Source: Thioalkalivibrio sp. AKL19
Lineage (GTDB): Bacteria; Pseudomonadota; Gammaproteobacteria; Ectothiorhodospirales; Ectothiorhodospiraceae
Assembly (NCBI RefSeq): GCF_000420165.1
Contig: NZ_ATUK01000014.1
Span: 20,001-84,000 of the forward strand
Length of the DNA: 64,000 nucleotides
Reading direction: 5' to 3'
Shown here piece after piece: positions 1 to 64,000 of the stretch. The notes beneath the pieces were generated by a model, which was not told the DNA's origin, searched no databases, and saw only the letters and a list, made by a program, of their open reading frames with translations. Both the position numbers and the translations under genes were made by a program. Positions within the stretch are counted from its first letter, which is position 1; each line of letters begins with the position of its first letter.

Positions 1-1117
1 CCTCGGCGCGGTCGCCATCGAGGCGTACGGCGCCTTGACGGAGCATGCTGCGCCCCTCGGAGGTGGATGCCACCAACCCGGCGGACTTGAGGACATTGGG
101 CAGCAACAGGCCAGCGGCCGGCACCGTCACGGTGACCTGCGGCAGGTCTTCCGGTACGACCTGTTTCTGGAAGCGTTCGATGAAACGGGCCTGGGCCTTC
201 TCGCCACGCCCCGGCCCGTGGAATCGGTCCACCAGCTCCCGGCCCAGCTCGAACTTGATGTCGCGCGGATTGCGCTCGCCGGCCTCCGCCGCGCGGCGGG
301 CCTCCCGAATGTCGTGCATGGGCCGCAGGCTCAGGAGTTCGAAGTAGCGCCACATCAGGTCGTCGGAAATGGACATCAGCTTGCCGAACATGTCGTCGGG
401 GGAATCCTGCACCCCGATATAGTTGTTCAGTGACTTGCTCATCTTCTGGACGCCGTCCAGCCCTTCGAGGATCGGCATGGTCAGAATCACCTGGGGTGGC
501 TGTCCCTCCTGCTTCTGCAGTTCGCGGCCCACCAGGAGGTTGAACTTCTGGTCGGTGCCGCCCAGCTCCATATCCGCATTCAGGGCGACGGAGTCGTAGC
601 CCTGAATGAGCGGATAAAGGAATTCATGGATCGCGATCGGCTGGTGCTCGGTGTAGCGCTTGTGGAAGTCATCACGCTCGAGCATGCGTGCCACGGTATG
701 GCGCGCGGCGAGCTGGACCATGCCGGCCGCACCCAGCGGCTCCATCCAGGTGGAATTGAAGACAACCTCGGTGCGTTCGGGATCGAGGATGCGAAACACC
801 TGTTCGCGGTAGGTCGCGGCATTGCGTTCGATGTCCTCGGCGGACAGCGGGGGGCGTGTGGCGTTCTTCCCCGAGGGGTCACCGATACGGCCGGTGAAGT
901 CACCAATCAGGAACAGGATATGGTGACCCAGGTCCTGGAGCTGGCGGAGCTTGTTGATCAGCACCGTGTGGCCCAGGTGCAGATCCGGGGCCGTGGGATC
1001 GAATCCCGCCTTGATTCGCAGCGGGCGGCCCGCCTTGAGGCGCTCGACGAGGTCGTCCTCGAGCAGGATTTCATCGGCACCGCGACGAATCACGGCCAAC
1101 TGGTCTTCGAGTTCCAT
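1..1117 (-). CDS. tyrS: Tyrosyl-tRNA synthetase, 3' end cut by the window edge
   Basis: Charges tRNA-Tyr with tyrosine in the cytoplasm. The visible 372 codons start at ATG 1117 behind an AAGGGG Shine-Dalgarno and read [18 protein letters not shown]. The class I signature is present as [11 protein letters not shown] near residue 50, and the second ATP-binding signature as KMSKS in [12 protein letters not shown] near residue 235. After a linker the start of the C-terminal S4-like RNA-binding domain is visible ([14 protein letters not shown]...[15 protein letters not shown]) where the frame runs off the left edge. The gene diverges from anmK across 138 bp, an arrangement common in gammaproteobacteria. 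Family assignment is essentially certain. Only the last few dozen residues are missing. Confidence 0.97.
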
Positions 1118-1255
1118 ATCGCCCCTTGATCGAGATCGGCGACCGGCCGGGCTGGCCGGTCGCGCGCAAGGATACCGCGACCCCCAGGCGGACGCGAAAT
1201 GCCGCGGTGGTCCAGAATGCAGCCAGACCGCAACGGGCGCGCGAGGGTGAACACC

Positions 1256-2404
1256 ATGACGGAACGCTTTATCGGGCTGATGTCCGGCACCAGCCGGGAC
1301 GGCGTCGATGCCGTGCTGACAGAAATCCACGGGGACGGGACCCTACAGGTGGTCGATCACTGCCAGCTGGACTATCCCGAAGACCTCGCCCAGGAGCTGG
1401 CGACCGCGGCCACGACCGAAACCCTGCGCTACCGCCAGCTGGGCACGCTGGACGCACGCCTAGGCCAGCTGTTCGCCCGCGCCGTCCACGCCCTGCTGGA
1501 CCAGACCGGCCTGGCCCCGACCGCGATCCGGGCCATCGGCAGTCACGGCCAGACCGTGCACCACGCCCCGGACGCGGAACCGCCCTTCACCTGGCAGATC
1601 GGCGATCCGTTCCGCATTGCCGAGGCGACCGGAATCGACACCGTGGCCCAATTCCGTCCGCGCGACATCGCGGCCGGCGGCGAAGGTGCCCCCCTGGCCT
1701 GTGGCTTTCACGCGATGCAGTTCGGCGCGACCGACGAGACCCGCGCGGTACTGAATCTTGGGGGCATCGCCAATGTCACCTGGCTCCAGCCGGGTCAACC
1801 CGTGATCGGCTTCGACTGCGGCCCGGCGAACACGCTGATGGACGACTGGAACCGACGCCACCATTCGACTCCGTTCGACCACGATGGCGCCTGGGCCCGA
1901 ACCGGCACGCCGGACCCGGAACTGCTGACCCGGCTGCTCGAGGACCCGTTCTTCCGGCGTTCCCCGCCCAAGAGCACCGGCCCCGAGTACTTCTCGCCCG
2001 GCTGGCTGCGGCGCGTGGGGGGCGACCGCCTCGACCGGGTCCGTCCCGAGGACATCCAGGCGACCCTGGCCGAACTGACAGTGGAGGGCGTCCGCCGTGC
2101 CCTGGAGCACCTGCACACCCGACCGCCCGACCGCATGCTGGTGTGCGGCGGCGGCGCACACAACCGACACCTGATGCAGCGCCTCGCCCGGGCGCTGCCC
2201 GATACCCGCGTGGAGTCCACCGAGCGCCACGGCGTTCCCGCGCAGCAAGTGGAAGGCGCTGCGTTCGCCTGGCTGGCCGCCCGCACCCTTGCCGGAGAAT
2301 CCGGCAACCTGCCGGAGGTCACCGGGGCGCGCGGCCCGCGTGTGCTCGGCTGCATCATCCCCGGTGGCACTCGATCCGCCAGGCACGCATCAGCCGCCCC
2401 ATAA
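1256..2404 (+). CDS. anmK: Anhydro-N-acetylmuramic acid kinase
   Basis: Phosphorylates and hydrolyses 1,6-anhydro-MurNAc to MurNAc-6-phosphate, the entry step for recycling the murein sugar. The 382-residue protein is close to the usual 370-380. It begins [20 protein letters not shown], and LMSGTS.DG is the N-terminal phosphate-binding signature of the AnmK family. Further family blocks are INLGG-like [20 protein letters not shown], and a C-terminal [11 protein letters not shown] 1256 is chosen because GAGGGTGA lies just upstream and the product then starts at the family's normal place; an in-frame ATG at 1199 has no such support. It diverges from tyrS and ends just before a strong terminator. 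With mpl in the same window, this genome looks equipped for peptidoglycan recycling. Confidence 0.95.
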
Positions 2405-2405
2405 T

Positions 2406-2440
2406 GAAGAAGGCCCGATCCACCGGATCGGGCCTTCTTC
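2406..2440. terminator. Bidirectional rho-independent terminator between anmK and erpA
   Basis: A perfect 16-bp inverted repeat (2406-2421 with 2425-2440) encloses a 3-nt loop. The stem ends are GAAGAA/TTCTTC, so each transcript finishes in a U-rich run after a GC-rich core. It lies 2 bp past the anmK stop and 21 bp from the erpA stop, so it can serve both convergent genes. Confidence 0.9.
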
Positions 2441-2460
2441 TGTCGGAATTTCGGTCGACT

Positions 2461-2835
2461 TCAGACCGAGAAGCTGGAACCGCAGCCGCAGGTCGTGGTG
2501 GCATTGGGATTTCGGATCACGAACTGCGCGCCTTCCAGACCTTCGGTGTAGTCGATCTCGGCACCGGCCAGATACTGGAAGCTCATCGGGTCGATCAGCA
2601 GCGTCACCCCGCCGTTCTCCACCACGGTGTCACCGTCGCCGACCGTCTCGTCAAAGGTGAAGCCGTACTGGAAGCCCGAACACCCGCCACCGCTGACGAA
2701 CACGCGCAGTTTCAGGTTGTCGTTGTTCTCTTCCTCGATCAGCCCCTTCACCTTGGTGGCCGCGGCATCGGTAAAGATCAGCGGGCTGGGCATTTCGATG
2801 TCCAGTTCCGCTTCGGACGTCATGGGCTCGGACAT
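2461..2835 (-). CDS. erpA: Iron-sulfur cluster insertion protein ErpA
   Basis: An A-type carrier that delivers Fe-S clusters to target apoproteins, in E. coli notably the isoprenoid enzymes IspG and IspH. The 124-residue product has the three conserved cysteines of A-type carriers: one in [11 protein letters not shown] near residue 55 and two in the C-terminal [12 protein letters not shown] 2835 is preferred because AGGAGG stands 7 nt upstream; an in-frame ATG at 2868 would add 11 non-conserved residues. It is the last gene of the minus-strand series argC, coiled-coil protein, bactofilin, erpA, and ends at the shared terminator. The sequence is closer to ErpA than to IscA or SufA by its acidic N-terminus and CGCGSSF ending. 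Confidence 0.94.
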
Positions 2836-2892
2836 TCGGGGCCTCCTGTAATAATCATTTTCATTCACGCTACGGAAAACTGAGCCCCGGAG

Positions 2893-3327
2893 TCAAGAAT
2901 GCCCATCTTCCGTGGGATTGCTCAGGGCCGGGGTCTCGTCCGCTCCTTCCAGTTCACCCTGCAACGGGTGGTCGACCCGCTTGAGCAGGCCGTCGATCTG
3001 CGCGCCTTCCATCATCTGCAGCACGGTGTAGTAGAGATTGCCGGCCAGGCGGGCGGTCTCGCCCAGTTCCACGTGCTCTCCCACATGGACATCGCCATGC
3101 ACCTCTCCGTTCATCAGCAGGTGGGGCACGGCGACATGACCCTCGATCACTCCCCCGTCCGCGACCACCAGGACGGCCGATGGGTCCGTCGCGGCCCGGA
3201 TATCACCGATCACGCGCCCCTCGATGTGCAGCCCGCCGCCAAACTCGATGTCGCCGTGGATCACCGTATTGCGCCCGACCAGCGTATCCACCTTGCGCGC
3301 CCGACGGCCCTTCTTGCGTCCAATCAT
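2893..3327 (-). CDS. Bactofilin family cytoskeletal protein
   Basis: Bactofilins polymerise without nucleotide into cytoplasmic, often membrane-associated filaments that localise cell-wall and polarity factors. The 144-residue protein has a short basic N-terminus (MIGRKKGRRARKVDTL), then a bactofilin beta-helix core of about 100 residues (GRNTVIHGDIEFGGGLHIEGRVIGDI through GEVHGDVHVGEHVELGETARLAGNLYY), then a short acidic tail. The start is ATG 3327, preceded by GGAGGG. This ATG overlaps the stop of the upstream gene as ATGA, implying translational coupling. The same argC/coiled-coil/bactofilin/erpA order is common in related gammaproteobacteria. Its exact role here cannot be read from sequence. 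Confidence 0.9.
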   Translation of the reverse strand: MIGRKKGRRARKVDTLVGRNTVIHGDIEFGGGLHIEGRVIGDIRAATDPSAVLVVADGGVIEGHVAVPHLLMNGEVHGDVHVGEHVELGETARLAGNLYYTVLQMMEGAQIDGLLKRVDHPLQGELEGADETPALSNPTEDGHS

Positions 3328-4091
3328 TGCGTACCCTCCAGCAGGCGACCCCACTCGGCCCTTTCGGAGGCCGGTTCGAGATCCTCGTCATCCTCGGCAC
3401 TCGCGCGCAGCGCCAAGTGCCGAGGCTCGAAATCTTCCGGCAAACGGATCCGGACCCGCTGGTTCCGCACCAGCCTCAGATCCTCCAGCGTGCGAGCGGC
3501 GTCCAGACCCAGGGCATCGGCATCGAGCGTGACGACATCCTCCTCGTCGGCCGGCACGCCGTCCACTTCCAGTGTCCATCGCAGATCCACCGAACGGCCC
3601 AACCCCGGACGGTAGAGCTGAAAGCTGACATCGAACACCCCGGCCTCCCCGGTGCGCTGCAACCGGAGTCCCCGGATACCCAGCCCATCCTCGCCCGCCC
3701 CTTCTGCAAGACCCTGGTAGAACGCCAGTTCGTCACGCAACGCGAGCAGTTCGGCCTCCTGCCGCTCGATGTCGCCGGCGAAGGCGGAAACCTCCGCGTT
3801 CTTGATCGCCAGCTGCTGCTCGGCGCGCCGCAGGGCCTCCTCGGCCTCCTGACGAGCGGCGACCTCCCGTTCCAGATCCGCTCGCAGGGCGTCGATCCCC
3901 GCCCGCGAGTCCTCCGTTGGCGTCTCGTCACGGCCGGCACCCGTCAGCCAGACACCCGCCACGACGACCCCGATCACCAGCAGTACGCCCGCCAGCAGCA
4001 CGGTCCGCCACGCGCCGCCGCGCCGCCCCGACGACTTTCGCCGCGCCGGGATCCGCGGTCGCCGGGGCAGGCGTGGAACACGGATGCTCAT
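3324..4091 (-). CDS. Single-pass membrane protein with coiled coil (DUF6776-like)
   Basis: The 255-residue protein has an Arg-rich cytoplasmic N-terminus (residues 1-27), one transmembrane helix at about residues 29-50 (VLLAGVLLVIGVVVAGVWL), and a coiled coil at about 65-125 rich in Glu, Arg and Ala. A C-terminal beta-rich globular region of about 110 residues follows (GLRLQRTGEAGVFDVSFQLYRPG...). This architecture resembles the uncharacterised family I know as DUF6776. It lies 16 nt after argC and overlaps the bactofilin start by 4 nt, so it is probably co-expressed with bactofilin and could be its membrane partner. That partnership is inference only. No enzymatic motif is visible. Confidence 0.8.
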   Translation of the reverse strand: MSIRVPRLPRRPRIPARRKSSGRRGGAWRTVLLAGVLLVIGVVVAGVWLTGAGRDETPTEDSRAGIDALRADLEREVAARQEAEEALRRAEQQLAIKNAEVSAFAGDIERQEAELLALRDELAFYQGLAEGAGEDGLGIRGLRLQRTGEAGVFDVSFQLYRPGLGRSVDLRWTLEVDGVPADEEDVVTLDADALGLDAARTLEDLRLVRNQRVRIRLPEDFEPRHLALRASAEDDEDLEPASERAEWGRLLEGTQ

Positions 4092-4107
4092 GCGGCTGCC
4101 CCGCGCA

Positions 4108-5163
4108 TCAGGGGAAGACCGGCAGCCCGTCGAGCCCCGCGGTCTCGGCCTGGCCGAACATCAGATTCATGTTCTGCACGGCCTGCCCGGCCGCGCCCTT
4201 CACCAGGTTGTCGATCACCGACAGCACCATCAGTCGCCCGGAATGCGGCGGCTGCGCCAGCGCCACCCTGCACAGATTGGTACCCCGCACGCTGGACGTC
4301 TGCGGATGGGCACCCGCCGGCATCACGTCCACGAACGGTTCGTCGCGATAGCGTTGCTCGAAACAGTCCTGCCAGTCCGCGTCCGCCACCTGCGGGCGCA
4401 GGTAAAGGGTCGCATGAATCCCGCGCGTCATCGGCACCAGGTGAGGCTGGAAGATCAGCCCCACCGACTGCCCGGCCACACCGCTGAGGGTCTGGTGGAT
4501 CTCCGGCCAGTGCCGGTGCCCGCCGCTGGCGTAGGCACGGAAGTCTTCCTGCACCTCGGCGAACAGCCCGCCGATCTGCGCCTTGCGCCCGGCCCCGCTG
4601 ACGCCACTCTTGGCATCCGCGATCACGTCCGCAGGATCGACCAGACCGGCCTCCAGCAGGGGCAGCACCGCGAGTGTCACGGCCGTGGGGTAACAGCCCG
4701 GCACCGCGATCAGCCGCGCATCGCGAATCTGCTCCCGGTTCAGTTCGGGGAGGCCGTACACCGCCTCGGCCAGGTGCTGCGGAGCGCCATGCGCCTGCCC
4801 GTACCACCGCGCCCACAACTCGGGATCGCGGATGCGGAAATCCGCCGACAGGTCGATGATACGCGTGCCCCGCTCAAGCAGCGGCGCGGCCAGGCCGTGC
4901 GCCACCCCGTGCGGGGTCGCGAAAAAGACCACGTCGCACTCGCCCAGGGTCGCCTCGTCCGGGATCTGGAACACCGCGTCCACCGCGCCGCGCAGGCTGG
5001 GGAACAGATCGGCCACGGGCGTGCCGGCCTCGCCACGCGAGGTCACGACCCGAAGATCGGCCGCCGGATGCCGCGCCAGCAGGCGCAGCAACTCCACGCC
5101 GGTGTAGCCGGTGGCCCCGACAACCCCGATGCGGATGGGTTTGCTGTTGGTTGCATTCGTCAT
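4108..5163 (-). CDS. argC: N-acetyl-gamma-glutamyl-phosphate reductase
   Basis: Catalyses NADPH-dependent reduction of N-acetylglutamyl-5-phosphate to the semialdehyde, the third step of arginine synthesis. The 351-residue product starts [22 protein letters not shown], with the dinucleotide-binding GATGYTG at residues 15-21. The catalytic cysteine sits in VPGCYPTAV near residue 155. HRHWPEI and the C-terminal [11 protein letters not shown] block are also typical of ArgC. ATG 5163 is used; an in-frame upstream ATG at 5226 would add a non-homologous extension. It heads the minus-strand set that continues into the coiled-coil protein, bactofilin and erpA. argG, a later step of the same pathway, is at 23-24 kb. 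Confidence 0.96.
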
Positions 5164-5258
5164 GCTGCGGCATGATACCGCCTTGACCGGGACCACGGAA
5201 CGCAAGCCCGCCCCGCCAGTCCACATTTGCAGGCTATTCGATCAACGGATCACACCCC

Positions 5259-5774
5259 ATGAGCAAAGTCAGGATCGACCGCAAGGCCATCTTCGGAGGC
5301 ATCTTCATCATCGCGCTGGTCGCCATCGCCGCGACCATCTGGCTGACCGATGACGGCATGCGTCCGGCACCCGCCTTTTCCGCCACCACCCTGGATGGCG
5401 AGCAGGTAGCCCTGGAGGACTACGAGGGCCGGCCGGTGATGATCTCCTTCTGGGCGACCAACTGCCCGTCCTGCATCCGCGAGATCCCGGAACTGATCCA
5501 TCTGCACGAGACCTACGCGGACAAGGGCTTCGAGCTGCTGGCGGTCGCGCTGTCCTACGACCCGATCAACCGCGTGGAGGCCATGCGCGAGGACCGCGGG
5601 ATGCCCTACAAGGTCATCCACGACAGCGACGACGCCTTTTCCCAGGCCTATGGCGGCGTGCGCCTGACACCGACCACCTTCCTGATCTCGCCGAATGGCC
5701 GCATCGTCTACCAGAAGCTGGGCGACCCGGACTTCGAACAGATCGAACGCCACCTGGAACGCTGGCTCTCGTAA
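5259..5774 (+). CDS. TlpA/ResA-like membrane-anchored thiol-disulfide oxidoreductase
   Basis: A 171-residue protein with an uncleaved N-terminal membrane anchor (about residues 11-29) and a periplasmic thioredoxin fold. The redox motif is NCPSC in FWATNCPSCIREIPEL near residue 70, a variant of the usual WCxxC. The cis-proline region is RLTPTTFLISPNGRIVY. AhpC/TSA-type proteins of this kind usually reduce disulfides in periplasmic targets, such as apocytochrome c or metallochaperones. It diverges from argC and is followed 51 bp later by hemJ. The link to haem or cytochrome maturation is suggestive but not proven. Confidence 0.85.
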   Translation: MSKVRIDRKAIFGGIFIIALVAIAATIWLTDDGMRPAPAFSATTLDGEQVALEDYEGRPVMISFWATNCPSCIREIPELIHLHETYADKGFELLAVALSYDPINRVEAMREDRGMPYKVIHDSDDAFSQAYGGVRLTPTTFLISPNGRIVYQKLGDPDFEQIERHLERWLS

Positions 5775-5825
5775 ATCAACGCTGAGCTGGCACCGGCTCC
5801 CGGCCCGCCGACGAGAAGGACCTCC

Positions 5826-6338
5826 ATGCAAGCCTATAACTGGTTCCTCAGCCTGCACGTGATCTTCATGGTCACCTGGTTCGCCGGGCTGTTCTACCTG
5901 CCGCGCCTGTTCGTCTATCACGCCATGACCGAGGACGCCCTGGGTCACGAGCGCTTCAAGGTGATGGAGCGCAAACTGTTCTACGGGATCATGACCCCCG
6001 GCGCCCTGATCACCATCGCCTTCGGCGTGGCCATGCTAGTGGATCGCTCGTTCTACCTGACCGAACCGTGGATGCACTTCAAGCTGACCCTGATCGCGCT
6101 CCTAGTCGCCTATCACGTCTGGTGCGGCAAGATCGTGCGCGACTTCCGCGACGATCTGAACCGGCGCGACCACACCTGGTATCGCTGGTTCAACGAGTTT
6201 CCGGTTCCGATCCTGGTGGGTGTGGTGGTGCTGGTGGTCAATCGTTCCATCACCGACGGCCTGATCGCCATCGGCGTGGTGCTCGGGATCTTCCTGCTGA
6301 GCGCGCTGATCGCGCAGTGGCGGGCACGCCGCACCTGA
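5826..6338 (+). CDS. hemJ: HemJ-type protoporphyrinogen IX oxidase
   Basis: A 170-residue inner-membrane protein of the HemJ (UPF0093) family, which oxidises protoporphyrinogen IX to protoporphyrin IX in bacteria lacking HemG or HemY. About four transmembrane helices are visible. The conserved first-helix histidine is in LSLHVIFMVTWFAGLFYLPRL, followed by YHAM and RKLFYGIMTPGA, and a conserved HFKL..L..YH block. The start ATG 5826 has AGAAGGA upstream at good spacing. hemA and hemL elsewhere in the window supply early steps of the same pathway, but they are not linked to it in an operon. Confidence 0.92.
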   Translation: MQAYNWFLSLHVIFMVTWFAGLFYLPRLFVYHAMTEDALGHERFKVMERKLFYGIMTPGALITIAFGVAMLVDRSFYLTEPWMHFKLTLIALLVAYHVWCGKIVRDFRDDLNRRDHTWYRWFNEFPVPILVGVVVLVVNRSITDGLIAIGVVLGIFLLSALIAQWRARRT

Positions 6339-6381
6339 GCTGCGCCCCTGCGGTGGGCATTCCCGGCTGGGAACGCCGCGG

Positions 6382-8649
6382 TCAGGTCTTGCCGGCGCGC
6401 ACCAGGCCGCCCAGCCCGGCCTGCACCAGGGCATTGTTCAGCAGCGAGCGGATCTGATCAGCGTTCTCCAGCAGTCGACACTGCGCCAGCAACGCCTCGG
6501 CGCGGTCGGTGGAGAAGCTGCGAATCACCCATTTGACCCGCGGGATCGAGGACACGCTGACACTCAGGCTGTCGATCCCCATCCCCAGCAGCAGGATCAC
6601 CGCGGCCGGATCGGCCGCCATCTCGCCGCAGACACTGACCGGCTTGCCCGCCCGGTGCGAGCCGTCGGTGATCGTCTCCAGCGCGTGGATGCAGGCCGGA
6701 TGCAGGGTGTCGTACAGATGCGCCACGCGGGCGTTGTTGCGGTCCACCGCCAGCAGGTACTGGACCAGGTCGTTGGTACCCACGGACAGGAAGTCCACCC
6801 GCCGTGCGAGCATCTCCGACATGTATACCGCCGCCGGCACCTCCACCATCACCCCGACACGCGGCATCGGGATGCGGAACCCCTCGTCCAGCAACTCCTC
6901 GCGCGCCCGGTTGAGCAGGGTCATCGCGCCCTTCAGCTCGTCCAGCGCCGAGATCATCGGGAACAGGATCTGCAGGTTGTCGTGCGACCGGCTCGCCTTG
7001 AGCATCGCCCGCAACTGGGTCAGAAAGATCTCCGGGTGGTCCAGCGAGATGCGAATGCCGCGCCAGCCGAGGAACGGGTTGTCCTCCTTCACCGGGAAAT
7101 ACGGGAGGGCCTTGTCGCCACCGATATCCAGGGTGCGCAGGGTCACCGGCATCGGGTCGAAGGAGGCCAGCACCTGCTCGTAGAGCTGGACCTGTTCCTC
7201 CTCGCCGGGGAACCGGTCGCGGATCATGAACGGGACCTCGGTACGGTACAGCCCGACCCCCTCGGCCCCGGACTCCAGCGACGGCTTGATATCCGCCAGC
7301 AGACCCGAGTTCGCCAGCACCGGCACGGCAACCCCGTCGCGGGTCTCGGCCGGGTCCTTCGCGAGCGCCCGCAGGTCCTCCGCCAGCTCGCGCTCCTCGC
7401 GCACCAGGCGCTCGAACTCCGCACGCAACTCGGCGTTGGGGTTCACGAACAGCCGGCCGCGATAACCATCGACCAGGATCTCGCGCCCCTCCAGCCGCCC
7501 GACCGGCAGCTCGGACACGCCCATCACCGCCGGGATGTTCAGCGCCCGCGCGAGGATCGCGATATGCGAGGAGCCCGTTCCCTTGGCCGAGACCATCGCC
7601 CCGAGGCGCTCGATTGGCACCTCCGCCAGATGCGAGGCCGTGAGATCGTCTCCCACCAGGATCCCGCCATCGGGAAACTCGTCCTGGCTGCGATCCGCCG
7701 GCAGCAGGTGCGAAAGCACGCGGCGACCGAGGTCGCGCACGTCGGCCGCGCGCTCGCGCAGGTACGGGTCCTCCATGTCCTCGAACACCCGCACGCTCTC
7801 GCGCACCGTGTCGCGCAACGCGGCGGGCGCCCACTGGCCGTTGCGGATGCGCCCCTCGGTCTTGTGCACCAGCGAATCGGACCCCAGCAGCATCAGGTAG
7901 GCATCGAACAGCACCTGCTCGTCCGGCCCCAGGGCCTCGCCCATGCGCTGCTTCAGGTCCTCGATCTCGGTACGGGTCTCCGCGACCGCCTGCTTGAAGT
8001 GCTCCAGCTCGTTGTCCACCCCGGCGCCCTCGCGATCCGGGATGGAATCGAGATCCGCCAGCCGGTAGGCCACCACGGCCCGCCCGATGGCCACGCCCGG
8101 CGAACCGGCGATCCCCGTGGCCTCGACGTTCACGTGCCCGATCAGCGGGGTCTCGGAGGAGATCTCGTCGTTGAACTCGGCGTAGGCAATGGCTCCGGCC
8201 AGCTGGGCCGCCAGGGTGATCAGAAAGGAGACATGTTCGTCATCGAACTTGCGCGCCTGGTGCTGTTGCACCACCAGGACGCCCAGCAGGCTGCGCTGGT
8301 GGATGATCGGCACGCCGAGGAACGCGAGGAAGTGCTCCTCCCCGGTCTCGGGGAAGTAGCGAAAGCGCGGATGGTCCTGGGCGCTGTCGAGGTTGACCGG
8401 CTCGGCGCGCGAGGCGACCAGACCGACCAGGCCTTCCGACGGATCCATCTCGACCTGCCCCACCGATTCGGAGCGCAGGCCCTCCGAGGCCATCAACACC
8501 AGGCGCCCGGACTGCGGCGACTTCAGGTAGATCGAGCAGACATCGATCTCCAGCGCCGCTTTCACCCGCGTGACGATAATGTGCAGCGCTTCAAAGAAAT
8601 CGGCCGCACCGTTGACCTCCTGCACCACGCGGCGCAGGACCTCCAGCAT
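6382..8649 (-). CDS. ptsP: Phosphoenolpyruvate-protein phosphotransferase PtsP (EI-Ntr)
   Basis: First enzyme of the nitrogen-related phosphotransferase system. It autophosphorylates from PEP and passes phosphate to NPr. An N-terminal GAF domain spans about residues 1-150 (VCSIYL...FLGVPIIHQRSLLGVLVVQQ). It is followed by the PEP-utiliser N-terminal domain, the phospho-histidine swivelling domain (GTGSSHIAILARALNIPAVMG) and the PEP-binding TIM barrel (LYRTEVPFM, RTLDIGGDK, FLSVGTNDLVQY). ATG 8649 is chosen because E. coli-type PtsP begins at this MLEVLRRVVQEV segment. A TTG at 8673 forms a TTGA overlap with the rppH stop and is a real alternative, adding 8 residues. The rppH-ptsP order matches E. 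coli. Confidence 0.94.
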   Translation of the reverse strand: MLEVLRRVVQEVNGAADFFEALHIIVTRVKAALEIDVCSIYLKSPQSGRLVLMASEGLRSESVGQVEMDPSEGLVGLVASRAEPVNLDSAQDHPRFRYFPETGEEHFLAFLGVPIIHQRSLLGVLVVQQHQARKFDDEHVSFLITLAAQLAGAIAYAEFNDEISSETPLIGHVNVEATGIAGSPGVAIGRAVVAYRLADLDSIPDREGAGVDNELEHFKQAVAETRTEIEDLKQRMGEALGPDEQVLFDAYLMLLGSDSLVHKTEGRIRNGQWAPAALRDTVRESVRVFEDMEDPYLRERAADVRDLGRRVLSHLLPADRSQDEFPDGGILVGDDLTASHLAEVPIERLGAMVSAKGTGSSHIAILARALNIPAVMGVSELPVGRLEGREILVDGYRGRLFVNPNAELRAEFERLVREERELAEDLRALAKDPAETRDGVAVPVLANSGLLADIKPSLESGAEGVGLYRTEVPFMIRDRFPGEEEQVQLYEQVLASFDPMPVTLRTLDIGGDKALPYFPVKEDNPFLGWRGIRISLDHPEIFLTQLRAMLKASRSHDNLQILFPMISALDELKGAMTLLNRAREELLDEGFRIPMPRVGVMVEVPAAVYMSEMLARRVDFLSVGTNDLVQYLLAVDRNNARVAHLYDTLHPACIHALETITDGSHRAGKPVSVCGEMAADPAAVILLLGMGIDSLSVSVSSIPRVKWVIRSFSTDRAEALLAQCRLLENADQIRSLLNNALVQAGLGGLVRAGKT

Positions 8650-8669
8650 CGAGGGCTGCTTCGGGACCG

Positions 8670-9230
8670 TCAACGCGAGGACACCGGCGAACGGGTCAGG
8701 GAGGGGTCCGGACCGCGGCGGCCGCCGCGGTGCTCGCGCCCCTGTTCAAGCTCCGGGAACATCAGCGGCACCAGTTCGCACAGCGCGCGGCGATAGACCT
8801 GGCGCTTGAAGTGCACGACCTCGCGCGCCGGGCGCCAGTAGTCGATCCAGCGCCAGTCATCGAATTCCGGGGTTTGCATCGCATCCAGCACCACGTCGTT
8901 CTCGTCTCCGACCATGCGCAGCAGGAACCAGCGCTGCTTCTGGCCGATGCAGACCGGGCGCTGATGGCGCCGGACCATGCGCTCCGGCAGGCGATAGCGC
9001 AGCCAATGACGGGTGCTGCCCAGCACCTCCACGTGCCGGGGAAACAGGCCGGTCTCCTCGCGCAACTCGCGGTACATCGCCTCTTCCGGCGTTTCTTCCG
9101 CGTGCACGCCCCCCTGGGGAAACTGCCAGGCCTCCTGTCCGACCCGCTTGCCCCAGAACAGCTGTTTTTCCGCGTTGCACAGGATGATGCCTACGTTTGC
9201 GCGATACCCGTCACAATCAATCACTTGCAT
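8670..9230 (-). CDS. rppH: RNA pyrophosphohydrolase (Nudix)
   Basis: Removes pyrophosphate from 5'-triphosphate mRNA ends and so triggers RNase E-dependent decay. The protein is 186 residues. It starts [19 protein letters not shown], and IDxDGYRxNVGI is the RppH N-terminal signature. The Nudix box is complete: [23 protein letters not shown] at about residues 40-62. A GTG two codons inside is an alternative start that would match the shorter E. coli protein better. The C-terminal 25 residues are Arg/Gly/Pro-rich and not conserved. It lies directly upstream of ptsP as in E. coli. Confidence 0.94.
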
Positions 9231-9394
9231 CAGCCAGACGCTTTTCTATTACTGGCATTGTTCCACAGCCGGCGCCTCGGCGGCAAAGCCCCTACCCGGC
9301 CTCCGGTGCCGGCCCGGAAGGGCGCGGGAGGCTGCAGGCCACCACGACCGCCGGTACACTTTCGTCCGACTCACGCCAACCCGAGAACCGCCCC

Positions 9395-10072
9395 ATGGCC
9401 CTGGCCCTGTTCGACCTCGACAACACCCTGCTCGCCGGCGACAGCGATCACGCCTGGAATGAATTCCTGGCGGAGGTCGGCGCCGTCCACCCGACCTGTC
9501 ATGCCGAGACCAACGACCGCTTCTACCAGGAGTACGTGGCGGGCACCCTCGACATCCACGAATTCTGCCGCTTCGCCTTCAGCCCGCTGGCCGAACACCC
9601 GCGCGCGCAGCTCGAGGCCTGGCGGGAGCGCTTCATCGACACGCTGATTCGGCCGATGATCGCCCCCGGCGCCGCGCGCCTGCTGGCCGGGCACCGCAAC
9701 GCGGGCGACGAGCTGGTGATCATCACCGCGACCAATCAGTTCGTGACCCAGCCGATCGCGGACCTGCTGGGCGTGGATCACCTGATCGCGACCCTGGCGG
9801 AAGAAAACGAGCAGGGGGAGTTCACCGGCGAACTGACCGGTGTGCCCTGCTTCCAGGAAGGCAAGATCGAGCGCCTGCGCCAGCACCTGGCGGATCACCC
9901 CGATCCCGAGGGCACCATCGCCAGCGCCAGCTTCTACAGCGACTCGCGCAACGACATCCCGCTACTCGAACGTGTGGGACGCCCGGTCGCGGTCGACCCG
10001 GACCCCACCCTCGCGGAACATGCCCGCAACAAGGGCTGGCCGGTGATCTCCCTGCGCGACGGCATGGCTTAA
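9395..10072 (+). CDS. HAD-superfamily IB phosphatase (SerB-like)
   Basis: A 225-residue HAD-fold hydrolase. Motif I, DLDNTLLAGDSD, is at residues 7-18 with both nucleophile and acid/base aspartates. Motif II is IITATN, and motif III with the metal-binding acids is FYSDSRNDIPLLE near residue 190. The subfamily IB helical cap (residues about 20-100) is of the type seen in phosphoserine-phosphatase-like and histidinol-phosphatase-like enzymes. The substrate cannot be told from sequence. It diverges from rppH, a neighbour often seen in gammaproteobacteria. ATG 9395 is used because the motif then begins at the normal distance. Confidence 0.88.
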   Translation: MALALFDLDNTLLAGDSDHAWNEFLAEVGAVHPTCHAETNDRFYQEYVAGTLDIHEFCRFAFSPLAEHPRAQLEAWRERFIDTLIRPMIAPGAARLLAGHRNAGDELVIITATNQFVTQPIADLLGVDHLIATLAEENEQGEFTGELTGVPCFQEGKIERLRQHLADHPDPEGTIASASFYSDSRNDIPLLERVGRPVAVDPDPTLAEHARNKGWPVISLRDGMA

Positions 10073-10109
10073 GGAGAGACGCTTCGTGCCCCTGGCCCGA
10101 TGAATTGAT

Positions 10110-10308
10110 TGCACCACGAAGGACACAGAGGGCACGAAGAAAAACCAAAAGAACTTTCGAAGACCTGGATCCGTTGGGACGGGCGAAAGGTATAAGCCTG
10201 CGTACTTGGCGGGACTTGCCTGCACCCAACCCGAAGCCATCAAGCGCCCACCCCCTCCAGCCAACACACTCGCCTTTCTCCGCGTCCTCTGTGCACTCTG
10301 TGGTGCAA
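10110..10308. repeat. MITE-like element with about 35-bp imperfect terminal inverted repeats
   Basis: The left end 10110-10144 (GCACCACGAAGGACACAGAG...) and the right end 10274-10308 are imperfect inverted repeats. Roughly three quarters of positions match, including a perfect 9-bp TTGCACCAC/GTGGTGCAA tip. The ~130 bp between them has no convincing coding potential; a 75-codon open frame across it (10105-10332) is biased low-complexity sequence. The CACGAAGGACACAGAG motif is one I associate with dispersed intergenic repeats in many environmental proteobacteria. No target-site duplication is evident. Confidence 0.55.
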
Positions 10309-10360
10309 ACGCCCTTGATCCTTCTCGGCTGACGCAGCTCGGCGGGTATAGCCGTCAGCG

Positions 10361-10807
10361 TTATTCAAAGACCGCCGCGATCTGCGCAAGGCGCTGTCCG
10401 GCCGGGGTATCACCCTTGCCTGCGGCCACGACCGCATCGCGATATCCGGCAACCAGCTCCGGCACCACGGCCACCACCTGCTTGCGCCGCAGGCGACCGG
10501 CGCCGGTCACCGGCCAGGTCGCGCGGAAGTCGCAGTTGTCCAGCGCATCGCAGACCCAGAGACTCCACTCGTGACGGGTCACGTCGATCTCGTGCTGGCG
10601 GATCACCAGGCGATAGACATGCTGGGCAGCCATGTCCGCCATACCCACCCCGGGGCCGACATATTCCACCTGCAGCTCGCCAGCGAGCCGGTTCAGCTCC
10701 TGCTCCAGCGCGGCCAGGGCCTGATCGACCTCCGCGTTCAGCGTGCCACCCGCTTCGGCGACGGCGACCAGGGGACGGAGGGATTCGACTTCGAACTCGC
10801 TGCTCAT
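10361..10807 (-). CDS. Uncharacterised cytoplasmic protein, 148 aa
   Basis: I do not recognise this family. The product MSSEFEVESLRPLVAVAEAG... has no signal peptide and no transmembrane segment. The N-terminal half is helical and acidic (NAEVDQALAALEQELNRLAGEL). The middle contains HEWSLWVCDALDNCDF, with two cysteines. The C-terminal part is an alanine-rich helix ending AQIAAVFE. ATG 10807 is preferred to an in-frame ATG at 10888, which would overlap the region upstream of thiD. It diverges from thiD across 83 bp. Codon use matches its neighbours, so it is probably a real resident gene. Confidence 0.7.
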   Translation of the reverse strand: MSSEFEVESLRPLVAVAEAGGTLNAEVDQALAALEQELNRLAGELQVEYVGPGVGMADMAAQHVYRLVIRQHEIDVTRHEWSLWVCDALDNCDFRATWPVTGAGRLRRKQVVAVVPELVAGYRDAVVAAGKGDTPAGQRLAQIAAVFE

Positions 10808-10890
10808 GCTGCGTACACTCCCGGAATTCGGACCAGAAACGCCCCGGGGGTGCCGGGGCGCGCGCAACCTTAGCACGGGAGCCCCCATTC

Positions 10891-11679
10891 ATGAATCATC
10901 CCCCGATCGCGCTGACCATTGCCGGCTCCGACCCCGGCGGCGGCGCGGGCCTGCAGGCCGACCTGACCACCTTCACCCGCCTCGGCGTGCATGGGGCCAC
11001 GGCCGTGACCGCGATCACCGTGCAGGACACCCGCAACGTGGTGGACTTCACCGTGCTCCCGCCGGAGCAGCTGCGCGCCCAGATCGAGGTGACGCTGGCC
11101 GATCTCGAGGTCGCCGCGATCAAGATCGGCATGCTCGGCTCGGTGGACAACGTCACCGCGGTCGCCACGCTGCTGGCCGCACACCCGCACATCCCGGTGG
11201 TGCTGGATCCAGTGATGGTCGCCGGCGGCGGCGGCGCGCTGGCGACGGAGGCCGTGGTGGACGCGACCCGCGAGGCCCTGCTACCGCGCGCGACCCTGAT
11301 CACCCCCAACGGACCGGAGGCCGCGCGCCTGGCCCGGACCGACGATGCCACCCAGTGGGGCCAGCAGCTGCGCGAACGGGGCGCGCGCAACGTGCTGGTC
11401 ACCGGCGGCCACGAGGGCGGCGGTGATGAACCCATCATCAACCGCCTGTACCGCGAGGACGGACACATGCGCGCCTTCGAGTTGCCGCGCAAGCCGGCTG
11501 GTTACCACGGTTCCGGTTGCACCCTGGCGGCGGCGATCGCCGCCTTCCTGGCGCGCGGCCGTGACCTGGAACCGGCGGTGATCGAGGCCCAGGCCTTCAT
11601 GAACGACGCGGTCGCCCGGGGCTATGCCCCCGGCCACGGCCAGCACGTCCCCAACCGGCTGTGCCCGCATGACCACTGA
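10891..11679 (+). CDS. thiD: Hydroxymethylpyrimidine/phosphomethylpyrimidine kinase
   Basis: Makes HMP pyrophosphate for thiamine synthesis by two successive phosphorylations. The 262-residue protein begins MNHPPIALTIAGSDPGGGAGLQADL, with IAGSD..GGAG.QAD the ribokinase-like substrate loop of ThiD. Later signatures are VLDPVMVA, LITPNGPEA, and the anion-hole/catalytic region GYHGSGCTLAAAIAA near residue 210. It overlaps thiE by 11 bp, so the two are co-translated; ThiE uses the ThiD product directly. No TPP riboswitch could be seen in the short leader (10808-10890). Confidence 0.95.
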   Translation: MNHPPIALTIAGSDPGGGAGLQADLTTFTRLGVHGATAVTAITVQDTRNVVDFTVLPPEQLRAQIEVTLADLEVAAIKIGMLGSVDNVTAVATLLAAHPHIPVVLDPVMVAGGGGALATEAVVDATREALLPRATLITPNGPEAARLARTDDATQWGQQLRERGARNVLVTGGHEGGGDEPIINRLYREDGHMRAFELPRKPAGYHGSGCTLAAAIAAFLARGRDLEPAVIEAQAFMNDAVARGYAPGHGQHVPNRLCPHDH

Positions 11680-12313
11680 GCGCGACCCCCGTCTGCGCGG
11701 ACTCTACTTCGTCACCCCGGCCGTGCCGGAGGGTGCGGATCCGCGCACCACCCACCTCGAAAACAGCCGGGCCGCGCTGCGCGGCGGGGCCCGGCTGATC
11801 CAGTTCCGTGACAAGGTCCTGGCCAATGATGCACGCGAGGCCATCGCCCGCGAACTGGTCGCCCTCGCTCATGCGCACGGCGCGCTGTGCATCATCAACG
11901 ACGACACCGAGCTGGCCGCGCGGGTCGGGGCCGATGGCGTGCACCTCGGGCGTGACGACCCGGACCCGGTCGCGGCCCGCGCGCGGCTCGGCCCCGGCGC
12001 GGTGGTCGGCGTCTCCTGCTACAACGAGCTCGCGCGCGCTGAAGCCGCCACACGGACCGGAGCGAACTATGTCGCCTTCGGCACGATGTTCGCTTCCCCG
12101 ACCAAGCCCGAGGCGGCGTATGCCGGACCGGAACTGATCCGGCGCGCACGCGCGGCCCTGGACCTGCCGATCTGCGGCATTGGCGGTATTACCGCGGACA
12201 ATGCCGCCGAGGTCGTCACGGCCGGGGCCGATCTGGTCGCCGTGATTCAGGGTATCAGCGCCGCGCCCGACCCCGAGGCCGCCGCGCGTCAGATAAGCGA
12301 ACTGTTCGACTGA
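11669..12313 (+). CDS. thiE: Thiamine-phosphate synthase
   Basis: Joins HMP pyrophosphate to thiazole phosphate to give thiamine phosphate. The 214-residue TIM barrel shows LIQFRDK (pyrophosphate-binding), CIINDDTELAARVGADGVHLGRDD, GVSCYNELARA, YVAFGTMFASPTKP, and the phosphate loop ICGIGGITADNA followed by GADLVAVIQGI. The start ATG 11669 lies inside the 3' end of thiD. An in-frame upstream ATG at 11624 is wholly inside thiD and unlikely. The gene ends 81 bp before hemL. Confidence 0.95.
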   Translation: MTTERDPRLRGLYFVTPAVPEGADPRTTHLENSRAALRGGARLIQFRDKVLANDAREAIARELVALAHAHGALCIINDDTELAARVGADGVHLGRDDPDPVAARARLGPGAVVGVSCYNELARAEAATRTGANYVAFGTMFASPTKPEAAYAGPELIRRARAALDLPICGIGGITADNAAEVVTAGADLVAVIQGISAAPDPEAAARQISELFD

Positions 12314-12394
12314 TCTCTTTGCACCCGCCCGCGGCCGTCGCTATGGTTGCCGGGCCTACCAAATCCCGAACTCAACGAAAAACAGGACACCGTC

Positions 12395-13672
12395 ATGCAG
12401 GAAACCGAGCGTCTGTTCGAGGCCGCCAAGCAGCACATCCCCGGCGGCGTGAATTCCCCCGTGCGCGCCTTCAAGGGCGTCGGCGGGACCCCGATCTTCA
12501 TGGACCGCGCCAACGGCGCCTACATGTGGGACGCCGACGGCCAGCGCTATATCGACTACATCGGTTCCTGGGGCCCGATGGTGGCCGGCCACGCCCACCC
12601 CGAGGTGATCGAGGCGGTGCGCGAGGCCTGCAACAACGGCCTGTCCTTCGGCTGCCCCACGCGGCTGGAGAACGACATGGCCGCCAAGGTCTGCGAGCTG
12701 GTGCCGTCGATGGATATGGTGCGCATGACCAACTCGGGCTCCGAGGCGACCATGAGCGCGATCCGCCTGGCGCGTGGCTATACCGGCCGCGACCGCATCG
12801 TGAAGTTCGAGGGCAACTACCACGGCCACGGCGACTCGCTGCTGGTGAAGGCCGGCTCCGGGGCCCTGACCCTCGGCCAGCCGAGTTCCCCGGGAGTGCC
12901 CAAGGAACTGGCCGCGCTGACCAGCACCCTGACCTACAACGACCCGGACGGCGTGCGCGCGTTCTTTGCCGAGAAGGGTGACGAGGTCGCCTGCATCATC
13001 GTCGAGCCCATCGCGGGCAACATGAACTGCATCCCGCCCGAGCCCGGGTTCCTGGAGACCCTGCGCGAGGTCTGCGACCAGCACGGCGCGGTACTGATCT
13101 TCGACGAGGTGATGACCGGCTTCCGCGTGTCGAAGAACTGCGCCCAGGGCTATCTGGGCGTGACCCCGGACCTGACCACGCTGGGCAAGATCATCGGCGG
13201 CGGCATGCCGGTGGGGGCCTTCGGCGGCAAGCACGCCATCATGGAACACCTCTCCCCGCTGGGCCCGGTCTACCAGGCCGGCACCCTGTCGGGGAACCCG
13301 ATCGCGATGACCGCCGGGCTGAAGACTCTGGATATCCTGTCGCGCCCGGGCTTCCACGACGAGCTGGAGACGCGCACGAAGAAGGTCGTCGCGGGCTTCG
13401 AGGACGCCGCGCGCGAGGCCGGCGTGGCCGTGACCACCAATCAGGTGCCGGGCATGTTCGGCCTGTTCTTTTCGGAGCAGAAGGTCACCGACTTCGCCGG
13501 CGCCACGGCCTGCGATACCGCCGCCTTCGGCCGCTTCTTCCACGCGATGCTGGGCGAGGGGATCTATCTGGCCCCCAGCGCCTTCGAGGCCGGCTTCATG
13601 TCCAACGCCCATTCGGACGCCGACATCGACGCGACCATCGAGGCCGCCCGCAAGTCCTTCAAGGCGCTCTGA
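12395..13672 (+). CDS. hemL: Glutamate-1-semialdehyde 2,1-aminomutase
   Basis: PLP enzyme that converts glutamate-1-semialdehyde to 5-aminolevulinate, the second step of the C5 haem pathway after HemA. The 425-residue protein starts [26 protein letters not shown]. Signatures include [16 protein letters not shown] (PLP phosphate binding), [30 protein letters not shown], and the Schiff-base lysine in [18 protein letters not shown] near residue 265. ATG 12395 gives the family's usual length; an in-frame ATG at 12347 is unlikely. hemA is 27 kb away on the same strand. Confidence 0.96.
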
Positions 13673-13764
13673 GCGCGCCCTCGCCTCTCCTGCGCAGTGA
13701 ACCGGCGACCCCAGCGGTCTGCCGGTCCGCTGTGCCCTGACCCACCACCCAGCGCTACGCACGA

Positions 13765-14583
13765 ATGATCGATACGCTCATCCAGTCACCGCTGGCGCTG
13801 GGGCTGCTGTTCGTGCTTCTGGGCCTGGTCGCCGGCATCCCGGCCGGCATGTTCGGCATCGGCGGCGGGCTGATCCTGGTGCCGGTATTCGTCGCCGTGT
13901 TCAGCCTGCTGGCCTTCGACTCGACCAGCCTCGTTCAGCTCGCGGTCGGCTCCTCGCTGGGGGCGATCATCCCCACGGCGATCCTGTCGGCGCGCGCCCA
14001 CCACCGCCGCGGCGGCGTGAACGGCGCGGCGGTGCGCCGTCTCCTGCCGGGCATCATCGTCGGCGCGCTGATCGGCGCCTGGCTGGCCACGCGCATCGAC
14101 TCCGACCACCTGGGGCGTATCTTCGGCGCCTTCGAGGTGGCGATCGGCATCTGGATGCTGCTGAACATCCAGCCACCGGAGGCGCCGGTGCCCCGGCGCA
14201 GCGTCTGGCTGGGCGGCGGGGCATTGATCGGTGCGATCTCCTCGCTGATCGGCATCGGCGGCGGCACGCTGACCACGCCGTTCCTGGTCAGTCAGGGGCT
14301 GGAGCTGCGCCGTGCGATCGGCTCGGCGGCGGCGCTGGGCGTGCCGATCTCCATCGGTGCCAGCCTGGTGTTCGCCCTGCCGCAATGGACCGACCCGGCG
14401 TATCAGGCGCCGGAATGGGCGCTTGGCTACCTCTACCTGCCCGCCATCCTCGGCGTCGTCATCGGCACGTCCATCAGCGTACGCGGGGGCGTCTGGTTGA
14501 CCCATCACCTGCCGGTCACCCACCTCCGCCGCGGCTTCGCCGGCATCCTGATCCTCGCCGGCATCCTCATGCTCATCCGCTAG
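13765..14583 (+). CDS. TSUP (TauE/SafE) family permease
   Basis: A 272-residue inner-membrane protein with about eight hydrophobic helices in two homologous halves. Each half carries the TSUP glycine motif: GMFGIGGGLILVPVF near residue 30 and SLIGIGGGTLTTPFLV near residue 160. Members export sulfite, sulfoacetate or other organosulfur anions. The substrate here is not determinable, although sulfur-compound export would suit a sulfur oxidiser (inference). It stands 92 bp after hemL with no obvious terminator, and is followed by the long non-coding inverted repeat. Confidence 0.85.
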   Translation: MIDTLIQSPLALGLLFVLLGLVAGIPAGMFGIGGGLILVPVFVAVFSLLAFDSTSLVQLAVGSSLGAIIPTAILSARAHHRRGGVNGAAVRRLLPGIIVGALIGAWLATRIDSDHLGRIFGAFEVAIGIWMLLNIQPPEAPVPRRSVWLGGGALIGAISSLIGIGGGTLTTPFLVSQGLELRRAIGSAAALGVPISIGASLVFALPQWTDPAYQAPEWALGYLYLPAILGVVIGTSISVRGGVWLTHHLPVTHLRRGFAGILILAGILMLIR

Positions 14584-14610
14584 CACTCGCCCCCGCCCAG
14601 ACAGGTCTTC

Positions 14611-14700
14611 ATTCGTCACCCGTGTTTACGGTGCCTTCGGCCCACCGCCTGCCTGATTGTGGCTGGCCCTGGTTCATCACCCGGTGTTTACGGTGGCTTC
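14611..14700 (+). repeat. Direct repeat at the outer edge of the long inverted-repeat element
   Basis: The segment around GTGTTTACGGTG occurs twice, at 14622-14633 and 14684-14695, with flanking similarity (TTCGTCACCC.../TTCATCACCC..., and CTTCGG after it). The spacing is 62 bp. The second copy is the tip of the left arm of the inverted repeat. The first looks like a partial duplicate of that tip, perhaps the remnant of an earlier element. Confidence 0.6.
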
Positions 14701-15391
14701 GGTCCACATACTGCCCGGCGCTGACTCGCCAGCGCGCCGCGAGGTACTTCTTTGCTCGTGCAAAGAAGTACCCAAGAAACACGCCCGACTGCCGCGACCC
14801 CGGCCCGCTGCGCGGGCCGGGGTTTCCCTCGCTCCGAGGCTTTTCGCGGGCGGCGCTGAACTCGCTGCGCCTGCGGCTCCGCTCAAACATCCAGCGCCTT
14901 GAATCCCGCGAAAAGCCTCTCCACTCGGCGCGACGACAACGGGGAGGCAGGTCCAAAAAACGGCTATACCAACGTTCTTGCCAGTGGATGATGGCTAGGT
15001 CTTCATACATCTTCGGCACGCTCGGCCTGCGGCCCTTGCGTGCCGCGCCCGCACAGCGGGCGCCGGGGGTGTTCGGGCGGCGATGCCTATGGTTAGGCAG
15101 AAGCGTGGGGATACGGTCGGTTTTGACCTTCCCTCCCGTATGGAGCCCCTTGCGGAAGGGTGCTCGGGCCGGGAGAAGGCGCTGGATGTCTGAGCGAAGC
15201 GCAGCGTAGCGAGTTCAGCGCCGCCGGTCCGAGGGCCCTGGAGCAAGGTTCCCGGGCGGAATCCGGGGGCCCTTCTTTGGGTACTTTCTTGGGCAAGCAA
15301 GAAAGGACCTCGCGGTGCGCTCGCGAGAGAGCGCGTGGCAGGTGGCCGGACGAAGGCACCGTAAACTCCAGACGATGAACCAGGGCCAGCC
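14661..15391. repeat. Long fold-back (inverted repeat) element, about 730 nt, non-coding
   Basis: The left arm (14661-14900) and right arm (15176-15391) are extended inverted repeats. GGCTGGCCCTGGTTCATC at the left tip is matched exactly by the complement of the right tip, and similarity continues through ACGGTG.CTTCG, CACCGCGAGGT, AGTACCCAA and GGCGGCGCTGAACTCGCT to ACATCCAGCGCCTT. The spacer is about 275 nt. Inside the left arm are two perfect local hairpins: 14743-14755 with 14760-14772 (13 bp, 4-nt loop) and 14798-14807 with 14813-14822 (10 bp, 5-nt loop). Several short open frames cross the region but none has a credible start or domain. It occupies most of the 848-nt gap between the TSUP and AEC genes and resembles dispersed intergenic repeats of related bacteria. 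Confidence 0.8.
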
Positions 15392-15431
15392 TAGCGGACA
15401 TGCGAAAACCGACCGCACGGAGCCTCAATGG

Positions 15432-16373
15432 TTAGGCGATGAGGCGGGTGGCGAGGGCGAACCACAGCGGCAGGGTGACCAACGACAGCGCCGTGGTCAG
15501 GGTGACCGCGGCCGCGTAGAGGCCAGTATCCAACCGGAACCGGTCACAGAACACCAACCCCAGCACCATCGCCGGCATCGCCGCCTCCAGTACCGACCCG
15601 ACCCCGGGCACCCCCTCGAGACCGGTCCACAACACCAGCCCCAGGGCAAAGACGGGGGCCAAGATCAACTGGACCACGGCGACTACCGCCAGCGGCCGGG
15701 CATCACGGCCACGAAAACGGTTGAACACCAGCGCCAGGCCCAGCGAGAACAGCATCAAGGGGGCCACGCTGTCCGCCAGGAACCCGAGAAAGACGTCCAG
15801 CCAGTCGAGCAATGGGACCCCGGCGAGATTTAGCGCCACGCCGCCCACCGCCGCCCAGATCGACGGCACCGCCGCCAGCGCGCGCAGCGGACTCCCCCCC
15901 CCGTACAGGCGCACCGCCTCGGGATCGCCGTAGCGCCGCGCCAGCAGCACGCCCAGCGTCAGTACCAGCGGGAGGCAGGCAAACAGGTCGTACTGGATCG
16001 CCACCGCGCGCCCGGCCTCGCCGAACAGGCTGTCGAGTACCGGGAGGCCGAGATAGGTGGCGTTGGGCCAGGCCGCCGCCAGCAACATGGCCCCGATGGC
16101 GGCACGCTCGGCCTCACAGATCCGGCAGGCCATCAGCGTGACCCCGACCATTGCCAGCACCGTCAGCCCGGCCACCAGCGCGATGCGCAGGGAGTCCAGG
16201 CCCAGCGGGGCAACCCACAGGACCTGAAGCACCAGCGCCGGCAACAACAGGTAGTAGACCAGGGTGGTCAGGACCCGGCGCGTGGTGTCCGCATCCAGGC
16301 CCCCGGGTTGCAGAGCCCGCCACACCACACCGGCGACAATCAGCGCCCCCATCTGGGTCATCACGCTCAGCAT
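15432..16373 (-). CDS. AEC (auxin efflux carrier) family permease
   Basis: A 313-residue integral membrane protein with about ten hydrophobic helices arranged as two five-helix halves. The family pattern includes an early LVYYLLLPALVLQVL segment, NATYLGLPVLDSLFGEAG in the middle (the N..YLGLP motif typical of AEC transporters), and LMLFSLGLAL after the internal repeat. AEC members in bacteria export small organic acids such as malate or malonate; specificity here is unknown. It is monocistronic and convergent with nothing nearby. The stop lies 41 bp from the right arm of the fold-back element. Confidence 0.85.
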   Translation of the reverse strand: MLSVMTQMGALIVAGVVWRALQPGGLDADTTRRVLTTLVYYLLLPALVLQVLWVAPLGLDSLRIALVAGLTVLAMVGVTLMACRICEAERAAIGAMLLAAAWPNATYLGLPVLDSLFGEAGRAVAIQYDLFACLPLVLTLGVLLARRYGDPEAVRLYGGGSPLRALAAVPSIWAAVGGVALNLAGVPLLDWLDVFLGFLADSVAPLMLFSLGLALVFNRFRGRDARPLAVVAVVQLILAPVFALGLVLWTGLEGVPGVGSVLEAAMPAMVLGLVFCDRFRLDTGLYAAAVTLTTALSLVTLPLWFALATRLIA

Positions 16374-16486
16374 GACGGGCCTCTAGCCTTGGGAGACAGG
16401 GACATGGTGACGGCATCCTTTCGCGCCTGGCGGCGGGGTCCGGGTTCTGACGGCGCCCATTCTACGGCCCCGGCCCACGCCCTACA

Positions 16487-16524
16487 CGAAAAAGCCCGGC
16501 GGAGCTGCAAGGCTCGGCCGGGCT
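16487..16524 (-). terminator. Rho-independent terminator after the thioredoxin gene
   Basis: Read on the minus strand, an AGCCCGGC...GCCGGGCT stem (8 bp, with further pairing GAGCC/GGCTC inside) is followed by TTTTTCG. It lies about 45 bp downstream of the thioredoxin stop codon. Confidence 0.7.
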
Positions 16525-16569
16525 CGGCCCCGCGGAACCTGCCCGCGGGAGACGTTCTTCGGAGACGGC

Positions 16570-16956
16570 TTACGCGCCCCCGGCCTGCTCCTGTTCCTGC
16601 TGCTGGCGCTCGACGTCCGCGCGCACCTGCTCCATGTCCAGTTCGCGCACCTTGCCCAGCACCTCGTCCAGCTGCCCGGCAGAGAGCACACCCGGCTGCG
16701 AGAACACGATGATCTGCTCGCGGAAGATCATCAGGGTCGGGATGGAACGGATCTGGAAGGCGCCGGCGATGCCCTGCTCCTCGTCGGTATTCACCTTGGC
16801 GAAGACCACGTCGGGGTGCTTGCCGGAGGCTTCCTCGAAGGTCGGGGCGAACTGCTGGCACGGGCCACACCAGGGGGCCCAGAAGTCCAGGATGACGATG
16901 TCGTTCCCGGTGATGGTGGATTCGAAGGTGTCCTGCGTGAGTTCCTGAACGGCCAT
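16570..16956 (-). CDS. Thioredoxin
   Basis: A 128-residue cytoplasmic thioredoxin that reduces protein disulfides. The active site is WCGPC in FWAPWCGPCQQFAPTFEE near residues 29-33, and the cis-proline loop is RSIPTLMIF. The C-terminus has an unusual extension of about 25 residues (EVLGKVRELDMEQVRADVERQQQEQEQAGGA), predicted as a charged helix rich in Gln and Glu, beyond the normal thioredoxin fold of 105-108 residues. It appears monocistronic with its own terminator. It is a thioredoxin of the TrxA fold but probably an accessory one, since the extension and divergent N-terminus differ from canonical TrxA. Confidence 0.9.
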   Translation of the reverse strand: MAVQELTQDTFESTITGNDIVILDFWAPWCGPCQQFAPTFEEASGKHPDVVFAKVNTDEEQGIAGAFQIRSIPTLMIFREQIIVFSQPGVLSAGQLDEVLGKVRELDMEQVRADVERQQQEQEQAGGA

Positions 16957-17012
16957 GATGGCGGGCTCCGGTTAAAAATGTACCGGAACCTTACCAGCCT
17001 CGGCGCCGGCTT

Positions 17013-17615
17013 TCAGGATTTCGATGCTGCGAGCATGGCCGCTCGCAGGCGTTCCAGACGCTCGATCGGGTCGTCTGCCTCCAGCAACTGCTGCTTGATC
17101 TCGAGATCGATGGGCAGCAGTTCGATCAGCCGGGCGGCCACCCAGGTCGAGTCGTCGAAGCGCCGTTCCAGGTGCGACCAGGGCGTACCCAACTGGTCCA
17201 GCAAGCGCTCCAGTAGATCTGCCAGCGAGGCATAGTCCACCGGCAGGCTCACCTCGGGATACTCCGGCAAGGGCTCCACGTCGCCCAGCCACAGGCCGTC
17301 GTCGGCATGCCGGGCATTGTGGATGACTCGCCGGCCCTCGCCCTTGACCAGGATCCCCAGCAGCCCGTCGGGGCGCTGGTCCCAGTCCACGATGACCGCC
17401 TCGGTGCCGACACTATAGAAGCCCGCGGAGGGATCCGTCTCGGACGGGAGTTCGCCAGACTCGCGTTCCGGTTCGGTCGCCACGATGACGAAGCGACCGT
17501 CGTCGCGCAGACAGCGCCGCACCATATCCAGATAGCGGGTCTCGAAGATCCGCAGCGGCAGCAGTCCCTCGGGGAACAGCACTGTATTGAGCGGGAACAG
17601 CGGCAGCGTGGTCAT
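17013..17615 (-). CDS. LON peptidase N-terminal (substrate-binding) domain protein
   Basis: A 200-residue protein composed essentially of the LON substrate-binding (ASKZ/PUA-like) domain without ATPase or protease domains. The family opening [34 protein letters not shown] is intact, as are GRFVIV and GRRV. The C-terminal half is helical ([13 protein letters not shown]...[12 protein letters not shown]). Its biochemical role is unknown. The start ATG 17615 overlaps the ubiX stop as ATGA, and ubiX overlaps mpl in the same way, so the set is one translationally coupled operon. The ubiX/LON-domain pairing recurs in gammaproteobacteria. Confidence 0.9.
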
Positions 17616-18247
17616 GCATCCTCTCCCGGCATTGGCGCGGCACCCCAGCGCGGCACCAGAGCGTGCTCGACATCGAGATGATCCAGCACCCGCGCCACCA
17701 TGAAGTCGACCAAGTCGTCGATGGACTGCGGACGGTGATAGAAAGCGGGATTGGCTGGCATCACCACGGCGCCCATGCGCGCCAGGCGCAGCATGTTCTC
17801 CAGGTGGATCTCGGAGAACGGCGTCTCGCGCACCACCAGCAGGAGCTTGCGGCGCTCCTTGAGCACGACATCGGCGGCACGCTCGATCAGCCCGCGCGAG
17901 GCCCCGGTGGCAATCGCCGAAACCGTGGCCGTGGTACAGGGGCAGATCACCATCGCCTCCGGCACGGCCGACCCACTGGCCACCGGGGCCGTCCACTGCT
18001 CGGCACCGTAACAGTGGATCTGGTCGGGCGTCGCCCCGTAGTACTCGCTGAAGTAGCGCGCGATCTCGCCCGGGCGGCCCGGCAGGTCCAGGTCCGTCTC
18101 CAGCCCGAGGACCACCTGAGCCGGCTTCGACAGCATCAGGTGCACCTGGAGGCCGGACTCCACCAGGCACTGCAACAGGCGCAAGCCATAAGGGGCCCCG
18201 GAGGCCCCGGTCAGGGCCAGGGAGATACTGCGCGGGCGTTCGCTCAT
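17612..18247 (-). CDS. ubiX: Flavin prenyltransferase UbiX
   Basis: Attaches a dimethylallyl group to FMN to make prenyl-FMN, the cofactor of UbiD decarboxylase in ubiquinone synthesis. The 211-residue flavodoxin-like protein shows [17 protein letters not shown] at residues 10-26 (FMN phosphate loop), [44 protein letters not shown], and [17 protein letters not shown]. The protein ends with a short non-conserved tail. It overlaps mpl upstream and the LON-domain gene downstream by 4 bp each. No ubiD is present in this window. Confidence 0.95.
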
Positions 18248-19632
18248 GCGGGGGTTCCCTGCAGGGCCTCGATCAGGCGCAGGTGCAGCCCGTCGAAGCC
18301 TCCGTTGCTCATGATCACCAGCGTATCTCCAGCGCGAACCGAGGCAAGAATCCCCTGCAGCAGGGACTCGATATCACGCGCCACGGACAGCTGGTCGCCG
18401 AGCTGCCGCTGCAAGCTGTCGCTGGACCAGTCGAGCTCCGGTGCGTGATACAGGTGGACCGCGTCCGCCCGCGCCAGGGCCGAACCAAGGGCATCGGCAT
18501 GCACCCCCATGCGCATGGTATTGGAACGCGGTTCGAGGATCGCCACGAGGCGCCCGCCCGGCGCGACCTGCCCGCGCAGTCCTTCCAGGGTCATGCGGAT
18601 CGCGGTGGGGTGGTGGGCAAAGTCGTCAATCACCCGGATGCCGTCGATCTCGGCGCGCAGTTCCTGGCGCCGGCGTACACCACGAAAGTCCGGGAGCGCC
18701 TCGATCCCGGCGGCCAGCGGCACCCCGGCATGGCGGGCCGCGCCGAGGGCGGCCAGGGCATTGGCCAGGTTGTGCCGCCCGCTCATCGACCACGCGACCT
18801 GCCCCACCACAGCACCGTCGGCCAGCACCTCGAACTCGGAGGCATCGGCGTTCAGGGGACGTGCGGCCAGTGCGGTGCCCGCCCCCGGATCGGCGTTGGT
18901 ACTCAGGTATTCCACCGGGGTCCAGCAGCCCATCTCCAGCACCCGCTCCAGTGCGGCATCGCCTGCCGGAACCAGAATGCGGCCCTGGCCCGGGACCGTG
19001 CGCACCAGATGGTGGAACTGGCGCTCGATCGCGGCCAGGTCCGGGTAGATATCGGCGTGGTCGAATTCGAGATTGTTCAGCACCAGGGTGCGCGGGCGGT
19101 AGTGGACGAACTTGGCCCGCTTGTCGAAGAAGGCGCTGTCGTATTCGTCGGCCTCGATCACAAAGAACGGGGCCTCCCCCAGGCGGGCGCTCACCCCGAA
19201 ATTGCCGGGGACCCCGCCGATCAGGAAACCGGGATTCATCCCGGCGTATTCCAGGATCCAGGCCAGCAGGCTGGCGGTGGTGGTCTTGCCGTGGGTGCCG
19301 GCCACCGCCAGCACCCAGCGATCGCGCAGGAGGTGCTCGGCCAGCCACTGCGGCCCCGATGTGTAGTCCAGCCCGCGATCCAGCAGGGCCTCGACGACGG
19401 ACATGCCGCGGCGCATCACGTTGCCGACCACGACCGGTCCCGCGTCGGGCAGCGTCGCCGGGTCGTGGCCCTCGTGGTAGACAATCCCGGCCTGCTCCAG
19501 CTGGTCGCTCATCGGCGGATAGAGCTTCTGGTCGGAGCCGGTGACGGTGTAGCCACGGGCGCGGGCCAGCTGGGCCAGCCCGCCCATGAAGGTACCCCCG
19601 ATGCCGAGGACGTGCAGGCGTCCGGCACTCAC
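18244..19632 (-). CDS. mpl: UDP-MurNAc:L-Ala-gamma-D-Glu-meso-DAP ligase
   Basis: Murein recycling ligase that attaches the recovered tripeptide directly to UDP-MurNAc. The 462-residue Mur ligase has an N-terminal Rossmann domain ([28 protein letters not shown]), the ATP P-loop [23 protein letters not shown] near residue 110, [24 protein letters not shown], a MurD-like [17 protein letters not shown], and [17 protein letters not shown] in the C-terminal domain. GIGGTFMGG and the DEYD.AFFDKR block separate Mpl from MurC. It starts with GTG 19632, which overlaps the preceding gene's stop as GTGA. With anmK it indicates a peptidoglycan recycling capacity. Confidence 0.95.
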
Positions 19633-20153
19633 TGGAACAGCCCGATCGCGGTCTGGGTGACGACGCTGGAGACCACGATGTAACCGAGGGCGATCAGCAT
19701 CCCGACCAGGCGCATACCCAGCCCCAGAGCCTGCTGGAGGATGTGACCGAACACCAGCAACAACCAGGCAAACAGCACCAGCATCCCGAGGAGCAGGCCG
19801 GTGGAGACCTCCTCGGGATCACCGGCCGGATCGGGGCCGCCCGCCAGCAGCATCAGCACGGCCATCAGCAGGCCCAGCACCGCGCCCGTTCCCGCCATTG
19901 CCGTGAAAGTCTGCCGCCAGCGATCCGGCACCCCCCGCAAGTTCAGCACGATTACGACAAAGGCGTACAGGACCACCAGGTCCATCACGTTCAGCGCGAG
20001 CGCCTGCCCGAAGCCGTACAGCGGGATCCCGATCACCATGCCGGCAATCAGGGCGATGCCAACCCAGAAGACCAGCGTGCCGTTATCGGCTGGCAGGTCC
20101 TGCGGCCCGGTCTGCAGGCGCAGGATGTTCAGCATCGCGGCAAGACCGTTCAA
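19629..20153 (-). CDS. Uncharacterised inner-membrane protein, 174 aa
   Basis: I do not recognise a named family. The protein has about five hydrophobic helices (VFWVGIALIAGMVIGIPLYGF, LVVLYAFVVIVLNL, a long GTGAVLGLLMAVLMLLAG segment, LLLGMLVLFAWLLLVFGHIL and LVGMLIALGYIVVSSVV) with short loops and no soluble domain. The layout recalls YIP1-like membrane proteins but no diagnostic motif is seen. The 174-residue form begins at TTG 20153, which overlaps the mlaA stop as TTGA; ATG 20135 is an alternative. It is coupled to mpl on its 3' side. Confidence 0.7.
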   Translation of the reverse strand: MNGLAAMLNILRLQTGPQDLPADNGTLVFWVGIALIAGMVIGIPLYGFGQALALNVMDLVVLYAFVVIVLNLRGVPDRWRQTFTAMAGTGAVLGLLMAVLMLLAGGPDPAGDPEEVSTGLLLGMLVLFAWLLLVFGHILQQALGLGMRLVGMLIALGYIVVSSVVTQTAIGLFQ

Positions 20154-20938
20154 CGTTCGCTCTCCTCGGCCTCCATGGCCTCCAGCGCCTCGAGTTCCTC
20201 CAGTTCATCCAGCATGGCGTCAGCCTCGTCATCCGGCATGCCACCGCGGACCAGGAAGTCCCGGCGCTGCAGATAGCCCTGGCGCATCGCGATATAGGGG
20301 TCATCGGACAGCTGTTCCAGCATGCGTTCGGTCGGGATCAGGCCGGCCCGCATGTCGACCACCTCCAGCGCAATCAGGCCCACCCACCAGCCGGTGTGAT
20401 CGCTGCGCAGATTCGTGTGGTGGAGCGGGTTGGTATAGCGGTCCACCACACGCGCAGGGGCATCCCGGGCCGTACTGGGACCGAGCAGGGGCAACTGCAG
20501 ATAAGGGCCACGGGCCACGCCCCAGGCCCCGAGTGTCTGGCCGAAGTCCTCGTTGTTCTTGTCGAGCCCCATGGGCGAGGCCACGTCGATCAGACCGAAC
20601 AGCCCGAAGGTCGAATTGAACATGATGCGTCCGGTGTCCGACGCGGCATTCTCCAGATTGCCCTGCAACAGGTTGTTAAACAGGACCGTGAAGTCGTTGA
20701 GGTTGGAGAAGAAGTTGCCCACCCCGGTCTGAACCGGTTGCGGAAGACGCTGATACTGCACCGCCGCGGGGCGCAGCAGCGATTCGTCGAAGTCCTGGTT
20801 GAACTCGAACACCGCCCGGTTGTAGGACTCCCAGGGGTCGTCGGGGTGACGGTCCTCGCTGGGTACCGTCGCGCAGCCGGTCAGGCCAAGGAACATCAGC
20901 ACCAGCAGACCGGGACGCAGACAGGAGACAACGGACAT
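20150..20938 (-). CDS. mlaA: Outer-membrane lipoprotein MlaA (VacJ)
   Basis: Outer-membrane component of the Mla system, which removes mislocalised phospholipids from the outer leaflet. The 262-residue precursor has a signal peptide with lipobox LTGCA (cysteine near residue 22). The family core follows: DPWESYNRAVFEFNQDFDE, VGNFFSNLNDFTVLFNNLLQG, RIMFNSTFGLFGLIDVAS, FGQTLGAWGVARGPYLQLPLLGPST and DRYTNPL. The C-terminal 25 residues are unusually acidic (MLDELEELEALEAMEAEE). ATG 20938 has AAAGGA upstream. No other mla genes are nearby; here mlaA heads an operon with a membrane protein, mpl, ubiX and the LON-domain gene. Confidence 0.94.
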   Translation of the reverse strand: MSVVSCLRPGLLVLMFLGLTGCATVPSEDRHPDDPWESYNRAVFEFNQDFDESLLRPAAVQYQRLPQPVQTGVGNFFSNLNDFTVLFNNLLQGNLENAASDTGRIMFNSTFGLFGLIDVASPMGLDKNNEDFGQTLGAWGVARGPYLQLPLLGPSTARDAPARVVDRYTNPLHHTNLRSDHTGWWVGLIALEVVDMRAGLIPTERMLEQLSDDPYIAMRQGYLQRRDFLVRGGMPDDEADAMLDELEELEALEAMEAEESER

Positions 20939-21025
20939 GTGATTCCTTTATTCAATCCGGCGCCGGGCCGGTTTCGCATGGACCGCGCGGACAGGAGGTC
21001 GTTCCGCGCCGGTGGCGCGCATCCA

Positions 21026-23053
21026 TCAGGACCCGGTGATCGGGTGAATGTCCGCCTTGCGGGCCAGCCCGACCTGGCCCCGGCCCTGATCCTTGGCCTG
21101 GTAACAGGCGCGATCAGCCGCCACGAATGCCTCGTCGACGCCAGGCACATCGGGACCCAGTTCGACCACGCCCACCGAGGCGCCAATGGTGACGTCCCGG
21201 GCCTCCACCTGCAACGGGCGATCCGCGAGGGCCGCGCAGATCCGATGGCCAAGGATACGCCCATACTCGGCATTGGTGTCACGGGCGATGATCGCAAATT
21301 CGTCCCCCCCGATCCGCGCCACGGCGTCATGACCCCGGGTCAGCTGACGCAGCACATGGGCCACCTGGCGCAGCAACTCGTCACCGACCCGGTGGCCATG
21401 GAGATCGTTGACCTCCTTGAAATAGTCCAGGTCCACGAGCAGCAGGCTGGCCACCGCGCGATTGTCGCGGACGGCATGCATGGCCATCTCCAGCTCGCGC
21501 TCGAACGCGCGCCGGTTGAGCAGCCCGGTCAGGCCATCGTGACTGGCCTCGTGTACCAGGCGGTCCACCAGCCGACGCTCCTCGGAGACGTCCGTCAGCA
21601 CCAGCAACGTGCGCACCGAACTGCCGGCCACCGGATCCAGGGCCGTGCGGGCAATGCGCACGATCAGTTCGTGGCCATCGCGACGCACCAGGCGCGCATC
21701 CGAACGCTCGCCCAGGGTCTGTTCGAGCCGGTCCCCCCGGGCATCGTCCGGCAGCAGGGGACGACTGGTACCCAGTTCGCGCAGGTCGAGAAGCTGGTCC
21801 AGGGAACAGCCCAGCACCTGGTCACGCGTCAGGCCGGCCAACTCGCGGGCCGCCGTATTCACATAGGAGATCCCGCCGCGGGCGTCGAGGGTGATCACGG
21901 CGTCCGGAATCGCCTCCATGCTGCGCTCCAGGTTACGCCCGGAACGGCGCACCCGGGCATGCACCCGCGAGACATACAGCAGCGCCAGCAGCGCCACCGC
22001 GGCCAGCGCCGAGACCAGCCACACGAGGTTTGCGCGCAGCCAGGCCAGGATGTCGAAGGGCTGCGGCGCGTACAGGCCGACGCCCAGTTCGTACATCAGT
22101 CCGTGCACGTCCTCGTAGGAGCGGGGCGCAGCCCAGCCGCCGATGCCGGCTGCCCGGCTCGCCGGGTGCCCCTCTTCCAGCGACAGGGTCGCCAGCAGGA
22201 TCGCGTGGGCCAGCCCGGCATCCAGATCGCCGCGCATCGCCAGTGGCCACTCGGGGTACAGGCGGGTGCTGGCGCGGTAGGCGAACGACGGAAAGGCGCG
22301 CTCGCCGACCACGCGGACCTGCTCGACTCGCGGGTCGCCGCGCGCCGCCAGATCCTCCAGGATGCCGGTACGGAAGGTCGCGGCGTCGACCTCGCCCCGA
22401 AGAACCCAGTCCAGGCCCCGGCTAACCGGAAAGCCGGTAAACACCAGCGATGCCAGGTCGGTCTCGATGTCCACGCCGGCCGCCTTCAACTCGCGCCAGG
22501 TCATCCACCAGCCTCCGAAGGCATCGGGATGCACCGCGGACAGGCGCTGACCGCTCAGGTCCCCCAGTTCCACCAGGTCCTCGCGATCGGCCCGCGCGAT
22601 CACGACCGCGCCGAAGCGATCCTCGTCACGGCCGACCTGCCGCGGCTGCATGGTCGCGATTCGCGAGATCCCGTGCTGCTGTTCCAGCATCACATAGGAC
22701 CCGCTGTTGGTCAGGACCAGATCGAAGCGATCTTCCGCCACCGCCGCCTGCAGAGCGTCGTTGTCCACCGGTTCGAGTTCGAAGTAGGCGCCTTCCACCT
22801 GTTCCGACAGGTACTCGACGAACGGGGTCCACCGGCTGCGCGCGACATCGTCCCCGCGATGGGCCAGAACGCCCAGCACCAGACGCTCCTCGCTCGCCAC
22901 GGCATCCCCTTCGTCCACCGTCTGGGCCGCGAGCGGGGCGAGCCCGCCGATCACCAGCAGCAGCAACAGGCCCAGCCGCCCCAGCCACCCGGCTCCGGAG
23001 CCCCCCCAGCGGGCGCTCCTGAACCGTCGGCAACGGAAACCGGGGTCCGTCAT
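21026..23053 (-). CDS. Membrane diguanylate cyclase with PhnD-like periplasmic sensor and PAS domain
   Basis: A 675-residue signalling protein. In order: a signal sequence/first membrane segment (about residues 24-43); a periplasmic PhnD/SBP-like binding domain (about 55-315; LVLGVLAHRGDD...RWTPFVEYLSEQ, FDLVLTNSGSYV, GDLSGQRLSAVHPDAFGGWW); a second transmembrane helix near 335-360; a PAS domain (MEAIPDAVITLDARGGISYVN); and a C-terminal GGDEF domain. The active site is RIGGDEFAII, and an inhibitory I-site RGHD lies exactly five residues before GGDEF, so product-inhibited c-di-GMP synthesis is expected. The start is ATG 23053, one base after the argG stop, suggesting co-transcription with argG. 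The ligand is unknown; PhnD-type domains often bind phosphonates or similar anions. Confidence 0.9.
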   Translation of the reverse strand: MTDPGFRCRRFRSARWGGSGAGWLGRLGLLLLLVIGGLAPLAAQTVDEGDAVASEERLVLGVLAHRGDDVARSRWTPFVEYLSEQVEGAYFELEPVDNDALQAAVAEDRFDLVLTNSGSYVMLEQQHGISRIATMQPRQVGRDEDRFGAVVIARADREDLVELGDLSGQRLSAVHPDAFGGWWMTWRELKAAGVDIETDLASLVFTGFPVSRGLDWVLRGEVDAATFRTGILEDLAARGDPRVEQVRVVGERAFPSFAYRASTRLYPEWPLAMRGDLDAGLAHAILLATLSLEEGHPASRAAGIGGWAAPRSYEDVHGLMYELGVGLYAPQPFDILAWLRANLVWLVSALAAVALLALLYVSRVHARVRRSGRNLERSMEAIPDAVITLDARGGISYVNTAARELAGLTRDQVLGCSLDQLLDLRELGTSRPLLPDDARGDRLEQTLGERSDARLVRRDGHELIVRIARTALDPVAGSSVRTLLVLTDVSEERRLVDRLVHEASHDGLTGLLNRRAFERELEMAMHAVRDNRAVASLLLVDLDYFKEVNDLHGHRVGDELLRQVAHVLRQLTRGHDAVARIGGDEFAIIARDTNAEYGRILGHRICAALADRPLQVEARDVTIGASVGVVELGPDVPGVDEAFVAADRACYQAKDQGRGQVGLARKADIHPITGS

Positions 23054-23054
23054 G

Positions 23055-24278
<1,224 letters not shown>

Positions 24279-24307
24279 AAGAATTTCTATCCTTTTCCTA
24301 AGGTAAA

Positions 24308-24336
24308 GATATAGTCGTTTTGACGGCTGGCGTCAC
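24308..24336 (-). promoter_or_regulatory. Putative sigma-70 promoter of argG
   Basis: On the minus strand, GTGACG (24336-24331) and TATATC (24313-24308) are separated by exactly 17 nt. Both match four of six consensus bases. They sit in a locally AT-rich stretch that stands out from the surrounding GC-rich DNA, about 30 bp before the argG start. The -35 hexamer abuts the stop codon of the preceding gene. No obvious ArgR box could be assigned by eye. Confidence 0.45.
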
Positions 24337-25313
24337 TACCATGCCGGGGTCTCGGAGGGGGCAGCCGGGGCCGAATCGGGGCGCGGATCGTGGCCCCTGG
24401 GCTCTTCCGGGCCGGCGCCCGGCAGCACCTCAACCGACGCGCCGCCCGCGCCCGAATCGCCCGTATCCAGCCACCAGATATCACTGCGCCGCGAGGCCTG
24501 ACGCGCGCCATCGGCGGCCGGATCCACGCCAGGCGCCTCGATCTCGACGCCCGCGGCCGGGACACCCGCTTCCACCAGGGCCTCACGCACCACCTCGGCA
24601 CGATTGCGGCTGAGGGGGCGGTTGATCTCCAGCGGGCCGGCGGCATCCGTCCAGCCAACGACGCGAATGCGTGGGGCCTCCGCAGCCGCCAGGACTCGGG
24701 CCGCACGTTGCAGAACCTCGCGCGCCTCGGCATTCAGACGATGGCTACCCGTTTCGAAATAGACACTCCAGCGGTCCAGGGCCCCCGTTTCCGGGGTCGC
24801 GGCAAGCGTGTCCTGCTCCCCGTAACAGGCGCGGAAATCCCGCGCCCGCAGGGCAAAGCGGATACCCCGGAAGTGCACCGAGTCGTCGCCATCGGGAAAA
24901 TCGATGCGCACGTCATGGCCGGCCAGAAGTCGGGCCTTCAGGGGCTGCGCCAACGCCTGGGGAACCCGGAACAGGTGAGCGTCGCGGGGCTGCAACCGCA
25001 CATCCAGCGACGATTGCGTCGCCGGGCGCAGCCATTCCGGCGCGCCGGTACGCAGCCGCGGCGCGCCGCCGGCCGGCATCGCGTAGGGGGCCTGCCAGAA
25101 GACGGCGGTCAACAGACCCGGCCGGGCCTCGAAACGCAACGTACCGCCGTGACGCACGGCCTGTTGAATGCGGCAGGTGGCATCTTCCTCGGTCAACTGC
25201 CAGTCACTACGCTCCAGCGGCTCGCTGTACGGCGCCGCGCCCGCCGTGGCCATGCCGGCCCCCAGGACCAGCCCCGGGAGCGCGCAACGCAGCCACTGGC
25301 GCAGGCCGGCCAT
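24336..25313 (-). CDS. MotY-like OmpA-family periplasmic protein
   Basis: A 325-residue exported protein with a signal peptide of about 26 residues ending AGAA. The N-terminal domain (YSEPLERSDWQLTEEDATCRIQQAV...) resembles the N-terminal domain of MotY, the T-ring protein of sodium-driven flagellar motors. The C-terminal OmpA/MotB-like peptidoglycan-binding domain follows at about residues 190-290 (YFETGSHRLNAEAREVLQRAARVL...RVVGWTDAAG...LSRNRAEVVREALVEAGV). The tail is Pro/Glu/Asp-rich and low complexity. It follows lpd by 6 bp on the same strand. No flagellar genes occur in the window, so a motility role is inferred from domain architecture only; a general envelope-stabilising role is the alternative. 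Confidence 0.75.
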   Translation of the reverse strand: MAGLRQWLRCALPGLVLGAGMATAGAAPYSEPLERSDWQLTEEDATCRIQQAVRHGGTLRFEARPGLLTAVFWQAPYAMPAGGAPRLRTGAPEWLRPATQSSLDVRLQPRDAHLFRVPQALAQPLKARLLAGHDVRIDFPDGDDSVHFRGIRFALRARDFRACYGEQDTLAATPETGALDRWSVYFETGSHRLNAEAREVLQRAARVLAAAEAPRIRVVGWTDAAGPLEINRPLSRNRAEVVREALVEAGVPAAGVEIEAPGVDPAADGARQASRRSDIWWLDTGDSGAGGASVEVLPGAGPEEPRGHDPRPDSAPAAPSETPAW

Positions 25314-25319
25314 AACCCG

Positions 25320-27107
25320 CTAGCGCTTTTTCGGCGGCAGGATATCGGTGATCGAGCCGTGCGCGACCTCGGCGGCGAAGGCCACCGTCTCGCTGAGGGT
25401 CGGGTGCGGGTGCACGGTCAGACCGATGTCTTCCATCTCGGCACCCATCTCCAGCGCCAGCATCGCCTCGCCGATCAGGTCGCCGGCGGACGGACCGACG
25501 ATACCGGCTCCGATCACGCGGCCATCCGCGTCGAACAGCAGTTTGGTCAGGCCGTCCTCGGCACCCAGCGCGATCGCCCGCCCGGAGGCAGCCCAGGGGA
25601 ACACGCCCTTGGTGTACTCGATACCGTCGGCCTTGGCCTGCTCCTCGGTCACGCCCATCCAGGCGACCTCGGGGTGGGTATAGGCCACCGACGGGATCGC
25701 GCGGGCGTCGAAGTGGACCTTGTGCCCGGCGATCACCTCGGCGGCAACCTTGCCCTCGTGAGTGGCCTTGTGCGCCAGCATCGGCTGGCCGACCACGTCG
25801 CCGATGGCGAAGATGTGCTCGACGTTGGTGCGCTGCTGGCTGTCGACCTCGATGAAGCCGCGCTCGCTCACCTGCACGCCGGCCGCCTCGGCCTTGATCT
25901 TCGCCCCGTTCGGGCCGCGGCCCACGGCGACCAGCACGCGATCGAAGGTGTCCTCTTCCGGCAGGCCCTTGGCCTCGCCCTCGAACTGGCAGAGGATCCC
26001 GGCCTTGGTGGCCTTGGCACCGGAGACCTTGCTCTTCAGGAAGATATTCTCGAAGCGCTTCTTCGCGCGTTTCTCGAACGGGCGCACGATGTCGCGGTCC
26101 GCGCCCGGCATCAGGGTGTCGGACAGCTCCACCACCGTGACCTTCGCACCCAGCGACTCGTACACGCAGGCCATCTCCAGGCCGATGATGCCGCCACCAA
26201 CCACCAGCATGCGCTCGGGGATCTCGGCCAGGTCCAGCGCGTCGGTGGAATCCATCACCCGCTCGTCGTCCCAGGGGAAGCCGGGCAGCTTGATCGCCTG
26301 TGAACCGACCGCGATGATCGCGTGCTCGAAACCAATCACCTCGCGGCCGTCATCACCCTCCACAGCGATGCTGTTGGCACCGACAAACTCGCCCGTGCCC
26401 TGCACCACGCGCACCTTGCGCTGCTTGCACAGCTGCTTGAGCCCGCCGGTCAGCTTCTTGACCGCGTTGCCCTTGTAGCCACGCAGCCCGTCCAGGTCGA
26501 TCTCCGGCTCGCCGAACTTGATGCCCAGCGCGGCAAAGCGCTCGGCCTCGTGCAGCACCTCGCCGGCATGCAGCAGCGCCTTGGACGGGATGCAGCCGAC
26601 GTTCAGGCACACGCCGCCGATCTGCGGATAGCGCTCGACCATCACCACGTCCAGGCCCAGATCCGCGGCGCGGAAGGCGGCGGTATAACCGCCGGGGCCG
26701 GAACCCAGCACCAGCACCTGGCACTGGCTGTCGGTGTTCGGGTCGGCGGCCGCCTTGGGGGCCGCCGCCTTTTTCGGCGCACTCGCGGCGCCGGACTCCG
26801 CCTTCGCGGATTCGGCCTTTTCGCCGCCGCCGGACGCCGGCGCATCCGCGCCGCCCGCGGCCTCGCCACTCCCCTCGAGATCCAGGAGCTTGCTGCCCTT
26901 GGACACCTTGTCCCCGACCTTCACGTGCAGCTTCTTCACCGTGCCGGCCTCGGGGGCGGGCACGTCGATGGTCGCCTTGTCGGACTCCAGGGTGATCAAC
27001 GGATCTTCCGGGGCGATCTCGCTGCCCGGCTGCACCAGGACCTCGATAATCTCGACGTCCTTGAAATCCCCGATGTCCGGGACCTCGATGGTCTTGGTCT
27101 GGCTCAT
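25320..27107 (-). CDS. lpdA: Dihydrolipoyl dehydrogenase with N-terminal lipoyl domain (PDH E3)
   Basis: Reoxidises the dihydrolipoyl groups of the pyruvate dehydrogenase complex using FAD and NAD+. Residues 1-75 form a lipoyl domain with the modified lysine in LESDKATIDVPAP. An Ala/Lys/Pro-rich linker (about 75-120) leads to the flavoprotein: FAD-binding VLGSGPGGYTAAFRAADLG, redox-active GGVCLNVGCIPSKALLH, NAD-binding VVGGGIIGLEMACVYESLGA, AIGDVVGQPMLAHKA, and the C-terminal catalytic HPHPTLSE. At 595 residues it is longer than the ~475-residue E. coli enzyme because of the extra lipoyl domain, a form known from several proteobacteria. It is the third gene of aceE-aceF-lpd. Confidence 0.96.
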   Translation of the reverse strand: MSQTKTIEVPDIGDFKDVEIIEVLVQPGSEIAPEDPLITLESDKATIDVPAPEAGTVKKLHVKVGDKVSKGSKLLDLEGSGEAAGGADAPASGGGEKAESAKAESGAASAPKKAAAPKAAADPNTDSQCQVLVLGSGPGGYTAAFRAADLGLDVVMVERYPQIGGVCLNVGCIPSKALLHAGEVLHEAERFAALGIKFGEPEIDLDGLRGYKGNAVKKLTGGLKQLCKQRKVRVVQGTGEFVGANSIAVEGDDGREVIGFEHAIIAVGSQAIKLPGFPWDDERVMDSTDALDLAEIPERMLVVGGGIIGLEMACVYESLGAKVTVVELSDTLMPGADRDIVRPFEKRAKKRFENIFLKSKVSGAKATKAGILCQFEGEAKGLPEEDTFDRVLVAVGRGPNGAKIKAEAAGVQVSERGFIEVDSQQRTNVEHIFAIGDVVGQPMLAHKATHEGKVAAEVIAGHKVHFDARAIPSVAYTHPEVAWMGVTEEQAKADGIEYTKGVFPWAASGRAIALGAEDGLTKLLFDADGRVIGAGIVGPSAGDLIGEAMLALEMGAEMEDIGLTVHPHPTLSETVAFAAEVAHGSITDILPPKKR

Positions 27108-27131
27108 CCAATCGCTCCGGTTCGAATTCGG

Positions 27132-28454
27132 TTACAGCAGCATGCGGCGCATGTCGGACAACAGCCCGCTCAGCGTGGTAGCGAAGCGCGCGCCCAGGGC
27201 GCCGTCGATCACCCGGTGATCGTACGACAGCGCCAGCGGCAGAATCAGGCGCGGCTCGAACTCCTTGCCGTTCCAGACCGGCTTCATGCTGGAGCGCGAC
27301 ACGCCCAGGATCGCGACCTCTGGGGCATTCACGATCGGCGTGAACTGGGTCCCGCCGATCCCGCCGAGGCTGGAGATGGTCAGGCACCCCCCCTGCATGT
27401 CCGCCGGCTTCAGCTTCTTGTCACGGGCACGCTGGGACAGGTCCATCAGTTCGGAAGCGATGTCGACCAGGCTCTTGCGGTCCACGTCGCGCACCACCGG
27501 GACGACCAGGCCGTCCGGGGTGTCCACCGCGATGCCGAGGTTGTAGTACTGCTTGATGATCAGGTTCTCGCCGGTCGCGTCCAGCGAGGCGTTGAAACGC
27601 GGGTACTGCTTGAGCGCGGAGACCACCGCCTTCATCAGGAACGGCAGGAAGGTGACCTTCACGCCCTTCTTTTCGTACTCGGCCTTCAGCGACTTGCGGA
27701 AGTCCTCGAGCTCGGTGATGTCGGCCTCGTCGAACTGGGTCACGTGCGGGACGGTGACCCAGTTGCGATGCAGGTTCTTGCCGGTGAGCTTGTTGATCTT
27801 CGACAGCGGCTGGGTCTCGATCGGGCCGAATTCGGAGAAGTCGATCTCCGGCATCGGCTCGACCCCCAGCCCGCCACCAGCGCCCTGGCTCAAGGCGCGC
27901 TTGACGAAGCCCTGCACGTCCTCGCGCAGGATGCGCCCCTTGCGCCCGGATCCGTCGACCTTGCTCAGGTCGACGCCCAGCTCGCGCGCGAACTTGCGCA
28001 CCACCGGCGAGGCATGCGCCTTGCGGAAGGCCGACTCGTCACGGATGTGCTCGGTGGGCGACGGGCGCGGGTCGGCCCGGTCGGCGGCCTTCGGCGCCTC
28101 GGAGGGCTGCGGCTTTTCGGCCTCGGGGGCCGATTCGGCTTTGGCATCCGAAGAGGATGCTTCCTGCTTCGGCGGCTCGTCTTTCGCGGACTTGTCCTCG
28201 GCGGCACCCTCGTCGGAGGGTTCCAGTTCCAGGATCGGATCGCCCTCGTTGACGCGGTCGCCGGCCTTTACCTTGACTGCTTTCACGGTCCCGCCCTGCG
28301 GGGCCGGGATCTCGATGGAGGCCTTGTCCGATTCCAGCGTGATCAGCGGATCCTCCGGGGCGATGGTGTCCCCCGGGCTCACGATCACCTCGATGATCTC
28401 GACGTCCTTGAAGTCACCGATGTCCGGTACGTGCACGGTAGTCGTGTTGCTCAT
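27132..28454 (-). CDS. aceF: Dihydrolipoamide acetyltransferase (PDH E2)
   Basis: Core of the pyruvate dehydrogenase complex; transfers the acetyl group from lipoamide to CoA. The 440-residue protein has one N-terminal lipoyl domain (residues 1-75, lysine in LESDKASIEIPAP), a charged Pro/Ala/Glu linker, an E1/E3-binding domain near 125-165 (ASPVVRKFARELGVDLSKVDGSG), and the acyltransferase domain with the catalytic DHRVIDGALGARF near residue 410. E. coli AceF carries three lipoyl domains; here there is one, and lpd carries another. The gene is 28 bp after aceE and 24 bp before lpd. Confidence 0.96.
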   Translation of the reverse strand: MSNTTTVHVPDIGDFKDVEIIEVIVSPGDTIAPEDPLITLESDKASIEIPAPQGGTVKAVKVKAGDRVNEGDPILELEPSDEGAAEDKSAKDEPPKQEASSSDAKAESAPEAEKPQPSEAPKAADRADPRPSPTEHIRDESAFRKAHASPVVRKFARELGVDLSKVDGSGRKGRILREDVQGFVKRALSQGAGGGLGVEPMPEIDFSEFGPIETQPLSKINKLTGKNLHRNWVTVPHVTQFDEADITELEDFRKSLKAEYEKKGVKVTFLPFLMKAVVSALKQYPRFNASLDATGENLIIKQYYNLGIAVDTPDGLVVPVVRDVDRKSLVDIASELMDLSQRARDKKLKPADMQGGCLTISSLGGIGGTQFTPIVNAPEVAILGVSRSSMKPVWNGKEFEPRLILPLALSYDHRVIDGALGARFATTLSGLLSDMRRMLL

Positions 28455-28482
28455 GTCTGCTCCTGCCTCGGTACCGGCGGCC

Positions 28483-31146
28483 TCAGGCCTGCAAGGGGTT
28501 GGGCCGTTCGACGTCGATCTTGTACTTCTTGATCGCGTCGGTGACGGTCTTGACCTCGACGGTCCCGGCGTCGGCCAGGGCCTTCAGGGCCGTGACCGCG
28601 ATGTGGTAACGATCGACCTCGAAGTGCCGGCGCAGCGCCGCGCGGGTGTCCGAGCGGCCGAAGCCGTCGGTGCCCAGCACGCGATAGTCGGCCGGCACGA
28701 AGGCGCGGATCTGGTCGGCGTAGGCCTGAACGTAATCGGTGGCGGCCACCACCGGGTCGTCCGAGCCGCCCAGGCACTCCTCGACCCAGGACTTTCGTGG
28801 CTTGGCCTCCGGGTTCAGGCGCGCATGGCGGTCGGCATCGCGGCCGTCGCGGGCCAGCTCGTTGAAGCTGGTCGCGCTCCAGACCTCGGCGGCCACGCCG
28901 AAGTCCTTGTCCAGCATTTCGGCGGCGGCGATGGCCTCGCGCAGGATGGTTCCGGAACCCAGCAGGCGCACCTTCTTTTTCTTGCGTCCGCCGGCCTGCA
29001 ACCGGTACAGGCCGCGACGGATGCCTTCCTCGGCGCCCTTCGGCATGGCCGGCTGCGGGTAGTTCTCGTTCATCACGGTGATGTAGTAGAAGACGCTCTG
29101 CTGCTCCGCGTACATGCGGCGCATGCCGTCCTGCACGATCACCGCCAGCTCGTAGGCGAAGGTCGGGTCGTAGGCGATGCAGTTGGGCACGTTGGCGGCC
29201 ATCATCAGGCTGTGACCGTCATCATGCTGCAGGCCTTCGCCGGCCAGCGTGGTGCGCCCGGCCGTCGCGCCCATCAGGAAGCCGCGCGCGCGCATGTCGC
29301 CGGCGGCCCAGATCAGGTCGCCGACCCGCTGGAAGCCGAACATCGAATAGAAGATGTAGAACGGCACCATCGCCACGCCATGCGTGGAGTAGGACGTGGC
29401 CGCGGCAATCCAGGAGGACATGGAGCCAGCCTCGTTGATCCCCTCTTCCAGGATCTGGCCCTTCTTGTCCTCCTTGTAATACATCACCTGTTCCTTGTCC
29501 TGCGGCTCGTAGAGCTGGCCGACCGAGGAATAGATCCCCAGCTGGCGGAACAGCCCTTCCATGCCGAAGGTCCGTGCCTCGTCGGGCACGATCGGGACGA
29601 TGTTCTTGCCGATCTTCTTGTCGCGGGCGAGCAGGGTCAGCAGGCGCACGAAGGCCATGGTGGTGGACATCTCGCGCTCGCCGGAAGCCTCCAGCAGGCC
29701 GTTGAAGGCATCCAGCCCGGGCACTTCGAGCGGCGTGGCCAGCGGCCGACGCACGGGCAGGTGACCGCCCAGGTCGTTGCGCCGCGCGTTCATGTACTTC
29801 ATCTCTTCGGAGTCGGGATCCGGCTTGATATATTCGGCCTTCTCCACCTGCTCGTCGGACAGCGGGATGTTGAAGCGGTCGCGGAACTGCTTCATGTCGT
29901 CCGCATCCATCTTCTTCTGGCTGTGGGTGCGGTTCTGGGCCTCGCCCGCCGCGCCCATGCCGTAGCCCTTCACGGTGTGGGCGAGGATCACGGTCGGCTG
30001 TCCCTTGTGCTCGGTGGCCGCCTTGTAGGCCGCATAGACTTTGACCGGGTCGTGCCCCCCGCGATTCAGGCGCCAGATGTCCTCGTCGGACATGTTGGCC
30101 ACCATGCGCTTGAGCTCGGGATACTTGCCAAAGAAGTGCTCGCGCACGTAGGCGCCGTCACGCGACTTGTAGTTCTGGTAGTCGCCGTCGACCGCCTCCA
30201 TCATGCGTTTTTGCAGCAGGCCGTCGGTGTCCTTGGCGAGCAGCGGGTCCCAGTAGCGGCCCCACAGCACCTTGACCACGTTCCAGCCAGCGCCGCGGAA
30301 GATCGCCTCCAGCTCCTGCACGATCTTGCCATTGCCGCGCACGGGGCCGTCCAGGCGCTGCAGGTTGCAGTTGACCACCCAGGTCAGGTTGTCGAGCTTC
30401 TCGCGCGAGGCCAGGGTGATTGCACCGAGGGTCTCGGGCTCGTCCACCTCGCCGTCGCCGACAAAGCTCCACACGCGGCGGTTTTCGGTCTGCGCCAGGC
30501 CGCGATCCTGCAGGTAGCGCATGAAGCGCGCCTGGTAGATGCTCATGATCGGGCCAAGCCCCATGGAGACCGTCGGGAACTGCCAGAAGTCGGGCATCAG
30601 CCACGGGTGCGGGTAGGACGACAGGCCCTTGCCGTCGACCTCGCGGCGGAAGTGATCCAGCTGTTCCTCGGTCAGGCGCCCCTCCATGAACGCGCGGGCG
30701 TAGATGCCCGGCGAGGAGTGACCCTGGGCGAACAGCAGGTCACCACCGTGGTCATGCGACGGGGCGTGCCAGAAGTGGTTGAAGCCAACGTCGTACAGCG
30801 TCGCGGCGGAGGCGAAGGTCGCGATGTGTCCGCCCAGTTCGGCGGAGGCTCGGTTGGCCTTGACCACCATCGCCATCGCGTTCCAGCGGATGTAGGAACG
30901 AATGCGATGCTCCACCGCGCCGTCGCCCGGATATTCCGGCTCCAGGTGCGTGGGGATGGTATTCACATAGGCGGTGTTGGCGGAGTACGGCAGGTAGGCC
31001 CCGCTGCGGCGCGCCTTGTCGACCAGACGTTCAAGGAGGGCATGTGCCCGCTCGGGGCCATCCGTCTCCAGCACGGAGGCCAGGGCGTCAATCCACTCCT
31101 GGGTCTCCTGCGGGTCGATATCGTGTTCGGTCGCGTTCGGGTCCAT
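28483..31146 (-). CDS. aceE: Pyruvate dehydrogenase E1 component, homodimeric type
   Basis: Thiamine-diphosphate enzyme that decarboxylates pyruvate and reductively acetylates the lipoyl groups of E2. The 887-residue length equals the E. coli protein. Recognisable blocks include [60 protein letters not shown], the TPP motif region [11 protein letters not shown]...[19 protein letters not shown], and [17 protein letters not shown] in the C-terminal half. ATG 31146 is used; an in-frame ATG at 31218 gives a non-homologous extension. It is the first gene of the PDH operon and diverges from rnt across a 274-bp spacer. Confidence 0.97.
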
Positions 31147-31420
31147 GCGTTCTACCCCTGAAAACGGGTTGGGAATCGGGTTGCCACTACAGGGCCGGGC
31201 CACCGGGCGGTCGGGCATTTGCTACCATGCGCCGGTGTCGGGCGGGCATAAAAGGCGCAAGTATCCCGACTGTGCCGCCAACAGGTCAAGCGAAAGCCTT
31301 CTATGGCGCCGAACGTCGGCAAAATATGCGGAAAAATCCGCAAACACCTCAAAAGTCTTTCGATCCGCCCGCACCGACTCCGAAACCCGCGAAACACCCC
31401 CATCGAGATCGAGCAAAACC

Positions 31421-32107
31421 ATGGCCGAACCCGTCCAGCTGGACCCGCAGCACCGCCCAATGGCGAACCGTTTCCGAGGCTTTTTGCCGGTGGTGGTGGA
31501 CGTCGAGACGGGGGGCTTCGACTGCCGCCGCCATGCGCTCCTGCAAGTGGCCGCGGTGTTTCTGCGTCGGGACGAGCAGGACCATCTCGTGCGCGATCGC
31601 ACGGTGAGTCTGCATGTCCGTCCCTATGAAGGCTCGGAGATGGACCCGAAGTCCCTGGAAGTGAACGGCATCGACCCGTACCACCCGCTGCGGGCAGCCT
31701 GGCCGGAGGATCAGGCGATGGGGAAGCTGTTCAGCGAGGTCCGCCGTGAAGTGAAGGTCAACCACTGCAAGCGCGCGATCCTGGTCGGACACAATGCACA
31801 CTTCGACCTTGGCTTCGTGCATACCGCTGCCGAACGCTGCGGGATCAAGCGCAACCCGTTCCACCCGTTCAGCAGCCTGGACACGGTGTCACTCTCGGCA
31901 CTAGCCTTTGGTCAGACGGTGCTGGCACGAGCGGCCGACGCCGCGGGGCTTGGCTGGGATACCGAGTCCGCCCACAGCGCCGCGTTCGACGCGGAAAAGA
32001 CCGCAGACATCTTCTGCCAGATCGCCAACCGCTGGCAGGACGGGATCGGGGTGCCGCAGCCGGCGCTACGCCTGCCCGACCCGGAAGAGCTTCCGCCCGG
32101 GAGCTGA
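31421..32107 (+). CDS. rnt: Ribonuclease T
   Basis: 3'-5' exoribonuclease of the DEDDh superfamily that trims tRNA and other small RNA ends and removes the CCA-terminal nucleotide. The 228-residue protein carries [11 protein letters not shown] near residue 25 (first Asp/Glu pair), [13 protein letters not shown] near residue 125 (second Asp), and [16 protein letters not shown] near residue 190 (catalytic His and last Asp). Conserved ALLQVAAV and [17 protein letters not shown] blocks separate RNase T from DnaQ. ATG 31421 is chosen as the family start; the frame is open well upstream into aceE antisense. It is followed by a palindromic repeat. Confidence 0.94.
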
Positions 32108-32130
32108 TATTAGTGCCCGAGGCCGACCCC

Positions 32131-32238
32131 GTCATTGCGAGCCCTGAAGGGCTGACGCAATCTCCCGACACGACCACGACCGTGGATCCAGAGTCATGTC
32201 GGGAGATCGCCACAGCCCCCGCGGGGCCTCGCGATGAG
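32131..32238. repeat. Palindromic intergenic repeat (GTCATTGCGAG type)
   Basis: Two inverted arms of about 40 bp face each other. 32131-32170 contains GTCATTGCGAG...GACGCAATCTCCCGACA, and the complement of 32197-32238 reads CTCATCGCGAG...GGCGATCTCCCGACA. The spacer of about 26 bp itself contains an ACGACCACGACCGTGG hairpin. The sequence resembles the widespread GTCATTGCGAG palindromic repeat found between genes in many proteobacteria. It fills the convergent gap between rnt and grxD and may act as the terminator for either, since no U-tract terminator is visible. Confidence 0.75.
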
Positions 32239-32288
32239 GGACTTGGGGTGTGCCGCAGCCCACAGAGCTGGACTACGGCACGGTGTTC

Positions 32289-32618
32289 CTAACTCGCGGC
32301 GCGCTTGGCGTGGGCGGCGTCGACCATCTTCTTGAGCTCGCCGTTCTCGAACATCTCGAGGGTGATGTCGCAGCCCCCGATCAGTTCGCCGTCGATGTAG
32401 ACCTGCGGGAAGGTCGGCCAGTCGGCGAAACGCGGCAGGTTCTGCATGACCTCCTGATCCGCGATCACGTTCACGTAGCCGAATTCCTGATCACAGCGCT
32501 TCAGCGCCTCCACCGCACGGCTGGAGAACCCGCACATGGGGAACTGCGGGGTGCCCTTCATGAAGATCACCACCGGATTGTCTTCCACCTGCTGGCGGAT
32601 GCGATCCATTACGTCCAT
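32289..32618 (-). CDS. grxD: Monothiol glutaredoxin GrxD
   Basis: A 109-residue CGFS-type glutaredoxin that binds and transfers a [2Fe-2S] cluster, often with BolA. The active site is in KGTPQFPMCGFSSRAVEAL near residue 30. The glutathione-binding WPTFPQVYIDGELIGGCDI block is complete. ATG 32618 has GGGAG 7 nt upstream. The gene appears monocistronic. With erpA it contributes to Fe-S delivery. Confidence 0.95.
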   Translation of the reverse strand: MDVMDRIRQQVEDNPVVIFMKGTPQFPMCGFSSRAVEALKRCDQEFGYVNVIADQEVMQNLPRFADWPTFPQVYIDGELIGGCDITLEMFENGELKKMVDAAHAKRAAS

Positions 32619-32700
32619 TACTGTACTCCCGAAATTTGGTGCCAGAACGGGGCGCCGGCGGCGTCGCGCCGCACCCCAAGCTCAATTCCTAGTATAACGC

Positions 32701-33795
32701 TCAGACATTGAAGCGGAAATGTACCACGTCGCCTTCCTTCAGCACGTATTCCTTGCCCTCGAGGCGCCATTTGCCCGCATCCTTCGCACCCTGCTCGCCG
32801 TTGTGGGCGACAAAGTCGTCGTACCCCACCACCTCGGCACGGATGAAACCGCGCTCGAAGTCGGTGTGGATCACCCCCGCGCCCTGCGGCGCGGTGGAGC
32901 CCTGGCGCACGGTCCAGGCGCGCACCTCTTTCTCGCCCGCAGTGAAAAAAGTCTGCAGGTTCAGCAGGCGATAGGCCGTCCGGATCACCCGGTCAAGACC
33001 CGGCTCTTCCAGCCCCAAATCGGCCAGGAATTCCGCACGTTCCTCGGGGTCCAGCACCGCGATCTCGGCCTCGATAGCGGCACAGACACTGACCACCTCG
33101 GCACCCTCCTCGGCGGCCTTGGCCTGCACGGCCTCGACCATGGCGTTGCCCCCGGCCAGCGAGGCCTCGTCGACGTTGGCGATGTACATCAGCGGCTTGA
33201 GCGTCAGCAGATGCAGATCGTACAGCGCGCGACGCTCGTCCGCGTCCAGATCCTGCGCCCGCACGGGGATTCCCTGATCCAGGCCGGCCGCGACCTTCTC
33301 GGCCGCCTGCAGCTGGGCGATCGCGGTCTTGTCCTGCGACTTCGCCGCACGCGCCAGGCGCGTCAGCGCCTTGTTCACGGTCTCCAGATCCGCCAGCATC
33401 AACTCGGTGCTGATGGTCTCGATGTCGGCGATCGGATCCACCTTGCCGGCGACATGCACGATGTCGTCGTCCTCGAAACAACGCACGACCTGGGCGATGG
33501 CGTCGGTCTCGCGGATGTGCGCCAGGAACTGGTTGCCGAGCCCCTCGCCCTGCGCGGCCCCGGCCACCAGCCCGGCGATGTCCACGAACTCGACCGTGGT
33601 CGGCAGCGTGCGCTGGGGCTTCACGATCTCGCTCAGGCGCGTCAGGCGCGGATCCGGGACCTCCACCACACCGACGTTCGGGTCGATGGTGCAGAAGGGA
33701 TAGTTCTCCGCGGCGATCTCCGCGCGCGTGAGGGCATTGAACAGGGTGGACTTGCCGACATTCGGCAGGCCCACGATCCCGCATTTCAGACTCAT
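32701..33795 (-). CDS. ychF: Redox-regulated ATPase/GTPase YchF
   Basis: An OBG-family P-loop protein (ATPase in studied members) associated with ribosomes and oxidative-stress response. The 364-residue protein starts [23 protein letters not shown], with Walker A GLPNVGKS at residues 9-16 and switch block [25 protein letters not shown]. The altered G4 region IANVDEASL replaces the NKxD of true GTPases, as is normal in YchF. The C-terminal TGS domain ends [35 protein letters not shown]. Its ATG overlaps the pth stop as ATGA, the conserved pth-ychF pair. Confidence 0.96.
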
Positions 33796-34424
33796 CGGGC
33801 TTCCTCGGGGTTCTTGGGGCCGGCGGCCGGCTTCGACCCACCGCCATGCAGATTGCGCACCGCCTCGTCCCAGCGTCCGGCCACCAGGGCCGGGATCTGG
33901 TCCAAAGCCGTGTCGATGGCCTCCTCGATGGCCCGGGTATCGGCCTTTCCGGGGCGGTCCAGCACGAAGGGCACCACGTCATCGCGTTGTCCCGGGTGGC
34001 CAATCCCGACCCGGAGCCGGGCGTAGTTCGGACCGCCCATGTGCCGATGCAGGTCACGCAGGCCGTTGTGCCCGCCATGCCCGCCACCCAGCTTCAGCCG
34101 AACCACTCCCGGATCGAGATCCAGTTCGTCATGCACGATCAGGATGGCCTCGGGCGGGATGCGGTAGAAGTCGGCGCACTTGCGCACCGGCAGGCCACTC
34201 TTGTTCATGAAGCTCATGGGCTTGAGCAGCCAGCAGTCGCCCTCGGGCAGGACCAGACGCGCCGCGTCGCCATCGAAGCGGCTCTCGGGGCGAAATTCCG
34301 CGCCATGCCGGCGGGCCAGGGTGTCCACAAACCAGAAACCCGCGTTATGCCGGGTTTCGGCGTAACGCGGGCCCGGGTTGCCCAGCCCGACCACCAGACG
34401 GATCGGTTCGGGTTGGATCGCCAT
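33792..34424 (-). CDS. pth: Peptidyl-tRNA hydrolase
   Basis: Releases tRNA from peptidyl-tRNAs that drop off the ribosome. The 210-residue protein opens (after a 10-residue leader) with [25 protein letters not shown], which contains the catalytic histidine of the RHNAG motif. PMSFMNKSG and [28 protein letters not shown] are also diagnostic. The C-terminus carries a short Gly/Pro/Lys tail. It sits between rplY and ychF, the classical order, and overlaps ychF by 4 bp. Confidence 0.96.
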
Positions 34425-34448
34425 CGTTCAGGCGGCAAGCCGCAGGGC

Positions 34449-35156
34449 TTACTCCTTGTCCTCGGACTCCGCCTCGTCGCCGGAGGCCTCTTCGCCACCC
34501 GCGGCTTCCTCGCCACCTTCGGCTTCCGCAGCCTCGGCCTCGGCTTCTTCGCCCTCTTCCTCGTCGGTCTTGGCCGCACGCGGCAGCACTACGCTGACCA
34601 CGGCGTAGTCGTAGTCCTCGCCATGCATCAGGGCCACGCTCTGCACGCCTTCCGGCAGTTTGAGCTCGGAGATGTGCAGGGTGTCACCGACATCCATCTC
34701 GAGCACGTCGATATCGATGGACTCGGGCAGGTCACCCGGCAGACACTCGACCTCGAGCTCGTTGATCATGCGGCTGACCATGCCACCGCCCAGCTTGACG
34801 CCCTTGGCCTCTTCCTCGTTGTGGAAGTGCAGCGGCACGCTGACCCGGATCGGCTGGTTGGCGCTCACGCGCATCAGGTCGACGTGGTAGATGGTCGGCT
34901 TGAACGGATGGCGCTGCACGTCGCGCAGGATCGCCTTCTCGGTCTTGCCGTCCAGCTTCACGCTCAGGATGTGCGAGTAGAACGCGTCTTCCTTGAGGTT
35001 GTGGACCATCGCGTTGTGATCCAGCGTAATCGCCACGGCGTCCTTGTCCGCCCCGTACAGGATGGCGGGCAATTTGCCGGCGCGACGCAGGCGGCGGCTC
35101 GCACTCGAACCCTGTTCGTCACGCTTCTCGGCTTCAATGGTAAAGCTCATGCTCAT
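34449..35156 (-). CDS. rplY: 50S ribosomal protein L25, general-stress (Ctc/TL5) type
   Basis: Binds 5S rRNA in the large subunit. The 235-residue protein is the long two-domain form. The L25 domain comprises residues 1-95 ([34 protein letters not shown], then [15 protein letters not shown]), and the C-terminal TL5 beta domain about 100-190 ([44 protein letters not shown]). The last ~45 residues form a tail composed almost only of Glu, Ala, Gly, Asp and Ser, longer and more acidic than in E. coli-type homologues. The start is ATG 35156 with GGAG upstream; ATG 35150 is the alternative. Confidence 0.95.
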
Positions 35157-35280
35157 TGCTACAGTCTCCAAAATGAAAGGCGCTTCACCCGAAGCGCCCT
35201 GAACACACCCCGCCCGCGACCAGGCGGGGCGCTGAAGGGGAGACGAACTCCCCGAATTCGTTTTCGGCCCGGCGGCTTCG

Positions 35281-36219
35281 CTAGTCCATGAACAGCGAAC
35301 TGACCGATTCCTCGCGATTGATGCGACGGATGGTCTCCGCAAGCATCTCCGCGACCGACAGCTGACGAATCTTGTCGCAACCCTGTGCGTTGGGCTGCAG
35401 AGCCAGGGTGTCGGTCACCACCAGCTCGTCAAGCGCCGAACCGTTTATGTTATCAATTGCCGCGCCGGAAAGCACGGGGTGCGTGGCATAGGCCATCACC
35501 GACTCCGCCCCGTGCGCCTTCAGGGCCTTCGCGGCCTGGCACAGCGTACCAGCGGTATCCACCAGATCGTCGATGATGATGCAGGACTTGCCGCGCACAT
35601 CGCCGATGATGTGCATTACCTCGGACTCGTTGGCCCGCGGCCGCCGTTTGTCGATGATCGCCAGGTCGGCGTCATCCAGCCGCTTGGCGATCGCGCGAGC
35701 ACGCACCACCCCGCCGACATCCGGCGACACCACGGTCAGATCGCCCGAGACATGACGCCAGACATCGCCCAGCAGCACCGGCGAGGCGTAGATATTGTCC
35801 ACCGGGACGTTGAAGAAACCCTGAACCTGGTCGGCGTGCACGTCGATGGTCAGCACGCGATCCGCGCCCACCGCCTCGATCATGTTCGCGACCACCTTGG
35901 CCGAGATCGGCACCCGCGCCGAGCGCACACGACGGTCCTGGCGGGCATAACCGAAGTACGGGATGACCGTGGTGATGCGACCGGCCGACGCGCGGCGCAG
36001 CGCATCCACCATGATCACCAGTTCCATGATGTTCTCGTTGGTCGGCTGGCCGGTCGGCTGGATCAGGAAGACGTCGCGGCCGCGCACGTTCTCCAGCAGC
36101 TCGACCTGCACCTCGCCATCGCTGAAACGCCCCACGATGGCCTTGCCCATCGGCAGCCCCAGGTGTTCCGCAACGGCCTGGGCGAGACGCGGGTTCGCAT
36201 TGCCCGCGAAGATCATCAT
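35281..36219 (-). CDS. prs: Ribose-phosphate pyrophosphokinase
   Basis: Makes PRPP from ribose 5-phosphate and ATP for nucleotide, histidine and tryptophan synthesis. The protein reads [70 protein letters not shown], and the PRPP-binding loop [18 protein letters not shown]. Length from ATG 36219 is 312 residues, matching the family. A GTG at 36237 (VVDKNRMM...) would add six residues and is possible; no start has a strong Shine-Dalgarno. It follows tRNA-Gln and precedes rplY, a conserved order. Confidence 0.95.
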
Positions 36220-36363
36220 GCGATTCTTGTCGACCACGGTTCGTCCCGGTCTGGATGGAGTGGAGCGGGCTGCGATCTCGCCCGGGCTCCAGTATAGCCC
36301 CCGGCGCGTGGCCGGGGTCCTGATGGTTTTGCCTCGCGCCATCCCGGGCGCGGGGCGGGTGTA

Positions 36364-36438
36364 TGGCTGGGCCGGCAGGATTCGAACCTGCGCATGGCGG
36401 GATCAAAACCCGCTGCCTTACCGCTTGGCTACGGCCCA
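36364..36438 (-). tRNA. tRNA-Gln (TTG anticodon)
   Basis: A 75-nt cloverleaf with encoded CCA. The acceptor stem TGGGCCG pairs with CGGCCCA and the discriminator base is G. The D arm is GCC...GGC. The anticodon stem GCGGG/CCCGC encloses the loop TTTTGAT with anticodon TTG. The T arm is GCAGG TTCGAAT CCTGC. It lies between ispE and prs, as in many gammaproteobacteria. In bacteria with GatCAB but no GlnRS this tRNA is charged by transamidation; a gatCAB operon lies at 47.7-50.9 kb. Confidence 0.98.
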
Positions 36439-36453
36439 ATATCTCGCTAAACG

Positions 36454-37341
36454 CTATCGCGTTTCGATGCCGGCGCCCCGTGACGGCAGCCAGGCCTGCA
36501 GGGGCGACACATTTTCCAGCCGCGTCACCCAGCTCTGCCAGGGTACCGGCTGTGCGGACTGCGCCGCCCGGGCCGCCTCTTCCTCGGAGAAGATCGCGAA
36601 CACGCAGCCACCGCTGCCGCTCAGATGCGCCCGCGGCGCTTGCTCCGCCAGCCAGGACAGCGCCCGGTCGACCTCCGGATAGCGCGCCCGGACCACCGGT
36701 TCGAACACGTTCACGAACCGCCCGTCATCGATCGCGGACGAAATTGTCTCGGTGGGACAGTCGCGTGTCAATTCCGCACACCCGAACATGGCCCCGGTGG
36801 CAACCGACACGCCGGGGTCAATCAGCAAGACCCAGCCGGTCGTCGGGTCCACGGGCACGAGCTGCTCGCCGACACCCTCGGCCCAGGCGGCGTGTCCTGC
36901 CACGAACACCGGAACGTCGGCCCCCATCTCCAGGCCGATCGCCGCCAATTGCTCGACAGAGCAACCCAGGCGGAACAGGTGATTCAAGGCCACCAGCGTC
37001 GTCGCCGCATCGGAGCTGCCGCCCCCCAGACCACCCCCGACCGGGATCCGTTTATCGAGGTGGATGCGCACACCGAAGGGCGTTTCCGCCACCCCGGCCA
37101 GGCGCCGGGCGGCACGCAGGCAGAGGTTATCGGTGCCATCGATGTCGGTCCCGGCCATCTCGAAACGCCCCCCGGGCAGTGGCTCGAAACGCAGGGTGTC
37201 CTCCAGCCCGAGGAACTGGAACACCGTCTGCAGCTCGTGATACCCGTCCGCCCGGCGCCCGGTGATGTGCAGGAAGCGGTTGATCTTGGCCGGCGCGGGA
37301 AAGGTCGTGTCGAAGGCGCCGGCCGCAGGCGCGGCCGTCAC
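36454..37341 (-). CDS. ispE: 4-diphosphocytidyl-2-C-methyl-D-erythritol kinase
   Basis: GHMP kinase of the MEP isoprenoid pathway. The 295-residue protein shows FPAPAKINRFLHITGRRADGYHELQTVFQFL near the N-terminus (catalytic lysine and substrate loop), the ATP motif RIPVGGGLGGGSSDAATTL near residue 95, GADVPVFV, and HLSGSGGCVFAIF in the C-terminal domain. It starts at GTG 37341, overlapping the lolB stop as GTGA, so lolB and ispE are coupled. tRNA-Gln and prs follow. The order lolB-ispE-tRNA-prs is characteristic of gammaproteobacteria. Confidence 0.96.
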   Translation of the reverse strand: MTAAPAAGAFDTTFPAPAKINRFLHITGRRADGYHELQTVFQFLGLEDTLRFEPLPGGRFEMAGTDIDGTDNLCLRAARRLAGVAETPFGVRIHLDKRIPVGGGLGGGSSDAATTLVALNHLFRLGCSVEQLAAIGLEMGADVPVFVAGHAAWAEGVGEQLVPVDPTTGWVLLIDPGVSVATGAMFGCAELTRDCPTETISSAIDDGRFVNVFEPVVRARYPEVDRALSWLAEQAPRAHLSGSGGCVFAIFSEEEAARAAQSAQPVPWQSWVTRLENVSPLQAWLPSRGAGIETR

Positions 37342-38000
37342 GGCGCGTCCCCACCGAGCTGCCAGCGGCCAATGCGGGCGCGCAACTCGACCTCCTCGCG
37401 CCCGAGGACCATGGCAACCGGCATCGAAACGCCGTCAACCTCCTCGAACTCGGTGTATTCGATGGCCCAGCCGGACTGCAGAATCTCCAGGGGTCGGCCG
37501 TCCGCATCGATATCCAGCTGGTAGGAGGCCTCCGGGTGCAGCAGGCCGCGCACCCAGTAGATCATGCCGCTGACCGGGATTGACTCCCCCAGAACCCGCG
37601 CCACCAGCGCATCCGGATCGCGCGCCTCGAAGCGCTCGCCGGACCGGGTCACCAGCAGCGCCCGGCCACTGTCGGAGAGCGTCAGCCGGCCACCGCCGCG
37701 CCCCATCGGGCCGGACAGATCGAGCACATGCTGGCCTTCCTGCACGCGCCAGTTGAGCTGGGCGGACCAGTATTCCTCCCCGGAGGCCAGCCCCAGGCGC
37801 GCCACCAGTCGCCAGCTGTCCAGTGCCGCGAGCTGAGCATTACGGGCCTCGAAGGCGGCCTCGGCCGCCGGCGAGGTATCCGCCTCGGGCAGAGGCGCGG
37901 CACAGCCCGCCACAAACAGCCCCCAGCCAACGAGCAACCCGGCCAGCCAGACCCCGCCCGGGACCCGTCGCGGCCTCCGCATGACCCTTGCCTGATTCAT
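37338..38000 (-). CDS. lolB: Outer-membrane lipoprotein insertase LolB
   Basis: Receives lipoproteins from LolA and inserts them in the outer membrane; itself a lipoprotein. The 220-residue precursor has an N-terminal hydrophobic segment and lipobox FVAGCAA, with the cysteine near residue 33. Conserved features include the WRLVARLGL strand region, the QLNWRVQEGQHVLDLSGPMGRGGGRLTL block, and YWVRGLLHPEASY. The ATG at 38000 overlaps the TPR gene stop as ATGA. A second in-frame ATG at 37982 would shorten the signal peptide by six residues. Located between the TPR lipoprotein and ispE, the usual position. Confidence 0.92.
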   Translation of the reverse strand: MNQARVMRRPRRVPGGVWLAGLLVGWGLFVAGCAAPLPEADTSPAAEAAFEARNAQLAALDSWRLVARLGLASGEEYWSAQLNWRVQEGQHVLDLSGPMGRGGGRLTLSDSGRALLVTRSGERFEARDPDALVARVLGESIPVSGMIYWVRGLLHPEASYQLDIDADGRPLEILQSGWAIEYTEFEEVDGVSMPVAMVLGREEVELRARIGRWQLGGDAP

Positions 38001-39712
38001 TCGGTCAAGTCGTCACGAACCCGCTGCAGGCGCTCGTGATCGGGCTCGCGCTCCAGCGCCGCTTCGAGAATCTCGCGCGCCTCGTCGCGTTCGCCGCGTT
38101 CCCACAGCACCACCGCCAGGTTGCTGGCGATCTCGCCGTCATCCGACAGGGAATAGGCCCGCCGCAGCTGGGTCTCGGCCTCCTCCAGACGGCCCAGGCG
38201 ATACAGGACCCAGCCATAGCTGTCGATGATCGCGGCATCATTCGGCTCCTGCTCGTAGGCACGCAGGATCAGTTCATAGGCCTCCTCGAAGCGCTCCGTG
38301 CGATCCGCCAGGGTGTAGCCCAGCGCGTTCAGCGCTGCGACGTTCTCGGGATCGGACTCAAGGATGGCGCGGAAATCCGCCTCGGCGGCGGCGATATCAT
38401 CCTCGCGCTCGTGCACCAGCCCGCGCAGGTACAGCAGCCGGGTGTCGCCCGGGAACTGGACCAGCCCGCGGTTCAAGCGGCTGCGGGCCTCGGCATATGC
38501 CTCCATCTCGCGCAGGGCGTTGGCCTCGGCCAGGTAGGCGCGCCGGGCCAGGTCGTCGTCCACGCCCTGCTGCATGGGATCAAAAAGCTCCCGGGCAGCC
38601 TCGGCCCCGTCGCGCCGAAGGGTCAGACGCGCGCTGCGCAGGCGGGCATCCTCGGCATGGTCGCCGGCCTCGACGCGGGCATAGGCCGCCAGGGCGTCAT
38701 CCGGCTCGTCGGCCATCTCGTGCAACCTTCCTAGGTAGTACGCGACGTCGTTCTCGCGCTCGCCCAGGGCGTCAAGACGCTCCAGGTAGTCGCGGGCCGG
38801 CCCCAGTTGCTCCGCCTCCAGATTCATCAAGGCGAGCGCCAGCAGCAGCTGAGTATCCTCCGGCGCCATCTCCACCAGGCGATCCATCTCCTCGCGGGCG
38901 AAGGTGTCGTCCTCCATCTCCGTCAGGACGCGCGCATAGCCCAGGCGCGCCTCGCGGCTCTCCGGGTGTGCCTCCACGGTCGCGCGCAGGGTCTCGATCG
39001 CGGCATCCTGCCGCCCGGCCTCGCTCTGGGCGCGTGCATGCAGCAGACGCAGCGGGACCGATTCCGGGAAGCGTTCGGTGGCCCGCCCGGTGATCGCCAC
39101 CACCTCCTCGCCCGGCTCGCCAAAGCGCAGTGCGGCCTCGGCCTGCACACGGTGGACCCCCGCATCGTCGCTGCGCCGCTCGGCGAGCAAGCGCATCGTC
39201 TCCAGCGCCACAGCCTGATCCTGGGCCTGACCAATCACGGCACCGAGCGTGGAGTGGGGATCCCCCCCCTGAACCACTACGCGATTCATCAGCGAATCCA
39301 GCTGCTCGGCCGCCTGCTCGGCGTCGCCGGCGTTGATCCGCAGCACGGTCGAGATCTGGCTGGCATCCGTGCTCTCGGGGGCCAGGCGCAGCCAGCGATC
39401 GGCCGAACGCTGGGCCTGTTCCTGGTCGCGCGCGAACAACGCGATGCGGGTGGCACGCTCGGCAATCGAGGGGTCATCGCTCAGCAACGCCGCGGCACCG
39501 TAGTACCGCGCCGCCGCGGCATGCTCGCCGGAGCGCACCGCGATCTCGGCGACCAGGACGCTGAACATCAGCGCCGCCTCCGGGTCCTCGGTCTGCATCA
39601 ACGGCTGCACCGCGGGGTGGTCCGACTCCGGGGGTTCGGAGGCGTCCAGTTGGGTATGCGCGCAGCCCGCCAGGGAGAGCACGGCGGCCAGCGCGAGCAG
39701 GCTTCGAATCAT
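37997..39712 (-). CDS. TPR-repeat lipoprotein
   Basis: A 571-residue exported lipoprotein: signal peptide MIRSLLALAAVLSLAGCAH with the lipobox cysteine at residue 17, then an almost continuous array of tetratricopeptide repeats. Typical units are ALNALGYTLADRTERFEEAYELI, IDSYGWVLYRLGRLEEAETQLRRAY and NLAVVLWERGERDEAREILEAAL near the C-terminus. It probably serves as an outer-membrane scaffold for protein assembly; no enzymatic domain is seen. ATG 39712 is preferred because it places the lipobox correctly. It is coupled to lolB by a 4-bp overlap, so a role in lipoprotein or envelope assembly is plausible. It diverges from hemA. Confidence 0.88.
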   Translation of the reverse strand: MIRSLLALAAVLSLAGCAHTQLDASEPPESDHPAVQPLMQTEDPEAALMFSVLVAEIAVRSGEHAAAARYYGAAALLSDDPSIAERATRIALFARDQEQAQRSADRWLRLAPESTDASQISTVLRINAGDAEQAAEQLDSLMNRVVVQGGDPHSTLGAVIGQAQDQAVALETMRLLAERRSDDAGVHRVQAEAALRFGEPGEEVVAITGRATERFPESVPLRLLHARAQSEAGRQDAAIETLRATVEAHPESREARLGYARVLTEMEDDTFAREEMDRLVEMAPEDTQLLLALALMNLEAEQLGPARDYLERLDALGERENDVAYYLGRLHEMADEPDDALAAYARVEAGDHAEDARLRSARLTLRRDGAEAARELFDPMQQGVDDDLARRAYLAEANALREMEAYAEARSRLNRGLVQFPGDTRLLYLRGLVHEREDDIAAAEADFRAILESDPENVAALNALGYTLADRTERFEEAYELILRAYEQEPNDAAIIDSYGWVLYRLGRLEEAETQLRRAYSLSDDGEIASNLAVVLWERGERDEAREILEAALEREPDHERLQRVRDDLTE

Positions 39713-39874
39713 GTTGTGTCCAGTCGGGATCAGTACGGGCATATCGGATGGGACGGGGCAGGCGCCTCCGGGGTTCCATCCCGCCCGAAAGCCACTGCCG
39801 CCAAGCCTACAGCACAGTACACTATCGGGAAATTCGGCCACGCGCCCGCGTTTTCCGGCACAATACGCGCCAGC

Positions 39875-41173
39875 ATGCTGTTCACTCTCGGGATCAATCA
39901 CAAGACGGCTCCGGTCGCCATTCGCGAACGGCTCTCCGTCAACGAGCACGAGCTCGGCGAGGCCCTGCACTCGCTGCGCTCCGGCGTGCTGTTGCCGGAA
40001 ACCGCGATCCTGTCCACCTGCAACCGCACCGAGGTGTACTTCCGTGAGGGCGACCCGCACAGCGAACAGCGTGTGCTCGACTGGATCGGCGGCTACCATG
40101 GCATCGACCGCGACGAGCTGAAACCCTATCTCTACCTGCACCACGACGGCTCCGCGGTGCGCCACACCCTGCGCGTGGCCAGCGGGCTGGACTCCATGGT
40201 CCTCGGCGAGCCGCAGATCCTCGGGCAGATGAAGACTGCCTACCAGCATGCCCATGACGCCGGCACACTGGGCCGCTCGCTGGAACGCCTGTTCCAGCAT
40301 GCCTTCGCTACCGCCAAGGACGTGCGCACCCAGACCGCCATCGGCCAGAGCGCCGTCTCGGTGGCCTTCGCGGCAGTGTCACTGGCTCGCCAGATCTTCG
40401 GCGACCTGAAACCCCTGACCGCGATGGTCATCGGTGCCGGCGAGACCATCGAACTGGCCCTGCAACACCTCTCGGGAGGCGGCATCGGCAACGTCATCGT
40501 CGCCAACCGCACGGTGGAACGCGCCCGCGCGGTGGCCGGCCGCTTCGATGCCGAGGCCATCAGTCTCGACCAGCTCCCCGACCGCATGGCCGAGGCCGAC
40601 ATCGTGATCTCCTCCACCGCCGCGCCGCTGCCGATCCTCGGCAAGGGCGCGGTGGAACGCGCGCTGCGCAAGCGCCGGCACAAGCCGATGTTCATGGTGG
40701 ACATCGCCGTGCCACGCGACATCGAACCCGAGGTCGGCCAGCTTGAGGACGTCTACCTCTACACCGTGGACGACCTGCAGGAAGTCATCGACGAGAACAT
40801 GGCCTCGCGCCAGGCCGCCGCCGAACAGGCCGAGGAGATCATCACCCAGCGCGCCGGCGAGTTCATGCGCTGGCTGCGCGCCCGCGACTCGGTGGACAGC
40901 ATCCGCCAGCTCCGCCAACGCGCCGACAGCGTGAAGGCCGAGGCGCTGGCCAAGGCCGAGGCCATGCTGCGCGCCGGCAAGTCGCCCGAGGAGGCGATGC
41001 AGCTGCTGGCCCACAACCTGACCAACAAGCTGATGCACGCCCCCTGCAAGTCGCTGAACACCGCCGCGCACGAGGGCGATGCCCGCCTGCTGGAGGCCGC
41101 CCATCGTCTGTTCCAGCTGCCCGCTCCGGAAGACGACCCCGGCGACGATTCCGACTCCGGCACCCGTTCGTGA
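39875..41173 (+). CDS. hemA: Glutamyl-tRNA reductase
   Basis: First committed step of C5 haem synthesis: reduces Glu-tRNA to glutamate-1-semialdehyde. The 432-residue protein begins [20 protein letters not shown]. The catalytic cysteine lies in [12 protein letters not shown] near residue 50. [20 protein letters not shown] follows, then an NADPH-binding domain ([27 protein letters not shown]) and the C-terminal dimerisation helix. It overlaps prfA as GTGA, and prfA overlaps prmC, giving the hemA-prfA-prmC operon of gammaproteobacteria. It diverges from the TPR/lolB operon across 162 bp. Confidence 0.96.
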
Positions 41174-42255
41174 AGGCCTCGTTCCGCACCAAGCTCGAAG
41201 GCCTGGCCGAACGCCACGCCGAGATCGCGCAGCTGCTGGCCACCCCGGACGCCGCCGAGGACCCGGACCAGCTGCGCCGACTGTCCCAGGAATACAGCCA
41301 GCTGGAACCGGTGGCCGAGGCCTGGAAGGCCTGGCACGACAACCACGCGGCGCTGGACGAGGCGCGCGCCATGCTCGAGGACGATGACCCCGAGCTGCGC
41401 GCCATGGCCGAGGCCGAGATCGAGACGCTGTCGGAACAGACCGAGGCGCTGGAGGCGGAACTCTACCGCCACCTGATCCCGAAGGATCCGCACGACAACG
41501 CCAACGTGTTCCTGGAGATCCGCGCCGGGACCGGCGGCGACGAGGCCGCGATCTTCGCCGGCGACCTGCTGCGGATGTACACCCGCTATGCCGAGCAGCG
41601 GAACTGGAAGCTGGAGATCCTCAGCGCCAGCGAGGGCGAACACGGCGGCTACCGCGAGGTCATCGCGCGCCTGGCCGGCCAGGGCGCCTATTCCCGGCTC
41701 AAGTTCGAGTCCGGCGCCCATCGCGTGCAGCGCGTCCCCGAGACCGAGTCCCAGGGCCGCATCCACACCTCGGCCGCGACCGTCGCCATCCTGCCGGAGC
41801 TGGAAGAGGTCGAGATGCCGGAGATCAACCCGGCCGACCTGCGCGTGGACACCTTCCGCGCCTCCGGCGCCGGCGGGCAGCACATCAACAAGACCGACTC
41901 CGCGGTACGCCTGACCCACCTGCCCACCGGCATCGTGGTCGAGTGCCAGGAAGAACGCTCGCAGCACAAGAACCGCGCCAAGGCCATGACCTACCTGGCC
42001 GCGCGGATGTTCGAGGCCGAGCGCGAGGCCCAGTCCGCCGCGCAGAGCGCCGAACGCAAGGGCCTGGTCGGCAGCGGCGACCGCTCCGAGCGCATCCGTA
42101 CCTACAACTTCCCGCAGGGCCGGGTCACCGACCACCGCATCAACCTCACCCTGTACAAGCTGGAACAGGTGATGGCCGGCGACCTCGACCCGATCATCGA
42201 TCCGCTGATCCACGAATACCAGGCCGAGCAACTCGCCACCCTCTCCGAGGCGTAA
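41170..42255 (+). CDS. prfA: Peptide chain release factor 1
   Basis: Recognises UAA and UAG stop codons and triggers peptide release. The 361-residue protein has the universal GGQ in [22 protein letters not shown] near residue 237. The anticodon-like PxT loop is present as PET in [15 protein letters not shown] (E. coli has PAT). The C-terminal [19 protein letters not shown] block is intact. It begins with GTG 41170, which overlaps the hemA stop. The next gene, prmC, methylates the GGQ glutamine of this protein. Confidence 0.96.
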
Positions 42256-43127
42256 TGGAAGCCCGGGCCTCGCTCGACAGCCTGCTGCGGGACCTGCGCA
42301 CCCGCCTGCAGGACGCCGGGATCGAAAACCCCGGACTGGAGGCCCGCATGCTGCTGGGCACCGCCACCGGCCAGGGTACCGCGCAACTGATCGCCCACGG
42401 CAACGACGCCGCCACCGCCGAGCAAGCCGCCCGCGTGGACGCGCTGTGCCAGCGCCGCTGCGCCGGCGAGCCGATGGCCCACATCCTCGGACGGCGCAGC
42501 TTCTGGACGCTGGAGCTGGGGGTCTCCCCGGCCTGCCTGATCCCACGCCCCGAGACCGAGCTGCTGGTCGAGCATGCGCTCGCCGCCGTTGACGCCTGCA
42601 GCCACGAAAATCCTCGCGTATTGGACCTTGGCACCGGCACCGGCGCGATCATCCTGGCGCTCAAGGCGGAACGCCCAGTCATCGAGGCCGTCGCCTCCGA
42701 CCGCAGCCTGGACGCCCTCCGCCAAGCCCGCGCCAACGCGGACGGACTCGGACTGGACGTGGCTTTCCTGCAGGGGACCTGGCTCGCCCCGCTCAAGCCA
42801 CGCGGTACATTTAACGTGATCGTCAGCAACCCACCCTACATCGCCCCTGACGACGCTCACCTGGCCCATGGCGACGTGCGCTTCGAGCCGCGCGCTGCGC
42901 TAGTCGCGGCCGATGCCGGCCTGGCGGACCTGCGCACCATCATCCACACCGCCGGCGAGCACCTGGCGCCCTCTGGCCGCCTGCTTCTGGAACACGGTTT
43001 CGACCAAGCCCGCGCCGTGCGCCGGATGCTGAAAAATGCCGGCTACACCGCTATCCGGTCACACGTCGACATGGCCGGACACGTACGCATCACGGAGGGC
43101 CTTCTGATACCCGAAGGGCCAGCTTGA
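42255..43127 (+). CDS. prmC: Release factor glutamine N5-methyltransferase
   Basis: Methylates the glutamine of the GGQ motif in RF1 and RF2 using SAM. The 290-residue protein has a helical N-terminal domain, then AHILGRRSFWTLELGVSPACLIPRPETELLVE. The SAM-binding motif is VLDLGTGTGAIILALKAE near residue 120, and the substrate-glutamine motif NPPYIAP is near residue 190. ATG 42255 overlaps the prfA stop as TAATG, indicating coupled translation. Codon bias and GC content drop slightly in the last third. Confidence 0.95.
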   Translation: MEARASLDSLLRDLRTRLQDAGIENPGLEARMLLGTATGQGTAQLIAHGNDAATAEQAARVDALCQRRCAGEPMAHILGRRSFWTLELGVSPACLIPRPETELLVEHALAAVDACSHENPRVLDLGTGTGAIILALKAERPVIEAVASDRSLDALRQARANADGLGLDVAFLQGTWLAPLKPRGTFNVIVSNPPYIAPDDAHLAHGDVRFEPRAALVAADAGLADLRTIIHTAGEHLAPSGRLLLEHGFDQARAVRRMLKNAGYTAIRSHVDMAGHVRITEGLLIPEGPA

Positions 43128-43183
43128 ACGCACGAGCTCTGCAGCACGGGAGCACCCTTCACGCCGAGCAAAGCGAGTACAAA

Positions 43184-43214
43184 CAAAAAGGCCCCGGCAC
43201 AAGGTGCCGGGGCC
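43184..43214 (-). terminator. Rho-independent terminator of the lipoprotein gene
   Basis: An 11-bp perfect stem (43190-43200 with 43204-43214, GGCCCCGGCAC type) has a 3-nt loop. On the minus strand it is followed by TTTTTG. It is oriented for the minus-strand lipoprotein gene ending at 43345, about 130 bp before it. In the plus direction it lacks a U-tract, so it would act weakly on the prmC transcript. Confidence 0.75.
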
Positions 43215-43344
43215 AATCGCATTCAACCGGAAGGGTCATAACCATCAAGCCAATAACCAACTGGCTTCAGTGACGGTCCCACTGGCACCAGAACCGGGCA
43301 AAACCACCGCTCAGATACGGCGATCTCACCGACGCTTAAGGGTA

Positions 43345-44559
43345 TCAGCCATCGCTCTTGTCGAAAGCCTCGAACGCGTCCGCGAGTTCATGGCTCCTGA
43401 AGGCCCAGCCTCCGGTCACCTTAACTCGCCCCGACGGATACTGCTCGGCGTCCATGGAGGCAATGCCCAAACCACGACTGAAGGCTACCGCCTTCTCGCC
43501 AGTATCAAGGCGCGTTACTGCAATCCGTCGCAGTCCAGCTTCATGGGTCACGGCAATCGGGCCCTGCTCGGTCGAAAACCAGTGCAAACGCCAGAAATAG
43601 TGGCCTTCGTTACGACGCCCCGTTCGCGGATCGTACAAGGCTTCAAACGAATGCATATTCGCACATTCATTCACAATCGAATTGCGCTGTCGGCACTCGG
43701 AGTACACGTTCACCTGCCCGCCTTCGGACGAGATGTTGATCGGAACCACTGATTGGTCACGGTAGTTGATCAACGCATAATCTTCGGCCGAGCTACCTCC
43801 AAGCGCATCCCCGAGAGCACGCATCGTGCGCATCATCGACTCTCCACTGCCCTGCGCCCGATTGCGCTCGATCAGAATGTATCCCGTGGAGGCAATATCG
43901 CCGTTCTGGTGAGCCGCCAGATGGAAACCATCCGGGACTCCGACCGTGCTAATACCTTCTCCCGGAGCATAGACAAAGGCGTTCGTGTCTCGCGCGACAG
44001 CGAAGCCACGCGATGTCGGCATCAAGTGGGACCCCCTCAAGGTCTCTCCAGTCACCGTCCGAATATTCCAGTTCGATCCACCACGCTCGGCATGCGCAAT
44101 CGTCACAGGCGCAAGACCATTGGATGGATTCGCAATCCTCACCTGGTATTCACGGTCCGTGAGAGCCATCAGGTAGGTGACCGCACCGGTTGTCGTATCG
44201 AATCCGTAGGAGGAGATCTCTCCCTGTGGTTCCACATAGGCGACACCATCGACCAGGAAACCGTCTCGACGGCGTTCAAACCTGGCGCCCTGATTGTCAG
44301 ACGCCCACATAGGCTCCAACCGTTCAACAACTTCCTCGGGGCTCATCTGCCCGAAGCCGCCTGCCGCAACGCCCGATTGCTTTTGCGGATGCCGCTGCTG
44401 CGCCGCCCCCATCGCCTCGAGAAGCGCCATGGCACGTTCGTAATCATCGTCCCCAGACGACTGCGCCGATTCCGCCGGCTGCACCGGACGAGGCTCGGGT
44501 GCGGCCAGACAGCCTGCAAGCAATACCGAAACAGCAAGGACACCGAGTCCTTTCTTCAT
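43345..44559 (-). CDS. Uncharacterised lipoprotein, 404 aa
   Basis: I do not recognise a family. The protein starts MKKGLGVLAVSVLLAGCLAAP, a clear lipoprotein signal with the cysteine at residue 17, then a Pro/Ser/Gln-rich linker (about 20-70). The rest is predicted mostly beta-stranded, with short Gly- and aromatic-rich segments such as GFDTTTGAVTYLMAL, FAVARDTNAFVYAPGEGISTVGVPDGFH and GHYFWRLHWFSTEQGPIAVTHEAGLRRIAV, compatible with a beta-propeller-like fold. ATG 44559 has GGGAG at good spacing. Base composition and codon use are visibly less GC-rich than in hemA-prfA-prmC or moeB, suggesting acquisition. It is transcribed alone, with a terminator downstream. Confidence 0.75.
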   Translation of the reverse strand: MKKGLGVLAVSVLLAGCLAAPEPRPVQPAESAQSSGDDDYERAMALLEAMGAAQQRHPQKQSGVAAGGFGQMSPEEVVERLEPMWASDNQGARFERRRDGFLVDGVAYVEPQGEISSYGFDTTTGAVTYLMALTDREYQVRIANPSNGLAPVTIAHAERGGSNWNIRTVTGETLRGSHLMPTSRGFAVARDTNAFVYAPGEGISTVGVPDGFHLAAHQNGDIASTGYILIERNRAQGSGESMMRTMRALGDALGGSSAEDYALINYRDQSVVPINISSEGGQVNVYSECRQRNSIVNECANMHSFEALYDPRTGRRNEGHYFWRLHWFSTEQGPIAVTHEAGLRRIAVTRLDTGEKAVAFSRGLGIASMDAEQYPSGRVKVTGGWAFRSHELADAFEAFDKSDG

Positions 44560-44685
44560 GTGTTGTTCTCCCTGACAAATCAAACCCTGTTAGATGCGCA
44601 GAATCACCACACCGAGCCAAACACTCTCACCATTCCACGCGGAAAACCGGCACCGAGACACCGGTGCCGCCATGGGGAGCCACCC

Positions 44686-44714
44686 CAAAAAAAACCCCGC
44701 TATATCGGCGGGGT
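44686..44714 (-). terminator. Rho-independent terminator, minus strand
   Basis: Stem ACCCCGC/GCGGGGT (44694-44700 with 44708-44714), loop of 7 nt, followed on the minus strand by a run of eight T. It lies upstream of the lipoprotein gene and downstream of the histidine-rich gene, so it insulates the two. Confidence 0.75.
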
Positions 44715-44803
44715 CCTATATCGGAATATTTACATAAATGTGACCGATTTGAAAGAAAGGGACACGCGAATCCCCGAGCTCGCGCGTCCTCTGCGCCCAT
44801 CAC

Positions 44804-44825
44804 AAAAAAGCCCCGGCCGGGGCTC
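44804..44825 (-). terminator. Rho-independent terminator directly after the histidine-rich gene
   Basis: An uninterrupted 16-bp palindrome, AGCCCCGGCCGGGGCT (44809-44824), is followed on the minus strand by TTTTTT. It ends about 26 bp past the stop codon at 44851. Together with the terminator at 44686-44714 it forms a tandem pair. Confidence 0.7.
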
Positions 44826-44850
44826 GCGTTGCGCCAGGGGCGCGCCCGAG

Positions 44851-45213
44851 TCAGAGCGGCAGGCGCAGGCGCAGGTTGACCGAACCGCTGGGCGACGAGC
44901 GGTGGCGGTAGCGGCTCGAACGGTTGTCATAGTAGTGGTGGTAATGATGCGCATGACTGCGCGAGTGCTTGTGATGCCCTCGGCCGCGCGGTTTCGCCCG
45001 CTTGGCCTGCTTGTGACCACGCGCACCCGGGTGGCCGCGGTAGTGCTTGTGCCCACGCGAATGGCCATGCCGCACAGGCTGCAAGGCCGCCGCATCGGAG
45101 CTGACGGCCCCCACCGCCTGCACTAGCCCGGTGACCGGCTGGGCCGCATGGCTCGGGACGGACAGGACGACCACCAGCAATGCCGCGGGTGCCAGAATCG
45201 CGGTTCGTTTCAT
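44851..45213 (-). CDS. Secreted histidine-rich basic protein, 120 aa
   Basis: A small exported protein: signal peptide MKRTAILAPAALLVVVLSVPSHAA (cleavage near residue 24), a short neutral stretch, then about 60 residues dominated by His, Arg, Lys and Gly. HGHSRGHKHYRGHPGARGHK and HHKHSRSHAHHYHHYY together contain roughly 14-15 histidines. The C-terminus NLRLRLPL is amphipathic. No family is recognised; the composition suggests metal binding or interaction with anionic polymers in the periplasm. Translation should be strong, since AAAGGAGG stands before ATG 45213. It is monocistronic with tandem terminators. Confidence 0.72.
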   Translation of the reverse strand: MKRTAILAPAALLVVVLSVPSHAAQPVTGLVQAVGAVSSDAAALQPVRHGHSRGHKHYRGHPGARGHKQAKRAKPRGRGHHKHSRSHAHHYHHYYDNRSSRYRHRSSPSGSVNLRLRLPL

Positions 45214-45402
45214 GGATGATCCCTCCTTTCATTCGGGTCGTCCGCGCATTCGCCTGGAGCGTCGACCGACCGATGGTTGTGGCAGGATTGCCGAGGGAGA
45301 CGCTGATTGAATCGTGCGTTCCTGAACGGTACCCAACTGACGCCGCCTGCGAACGTGACGCCGGTTACAATTTTGGCCCGCCCCCCCCCGGAGACCCTCC
45401 GC

Positions 45403-46158
45403 ATGGAAGACGACCAGCTCCTGCGCTACAGCCGCCAGATCATGCTCCCCGGCGTGGGGGTCGAGGGGCAGGAGGCACTGCGGCGAGCACATGCGGTGGT
45501 CATGGGGCTTGGCGGACTGGGCTCGCCGGTCGCCGCCTACCTGGCCGCGGCCGGGGTGGGTCACCTGACCCTGGTGGACCCCGACCACGTCGAGGTGACC
45601 AACCTGCAGCGCCAGATCCTCCATACCGAAGCCGATATTGGCCGCGACAAGGTCGCCTCCGCGGTCGACCGCGTCACCGCGATGAACCCCGAGTGCCGCG
45701 TGGACCCGCGCACCGAACGCCTCGACAACGAGGCGATGTACCGGCTGTTCACCGATGCCGATGTAGTACTGGACGGTACGGACAACTTCGCCGCCCGCGG
45801 GGCCATCAGCCGCGCTGCACTCGCAGCCGGCACGCCACTGGTCTCCGGGGCGGTGATCCGCTTCGAGGGGCAGCTGACCACCTTCGACTACCGCGATCCG
45901 GAAGCGGCCTGTTACCACTGCCTGTACGGCGAGGGGGGTGGCGATGAGGACACCTGTGCCGCCAACGGCGTGCTGGCCAGCCTGCCCGGCGTGGTCGGCA
46001 GCCTGCAGGCGACCGAGGCACTCAAGCTGCTGATGGGGCTGCCGACCCTTGGCGGGCGGCTGCTGATCCTCGACGGTCTGGCCATGCAGTTCCGCGAGAT
46101 CCGGCTGCGCCGCGACCCGGCCTGCCCGGCGTGCGGCCACCGCCACGCCCCGGCCTGA
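45403..46158 (+). CDS. moeB: MoeB/ThiF-family adenylyltransferase
   Basis: E1-like enzyme that adenylates the C-terminal glycine of a ubiquitin-like sulfur carrier (MoaD or ThiS). The 251-residue protein begins MEDDQLLRYSRQIMLPGVGVEGQEAL. It has the nucleotide loop VMGLGGLGSPVAAYLAAAGVG near residue 33, DPDHVEVTNLQRQILHTEADIG, and DGTDNFAARGAIS. The zinc cysteines are in CYHCLYGEGG and the C-terminal CPACGHRHA. Length and ending fit MoeB better than ThiF, but the partner cannot be settled without the linked carrier gene. ATG 45403 is preferred; an upstream in-frame ATG at 45307 lacks family similarity. Confidence 0.88.
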   Translation: MEDDQLLRYSRQIMLPGVGVEGQEALRRAHAVVMGLGGLGSPVAAYLAAAGVGHLTLVDPDHVEVTNLQRQILHTEADIGRDKVASAVDRVTAMNPECRVDPRTERLDNEAMYRLFTDADVVLDGTDNFAARGAISRAALAAGTPLVSGAVIRFEGQLTTFDYRDPEAACYHCLYGEGGGDEDTCAANGVLASLPGVVGSLQATEALKLLMGLPTLGGRLLILDGLAMQFREIRLRRDPACPACGHRHAPA

Positions 46159-46179
46159 GCCGGACGCGCCGGATCAGGC
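46153..46179. terminator. Hairpin in the convergent moeB/unknown-gene junction
   Basis: GCCTGAGCCGG (46153-46163) and CCGGATCAGGC (46169-46179) form an 11-bp stem with one mismatch and a 5-nt loop. It spans the moeB stop and the 3' end of the minus-strand gene at 46174. There is no U-tract, so termination activity is uncertain. Confidence 0.35.
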
Positions 46180-46590
46180 GCAGGAGCGCGGATTAAAAGG
46201 GAGGACCTTGCCGGGTGACAGCGCCGGCGCGGCGTCGGCGAGCGCCACCGCCAGCTCGGGCTCCATCGCGGACAGGGTGCGGTTCATGACCATGCTCGCC
46301 ATCGCGTGAAACAGCAGCAGTTCGCAGGCAACCGGACGGTGCAGGCTGCGCCGCCCGCGGGAGTGGAAGGCGGTCCAGGCGACCACCGGCATGTCGTTCA
46401 GCACCCGGTCGACGACGATCCAGGCATCACGCTGCAGGATCAGGTCCAGCTGCTTGAGCCCCGGCGGCGACAGGCGGATTTCCGGCCCCAGCAGGGCCAG
46501 CCCCCGGCGGACCTGGTTGAAGTAGCGCGCCTCCACCAGCCAGCCGGGGCGGACATCCAGGGTCGGGATCTCGGTGTGCCGGGAATACAT
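46174..46590 (-). CDS. Uncharacterised protein, 138 aa
   Basis: No family is recognised. MYSRHTEIPTLDVRPGWLVEARYFNQV... has no signal peptide or transmembrane helix. The middle reads LKQLDLILQRDAWIVVDRVLNDMPVVAWTAFHSRGRRSLHRPVACELLLFHAMASMVM, a mixed alpha/beta pattern with conserved-looking Trp, His and Arg residues. The C-terminus is ALSPGKVLPFNPRSCA. It is convergent with moeB and lies 147 bp downstream of hslO on the same strand. Codon use resembles neighbouring genes, so I treat it as real. Confidence 0.65.
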   Translation of the reverse strand: MYSRHTEIPTLDVRPGWLVEARYFNQVRRGLALLGPEIRLSPPGLKQLDLILQRDAWIVVDRVLNDMPVVAWTAFHSRGRRSLHRPVACELLLFHAMASMVMNRTLSAMEPELAVALADAAPALSPGKVLPFNPRSCA

Positions 46591-46736
46591 TGCGCCCCCG
46601 TCTGCGAACGCTGGAAGATCAGTCCTGCATCTATAGCAAGACCGCAGACGGTCGGGCGGGCGTCACGAGCGGATCGGCCCTCCGGGGGTCACGGCGGGCT
46701 AACGAGGGGGGCCAGCGGCCCGCCCCCAGGCGCTGG

Positions 46737-47636
46737 CTACTGGCGGGTTTCCGGAGTCGGCGGCTGGGTACCCTCGGGGGCGCAGAGGGCCTCGGCATCC
46801 ACCGGGTCGAAGTGGTAGTGGGCGTTGCAGAACTCGCAGGTCACGTCGACCGCACCCTGCTCCTCGATGATGCTGCGGATCTCGTCGCGGCCCAGGCTGC
46901 GCAGGGTCTCGCCGATGCGCTCGCGGGAGCAGGGGCAGTGGAAGCTGACACCGGTGCCGTCGAACAGGCGCACGCGCTCCTCGGCGAACAGCCGGCCCAG
47001 CAGGGTCCCCGCATCCAGCTCCAGCAGCTCCTCGGCGGTGGTGGTCTCGGCCAGGATCGTTGCGCGGTTCCACTCCTCGGAATCCCGCGTCACTGCATCA
47101 CCACCACCCTCGCCGGGTAGCGCCTGCAGCAGCATGCCGGCCGCGGACTGTGCCCCGCTTGCCAGCCAAAGCCGCGTCGGAAGCTGTTCCGAACGCTCGA
47201 AATAGACGTTCATCGCGTCCGCCAGGGTCTCGCCCTCCAGCTCGACCACGCCCTGGTAGCGCTCGCCGCCATCTCCGGGGTCCAGGGTCAGCATGAGCCG
47301 GGCATCCTCGCCGGCACACTCGGCCAGCGTCGCGCCCTCCGGCGGAGTCTCGCGAAAGCGGGCGAGCCCGCGCAACCGTCCCTTACCATCGGCCTGGGCG
47401 ACGATCATGTGCACCGGCCCGGGGCCGGTGACCTGCAGGATCAGCGAGCCGTCAAACTTGAGTGTCGCTGCGGTCAGCGCGACCGCCGCATAGGCCTGGC
47501 CCAGCAGGTCACGCACCACGGGCGGGTACTCGTGGCGCTCCAGAAGGGCCTGCCAGGCGGCATCCAGGTGCACCCACTCGCCGCGCACCCCGGCCTCCTC
47601 CAGCATGAAGCGATGGAGGGTGTCGGTCTCACGCAT
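46737..47636 (-). CDS. hslO: 33-kDa redox-regulated chaperone Hsp33
   Basis: Holdase activated when zinc-bound cysteines oxidise under peroxide or bleach stress. The 299-residue protein shows the Hsp33 core (RDLLGQAYAAVALTAATLKFDGSLILQVTGPGPVHMIVAQADGKGRLRG in sections) and the C-terminal zinc switch with all four cysteines: CPCSRERIGETL near residue 235 and CEFCNAHYHFDP near residue 265. It lies 30 bp downstream of gatB on the same strand and may be co-transcribed with gatCAB. Confidence 0.95.
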   Translation of the reverse strand: MRETDTLHRFMLEEAGVRGEWVHLDAAWQALLERHEYPPVVRDLLGQAYAAVALTAATLKFDGSLILQVTGPGPVHMIVAQADGKGRLRGLARFRETPPEGATLAECAGEDARLMLTLDPGDGGERYQGVVELEGETLADAMNVYFERSEQLPTRLWLASGAQSAAGMLLQALPGEGGGDAVTRDSEEWNRATILAETTTAEELLELDAGTLLGRLFAEERVRLFDGTGVSFHCPCSRERIGETLRSLGRDEIRSIIEEQGAVDVTCEFCNAHYHFDPVDAEALCAPEGTQPPTPETRQ

Positions 47637-47666
47637 GGCAGCTGAACTCGAACGAAATAAAGCGCA

Positions 47667-49100
47667 TCAGCCGTCGAGCTTGGCCTTCAGGCGCTCGTTG
47701 ACCTGGGCCGGGTTGGCCTTGCCCTGGGTCGCCTTCATCACCTGGCCGACGAAGAAGCCGAACAGCTTGTCCTTGCCGCCACGGTACTGCTCGAGCTGCT
47801 GCGGGTTGCTGGCCATCACGTCGTCGATGATGGCATCAATCGCACTGGTATCGGTGATCTGCTTGAGCCCCTTGGCCTCGATCACGGCATCAGCGTTGCC
47901 CTCGCCGTTCCACATCGCCTCGAAGACCTCCTTGGCGATCTTGCCGGAGATGGTCTCGTCCTGGATGCGCGCGAGCAGACCGGCCAGGCCATCGGCATTG
48001 ACCGGAGCATCCTTCAGTTCCACCTCGGAGCGATTGAGCGCGGCGGAGAAGTCGCCCATCACCCAGTTGGCGGCCAGCTTGGGCGCGTCGCAGCCGCCGG
48101 CCACGGCCTCGTAGAAGTCGCCCATCTCGCGGGTCGCGGTGAGGACGCCGGCGTCGTAGTCGGACAGGCCGTACTGCTCGACGAAGCGCGCCCGCTTGGC
48201 ATCCGGAAGCTCGGGCAGCTTCGCGCGCACGGAGTCGATGAAGGCATGGTCCACGACCAGCGGCAACAGATCCGGATCCGGGAAGTAGCGGTAGTCGTTC
48301 GCCTCTTCCTTGCTGCGCATGGAGCGCGTCTCGTCGCGGTCCGGATCGTACAGGCGGGTTTCCTGTACTACCGAGCCACCACCTTCGATCAGGTCGATCT
48401 GGCGTTCGACCTCGAAGTTGATCGCGCGCTCGACAAAGCGGAAGGAGTTCAGGTTCTTCAGCTCCGCGCGGGTGCCGAACTCGGTCTGGCCCTTGGGCCG
48501 CACCGAGACGTTGGCGTCACAGCGGAAGCTGCCTTCCTGCATGTTGCCGTCGCAGATGTCGAGGTAACGCACCAGGGAGTGCAGCTTCTTCATGTAGGCA
48601 ACGGCCTCCTTCGCGGAGCGCAGCTCCGGTTCGGAAACGATCTCGATCAGCGGGGTACCGGCACGGTTGAGGTCGATACCGGTCATCGCCTCGAAGCCCT
48701 CGTGCAGGCTCTTGCCGGCGTCCTCCTCGAGGTGCGCGCGGGTCACCCCGACGCGCTTGATGGTGCCGTCTTCCAGTTCGATATCCAGATGCCCCAGGCC
48801 CACGATCGGCAGTTCGAACTGCGAGATCTGGTAGCCCTTGGGGAGGTCCGGATAGAAGTAGTTCTTGCGCGCGAAAACCGAGCGCGGGGTGATCTCGGCA
48901 TTGATCGCCAGGCCCAGCATCACGGCCCGCTCCACCGCACCCTGGTTCAGCACTGGCAGTACGCCGGGCATGCCCAGGTCCACCGGGCAGGCCTGGCGAT
49001 TGGGCTCGGCGCCGTAGGCGGTGGGCGCCCCGGAAAAGATTTTGGAGACGGTATTGAGCTGGGCGTGAATCTCCAGCCCGATGACGGTTTCCCATTCCAT
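47667..49100 (-). CDS. gatB: Asp-tRNA(Asn)/Glu-tRNA(Gln) amidotransferase subunit B
   Basis: Kinase/transamidase subunit that activates misacylated Glu-tRNA-Gln or Asp-tRNA-Asn for amidation. The 477-residue protein begins [24 protein letters not shown]. It shows [56 protein letters not shown], and a C-terminal YqeY-like tail domain ending [30 protein letters not shown] 49100 is the family start. The gene follows gatA by 11 bp. With gatA, gatC and tRNA-Gln in the window it supports indirect glutaminyl- or asparaginyl-tRNA formation. Confidence 0.96.
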
Positions 49101-49111
49101 GTTCAGGGCCC

Positions 49112-50566
49112 TCAGGCGAAGGCCGCCGGCACGCGCGCGTGCCAGTCGGTCTCTTGCTGATACTGGTGAGCGACGCCCAGCAGGCGCGCCTCGTCGAAAT
49201 AGTTGCCGATCAGTTGCAGCCCGACCGGCAGGCCGTCGATCTCGCCGGCCGGCAGCGACATCGCCGGCAGCCCCGCGAGGTTCGCGGCGATGGTGTAGAT
49301 ATCCGACAGGTACATGCTGACCGGGTCGGCCTTGGCACCCAGCGCGAACGGCAGCTCCGGGGTGGTCGGCGCCAGTAGCACGTCCACGTCCTCGAAGGCG
49401 CGACGGAAGTCGTCGGCGATGATGCGCCGGACCTTCTGCGCCTTCAGGTAGTAGGCGTCGTAGTAGCCGGCGGACAGCACGTAGGTGCCGACCATGATGC
49501 GGCGCTTCACCTCGTCGCCGAAGCCCTCCCCGCGCGAGCGGGTGTAGAGGTCCATCAGGTCTTCGGGATTCTCGCAGCGATAGCCATAGCGCACGCCGTC
49601 GAAGCGCGCGAGGTTGGAGGAGCACTCGGCCGGGGCGACCACGTAATAGGCCGGCACCGACAGGTGGCTGTTCGGCAGGCCGACCTCGCGCACCTCGGCG
49701 CCGCGGCCCTTGAGCACCTCGATGGCGGCGTCGATCACGCCGCGCACGCGCTCGTCCAGTCCGGCCTCGCCGAAGAATTCCGTCGGCAGGCCGATGCGCA
49801 GGCCCTTCAGGTCCTGCTCCAGTCCGGCGGTGAAGTCCTCTTCCGGGCGCTCGACGCTGGTGGAGTCGCGCTCGTCGAAGCCGGCCATCGCGTTCAGCAT
49901 CCGCCCGCAGTCCTCGGCGGTCGCGGCCATCGGGCCACCCTGGTCGAGACTGGAGGCGAAGGCGATCATGCCGTAGCGCGAGACGCGCCCGTAGGTCGGC
50001 TTGAGCCCGGTGATGCCGCAGAAGGCTGCCGGCTGGCGGATCGAGCCGCCGGTGTCGGTGCCCGTGGCACCCGGCACTAGGCGCGCCCCCACCGCGGCGG
50101 CGGAGCCGCCGGAGGAACCACCCGGGACGCGTTCGGTATCCCAGGGGTTGCGAACGGGGCCATAGAAACTCGTCTCGTTGGACGAGCCCATCGCGAATTC
50201 GTCCATGTTGGTCTTGCCCAGCATCACCGCGCCGGCGGCATTCATGCGCTCGACGACGGTGGCGTTGTAGGGCGAGACGAACGGATCCAGCATGCGCGAG
50301 CCGCAGGAGGTGCGCACACCCTCGGTGCAGAAGATGTCCTTCTGCGCGACGGGCACGCCCAGCAACGGGCTCTGCTCGCCTTTCGCCAGGCGCGCATCGG
50401 CGGCATCGGCCTGCGCCAGCGCCTGCTCGGCGGTCACGGTGATGAAGCTGTTCAACTGCGGATCGAGACGCTCGATCCGGTCCAGATACAGCTGGGTCAG
50501 TTCACGCGAACTGATCTCGCGGGCCTGGAGCTTGCGCACCCAGCCGGACAGGGTTTCCTGGGCCAT
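49112..50566 (-). CDS. gatA: Asp-tRNA(Asn)/Glu-tRNA(Gln) amidotransferase subunit A
   Basis: Glutaminase subunit that releases ammonia for transamidation. The 484-residue amidase-signature protein has the catalytic lysine in [14 protein letters not shown] near residue 77, the serine-rich signature [36 protein letters not shown] (cis-Ser and nucleophile Ser near 152 and 176), and [14 protein letters not shown]. It follows gatC by 62 bp and precedes gatB by 11 bp in the conserved gatC-gatA-gatB order. Confidence 0.96.
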
Positions 50567-50628
50567 GGTTTCGGGGACTCTTTCTGGCTAGAAGCGTGAC
50601 GGGTTCAACAGAACGGCGACCGCGCGGA

Positions 50629-50916
50629 TCATTCGATCACGCGCGGGACCAGGTACAGGCCACCCTCGACGGCCGGGGCGATGGCCTGATAGGCCTCGCG
50701 CCGGTCCGGCTCGGTGACCGCGTCCGGGCGCAGGCGCTGCTCGGCGTCCAGCGGGTGGGCCATCGGCTCAACACCCTCGATGGCCGCACCATCCAGTTGT
50801 TCGACAAAGGCAAAGATGTCGCTCAGCCCTCCGGCGAAATCCCGGGCCTGGTCGTCGTTCATGGCCAGACGGGAGAGATGGGCAATGCGCCGGACTTCGG
50901 AGGTATCGACGGACAT
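50629..50916 (-). CDS. gatC: Asp-tRNA(Asn)/Glu-tRNA(Gln) amidotransferase subunit C
   Basis: Small subunit (95 residues) that stabilises the GatAB interface. The start is MSVDTSEVRRIAHLSRLAMND, with VRRIAHLSRL the family's N-terminal helix. The middle is ILPxG-like VEGVEPMAHPL, and the C-terminus ends LYLVPRVIE, the usual FxVPxVI(E) docking motif. It is the first gene of gatCAB and diverges from mreB. Confidence 0.94.
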   Translation of the reverse strand: MSVDTSEVRRIAHLSRLAMNDDQARDFAGGLSDIFAFVEQLDGAAIEGVEPMAHPLDAEQRLRPDAVTEPDRREAYQAIAPAVEGGLYLVPRVIE

Positions 50917-50985
50917 GACGGGAGGGTCCTGTAGCGTTCAAATTCAACGGGCGAAACGGAGCGCAAACTTACCACAAAGCCGTTG

Positions 50986-52103
<1,118 letters not shown>

Positions 52104-52246
52104 CACCGGGCCACGCCACCCGCGCCTCCCTGGCGCGGGTCTCCCCGGACGACGGGTTCGGGTTACACTCCGGGCCGCAACAGGTCGGCAAGGCCGCACG
52201 GAGCGAACCCCCGCGCCACCTTGCCTAGTCGACGCGATCCGGAACC

Positions 52247-52261
52247 GGAGGTCACGCCATC
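52247..52261 (+). promoter_or_regulatory. Strong ribosome-binding site before a non-ATG mreC start
   Basis: GGAGG at 52247-52251 is followed after exactly 7 nt by ATC at 52259-52261, the position where MreC homologues begin. No ATG, GTG or TTG exists in this frame between the TAG at 52226-52228 and ATG 52337. This site decides the start proposed for mreC. Confidence 0.6.
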
Positions 52262-53182
52262 AGCAAGCCGCTGTTCAGACTGGGTGTCTCGCCCACTCTG
52301 CGCCTGCTCGCGGTCGTCCTGCTGGGACTGGCGCTGATGGCGCTGGATCATCGCGTGAACGAGCTGCAGTTTGTCCGCGGCGCCCTGGCCACGGTCACCT
52401 ACCCGCTGCAGGTCGCGGTGGACGCGCCGGTCCGCGCATTCAGCCGGGTATTCGAGTCGTTCACCAGCCGCGAGGACCTGATCACCGAGAATCGCATCCT
52501 GCGTAGCGAGAACGCCGAGCTGCGCGCCCGCCAGCTGCGCTTCGAGGCCCTGCAGCAGGAGAACGACCGCCTGCGGGCGCTCCTGAACACCGCCCAGCAG
52601 GCCGAGGAACGCGTCGAGATCGCGAAGCTGCTGGCCGTGGACTTGGATCCCTTCCGCCAGCAGATCGTGCTCAACAAGGGCCGCAATGACGACGTCTACG
52701 CCGGACAACCAGTCATCAACGCCGACGGCGTGATCGGCCAGGTCCTTTCCACCCGGCTGACCAGCTCCGTCGCGCTGCTGATCTCCGACCCCAGCCACGC
52801 CCTTCCGGTGCTCAGCGCGCGCACGGGGCTGCGGGGGCTGGTAGTTGGCACCGGCAACCCGCAACGCCTGGAGATGCGCCACGTCCCGTTGCAGGAGGAT
52901 GTGGAACCCGGCGACCTGTTGCTGACCTCCGGCCTCGGTGGCCGCTTCCCGGCGGACTACCCGGTGGCCCGCGTGACCTCGGTTGAACGACCGCAGGGTC
53001 AGCCGTTCCTGAGCATCGAGGCCGAGCCCCTCGCCGCGCTGGACCGCTCGCGCGAGGTCCTGCTGCTGTGGACGGAGGGCAGCATGCCGGGGATCATCCC
53101 CCTCGAGGCCGACGAGGCCCGGGATGTCTCGCCGGATGCGCCCGCACCGGAGCCGGCCGCAGCGCCCCCGGAAGCGCCGTGA
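52259..53182 (+). CDS. mreC: Rod shape-determining protein MreC, apparent ATC start
   Basis: Periplasmic scaffold that links MreB, MreD and the wall synthases. From ATC 52259 the product is 307 residues. The N-terminal cytoplasmic segment (SKPLFRLGVSPTLRLL) and transmembrane helix (LLAVVLLGLALMALDHR) align with MreC openings such as E. coli MKPIFSRGPS. They are followed by a coiled coil (about 75-110; LITENRILRSENAELRARQL) and the beta domain with QQIVLNKGRNDDVYAGQPVINADGVIGQV and VTSGLGGRFPADYPVA. The first conventional start, ATG 52337, lies inside this helix and would destroy most of the membrane anchor. GGAGG precedes ATC by 7 nt. Alternatives are initiation at CTG 52271 or a sequence error turning ATG into ATC. 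The C-terminal tail is Pro/Ala-rich. Overlaps mreD as GTGA. Confidence 0.88.
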   Translation: MSKPLFRLGVSPTLRLLAVVLLGLALMALDHRVNELQFVRGALATVTYPLQVAVDAPVRAFSRVFESFTSREDLITENRILRSENAELRARQLRFEALQQENDRLRALLNTAQQAEERVEIAKLLAVDLDPFRQQIVLNKGRNDDVYAGQPVINADGVIGQVLSTRLTSSVALLISDPSHALPVLSARTGLRGLVVGTGNPQRLEMRHVPLQEDVEPGDLLLTSGLGGRFPADYPVARVTSVERPQGQPFLSIEAEPLAALDRSREVLLLWTEGSMPGIIPLEADEARDVSPDAPAPEPAAAPPEAP

Positions 53183-53670
53183 CCCGCGCCATCGGCATCC
53201 CCTGGCCGGTGGCACTGACCCTGCTGGCGGCCCTGGCGCTGGCGATCGTGCCAGTCCCGGATGCCCTGCGCCCGGCGCGCCCGGAGTGGCTGACACTCGT
53301 GCTGATCTACTGGACCATGGCCTTTCCGACCCGTATCGGCGTCCTGACGGCGTTCGTCGCCGGATTGCTGCTGGACACCCTGCTGGGCCAGTTGCTGGGA
53401 CAGAACGCCATCGCCCTGGCGGTGATCATCTACATCGTGCTGCAGATCCATCCGCGGCTGCGGGTGTACCCGGTCTGGCAGCAGATGATGGTGGTCGCGA
53501 TCCTGATCGCGCTGTTCAAGCTGCTGGCCTTGTGGCCCCAGGGCATCACCGGGTTCCCGCCGGGCGACATCATGTACTGGTCGCCGGCAATCACGAGCGC
53601 GCTGCTGTGGCCGCTGATCTTTTTCCTGCTGCGCGACATGCGCCGGCGCTGGCTGTTGCACCTGACCTGA
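53179..53670 (+). CDS. mreD: Rod shape-determining protein MreD
   Basis: Integral membrane partner of MreC. The 163-residue protein starts at GTG 53179, overlapping the mreC stop as GTGA. It has about five hydrophobic helices (PVALTLLAALALAIVPVP; LVLIYWTMAFP; GVLTAFVAGLLLDTLLGQLLGQNAIALAVIIYIV in two parts; MMVVAILIALFKLLALW; and a final SALLWPLIFFLL). The conserved VAGLLLDTLLGQLLGQNA region matches the MreD family G..LLD...G...G.NAL pattern. Last gene of mreBCD; a weak hairpin follows. Confidence 0.93.
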   Translation: MTRAIGIPWPVALTLLAALALAIVPVPDALRPARPEWLTLVLIYWTMAFPTRIGVLTAFVAGLLLDTLLGQLLGQNAIALAVIIYIVLQIHPRLRVYPVWQQMMVVAILIALFKLLALWPQGITGFPPGDIMYWSPAITSALLWPLIFFLLRDMRRRWLLHLT

Positions 53671-53679
53671 GGTGGCTCA

Positions 53680-53703
53680 CAGGCCCGGGAACCCCGGGGC
53701 CTG
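53680..53703 (+). terminator. Possible terminator hairpin after mreD
   Basis: CAGGCCCGGG and CCCCGGGGCCTG form a GC-rich stem of about 10 bp with one bulge and a short AA-containing loop, starting 10 bp past the mreD stop. No U-tract follows, so activity is uncertain. Confidence 0.3.
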
Positions 53704-53760
53704 CTCGAAGCGTCCGGGCCGGTCGCGCATACTGTGCCAACCCGCAACAAGGAGCATCCC

Positions 53761-54063
53761 ATGGACCCGAACAAGCAAACCGAGATCGAATCCGCCGTGT
53801 TCCGCCGCCTGCTACAGCACCTGGACGAGCGCAAGGACGTGCAGAACATCGACCTGATGAACCTGGCCGGCTTCTGCCGCAACTGCCTGTCCAAGTGGTA
53901 CGTGGCGGCCGCCGAGGAGCGCGGCGAATCGGTCGACTACGAAAGCGCCCGCGAGATCGTCTACGGCATGCCCTACGGGGAGTGGAAGGAGCGCTACCAG
54001 AAAGAGGCCACCGCCGAGCAAAAGGCGGCCTTCGAAGCCAGTCAGAAGTCACACGATGCATGA
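53761..54063 (+). CDS. DUF1244 family protein
   Basis: A 100-residue cytoplasmic protein, MDPNKQTEIESAVFRRLLQHLDERKDVQNIDLMNLAGFCRNCLSKWY in sections. The RNxDLMxLxGFCRNCLxxWY core with paired cysteines is the hallmark of DUF1244, a small helical family common in proteobacteria with unknown function. The C-terminal half is YGMPYGEWKERYQKEATAEQ, also conserved. The start ATG 53761 has AAGGAG 5 nt upstream. It overlaps the rnd start by 8 bp, implying co-expression with RNase D; a role linked to RNA metabolism is a guess from context. Confidence 0.88.
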   Translation: MDPNKQTEIESAVFRRLLQHLDERKDVQNIDLMNLAGFCRNCLSKWYVAAAEERGESVDYESAREIVYGMPYGEWKERYQKEATAEQKAAFEASQKSHDA

Positions 54064-55204
54064 TCACGGCCTGATCGAGACCCCGGAGGCCCTGCGGGAC
54101 TTTCTGGACACCATCGCCGGGACCGACTGGATCGCGCTGGACACCGAGTTCATGCGCGAGAAGACCTACTACCCGCGCCTCTGCCTGATCCAACTGGCGA
54201 CGCTGGACCAGATCGCCTGTGTCGACCCGCTGAAGCTGGACATCCACCTGCTCGAACCACTCCTGTTCGATGCCGGCGTGACCAAAGTCTTCCATTCGGC
54301 TTCACAGGATCTCGAGGTCCTGTACCGCGAGCTCGGACGGGTTCCCACCCCGGTATTCGATACCCAGATCGCGGCCAGCATGCTTGGCTATGGCGAGCAG
54401 ATCGGCTATGCCAATCTGGTCAAGGCGATCCTCGACCGCGACCTCGACAAGAGCCAGACGCGAACCGACTGGTCACGCCGCCCTCTGAGCGAGCAGCAGA
54501 TCCGCTACGCCGCGGACGACGTGCGCTTCCTGGCGACTGTATTCATGCGCCTGTTGCACGAACTGGAGAGTCATGACCGCATGCACTGGCTGCGCCCGGA
54601 GATGGAGGCGCTGAGCAACCCGGCCCTGTACGAACCGGACCCCGACAACGCCTGGCAGCGGGTCTCCGGGGCCAAGCGGCTCAAGCCGCGCGAGCGCGGC
54701 GTACTGAAGGCCGTGGCCGCCTGGCGCGAACGCGCCGCCCAGGCAAGCGACCGCCCGCGTCGCTGGATCCTGGCCGACGACATTCTGATCGACATCGCCC
54801 GGCGCACCCCGCAGGACAGTGGCGCCCTGCACCAGCTGCGCGGCTTCCCTGACGGCATGAAGTCGCCGCGTCAGGAAGAACTGCTGGAGGCAATCCGCGA
54901 GGGCCAGGCCATGCCCCGCGAGGAATGGCCTCAATTGCCGGACAAGGCCAAGCTGACCGAAGCAGAAGAAGTCCTTGCGGACATCGGCATGGCCCTGCTG
55001 CGCGAGTGCGCACGACGCAACCAGATCACCGCCGGCGCGATTGCGCAGCGCAAGGATGTCGTCGAACTCCTGAAGGGCGACGGCACGAGCGGCCGCCTCG
55101 GCAGTGGCTGGCGCCACGAGATCGCCGGAAAGACCATCGCCCGCTGGTTTGCGGGCGATGGGGAGCTGACACGTACGGAGGAAGGGCTGCAGATCCGCCC
55201 GTGA
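54056..55204 (+). CDS. rnd: Ribonuclease D
   Basis: 3'-5' exoribonuclease that matures tRNA and other stable RNA 3' ends. The 382-residue protein has the DEDDy catalytic motifs: WIALDTEFMREKTYYPRLCLIQ (Asp29 and Glu31), VFHSASQDLEVL (third acid near residue 85), and the Tyr/Asp pair in QQIRYAADDVRFL near residue 150. The first HRDC domain begins near residue 210 (RERGVLKAVAAWRERAAQASDRPRRWILADDILIDIA in sections), followed by a second helical C-terminal domain. It overlaps the DUF1244 gene and is convergent with the next gene. Confidence 0.95.
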   Translation: MHDHGLIETPEALRDFLDTIAGTDWIALDTEFMREKTYYPRLCLIQLATLDQIACVDPLKLDIHLLEPLLFDAGVTKVFHSASQDLEVLYRELGRVPTPVFDTQIAASMLGYGEQIGYANLVKAILDRDLDKSQTRTDWSRRPLSEQQIRYAADDVRFLATVFMRLLHELESHDRMHWLRPEMEALSNPALYEPDPDNAWQRVSGAKRLKPRERGVLKAVAAWRERAAQASDRPRRWILADDILIDIARRTPQDSGALHQLRGFPDGMKSPRQEELLEAIREGQAMPREEWPQLPDKAKLTEAEEVLADIGMALLRECARRNQITAGAIAQRKDVVELLKGDGTSGRLGSGWRHEIAGKTIARWFAGDGELTRTEEGLQIRP

Positions 55205-55232
55205 TCGTCGTCCGGGCGGGCCTGCGGCCGCG

Positions 55233-55679
55233 TCAGGACGCCTTGTAGACGCCGCGGCGCGGCGAGGTCAGGCGACCCTGGCGCTTCAGGTAGGCCAAGG
55301 TCTGACTGATGTTCTTGGTATCCAGGCCGGCCTTCTCCGCCTCCGCCTTGATCTCCTTGATGCCCATCTCCGGCTGCTTGGCGACGATCTCGCACAGCTT
55401 CTGACTGATGGACTCGCCACCGGCCCGGCGCCCGCGACGTCCGCCGCCGGCACTCCCGGTGCGGCCCACGCGGCCGCCCAGTTCGCGGATCTGTCGCTCG
55501 AGTTCATTGAGTTCCTTGCGATGCCGCGCCAGCATCTCCTTGCGCTTTTCCATCAGCTTCTCGCGCTTCTGGCGACGCTCGGCCTCCTTGCGCTCGGCCT
55601 CTTCCTTTTCCCGCTGGCGCGCGAGGGCGTACAGTTCTTCCGCCGACAGATCGGAGGCCTTCTTGTTATCCATGCTCAT
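55233..55679 (-). CDS. Coiled-coil basic protein with possible winged-helix C-terminus
   Basis: A 148-residue cytoplasmic protein. Residues about 10-70 form an extremely charged coiled coil (REKEEAERKEAERRQKREKLMEKRKEML...). Then comes an Arg/Gly hinge (GGRVGRTGSAGGGRRGRRAGG), then about 55 residues resembling a small helical or winged-helix domain (KLCEIVAKQPEMGIKEIKAEAEKAG...ISQTLAYLKRQGRLTSPRRGVYKAS). The oligomerising N-terminus plus basic linker plus DNA-binding-like end recalls nucleoid-associated proteins, but no named family is certain. The start is ATG 55679 with GGGAG 6 nt upstream. Convergent with rnd. Confidence 0.78.
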   Translation of the reverse strand: MSMDNKKASDLSAEELYALARQREKEEAERKEAERRQKREKLMEKRKEMLARHRKELNELERQIRELGGRVGRTGSAGGGRRGRRAGGESISQKLCEIVAKQPEMGIKEIKAEAEKAGLDTKNISQTLAYLKRQGRLTSPRRGVYKAS

Positions 55680-55820
55680 GCAGAACTCCCGGATGCTGAA
55701 AATTGATTCAATGACAGGTTTGGACGACAGGGGTTCACGACCCCGTCCCATTCTCTAAAACTAGGGAAACACTGGTTAATGCACACACTCGCGTTGGCCA
55801 CGGCAGAATAATACGAACCC

Positions 55821-56387
55821 ATGGAACGATGCCAGAAAGATTATAAAAATACACGCGGAACACCAGAGCCCACGTCCATTCTCTCTCCCGAAGAAAGAAA
55901 GAGGATATGCGATGAAGTCGCGCGGCTCTATCATTTGGTCGCGGATACATCGGGGAAAGACCTTCCGGCTATTCGATTTGACCTGAAAGGCCGGGCCGCC
56001 GGGCAGTGGCGCCTGAGAAAAAACTCGGAGACGCTGCGTTTCAATCCGGAAGCCTTCACCCGGGAATGGGATCAGCACTTTCCCGAAACCGTGGCGCACG
56101 AGGTGGCCCATTCACTGGTCTACCGCACCCACGGCATGCGAAAGGTGCGTCCTCACGGTCCCGAATGGAAGGGGCTAATGGGGACAATGGGTTTTCCGAA
56201 TCCGCGGATTACACATGCAACGGCGCTCACCACCCGCAAGATGCGCCAGTACGACTATGCATGCGGATGCGGCTCCCAACCCCTGAGCGCCCGCCGGCAT
56301 TTTCTTATCAACAAGCGCGGCTATCGGTACCAATGCCGCCAATGCGGTCAGTGGCTGCGGCGGTCCGACGGTGGCAGCTGGGGATAG
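55821..56387 (+). CDS. SprT-like zinc metallopeptidase domain protein
   Basis: A 188-residue protein. The metal/catalytic motif is HEVAHS in FPETVAHEVAHSLVYRTHG near residues 95-100 (HExxH), with a downstream HGPEWKGLM providing the third ligand typical of SprT. The C-terminal zinc ribbon is formed by CGCGSQ and CRQCGQW. E. coli SprT is about 165 residues. Function in bacteria is unclear; the eukaryotic relative Spartan cleaves DNA-protein crosslinks. No clear Shine-Dalgarno precedes ATG 55821, and the gene is less GC-rich than its neighbours. Confidence 0.88.
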   Translation: MERCQKDYKNTRGTPEPTSILSPEERKRICDEVARLYHLVADTSGKDLPAIRFDLKGRAAGQWRLRKNSETLRFNPEAFTREWDQHFPETVAHEVAHSLVYRTHGMRKVRPHGPEWKGLMGTMGFPNPRITHATALTTRKMRQYDYACGCGSQPLSARRHFLINKRGYRYQCRQCGQWLRRSDGGSWG

Positions 56388-56443
56388 CAGGTGGTCCATC
56401 ACCGTGTCGGCGCGCACATTCGGGTGCACCCGTACAACGAGCG

Positions 56444-57727
56444 TCAGGCTCTCCGAGCCCGGTCCCCATCATCCCGGGCGGCATGGCGGTTCACATACTC
56501 CAGCAGGCGCGCGGTTGCACCCTGCTGCTCTCCAATAAAAACGGTTGCACGCTGTCGCAGGATCTCGCGCCGGGCTTCATCCTCTCCCAGCAACGTCCCC
56601 ATCCGCGCAACAGCCTCTTCGATATTCTTTGAACGCCACAGCACATTCGCGCTCTCCATGCGCTCCACCAGAAGTTCAAAGTTGTCGACGTGCGGCCCCA
56701 TGACGACCGGACATTTCCACAACGTCGCTTCCAGCGGATTGTGCCCGCCAACGGACACCAGTGAACCGCCAATAAACGCGACATCGGCCAGCCCGAAGAA
56801 ACGTTTCAATTCGCCCAGCGTGTCCAGCAGCCAGAAATGGGTGTTGGCATCCGGGACACCGTCGCTGCGACGAACGAAGGTTTGACCGGAACGCTCCAGC
56901 AAATCCGCCACTTCGGGAAACCGCTGCGGATGGCGTGGCGCCACGATCACCAGGAGGCGTGGATACTCGGCGCGCAGTGCGCGCAGCCCCGGGAGCAACT
57001 GGGCCTCTTCGTCGGCATGTGTGCTGGCAAGAATAACCACCGGGCGGCCATCAACCACCGGGCGCAGGGACTTAACCTCCTGGCGATCGGCTGCCTCGAT
57101 GCGGATATCGAACTTGATGTCGCCGTTGACCGTCACGCGGTCGGGCACGGCCCCAAGGGCGACGAAACGCTCCCGGTCCAGCGGATTGCGGCAGGCAATC
57201 CAGTCAAACGCGCTCAATGCCGGTTCGATCAGCCGGGGGATACGGGCATAACGCCGGGCCGAACGCCCGGACATGCGGGCGTTCGCCAGCACGACCGGGA
57301 TGCCCGAACGCCGCGCTGTCGCCAGCATATTCGGCCAGATCTCGGTCTCCATCACCACGATGCACTGTGGTCGCGCCGCTCGCAGGAAGCGCCCCTGTAG
57401 CCAGGGCAAATCCAGTGGCATGAAGCGATGCATGACGCGATCGCCGAGCCGCTCGGTCAGCATCGAGGCACCGGTCGGCGTCGTCGTGGTTACCAGGATG
57501 CGACGCGGGCCGGGCGCCAGGAGCTGGCGAATGAGCGGTTCCGCCGCCAGCACTTCACCGACCGAAACCGCATGGATCCAGATCTCCGCCGGATCCGGCG
57601 GAGGGGCCCACCCCATCACCTCGCCCGGGCGCACACGCACCGATGCCCGACGACTGCGCAGTCCGTGGCGGATCAGCAGCAAGGGGGTCAGCAACGCAAG
57701 CAGCGCCGTGTAGACTACGCGGGTCAT
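56444..57727 (-). CDS. waaA: 3-deoxy-D-manno-octulosonic acid (Kdo) transferase
   Basis: Adds Kdo to lipid IVA at the inner face of the inner membrane, starting the LPS core. The 427-residue GT-B enzyme has an N-terminal membrane-associated helix, the acceptor-side motif IHAVSVGEVLAAEPLIRQLL near residue 50, TTTTPTGASM, PLDLPWLQGRFLRAARPQCIVVMETEIWPNML, and the CMP-Kdo side KFDI, LASTHADEEAQLLPGLRAL, IGGSLVSVGGHNPLEATLWKCPVVMGPHVDNF. ATG 57727 diverges from the lauroyltransferase-type gene by 20 bp. It opens the LPS locus that runs to the right edge. Confidence 0.95.
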   Translation of the reverse strand: MTRVVYTALLALLTPLLLIRHGLRSRRASVRVRPGEVMGWAPPPDPAEIWIHAVSVGEVLAAEPLIRQLLAPGPRRILVTTTTPTGASMLTERLGDRVMHRFMPLDLPWLQGRFLRAARPQCIVVMETEIWPNMLATARRSGIPVVLANARMSGRSARRYARIPRLIEPALSAFDWIACRNPLDRERFVALGAVPDRVTVNGDIKFDIRIEAADRQEVKSLRPVVDGRPVVILASTHADEEAQLLPGLRALRAEYPRLLVIVAPRHPQRFPEVADLLERSGQTFVRRSDGVPDANTHFWLLDTLGELKRFFGLADVAFIGGSLVSVGGHNPLEATLWKCPVVMGPHVDNFELLVERMESANVLWRSKNIEEAVARMGTLLGEDEARREILRQRATVFIGEQQGATARLLEYVNRHAARDDGDRARRA

Positions 57728-57747
57728 TCGCAGGGAGACTCCGATCC

Positions 57748-58680
57748 GTGACGGCCCGCCCCGAACATCCGAGCGCGACCGAACGCCCGCCCCGCGGCCC
57801 CGCCACCTGGCCCATGTGGGCGGTCATCGGCCTGGCACGGCTGGTCATCCAGCTGCCTATCCGCTGGCAGCAGGTGCTCGGCCGCGGCATCGGGCGGCTG
57901 TTCTACCGTTTCGGCCGCGAGCGCCGTGCGATCGCCCGCACCAACCTCGAACTGTGCTTTCCCGACCAGCCGCCGGAACGGCGGGAACAGTGGCTGCGCG
58001 AGCACTTCGAGGCGGCCGGGATGGGGGTCCTCGAGATGGCCATGGCCTGGTGGGGACGCGACACGCAACTCAAGGGGCATTACACAATCCACGGGCTGGA
58101 ACATCTGGACAAGGCACTGGAGCAAGGCAAGGGGGCCCTGCTGGTCAGCGCCCATTTCACCACACTCGAGCTTTGCGGGCGCCTGCTGGCGCTGCACCGG
58201 GAGTTTGCCGCGATGTACCGCCCCAGCGAACGCCCGCTGATCAACTACCTGTTCAAGGTCAATCGCAACCGCCACACGGCCGGCGTGATCGCACGCGACG
58301 ACGTCAAGGGACTGCTGCGCACCCTGCGCGAGAACATGCCCGTGTGGTATGCGCCCGACCAGGCCACCAGCGGGCGCCAGACCGAGCTGGTCCCGTTCTT
58401 CGGCGAACCCGCGAACACGCAGACCGCCACGCATCGCATCGCCCGGGTGAGCGGCGCCCCGGTCCTCCCGTTCTTCGGCTACCGGCGCGAAGACGGCCAC
58501 TACGTCGTGACCATCCACCCCCCGGTAGAGGGCTTCCCCACCGAGGACGCCCACGCCGACACCCTGCGCATCAACCACATCATCGAAGAAGCCGTGATGG
58601 ACGCCCCCGGCCAGTACTTCTGGACCCACAAACGGTTCAAGAAGCGCACGGGCCTCCCCGATCCGTATCGGGCGGAGTAG
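57748..58680 (+). CDS. lpxL: Lipid A biosynthesis lauroyl-type acyltransferase (LpxL/HtrB family)
   Basis: Transfers a secondary acyl chain from acyl-ACP to Kdo2-lipid IVA. The 310-residue protein has an N-terminal hydrophobic helix (WAVIGLARLVIQLPI). The catalytic HX4E motif is SAHFTTLELCGR near residue 138. Further blocks are AMYRPSERPLINYLF, RLREM-like LLRTLRENMPVWYAPDQ, and VPFFGEPANTQTATHRIAR. GTG 57748 is chosen because it sits after an AGGGAG and gives the family length; an in-frame ATG at 57643 lies inside waaA. Whether the donor chain is C12, C14 or other cannot be told. Its 3' end overlaps the convergent glycosyltransferase by 44 bp. Confidence 0.9.
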   Translation: MTARPEHPSATERPPRGPATWPMWAVIGLARLVIQLPIRWQQVLGRGIGRLFYRFGRERRAIARTNLELCFPDQPPERREQWLREHFEAAGMGVLEMAMAWWGRDTQLKGHYTIHGLEHLDKALEQGKGALLVSAHFTTLELCGRLLALHREFAAMYRPSERPLINYLFKVNRNRHTAGVIARDDVKGLLRTLRENMPVWYAPDQATSGRQTELVPFFGEPANTQTATHRIARVSGAPVLPFFGYRREDGHYVVTIHPPVEGFPTEDAHADTLRINHIIEEAVMDAPGQYFWTHKRFKKRTGLPDPYRAE

Positions 58681-59557
58681 TGCGCAAGGTGGCTACTGGC
58701 CCGCCATCAAGCCACTTACTGTCGCCCACGGGCCTGTCAACGCGCGTGTGATCAAAAAAACCTGGGTGTGCAACAAGCAAGGGGAACCGGTTGCGCCGCC
58801 ACCACCACCGCCTGAACGGGGCGTTGATGCGGTGTTCCAGTTCGGGCAACCCATTGCAATGCCTGCGAGTAGGGTTTGCCTCGGCGAATGGCAACAATTC
58901 ATTCAAGAAAAAGTTCTTTGCCAAGTAGTTCGCACGGTTACTCCATACGGCGAACCGCGAATCAGTCAAGAACAACCCATCCCCGACCGCTTCGATCGCA
59001 CGAGGAGCCAATAAATCAGGCCGGGGAAACACCACAGCCTCGGACAGAACCCCATCGGCGTTCTCTGGGCGCAAGAATGCCGCGAAGCGGCGGTTGAGTT
59101 GTCCATTCCGGAAACGCCAGTTCCGGAAGAACCTTCTTCTTGGAGGATCCGGCATGGCTTGCATCTTCACGAAACGCACGTCGCTGAGCGCCATCAGTTG
59201 ATCAGCCCGATCGAGAACATCAGCCACGATGCCGGCACCCCCCACAAAACCACAATCATTCTCCAGCAATAGCACTCGTTGTGTCGTTGCGGCTTGCACA
59301 GCCGCCTTCAGTCCTCCCTGAATGCCCAGGTTCTCGGACAACGGAACCGCTTGAAAGCCCGCCCGACTGGCAATTTTCATCTCCTCCGGCTGGGCCTCCT
59401 GGCATACAACCAATCGCTCGGTAAACATGGGAAAAAGAGGCGCAAGGGTATCGAGCGTTCGCGCGAGCGTTCGCGGGGCCTTCCAAGTCAGCACAACGAG
59501 GCTTCGTGATCCCCCGGACACGTCCATCCCTGACTCCTCCATCTTAGACTCCATCAT
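58637..59557 (-). CDS. GT-A fold glycosyltransferase-like protein
   Basis: A 306-residue cytoplasmic protein opening with SRSLVVLTWKAPRTLARTLDTLAPLFPMFTERLVVCQEA, the first beta-alpha-beta of a GT-A glycosyltransferase. RVLLLENDCGFVGG near residue 100 is in the place of the DXD metal/nucleotide motif. The rest is Arg- and Trp-rich (RRRFFRNWRFRNGQLNRRF; RRWWWRRNRF), suited to binding a membrane or anionic acceptor. It is likely an LPS core sugar transferase given its neighbours. Three starts are possible: ATG 59557 (ATGA overlap with the upstream stop), ATG 59542, or ATG 59527 with GGAGGAG. The gene is less GC-rich than housekeeping genes nearby. Confidence 0.72.
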   Translation of the reverse strand: MMESKMEESGMDVSGGSRSLVVLTWKAPRTLARTLDTLAPLFPMFTERLVVCQEAQPEEMKIASRAGFQAVPLSENLGIQGGLKAAVQAATTQRVLLLENDCGFVGGAGIVADVLDRADQLMALSDVRFVKMQAMPDPPRRRFFRNWRFRNGQLNRRFAAFLRPENADGVLSEAVVFPRPDLLAPRAIEAVGDGLFLTDSRFAVWSNRANYLAKNFFLNELLPFAEANPTRRHCNGLPELEHRINAPFRRWWWRRNRFPLLVAHPGFFDHTRVDRPVGDSKWLDGGPVATLRTTPPDTDRGGPCAS

Positions 59558-60519
59558 CCGACCTTCATTGATGCGAGAACAGACCGGATGTGCGCAGCGA
59601 CCTTCAGCGTGTCATTCACCGGCGTGTAGGACCACTGATCGAGCGCCCCGGTGAACGGTCGGGTCACGCCTTCCGCCTCTAGGGCAGAATGGAAGGCCTG
59701 CAGGCGACGACCGAGCGGCCCCAGGGCAACCGTGTACACCGGGACACCAGTCGCGGCCGCCTCCGAGACCATGGACACGGAATCAGCACTGACCACGATA
59801 TGGTCGGCTGTTGCCAGCATCGCCATAAAGGGGTTCTCGCCCTGCCCGTCCCAGACAAACCCGGGAACATCCGCCAGCCCCTCGACCAGTCGTCGCGTGC
59901 TGGCCTCGCCCGTCCGCCGTGAGGGCGTGACCAGCACACTTCCCCCGGAGGCTTCTGCGGCCGAACGCAGGTCACGGATCAGGGCATCCAGTCGCTCCTG
60001 CCCCAGATCTCCCCGCTGGGTGGCACCCCCGATCAGGACCGCGATCCAAGGCCGGGGAAATGCAGCCCAGGCATCCCCCAGATCCGCACGAGCCGCCTCC
60101 AGCCGCTCGGCCGTCACCCGGTGGAGGGCACCGCGCGTCGCGATCACGTTCGGGCCGGTCAGCCCATCGTGGCGCGGCGGCACCACCCAGTCGAAATGCC
60201 GCGGGGCGATCTGCGGATCCTGAATATGCACGGTCATGATGGCACCCCCGCTGGCGCGCCTGAGTGCCACGGCCACCGTGGCACTGCGGCGCCCGCAGGA
60301 GATCAAGAGGCGCGGCCAGGGCGGCGCCAGGGAATCGCTATCGGAGGTGAGCCCTCGCAATACGCCGGGCGCGAAGGAGCCGCGCATCCAGCGCCAGGGC
60401 GGACGCAGCCCCACTGTCTTGTGTTCGTAGGGCAGCCCCACGGCTTCGGCCAGGCCACGGACCTGGCTGGTCATCCCGGCCTCGCCGGTCGTCAGTGTCC
60501 AGCAGTAAGCCTCGGTCAC
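59554..60519 (-). CDS. ELM1/GtrOC1-family putative glycosyltransferase (DUF1022)
   Basis: A 321-residue protein of the family named after plant mitochondrial fission protein ELM1, common in alphaproteobacterial and gammaproteobacterial envelope clusters. It shows CWTLTTGEAGMTSQVRGLAEAVG at the N-terminus, LISCGRRSATVAVALRR, IQDPQIAPRHFDWVVPPRHDGLTGPNVIATRGALHRV, AVLIGGATQ, VTPSRRT, and ADHIVVSADSVSMVSEAAATGVPVYTV, the last being a GT-B-like nucleotide-sugar region. The enzymatic activity is not established to my knowledge; an LPS-core role is inferred from position. GTG 60519 is the start. It overlaps the following glycosyltransferase as ATGA. Confidence 0.85.
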   Translation of the reverse strand: MTEAYCWTLTTGEAGMTSQVRGLAEAVGLPYEHKTVGLRPPWRWMRGSFAPGVLRGLTSDSDSLAPPWPRLLISCGRRSATVAVALRRASGGAIMTVHIQDPQIAPRHFDWVVPPRHDGLTGPNVIATRGALHRVTAERLEAARADLGDAWAAFPRPWIAVLIGGATQRGDLGQERLDALIRDLRSAAEASGGSVLVTPSRRTGEASTRRLVEGLADVPGFVWDGQGENPFMAMLATADHIVVSADSVSMVSEAAATGVPVYTVALGPLGRRLQAFHSALEAEGVTRPFTGALDQWSYTPVNDTLKVAAHIRSVLASMKVG

Positions 60520-60547
60520 AATGAAGCGTTCGTCGCCTGGCCTGCGG

Positions 60548-61219
60548 TCACGCCGGCACGCGGCGCTGCACAGGTGTGTCGGGAGAGGCCAGCTCGTGGC
60601 GATTGCGCCACTCTTCGGTGACGTAGTTGATGATCAAAGAGCGCCGCACGCCTTCCAGGGGGCGACGATGGTAGCCATGCCAGGTGTTGTCCGCGGGCAC
60701 GAATACCAACGCGCTGTTGTACGTGCCGGGCGCCGTCTCGTAGTGCGTGTCCGCGTCCACGTAAACATCGGTGCCCCAGGCCTCGTAACCGGGGTCGGTC
60801 GACAGGTACAGCAGCATGGTGAATTTCTTCACCCCGAGATCGGTATGCGGTGCCAGCCAGAAACCCTCGGTATCCAGGCAATGCTCGACACGCAGGTAGT
60901 TGCCGCTGACATCCACCCCGCAGACCTCGAAGATCGCATCCAGCACCTGCGGGCTCTCGAACGCCGCCGCAACGCTTTCGCACACATCGAAGGCGCGCCG
61001 GTTCTCGACATCGAAGAAGCGCCGCGAGCTGTTGTGCGTCTCACGCTTGCCCTCGGTGTCACCAATCGCGGGCGGCTCGAACGGCAGCGCCTCCACCGCG
61101 CGCGCCGCCGCCTCGGGCAGTACCGCCTGCGGATACCACCGCCGATACGGATACGCCTCTGACTGCGCCCGGCGCAACGACGCCTCGACCTGTTCTGCCA
61201 CTTCGGCCGCTGAAATCAT
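60548..61219 (-). CDS. 2-oxoglutarate/Fe(II)-dependent oxygenase
   Basis: A 223-residue soluble protein with the double-stranded beta-helix signature of 2OG oxygenases: the HxD pair in WLAPHTDLGVKKFTMLLYLS near residue 125, the distal histidine in NTWHGYHRR near residue 182, and the 2OG-binding arginine in GVRRSLIINYV about ten residues later. The N-terminal part is helical (YPYRRWYPQAVLPEAAARAVEAL). It is the first gene of a minus-strand set with the ELM1-family protein and the GT-A enzyme, so a sugar or LPS-core hydroxylation is a reasonable inference. Kdo 3-hydroxylase (KdoO) is a known precedent of the same superfamily. The substrate is unproven. Confidence 0.85.
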   Translation of the reverse strand: MISAAEVAEQVEASLRRAQSEAYPYRRWYPQAVLPEAAARAVEALPFEPPAIGDTEGKRETHNSSRRFFDVENRRAFDVCESVAAAFESPQVLDAIFEVCGVDVSGNYLRVEHCLDTEGFWLAPHTDLGVKKFTMLLYLSTDPGYEAWGTDVYVDADTHYETAPGTYNSALVFVPADNTWHGYHRRPLEGVRRSLIINYVTEEWRNRHELASPDTPVQRRVPA

Positions 61220-61335
61220 TCAATACACCTGATCATAAACTGACGACATTGTATGCCCACCGGGCGGGACGCCCAAACCACCCCATCCTTCTGGCGCCCT
61301 GATAAACTCGCGCTTTTCCCTCACCTGCGTACGCC

Positions 61336-62445
61336 ATGGCTACCGTCCTTCAAATCGTGCCCGCCTTGGAATCCGGCGGCGTTGAACGCGGCACGGTCGA
61401 GGTTGCGCAGGCCTTGGTGGAGGCTGGACACCGCTCGCTGGTGATGTCGGCAGGCGGCCGCATGGTGCCCGAACTCGAGAGTCAGGGTAGTGAACACTTC
61501 ACCTGGCCGATCGGGGAAAAATCCCTCTGGACCTTCCGGCTGGTGCGCCCACTACGGCGCTTCCTGCGACAACAACGCGTGGATGTGATTGATGTTCGCT
61601 CGCGCATGCCGGCCTGGGTCGTCTGGCTGGCCTGGTCACGGATGCCCGCAGTCACCCGCCCCCGGCTGGTGACTTCGGTGCACGGATTCAATTCCGTTAA
61701 CCGCTACAGCGAGATCCTCACCCGGGGCGAACGGGTCGTGACAGTATCCGAGACCCTCAAAAAATTTCTGATCACCCAGTATCCACGGCTTGAGGCTGAG
61801 CGTATTGAAGTCATCCATCGCGGAATCGACACACGCAATTATCACCCCGGCTTTGAGCCCTCGCCATCCTGGGTCACCGAGTGGGAAAGCGCGTTTCCAC
61901 AGCTTCAGGGGCGGTACGTCCTGACACTTCCGGGTCGTATTACTCGGCTGAAGGGACACTTCGACGCCCTGGACATACTGCAGGGCCTTCTCCAGCGGGG
62001 AATCCCCGCGCACCTGCTGATGGCAGGCGGCACCGATCCGCGCAAGCAGGCCTATCATCGCGAACTGGAAGGCCACCTCTCGCAACTCGGCCTTGAGCCC
62101 CGCGTGACCTTCACGGGCCAGCGTTCCGATCTACGCGAAATCCTGGCGGTTTCGGATGCAGTGTTATCCCTGTCCACCCAACCCGAGTCTTTCGGACGCA
62201 CCACCCTGGAGGCGCTCAGCCTCGGGCGTCCTGTGCTCGGTTACGATCACGGCGGCGTGGGCGAACAACTCGCCGAACTACTGCCCGAAGGGCGCGTACC
62301 CCCTGGACAAACCTCGGCCGCTATTGAGCGTCTCGCCGACTGGGCGACAGGGAATGCCCCGGCACCTCGATGGCCCCACGCATGGGATCTGGACACCATG
62401 CGCCGCCGGACGATCGATCTCTACGAGACGCTGACCGGCCGCTGA
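61336..62445 (+). CDS. Glycosyltransferase family 4 protein
   Basis: A 369-residue GT-B glycosyltransferase. The acceptor domain begins [41 protein letters not shown], with the glycine-rich GGVERG loop. It is followed by VVTVSETLKKFLI and VIHRGIDTRNYHP, then a donor domain with LTLPGRITRLKGHFDALDIL. The nucleotide-sugar EX7E motif is QPESFGRTTLEALSLGRPVLGYDHGGVGEQ near residue 285. It is similar to WaaG/core-type retaining transferases. It diverges from the 2OG oxygenase gene and its end overlaps the convergent ligase gene by 25 bp. Confidence 0.92.
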   Translation: MATVLQIVPALESGGVERGTVEVAQALVEAGHRSLVMSAGGRMVPELESQGSEHFTWPIGEKSLWTFRLVRPLRRFLRQQRVDVIDVRSRMPAWVVWLAWSRMPAVTRPRLVTSVHGFNSVNRYSEILTRGERVVTVSETLKKFLITQYPRLEAERIEVIHRGIDTRNYHPGFEPSPSWVTEWESAFPQLQGRYVLTLPGRITRLKGHFDALDILQGLLQRGIPAHLLMAGGTDPRKQAYHRELEGHLSQLGLEPRVTFTGQRSDLREILAVSDAVLSLSTQPESFGRTTLEALSLGRPVLGYDHGGVGEQLAELLPEGRVPPGQTSAAIERLADWATGNAPAPRWPHAWDLDTMRRRTIDLYETLTGR

Positions 62446-63737
62446 CCGGCTGGTCGGCCCTGGCGGGCCGCCGCCTCCCCTCGCACCAGAGGCGCCAGCG
62501 CAAGCGCGACCACCAGCCACAACACCGCTGTCGTGTAGGAACTGTAGATCGTCCAGTGGACATTGACAGGATTCAGTGCCACGAAGATCGCCACCCCACC
62601 AACGACATAGAGCGGAAGAAGGTCTCGCTCGCTTCTCCTCGCGCGTTGCCACAATGCCAGGAGGATCGCCAGCAACACCCCCAGGTAGGCCACCAGCCCG
62701 ACAATCCCGGTCGAAACCAGCACATCGAGGAAATATAAATGGATGTGGGCAAAGGCCATATCCGTATAGCCGCGCGCTTCGGCCACAGGCTCGACACCGC
62801 GCACCCCCACACCCAGGATCGGCTCGTCCATCGCCACGCGCCAGGAAGCAAGCCAGATCGTCCCGCGCTTCGCCGTCGCCTCATCGATGGCTTCGATGCT
62901 GAGCTCAGAGGCCTTCGAGACGACCGCCAGACGATCCCGAGTCTCGGGCGACACCCACAGCGCCACGACAATGCCCAGTACGAAGATGCTCAGAAACGCG
63001 CTCACCGTACGCATGCGCAGGCGGTAATACCCGACAAGGAAAAGGCCGTAGGCAAACAGGACTATCAAGGTCGCCACCATGGCCGCCCGGGAACCCGAGA
63101 GGAGTATCGCGACGATCACGATCAGCGGCAACAGGACCGCCAGCCGATTGAAAGAGGCCAGGCGACGCGACGCCTCCAGGACGAACGGCAGGAAATGCGC
63201 CAGCACGATGCCTAGCCGCATGTTCGGATGAAACAGCCCATCAATGCGGCGTCCGTTGTACGGGTACCCCAATACGTTCGCGCCGGTGACAAACTGAAAG
63301 ATCCCGTCCAGCGACCAGAAAACGGCTAGCGCGAGCACTCCATAAAGCAACGGTGTCGCTACGTCACGATGCCGCGCGACCCAGAGCAGCGGGAGTATCG
63401 CCACAGCAAACAACGGGTAGGTCAGGGCGGTTCGCAATGCGCGATCAAAGTCCACAGCCACGGTCAACGCCAGTAGCTGCGGAAGCCATAGCGCCATCAA
63501 GAGCAACAGGGCCCAGCGGGTCCAGGACTCGCACCACAATTGACGCCAGCGAACGACCATCAGAGCAAGGCCGCCGAGAGAAAGCATTGCCAGGGGCAGG
63601 AAGACCCCCGTGCCAAATGGCAAGACAAACAAGGCCAGGGCCGCAAGCCCCACTACTAACCAATAGACGCGATCACCATCCGTTCGCCCGCTGATTTTCA
63701 GCAACCATCCTTCCGCAATCACACTCAAACCCGGCAA
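62421..63737 (-). CDS. O-antigen ligase/polymerase family membrane protein (WaaL/Wzy_C type)
   Basis: An integral membrane protein of up to 438 residues with about eleven hydrophobic helices. The Wzy_C domain features LSGSRAAMVATLIVLFAYGL near residue 215 and a large periplasmic loop (about 240-310) that includes GVGVRGVEP. Its arginine is in the place of the catalytic region, with an FHPNMRLGIVLAHFLPF motif earlier. WaaL joins O-antigen to lipid A-core in the periplasm, while Wzy polymerises repeat units; the two cannot be separated here. The longest frame opens at TTG 63737; GTG 63722 or TTG 63704 are better spaced to the first helix. The 3' end overlaps the GT4 gene by 25 bp. Confidence 0.85.
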   Translation of the reverse strand: MPGLSVIAEGWLLKISGRTDGDRVYWLVVGLAALALFVLPFGTGVFLPLAMLSLGGLALMVVRWRQLWCESWTRWALLLLMALWLPQLLALTVAVDFDRALRTALTYPLFAVAILPLLWVARHRDVATPLLYGVLALAVFWSLDGIFQFVTGANVLGYPYNGRRIDGLFHPNMRLGIVLAHFLPFVLEASRRLASFNRLAVLLPLIVIVAILLSGSRAAMVATLIVLFAYGLFLVGYYRLRMRTVSAFLSIFVLGIVVALWVSPETRDRLAVVSKASELSIEAIDEATAKRGTIWLASWRVAMDEPILGVGVRGVEPVAEARGYTDMAFAHIHLYFLDVLVSTGIVGLVAYLGVLLAILLALWQRARRSERDLLPLYVVGGVAIFVALNPVNVHWTIYSSYTTAVLWLVVALALAPLVRGEAAARQGRPAGQRPVSVS

Positions 63738-63847
63738 CTGTCGAATCCAGCGCGGGATAGTACCTTACAGACAAGGCCCTGCGCGCAACGCGACTGATAG
63801 TCGACCTGACAGTTGCCGGACTTTGGGCGACAATCGGAAATGCGGAA

Positions 63848-63888
63848 AAGGCCCCTCTTCCCGAAGACCCACGGCAAGAAGGGGCCAC
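63848..63888 (-). terminator. Weak terminator-like hairpin near the right edge
   Basis: GGCCCCT (63850-63856) pairs with AGGGGCC (63880-63886) around a long loop, and the minus-strand reading ends in TTTTCC. It lies upstream of the O-antigen ligase gene and between two divergent genes, so what it terminates is unclear. Confidence 0.3.
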
Positions 63889-63923
63889 AACCCTTTAGCG
63901 TAACTGACTAGGAAAAATCGCGA

Positions 63924-64000
63924 ATGGAACAGAGCGAGCAAAGATCAGCCCACGACGGCGGCAGCAAACAAGTGATCTGCATGAAATGGGGCTCGCTCTA
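63924..64000 (+). CDS. Start of a probable glycosyltransferase, cut by the right edge
   Basis: Only 25 codons are visible, from ATG 63924 behind AGGAAAAA: MEQSEQRSAHDGGSK followed by QVICMKWGSL. The VICMKWGxxY motif is one I associate with a family of LPS-cluster glycosyltransferase-like proteins, in keeping with the adjoining ligase gene. The fragment is too short for certainty. Confidence 0.5.
   Translation, partial: MEQSEQRSAHDGGSKQVICMKWGSL

Follow-up and report, generated by a model that had tools for sequence, protein, structure and literature searches.

The textbook gene with an AUH (AUA, AUC or AUU) start codon is infC, which encodes IF3, begins with AUU and is autoregulated by IF3, a factor that discriminates against the AUH codons of infC. 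E. coli pcnB, also with an AUU start, provides an example of a limiting protein expressed from AUH. Such starts are usually regarded as curiosities of these few genes (infC, pcnB). Weak start codons (GUG, UUG) accompany strong Shine-Dalgarno (SD) sequences, and a single AUG-to-AUU switch was counted among 61,358 ancestral AUG starts, according to passages of Belinky, Rogozin and Koonin 2017 (PMC5622118). Here we describe mreC of Thioalkalivibrio sp. AKL19, located in a window of 64,000 nucleotides (the whole stretch of DNA that was analysed), for which initiation at ATC 52259 is well supported by the comparisons below. The gene shares a weak start and a strong SD with the compensation described in those passages; unlike the cases described there, it is one core gene that holds AUH over much of a class. 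AUH initiation as such is already known, and the mreC case is unusual for its breadth.

Table 1. Features of the mre locus in the window (PF, Pfam family; E, E-value).
Feature	Coordinates	Strand	Evidence and remarks
mreB, ATG start	51057..52103	+	ORF of 348 aa; PF06723, E 2.8e-142
G+C-rich hairpin in the mreB-mreC spacer	52119..52139	+	Sequence; fold of 52096-52170
In-frame TAG closing the mreC frame upstream	52226..52228	+	Sequence, ORF reading
Shine-Dalgarno GGAGG	52247..52251	+	7-nt spacer to ATC; duplex -10.2 kcal/mol; GGAGG in 29/29 readable genus loci
Putative mreC start codon ATC	52259..52261	+	No earlier canonical in-frame codon; kept in relatives
mreC	52259..53182	+	307 aa read from ATC; PF04085, E 6.7e-40; PDB 7eft, E 3.1e-53
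Sole MreC membrane helix, approx. residues 13-30 (judged by eye)	52295..52348	+	Translation, hydropathy; removed by a start at ATG 52337
ATG at residue 27, the first canonical codon in frame; unlikely start	52337..52339	+	Sequence, ORF reading
mreD, GTG start	53179..53670	+	PF04093, E 1e-22 over 53179-53667

The locus has the PF04085 core (matched by residues 126-271 when translation is read from ATC), the N-terminal membrane helix and the mreB-mreC-mreD order that identify mreC (Table 1). The first-pass annotation had claimed that the mreC frame contains no ATG, GTG or TTG between the TAG at 52226 and the ATG at 52337, and that GGAGG lies 7 nt ahead of the ATC; both claims were confirmed by the sequence and the ORF reading. 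Indeed, in all frames of 52229-52345 the only such triplets are an out-of-frame GTG (52284) and the ATG at 52337. The strong and suitably spaced SD is what is expected of AUH-initiated genes, and its predicted duplex with the anti-SD (-10.2 kcal/mol) compares with -4.8 kcal/mol ahead of ATG 52337. The further claim, that the codons from ATC onwards encode a homologous MreC N-terminus including the helix, was borne out in two ways. Residues 3-291 of the window MreC align with residues 2-289 of the PDB 7eft chain (Cell shape protein MreC), which places the ATC one codon ahead of the position of 7eft Met1. The best 19-residue Kyte-Doolittle mean was 2.03 for the protein read from ATC versus 1.06 from ATG 52337; the membrane helix, thus, requires codons upstream of this ATG, which falls near the helix end.

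We compared the start region with that of relatives of the source organism, whose genome assembly comprises 2.88 Mb in 18 contigs. The genus sample contained 30 genomes, 29 of them with an mreC match, and the family added 17 genomes; a search at the level of the order gave the same 47 genomes. Among the named matches listed, from which very near records are possibly omitted, the closest MreC relatives were those of Thioalkalivibrio sp. ALE14 and ALE31. AUH is present in every one of the 29 genus loci that could be read (28 ATC and 1 ATA), with GGAGG ahead of each, and in all 17 other family loci (16 ATC and 1 ATT), although MreC identity to the window drops to 54% across the family. That AUH is kept in 46 of 46 readable family loci while the protein diverges to this extent indicates that the codon is old and not a sequencing error. 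The latter had been offered in the first-pass annotation as the plain alternative, ATC being one base from ATG; we looked for relatives with ATG, which would leave ATC unique to this assembly, and found ATC, ATA or ATT throughout. A sequencing or assembly error hiding a true ATG can therefore be dismissed for practical purposes, and the comparison strongly supports the initiation at ATC that had been proposed. A canonical in-frame codon farther upstream, a possible alternative start, occurs in 6 of the 29 genus loci and in 3 of the 17 other family loci.

We then extended the comparison to the class. Of 321 genomes searched, 288 had mreC; 285 matches lay outside the family, 200 of these were retrieved and 198 were placed against an N-terminus profile, AUH being scored at alignment column 1 or 2. 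AUH was found in 118 of the 198 loci (47 ATC, 45 ATT and 26 ATA). In 109 of them, hereafter strict loci, no canonical in-frame codon occurs from the upstream stop to alignment column 20, and the remaining 9 have a canonical codon farther upstream. AUH is, thus, the sole start that would give the conserved N-terminus in the window and in 109 of the 198 class loci, a recurrence that is more than chance. The other loci have a canonical codon in place (54), upstream only (18) or downstream only (5), or were uncalled (3). Counted by families, of which the 198 loci represent 137, AUH occurs in 78 and other outcomes in 63, both being present in 4. A canonical triplet in some frame begins no more than 6 nt from AUH in 3 of 109 strict class loci, but the same holds for 9 of 37 strict loci of the family.

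A draw from the phylum brought in 14 additional genomes of the class, with 5 AUH, 5 ATG and 4 loci without the motif, 2 of the 5 AUH loci having a canonical codon upstream; in 26 of 26 loci from the phylum's other classes, the membrane helix is preceded by a canonical codon, as judged by eye. A named set of 80 loci, which overlaps the other samples, contained 58 AUH starts, 21 canonical starts and 1 downstream start. The combination of AUH and a strong SD is more common than any other form of mreC in the sampled gammaproteobacteria, and other lineages have AUG, GUG or UUG starts, mostly with an ordinary or weak SD. By eye, AUH genes mostly open with AUH-AAA or AUH-AAG (K), and many canonical ones open with ATG-CAA or ATG-CAG (MQ) with no evident SD (loci L137-L187 and L048-L107). 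In Legionella adelaidensis (NZ_LR134431.1, L192:371-411), the codon at the homologous place is neither AUH nor ATG; mreC is annotated from a start farther upstream that overlaps mreB at its annotated end.

The class sample also bears on whether translation could begin at a downstream canonical codon (ATG 52337 in the window, a GTG in P. aeruginosa), leaving MreC with its helix partly or wholly missing. Such a start is used by at least one annotated record, and Met27 is almost invariant in a 37-row MreC alignment. However, the helix reaches a hydropathy of at least 1.6 in 105 of 109 strict class loci when read from AUH versus 18 of 109 when read from the next canonical codon, so it would generally be lost or weakened, and the SD ahead of AUH is stronger than that ahead of the next canonical codon in 108 of the 109. 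The E. coli record, moreover, starts mreC at the homologous place, with ATG (MKPIF). We consider a downstream start highly improbable. The annotated record in question, P. aeruginosa CP123788.1 (L190:219-267), is the one annotated AUH mreC record examined; it places the start at a GTG 48 nt (16 codons) past the aligned ATC, a position inside the membrane helix that cuts it. Residue numbers for P. aeruginosa MreC in passages of PMC8137920 put the cytoplasmic part and the helix within the first 14 residues, and residue 99 counted from the late GTG is the first Asp of DDKV; the published numbering fits the late start, assuming 2 tag residues on the 164-residue crystallised chain. A gene caller that bars AUH must shift the MreC start into the membrane helix, and this is a risk for annotation.

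The E. coli gene is otherwise alike, being the same gene in the same mreB-mreC-mreD order with an N-terminus of the type KPIFSRGPS, and differs in having ATG at the homologous place behind a weak SD (-3.0 kcal/mol). The same contrast is seen between P. aeruginosa mreC (ATC, SD -6.9 kcal/mol) and the genes of Aeromonas caviae (ATG, 0.7) and Proteus mirabilis (ATG, -2.2). Among the 158 class loci with a well-aligned N-terminus, to which we limited the SD comparison, the median SD of mreC was -7.0 kcal/mol for 115 AUH loci and -2.0 kcal/mol for 34 loci with a canonical start, a difference with a Mann-Whitney p of 2e-10 before any correction for descent. Correction for descent used a weakly resolved tree of 204 MreC proteins, on which 36 changes between AUH and other mreC starts were reconstructed and pairs were counted on supported branches. 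Among 7 supported independent pairs, the SD agreed in direction with the association in a mean of 5.4 and opposed it in 0.0, with a median p of 0.0625 (range 0.031-0.219); after this correction, the association of start codon and SD is only suggestive. An SD-like 4-mer 4-9 nt before AUH was present in 148 of 164 AUH loci (named set excluded), and none was found in 13.

The neighbouring mreB served as an internal reference. Its SD was modest and did not differ between genomes with AUH mreC and those with canonical mreC (medians -3.3 and -3.2 kcal/mol), so the difference is specific to mreC; in 110 of 116 loci, the SD of AUH mreC was stronger than that of its own mreB. The SD of canonical mreC, on the other hand, was weaker than that of its own mreB in 26 of 40 loci and stronger in 14 (p 0.19, not significant), so that an equal, or a low, net output of mreC in the two groups is conjectural. 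At the position of MreB Met1, ATG is present in 60 of 62 readable loci having AUH mreC.

Is AUH itself the initiation codon? A start of this kind is consistent with the excess of ATA, which occupies the mreC start in 26 of 118 loci versus 11.2 expected from the Ile codons in the retrieved parts of the same 118 genes (p 2e-6). An altered initiator tRNA that would pair with AUC was considered: the initiator-tRNA pattern GGGCTNATAACCC occurs at two places in the source genome, one of which is a tRNA-Met with anticodon CAT, and the second, with GAT in the loop, lies in no tRNA called by ARAGORN, so that this possibility was rejected within the reach of the pattern. RNA editing could, by reasoning only, make AUA G-like, which it could not do for AUC or AUU, and leaves the set unexplained. 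Termination-reinitiation from mreB, as a general cause, was rejected too, since in 116 AUH loci the mreC start lies a median of 76 nt from the mreB stop, with no more than 30 nt between them in 19%. The AUC at 52259 would, instead, be decoded by the ordinary initiator tRNA (anticodon CAU) through a third-base mismatch, the AUH/CAU pairing lacking a Watson-Crick third base pair, and MreC would still start with formyl-methionine. The near-perfect, well-spaced SD would permit initiation, and the AUC would slow it. In a reconstituted system described in passages of PMC10158994, weak third-base pairs, AUU/CAU among them, gave very low full-length product, and IF3 lowered the products of weak third-base pairs.

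We favour, as the probable explanation, that weak mreC initiation, set jointly by start codon and SD, caps a dose-sensitive protein of the elongasome. Selection would probably act on the rate at which MreC is made from the shared mre operon, keeping it low, fixed and reliable, since MreC, an elongasome regulator that associates with itself, is sensitive to dose. According to passages of PMC7793260, E. coli cells that overexpress MreC are deformed, the MreC content is cited as about 180 copies per cell, and a balance of MreC and MreD is argued to be necessary, with the accompanying printed reviews disputing parts of the model. Passages of PMC8137920 describe self-association of P. aeruginosa MreC and suggest its accumulation past a threshold as a signal. 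The idea, raised in the first-pass annotation, that initiation is deliberately weak thus agrees with the pattern across the class and with the dose-sensitivity reported for MreC. The sequence facts, how they are conserved and the link between AUH and a strong SD are directly established; initiation at AUH, its low rate and its purpose are what we infer.

A feedback through IF3, as in infC, had also been brought up. If AUH tied mreC to the ratio of IF3 to ribosomes, wall elongation would be coupled to the translation machinery. AUH is the codon class that IF3 discriminates against in infC, and the two genes share an architecture: a search of 30 genomes across the class located infC in 29, and all 29 loci have AUH in place behind a GGAG SD. 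The effect of IF3 on weak third-base pairs in vitro (passages of PMC10158994) points in the same direction. However, infC has a canonical codon in place in 0 of 29 loci, and in 22 of them no canonical codon occurs from the upstream stop to the family match (an alternative is present in 7), whereas mreC has often abandoned AUH, with the 36 changes on the tree and canonical starts in place in 54 of 198 loci. Our own expectation for gating by IF3, that AUH is never exchanged for a canonical codon, is thus not what mreC shows. Its product, unlike that of infC, is unrelated to translation and has no evident feedback loop. That infC keeps AUH in this sample and mreC swaps it suggests that selection acts on the rate and not on a feedback through IF3, and we regard gating of mreC by IF3 as possible but less favoured and rather unlikely. 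The same low probability attaches to its broader form, in which the state of IF3 and the 30S subunit would gate MreC supply and the lateral-wall switch through AUH in most gammaproteobacteria; if true, cell shape would be coupled to translational capacity. AUH is not forced in pcnB, for which 27 of the 30 genomes searched offer a canonical codon close to the family match or ahead of it; in mreC, it is forced in 109 of 198 loci.

A simpler possibility is that AUH is tolerated, its weakness being unselected: if little MreC is needed, a poor start with a good SD would suffice. The low copy number cited in passages of PMC7793260 agrees with this, as does the lack of a significant difference in SD strength between canonical mreC and mreB. 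Yet mere tolerance should readmit GUG, UUG or AUG, and all the readable family loci have AUH. Reconstructed third-base changes, moreover, ran within A, C and T in 36.5 cases versus 6.8 to AUG, a modest contrast given the weak tree and an excess that is in large part C-T transitions. We find tolerance somewhat less likely still than gating by IF3, and retain a capped, selected rate of MreC synthesis as the preferred reading.

We found no report of a non-AUG mreC start in open-access titles and abstract openings, most subscription journals being outside this scope. With AUH starts in so large a part of a class, mreC would supply an extensive natural collection for studies of start-codon discrimination, and the start would offer a testable genetic handle on MreC dosage.

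Several minor observations concern the rest of the locus. Codons 2-15 of mreC (52262-52303) show a genus codon identity, at equal residues, of 0.66 versus a mean of 0.56 elsewhere; evidence of a special constraint on these first codons is weak, since the same value is attained by 11 of 261 equally long windows. A search of plasmid DNA using the window gave no match. No strong SD is evident ahead of the window's mreB ATG (51040-51057). The hairpin between mreB and mreC lacks a clear T run and might reduce the transcription that enters mreC. At the other end of the gene, the mreD GTG overlaps the TGA stop of mreC (53179-53182), an arrangement typical of translational coupling.
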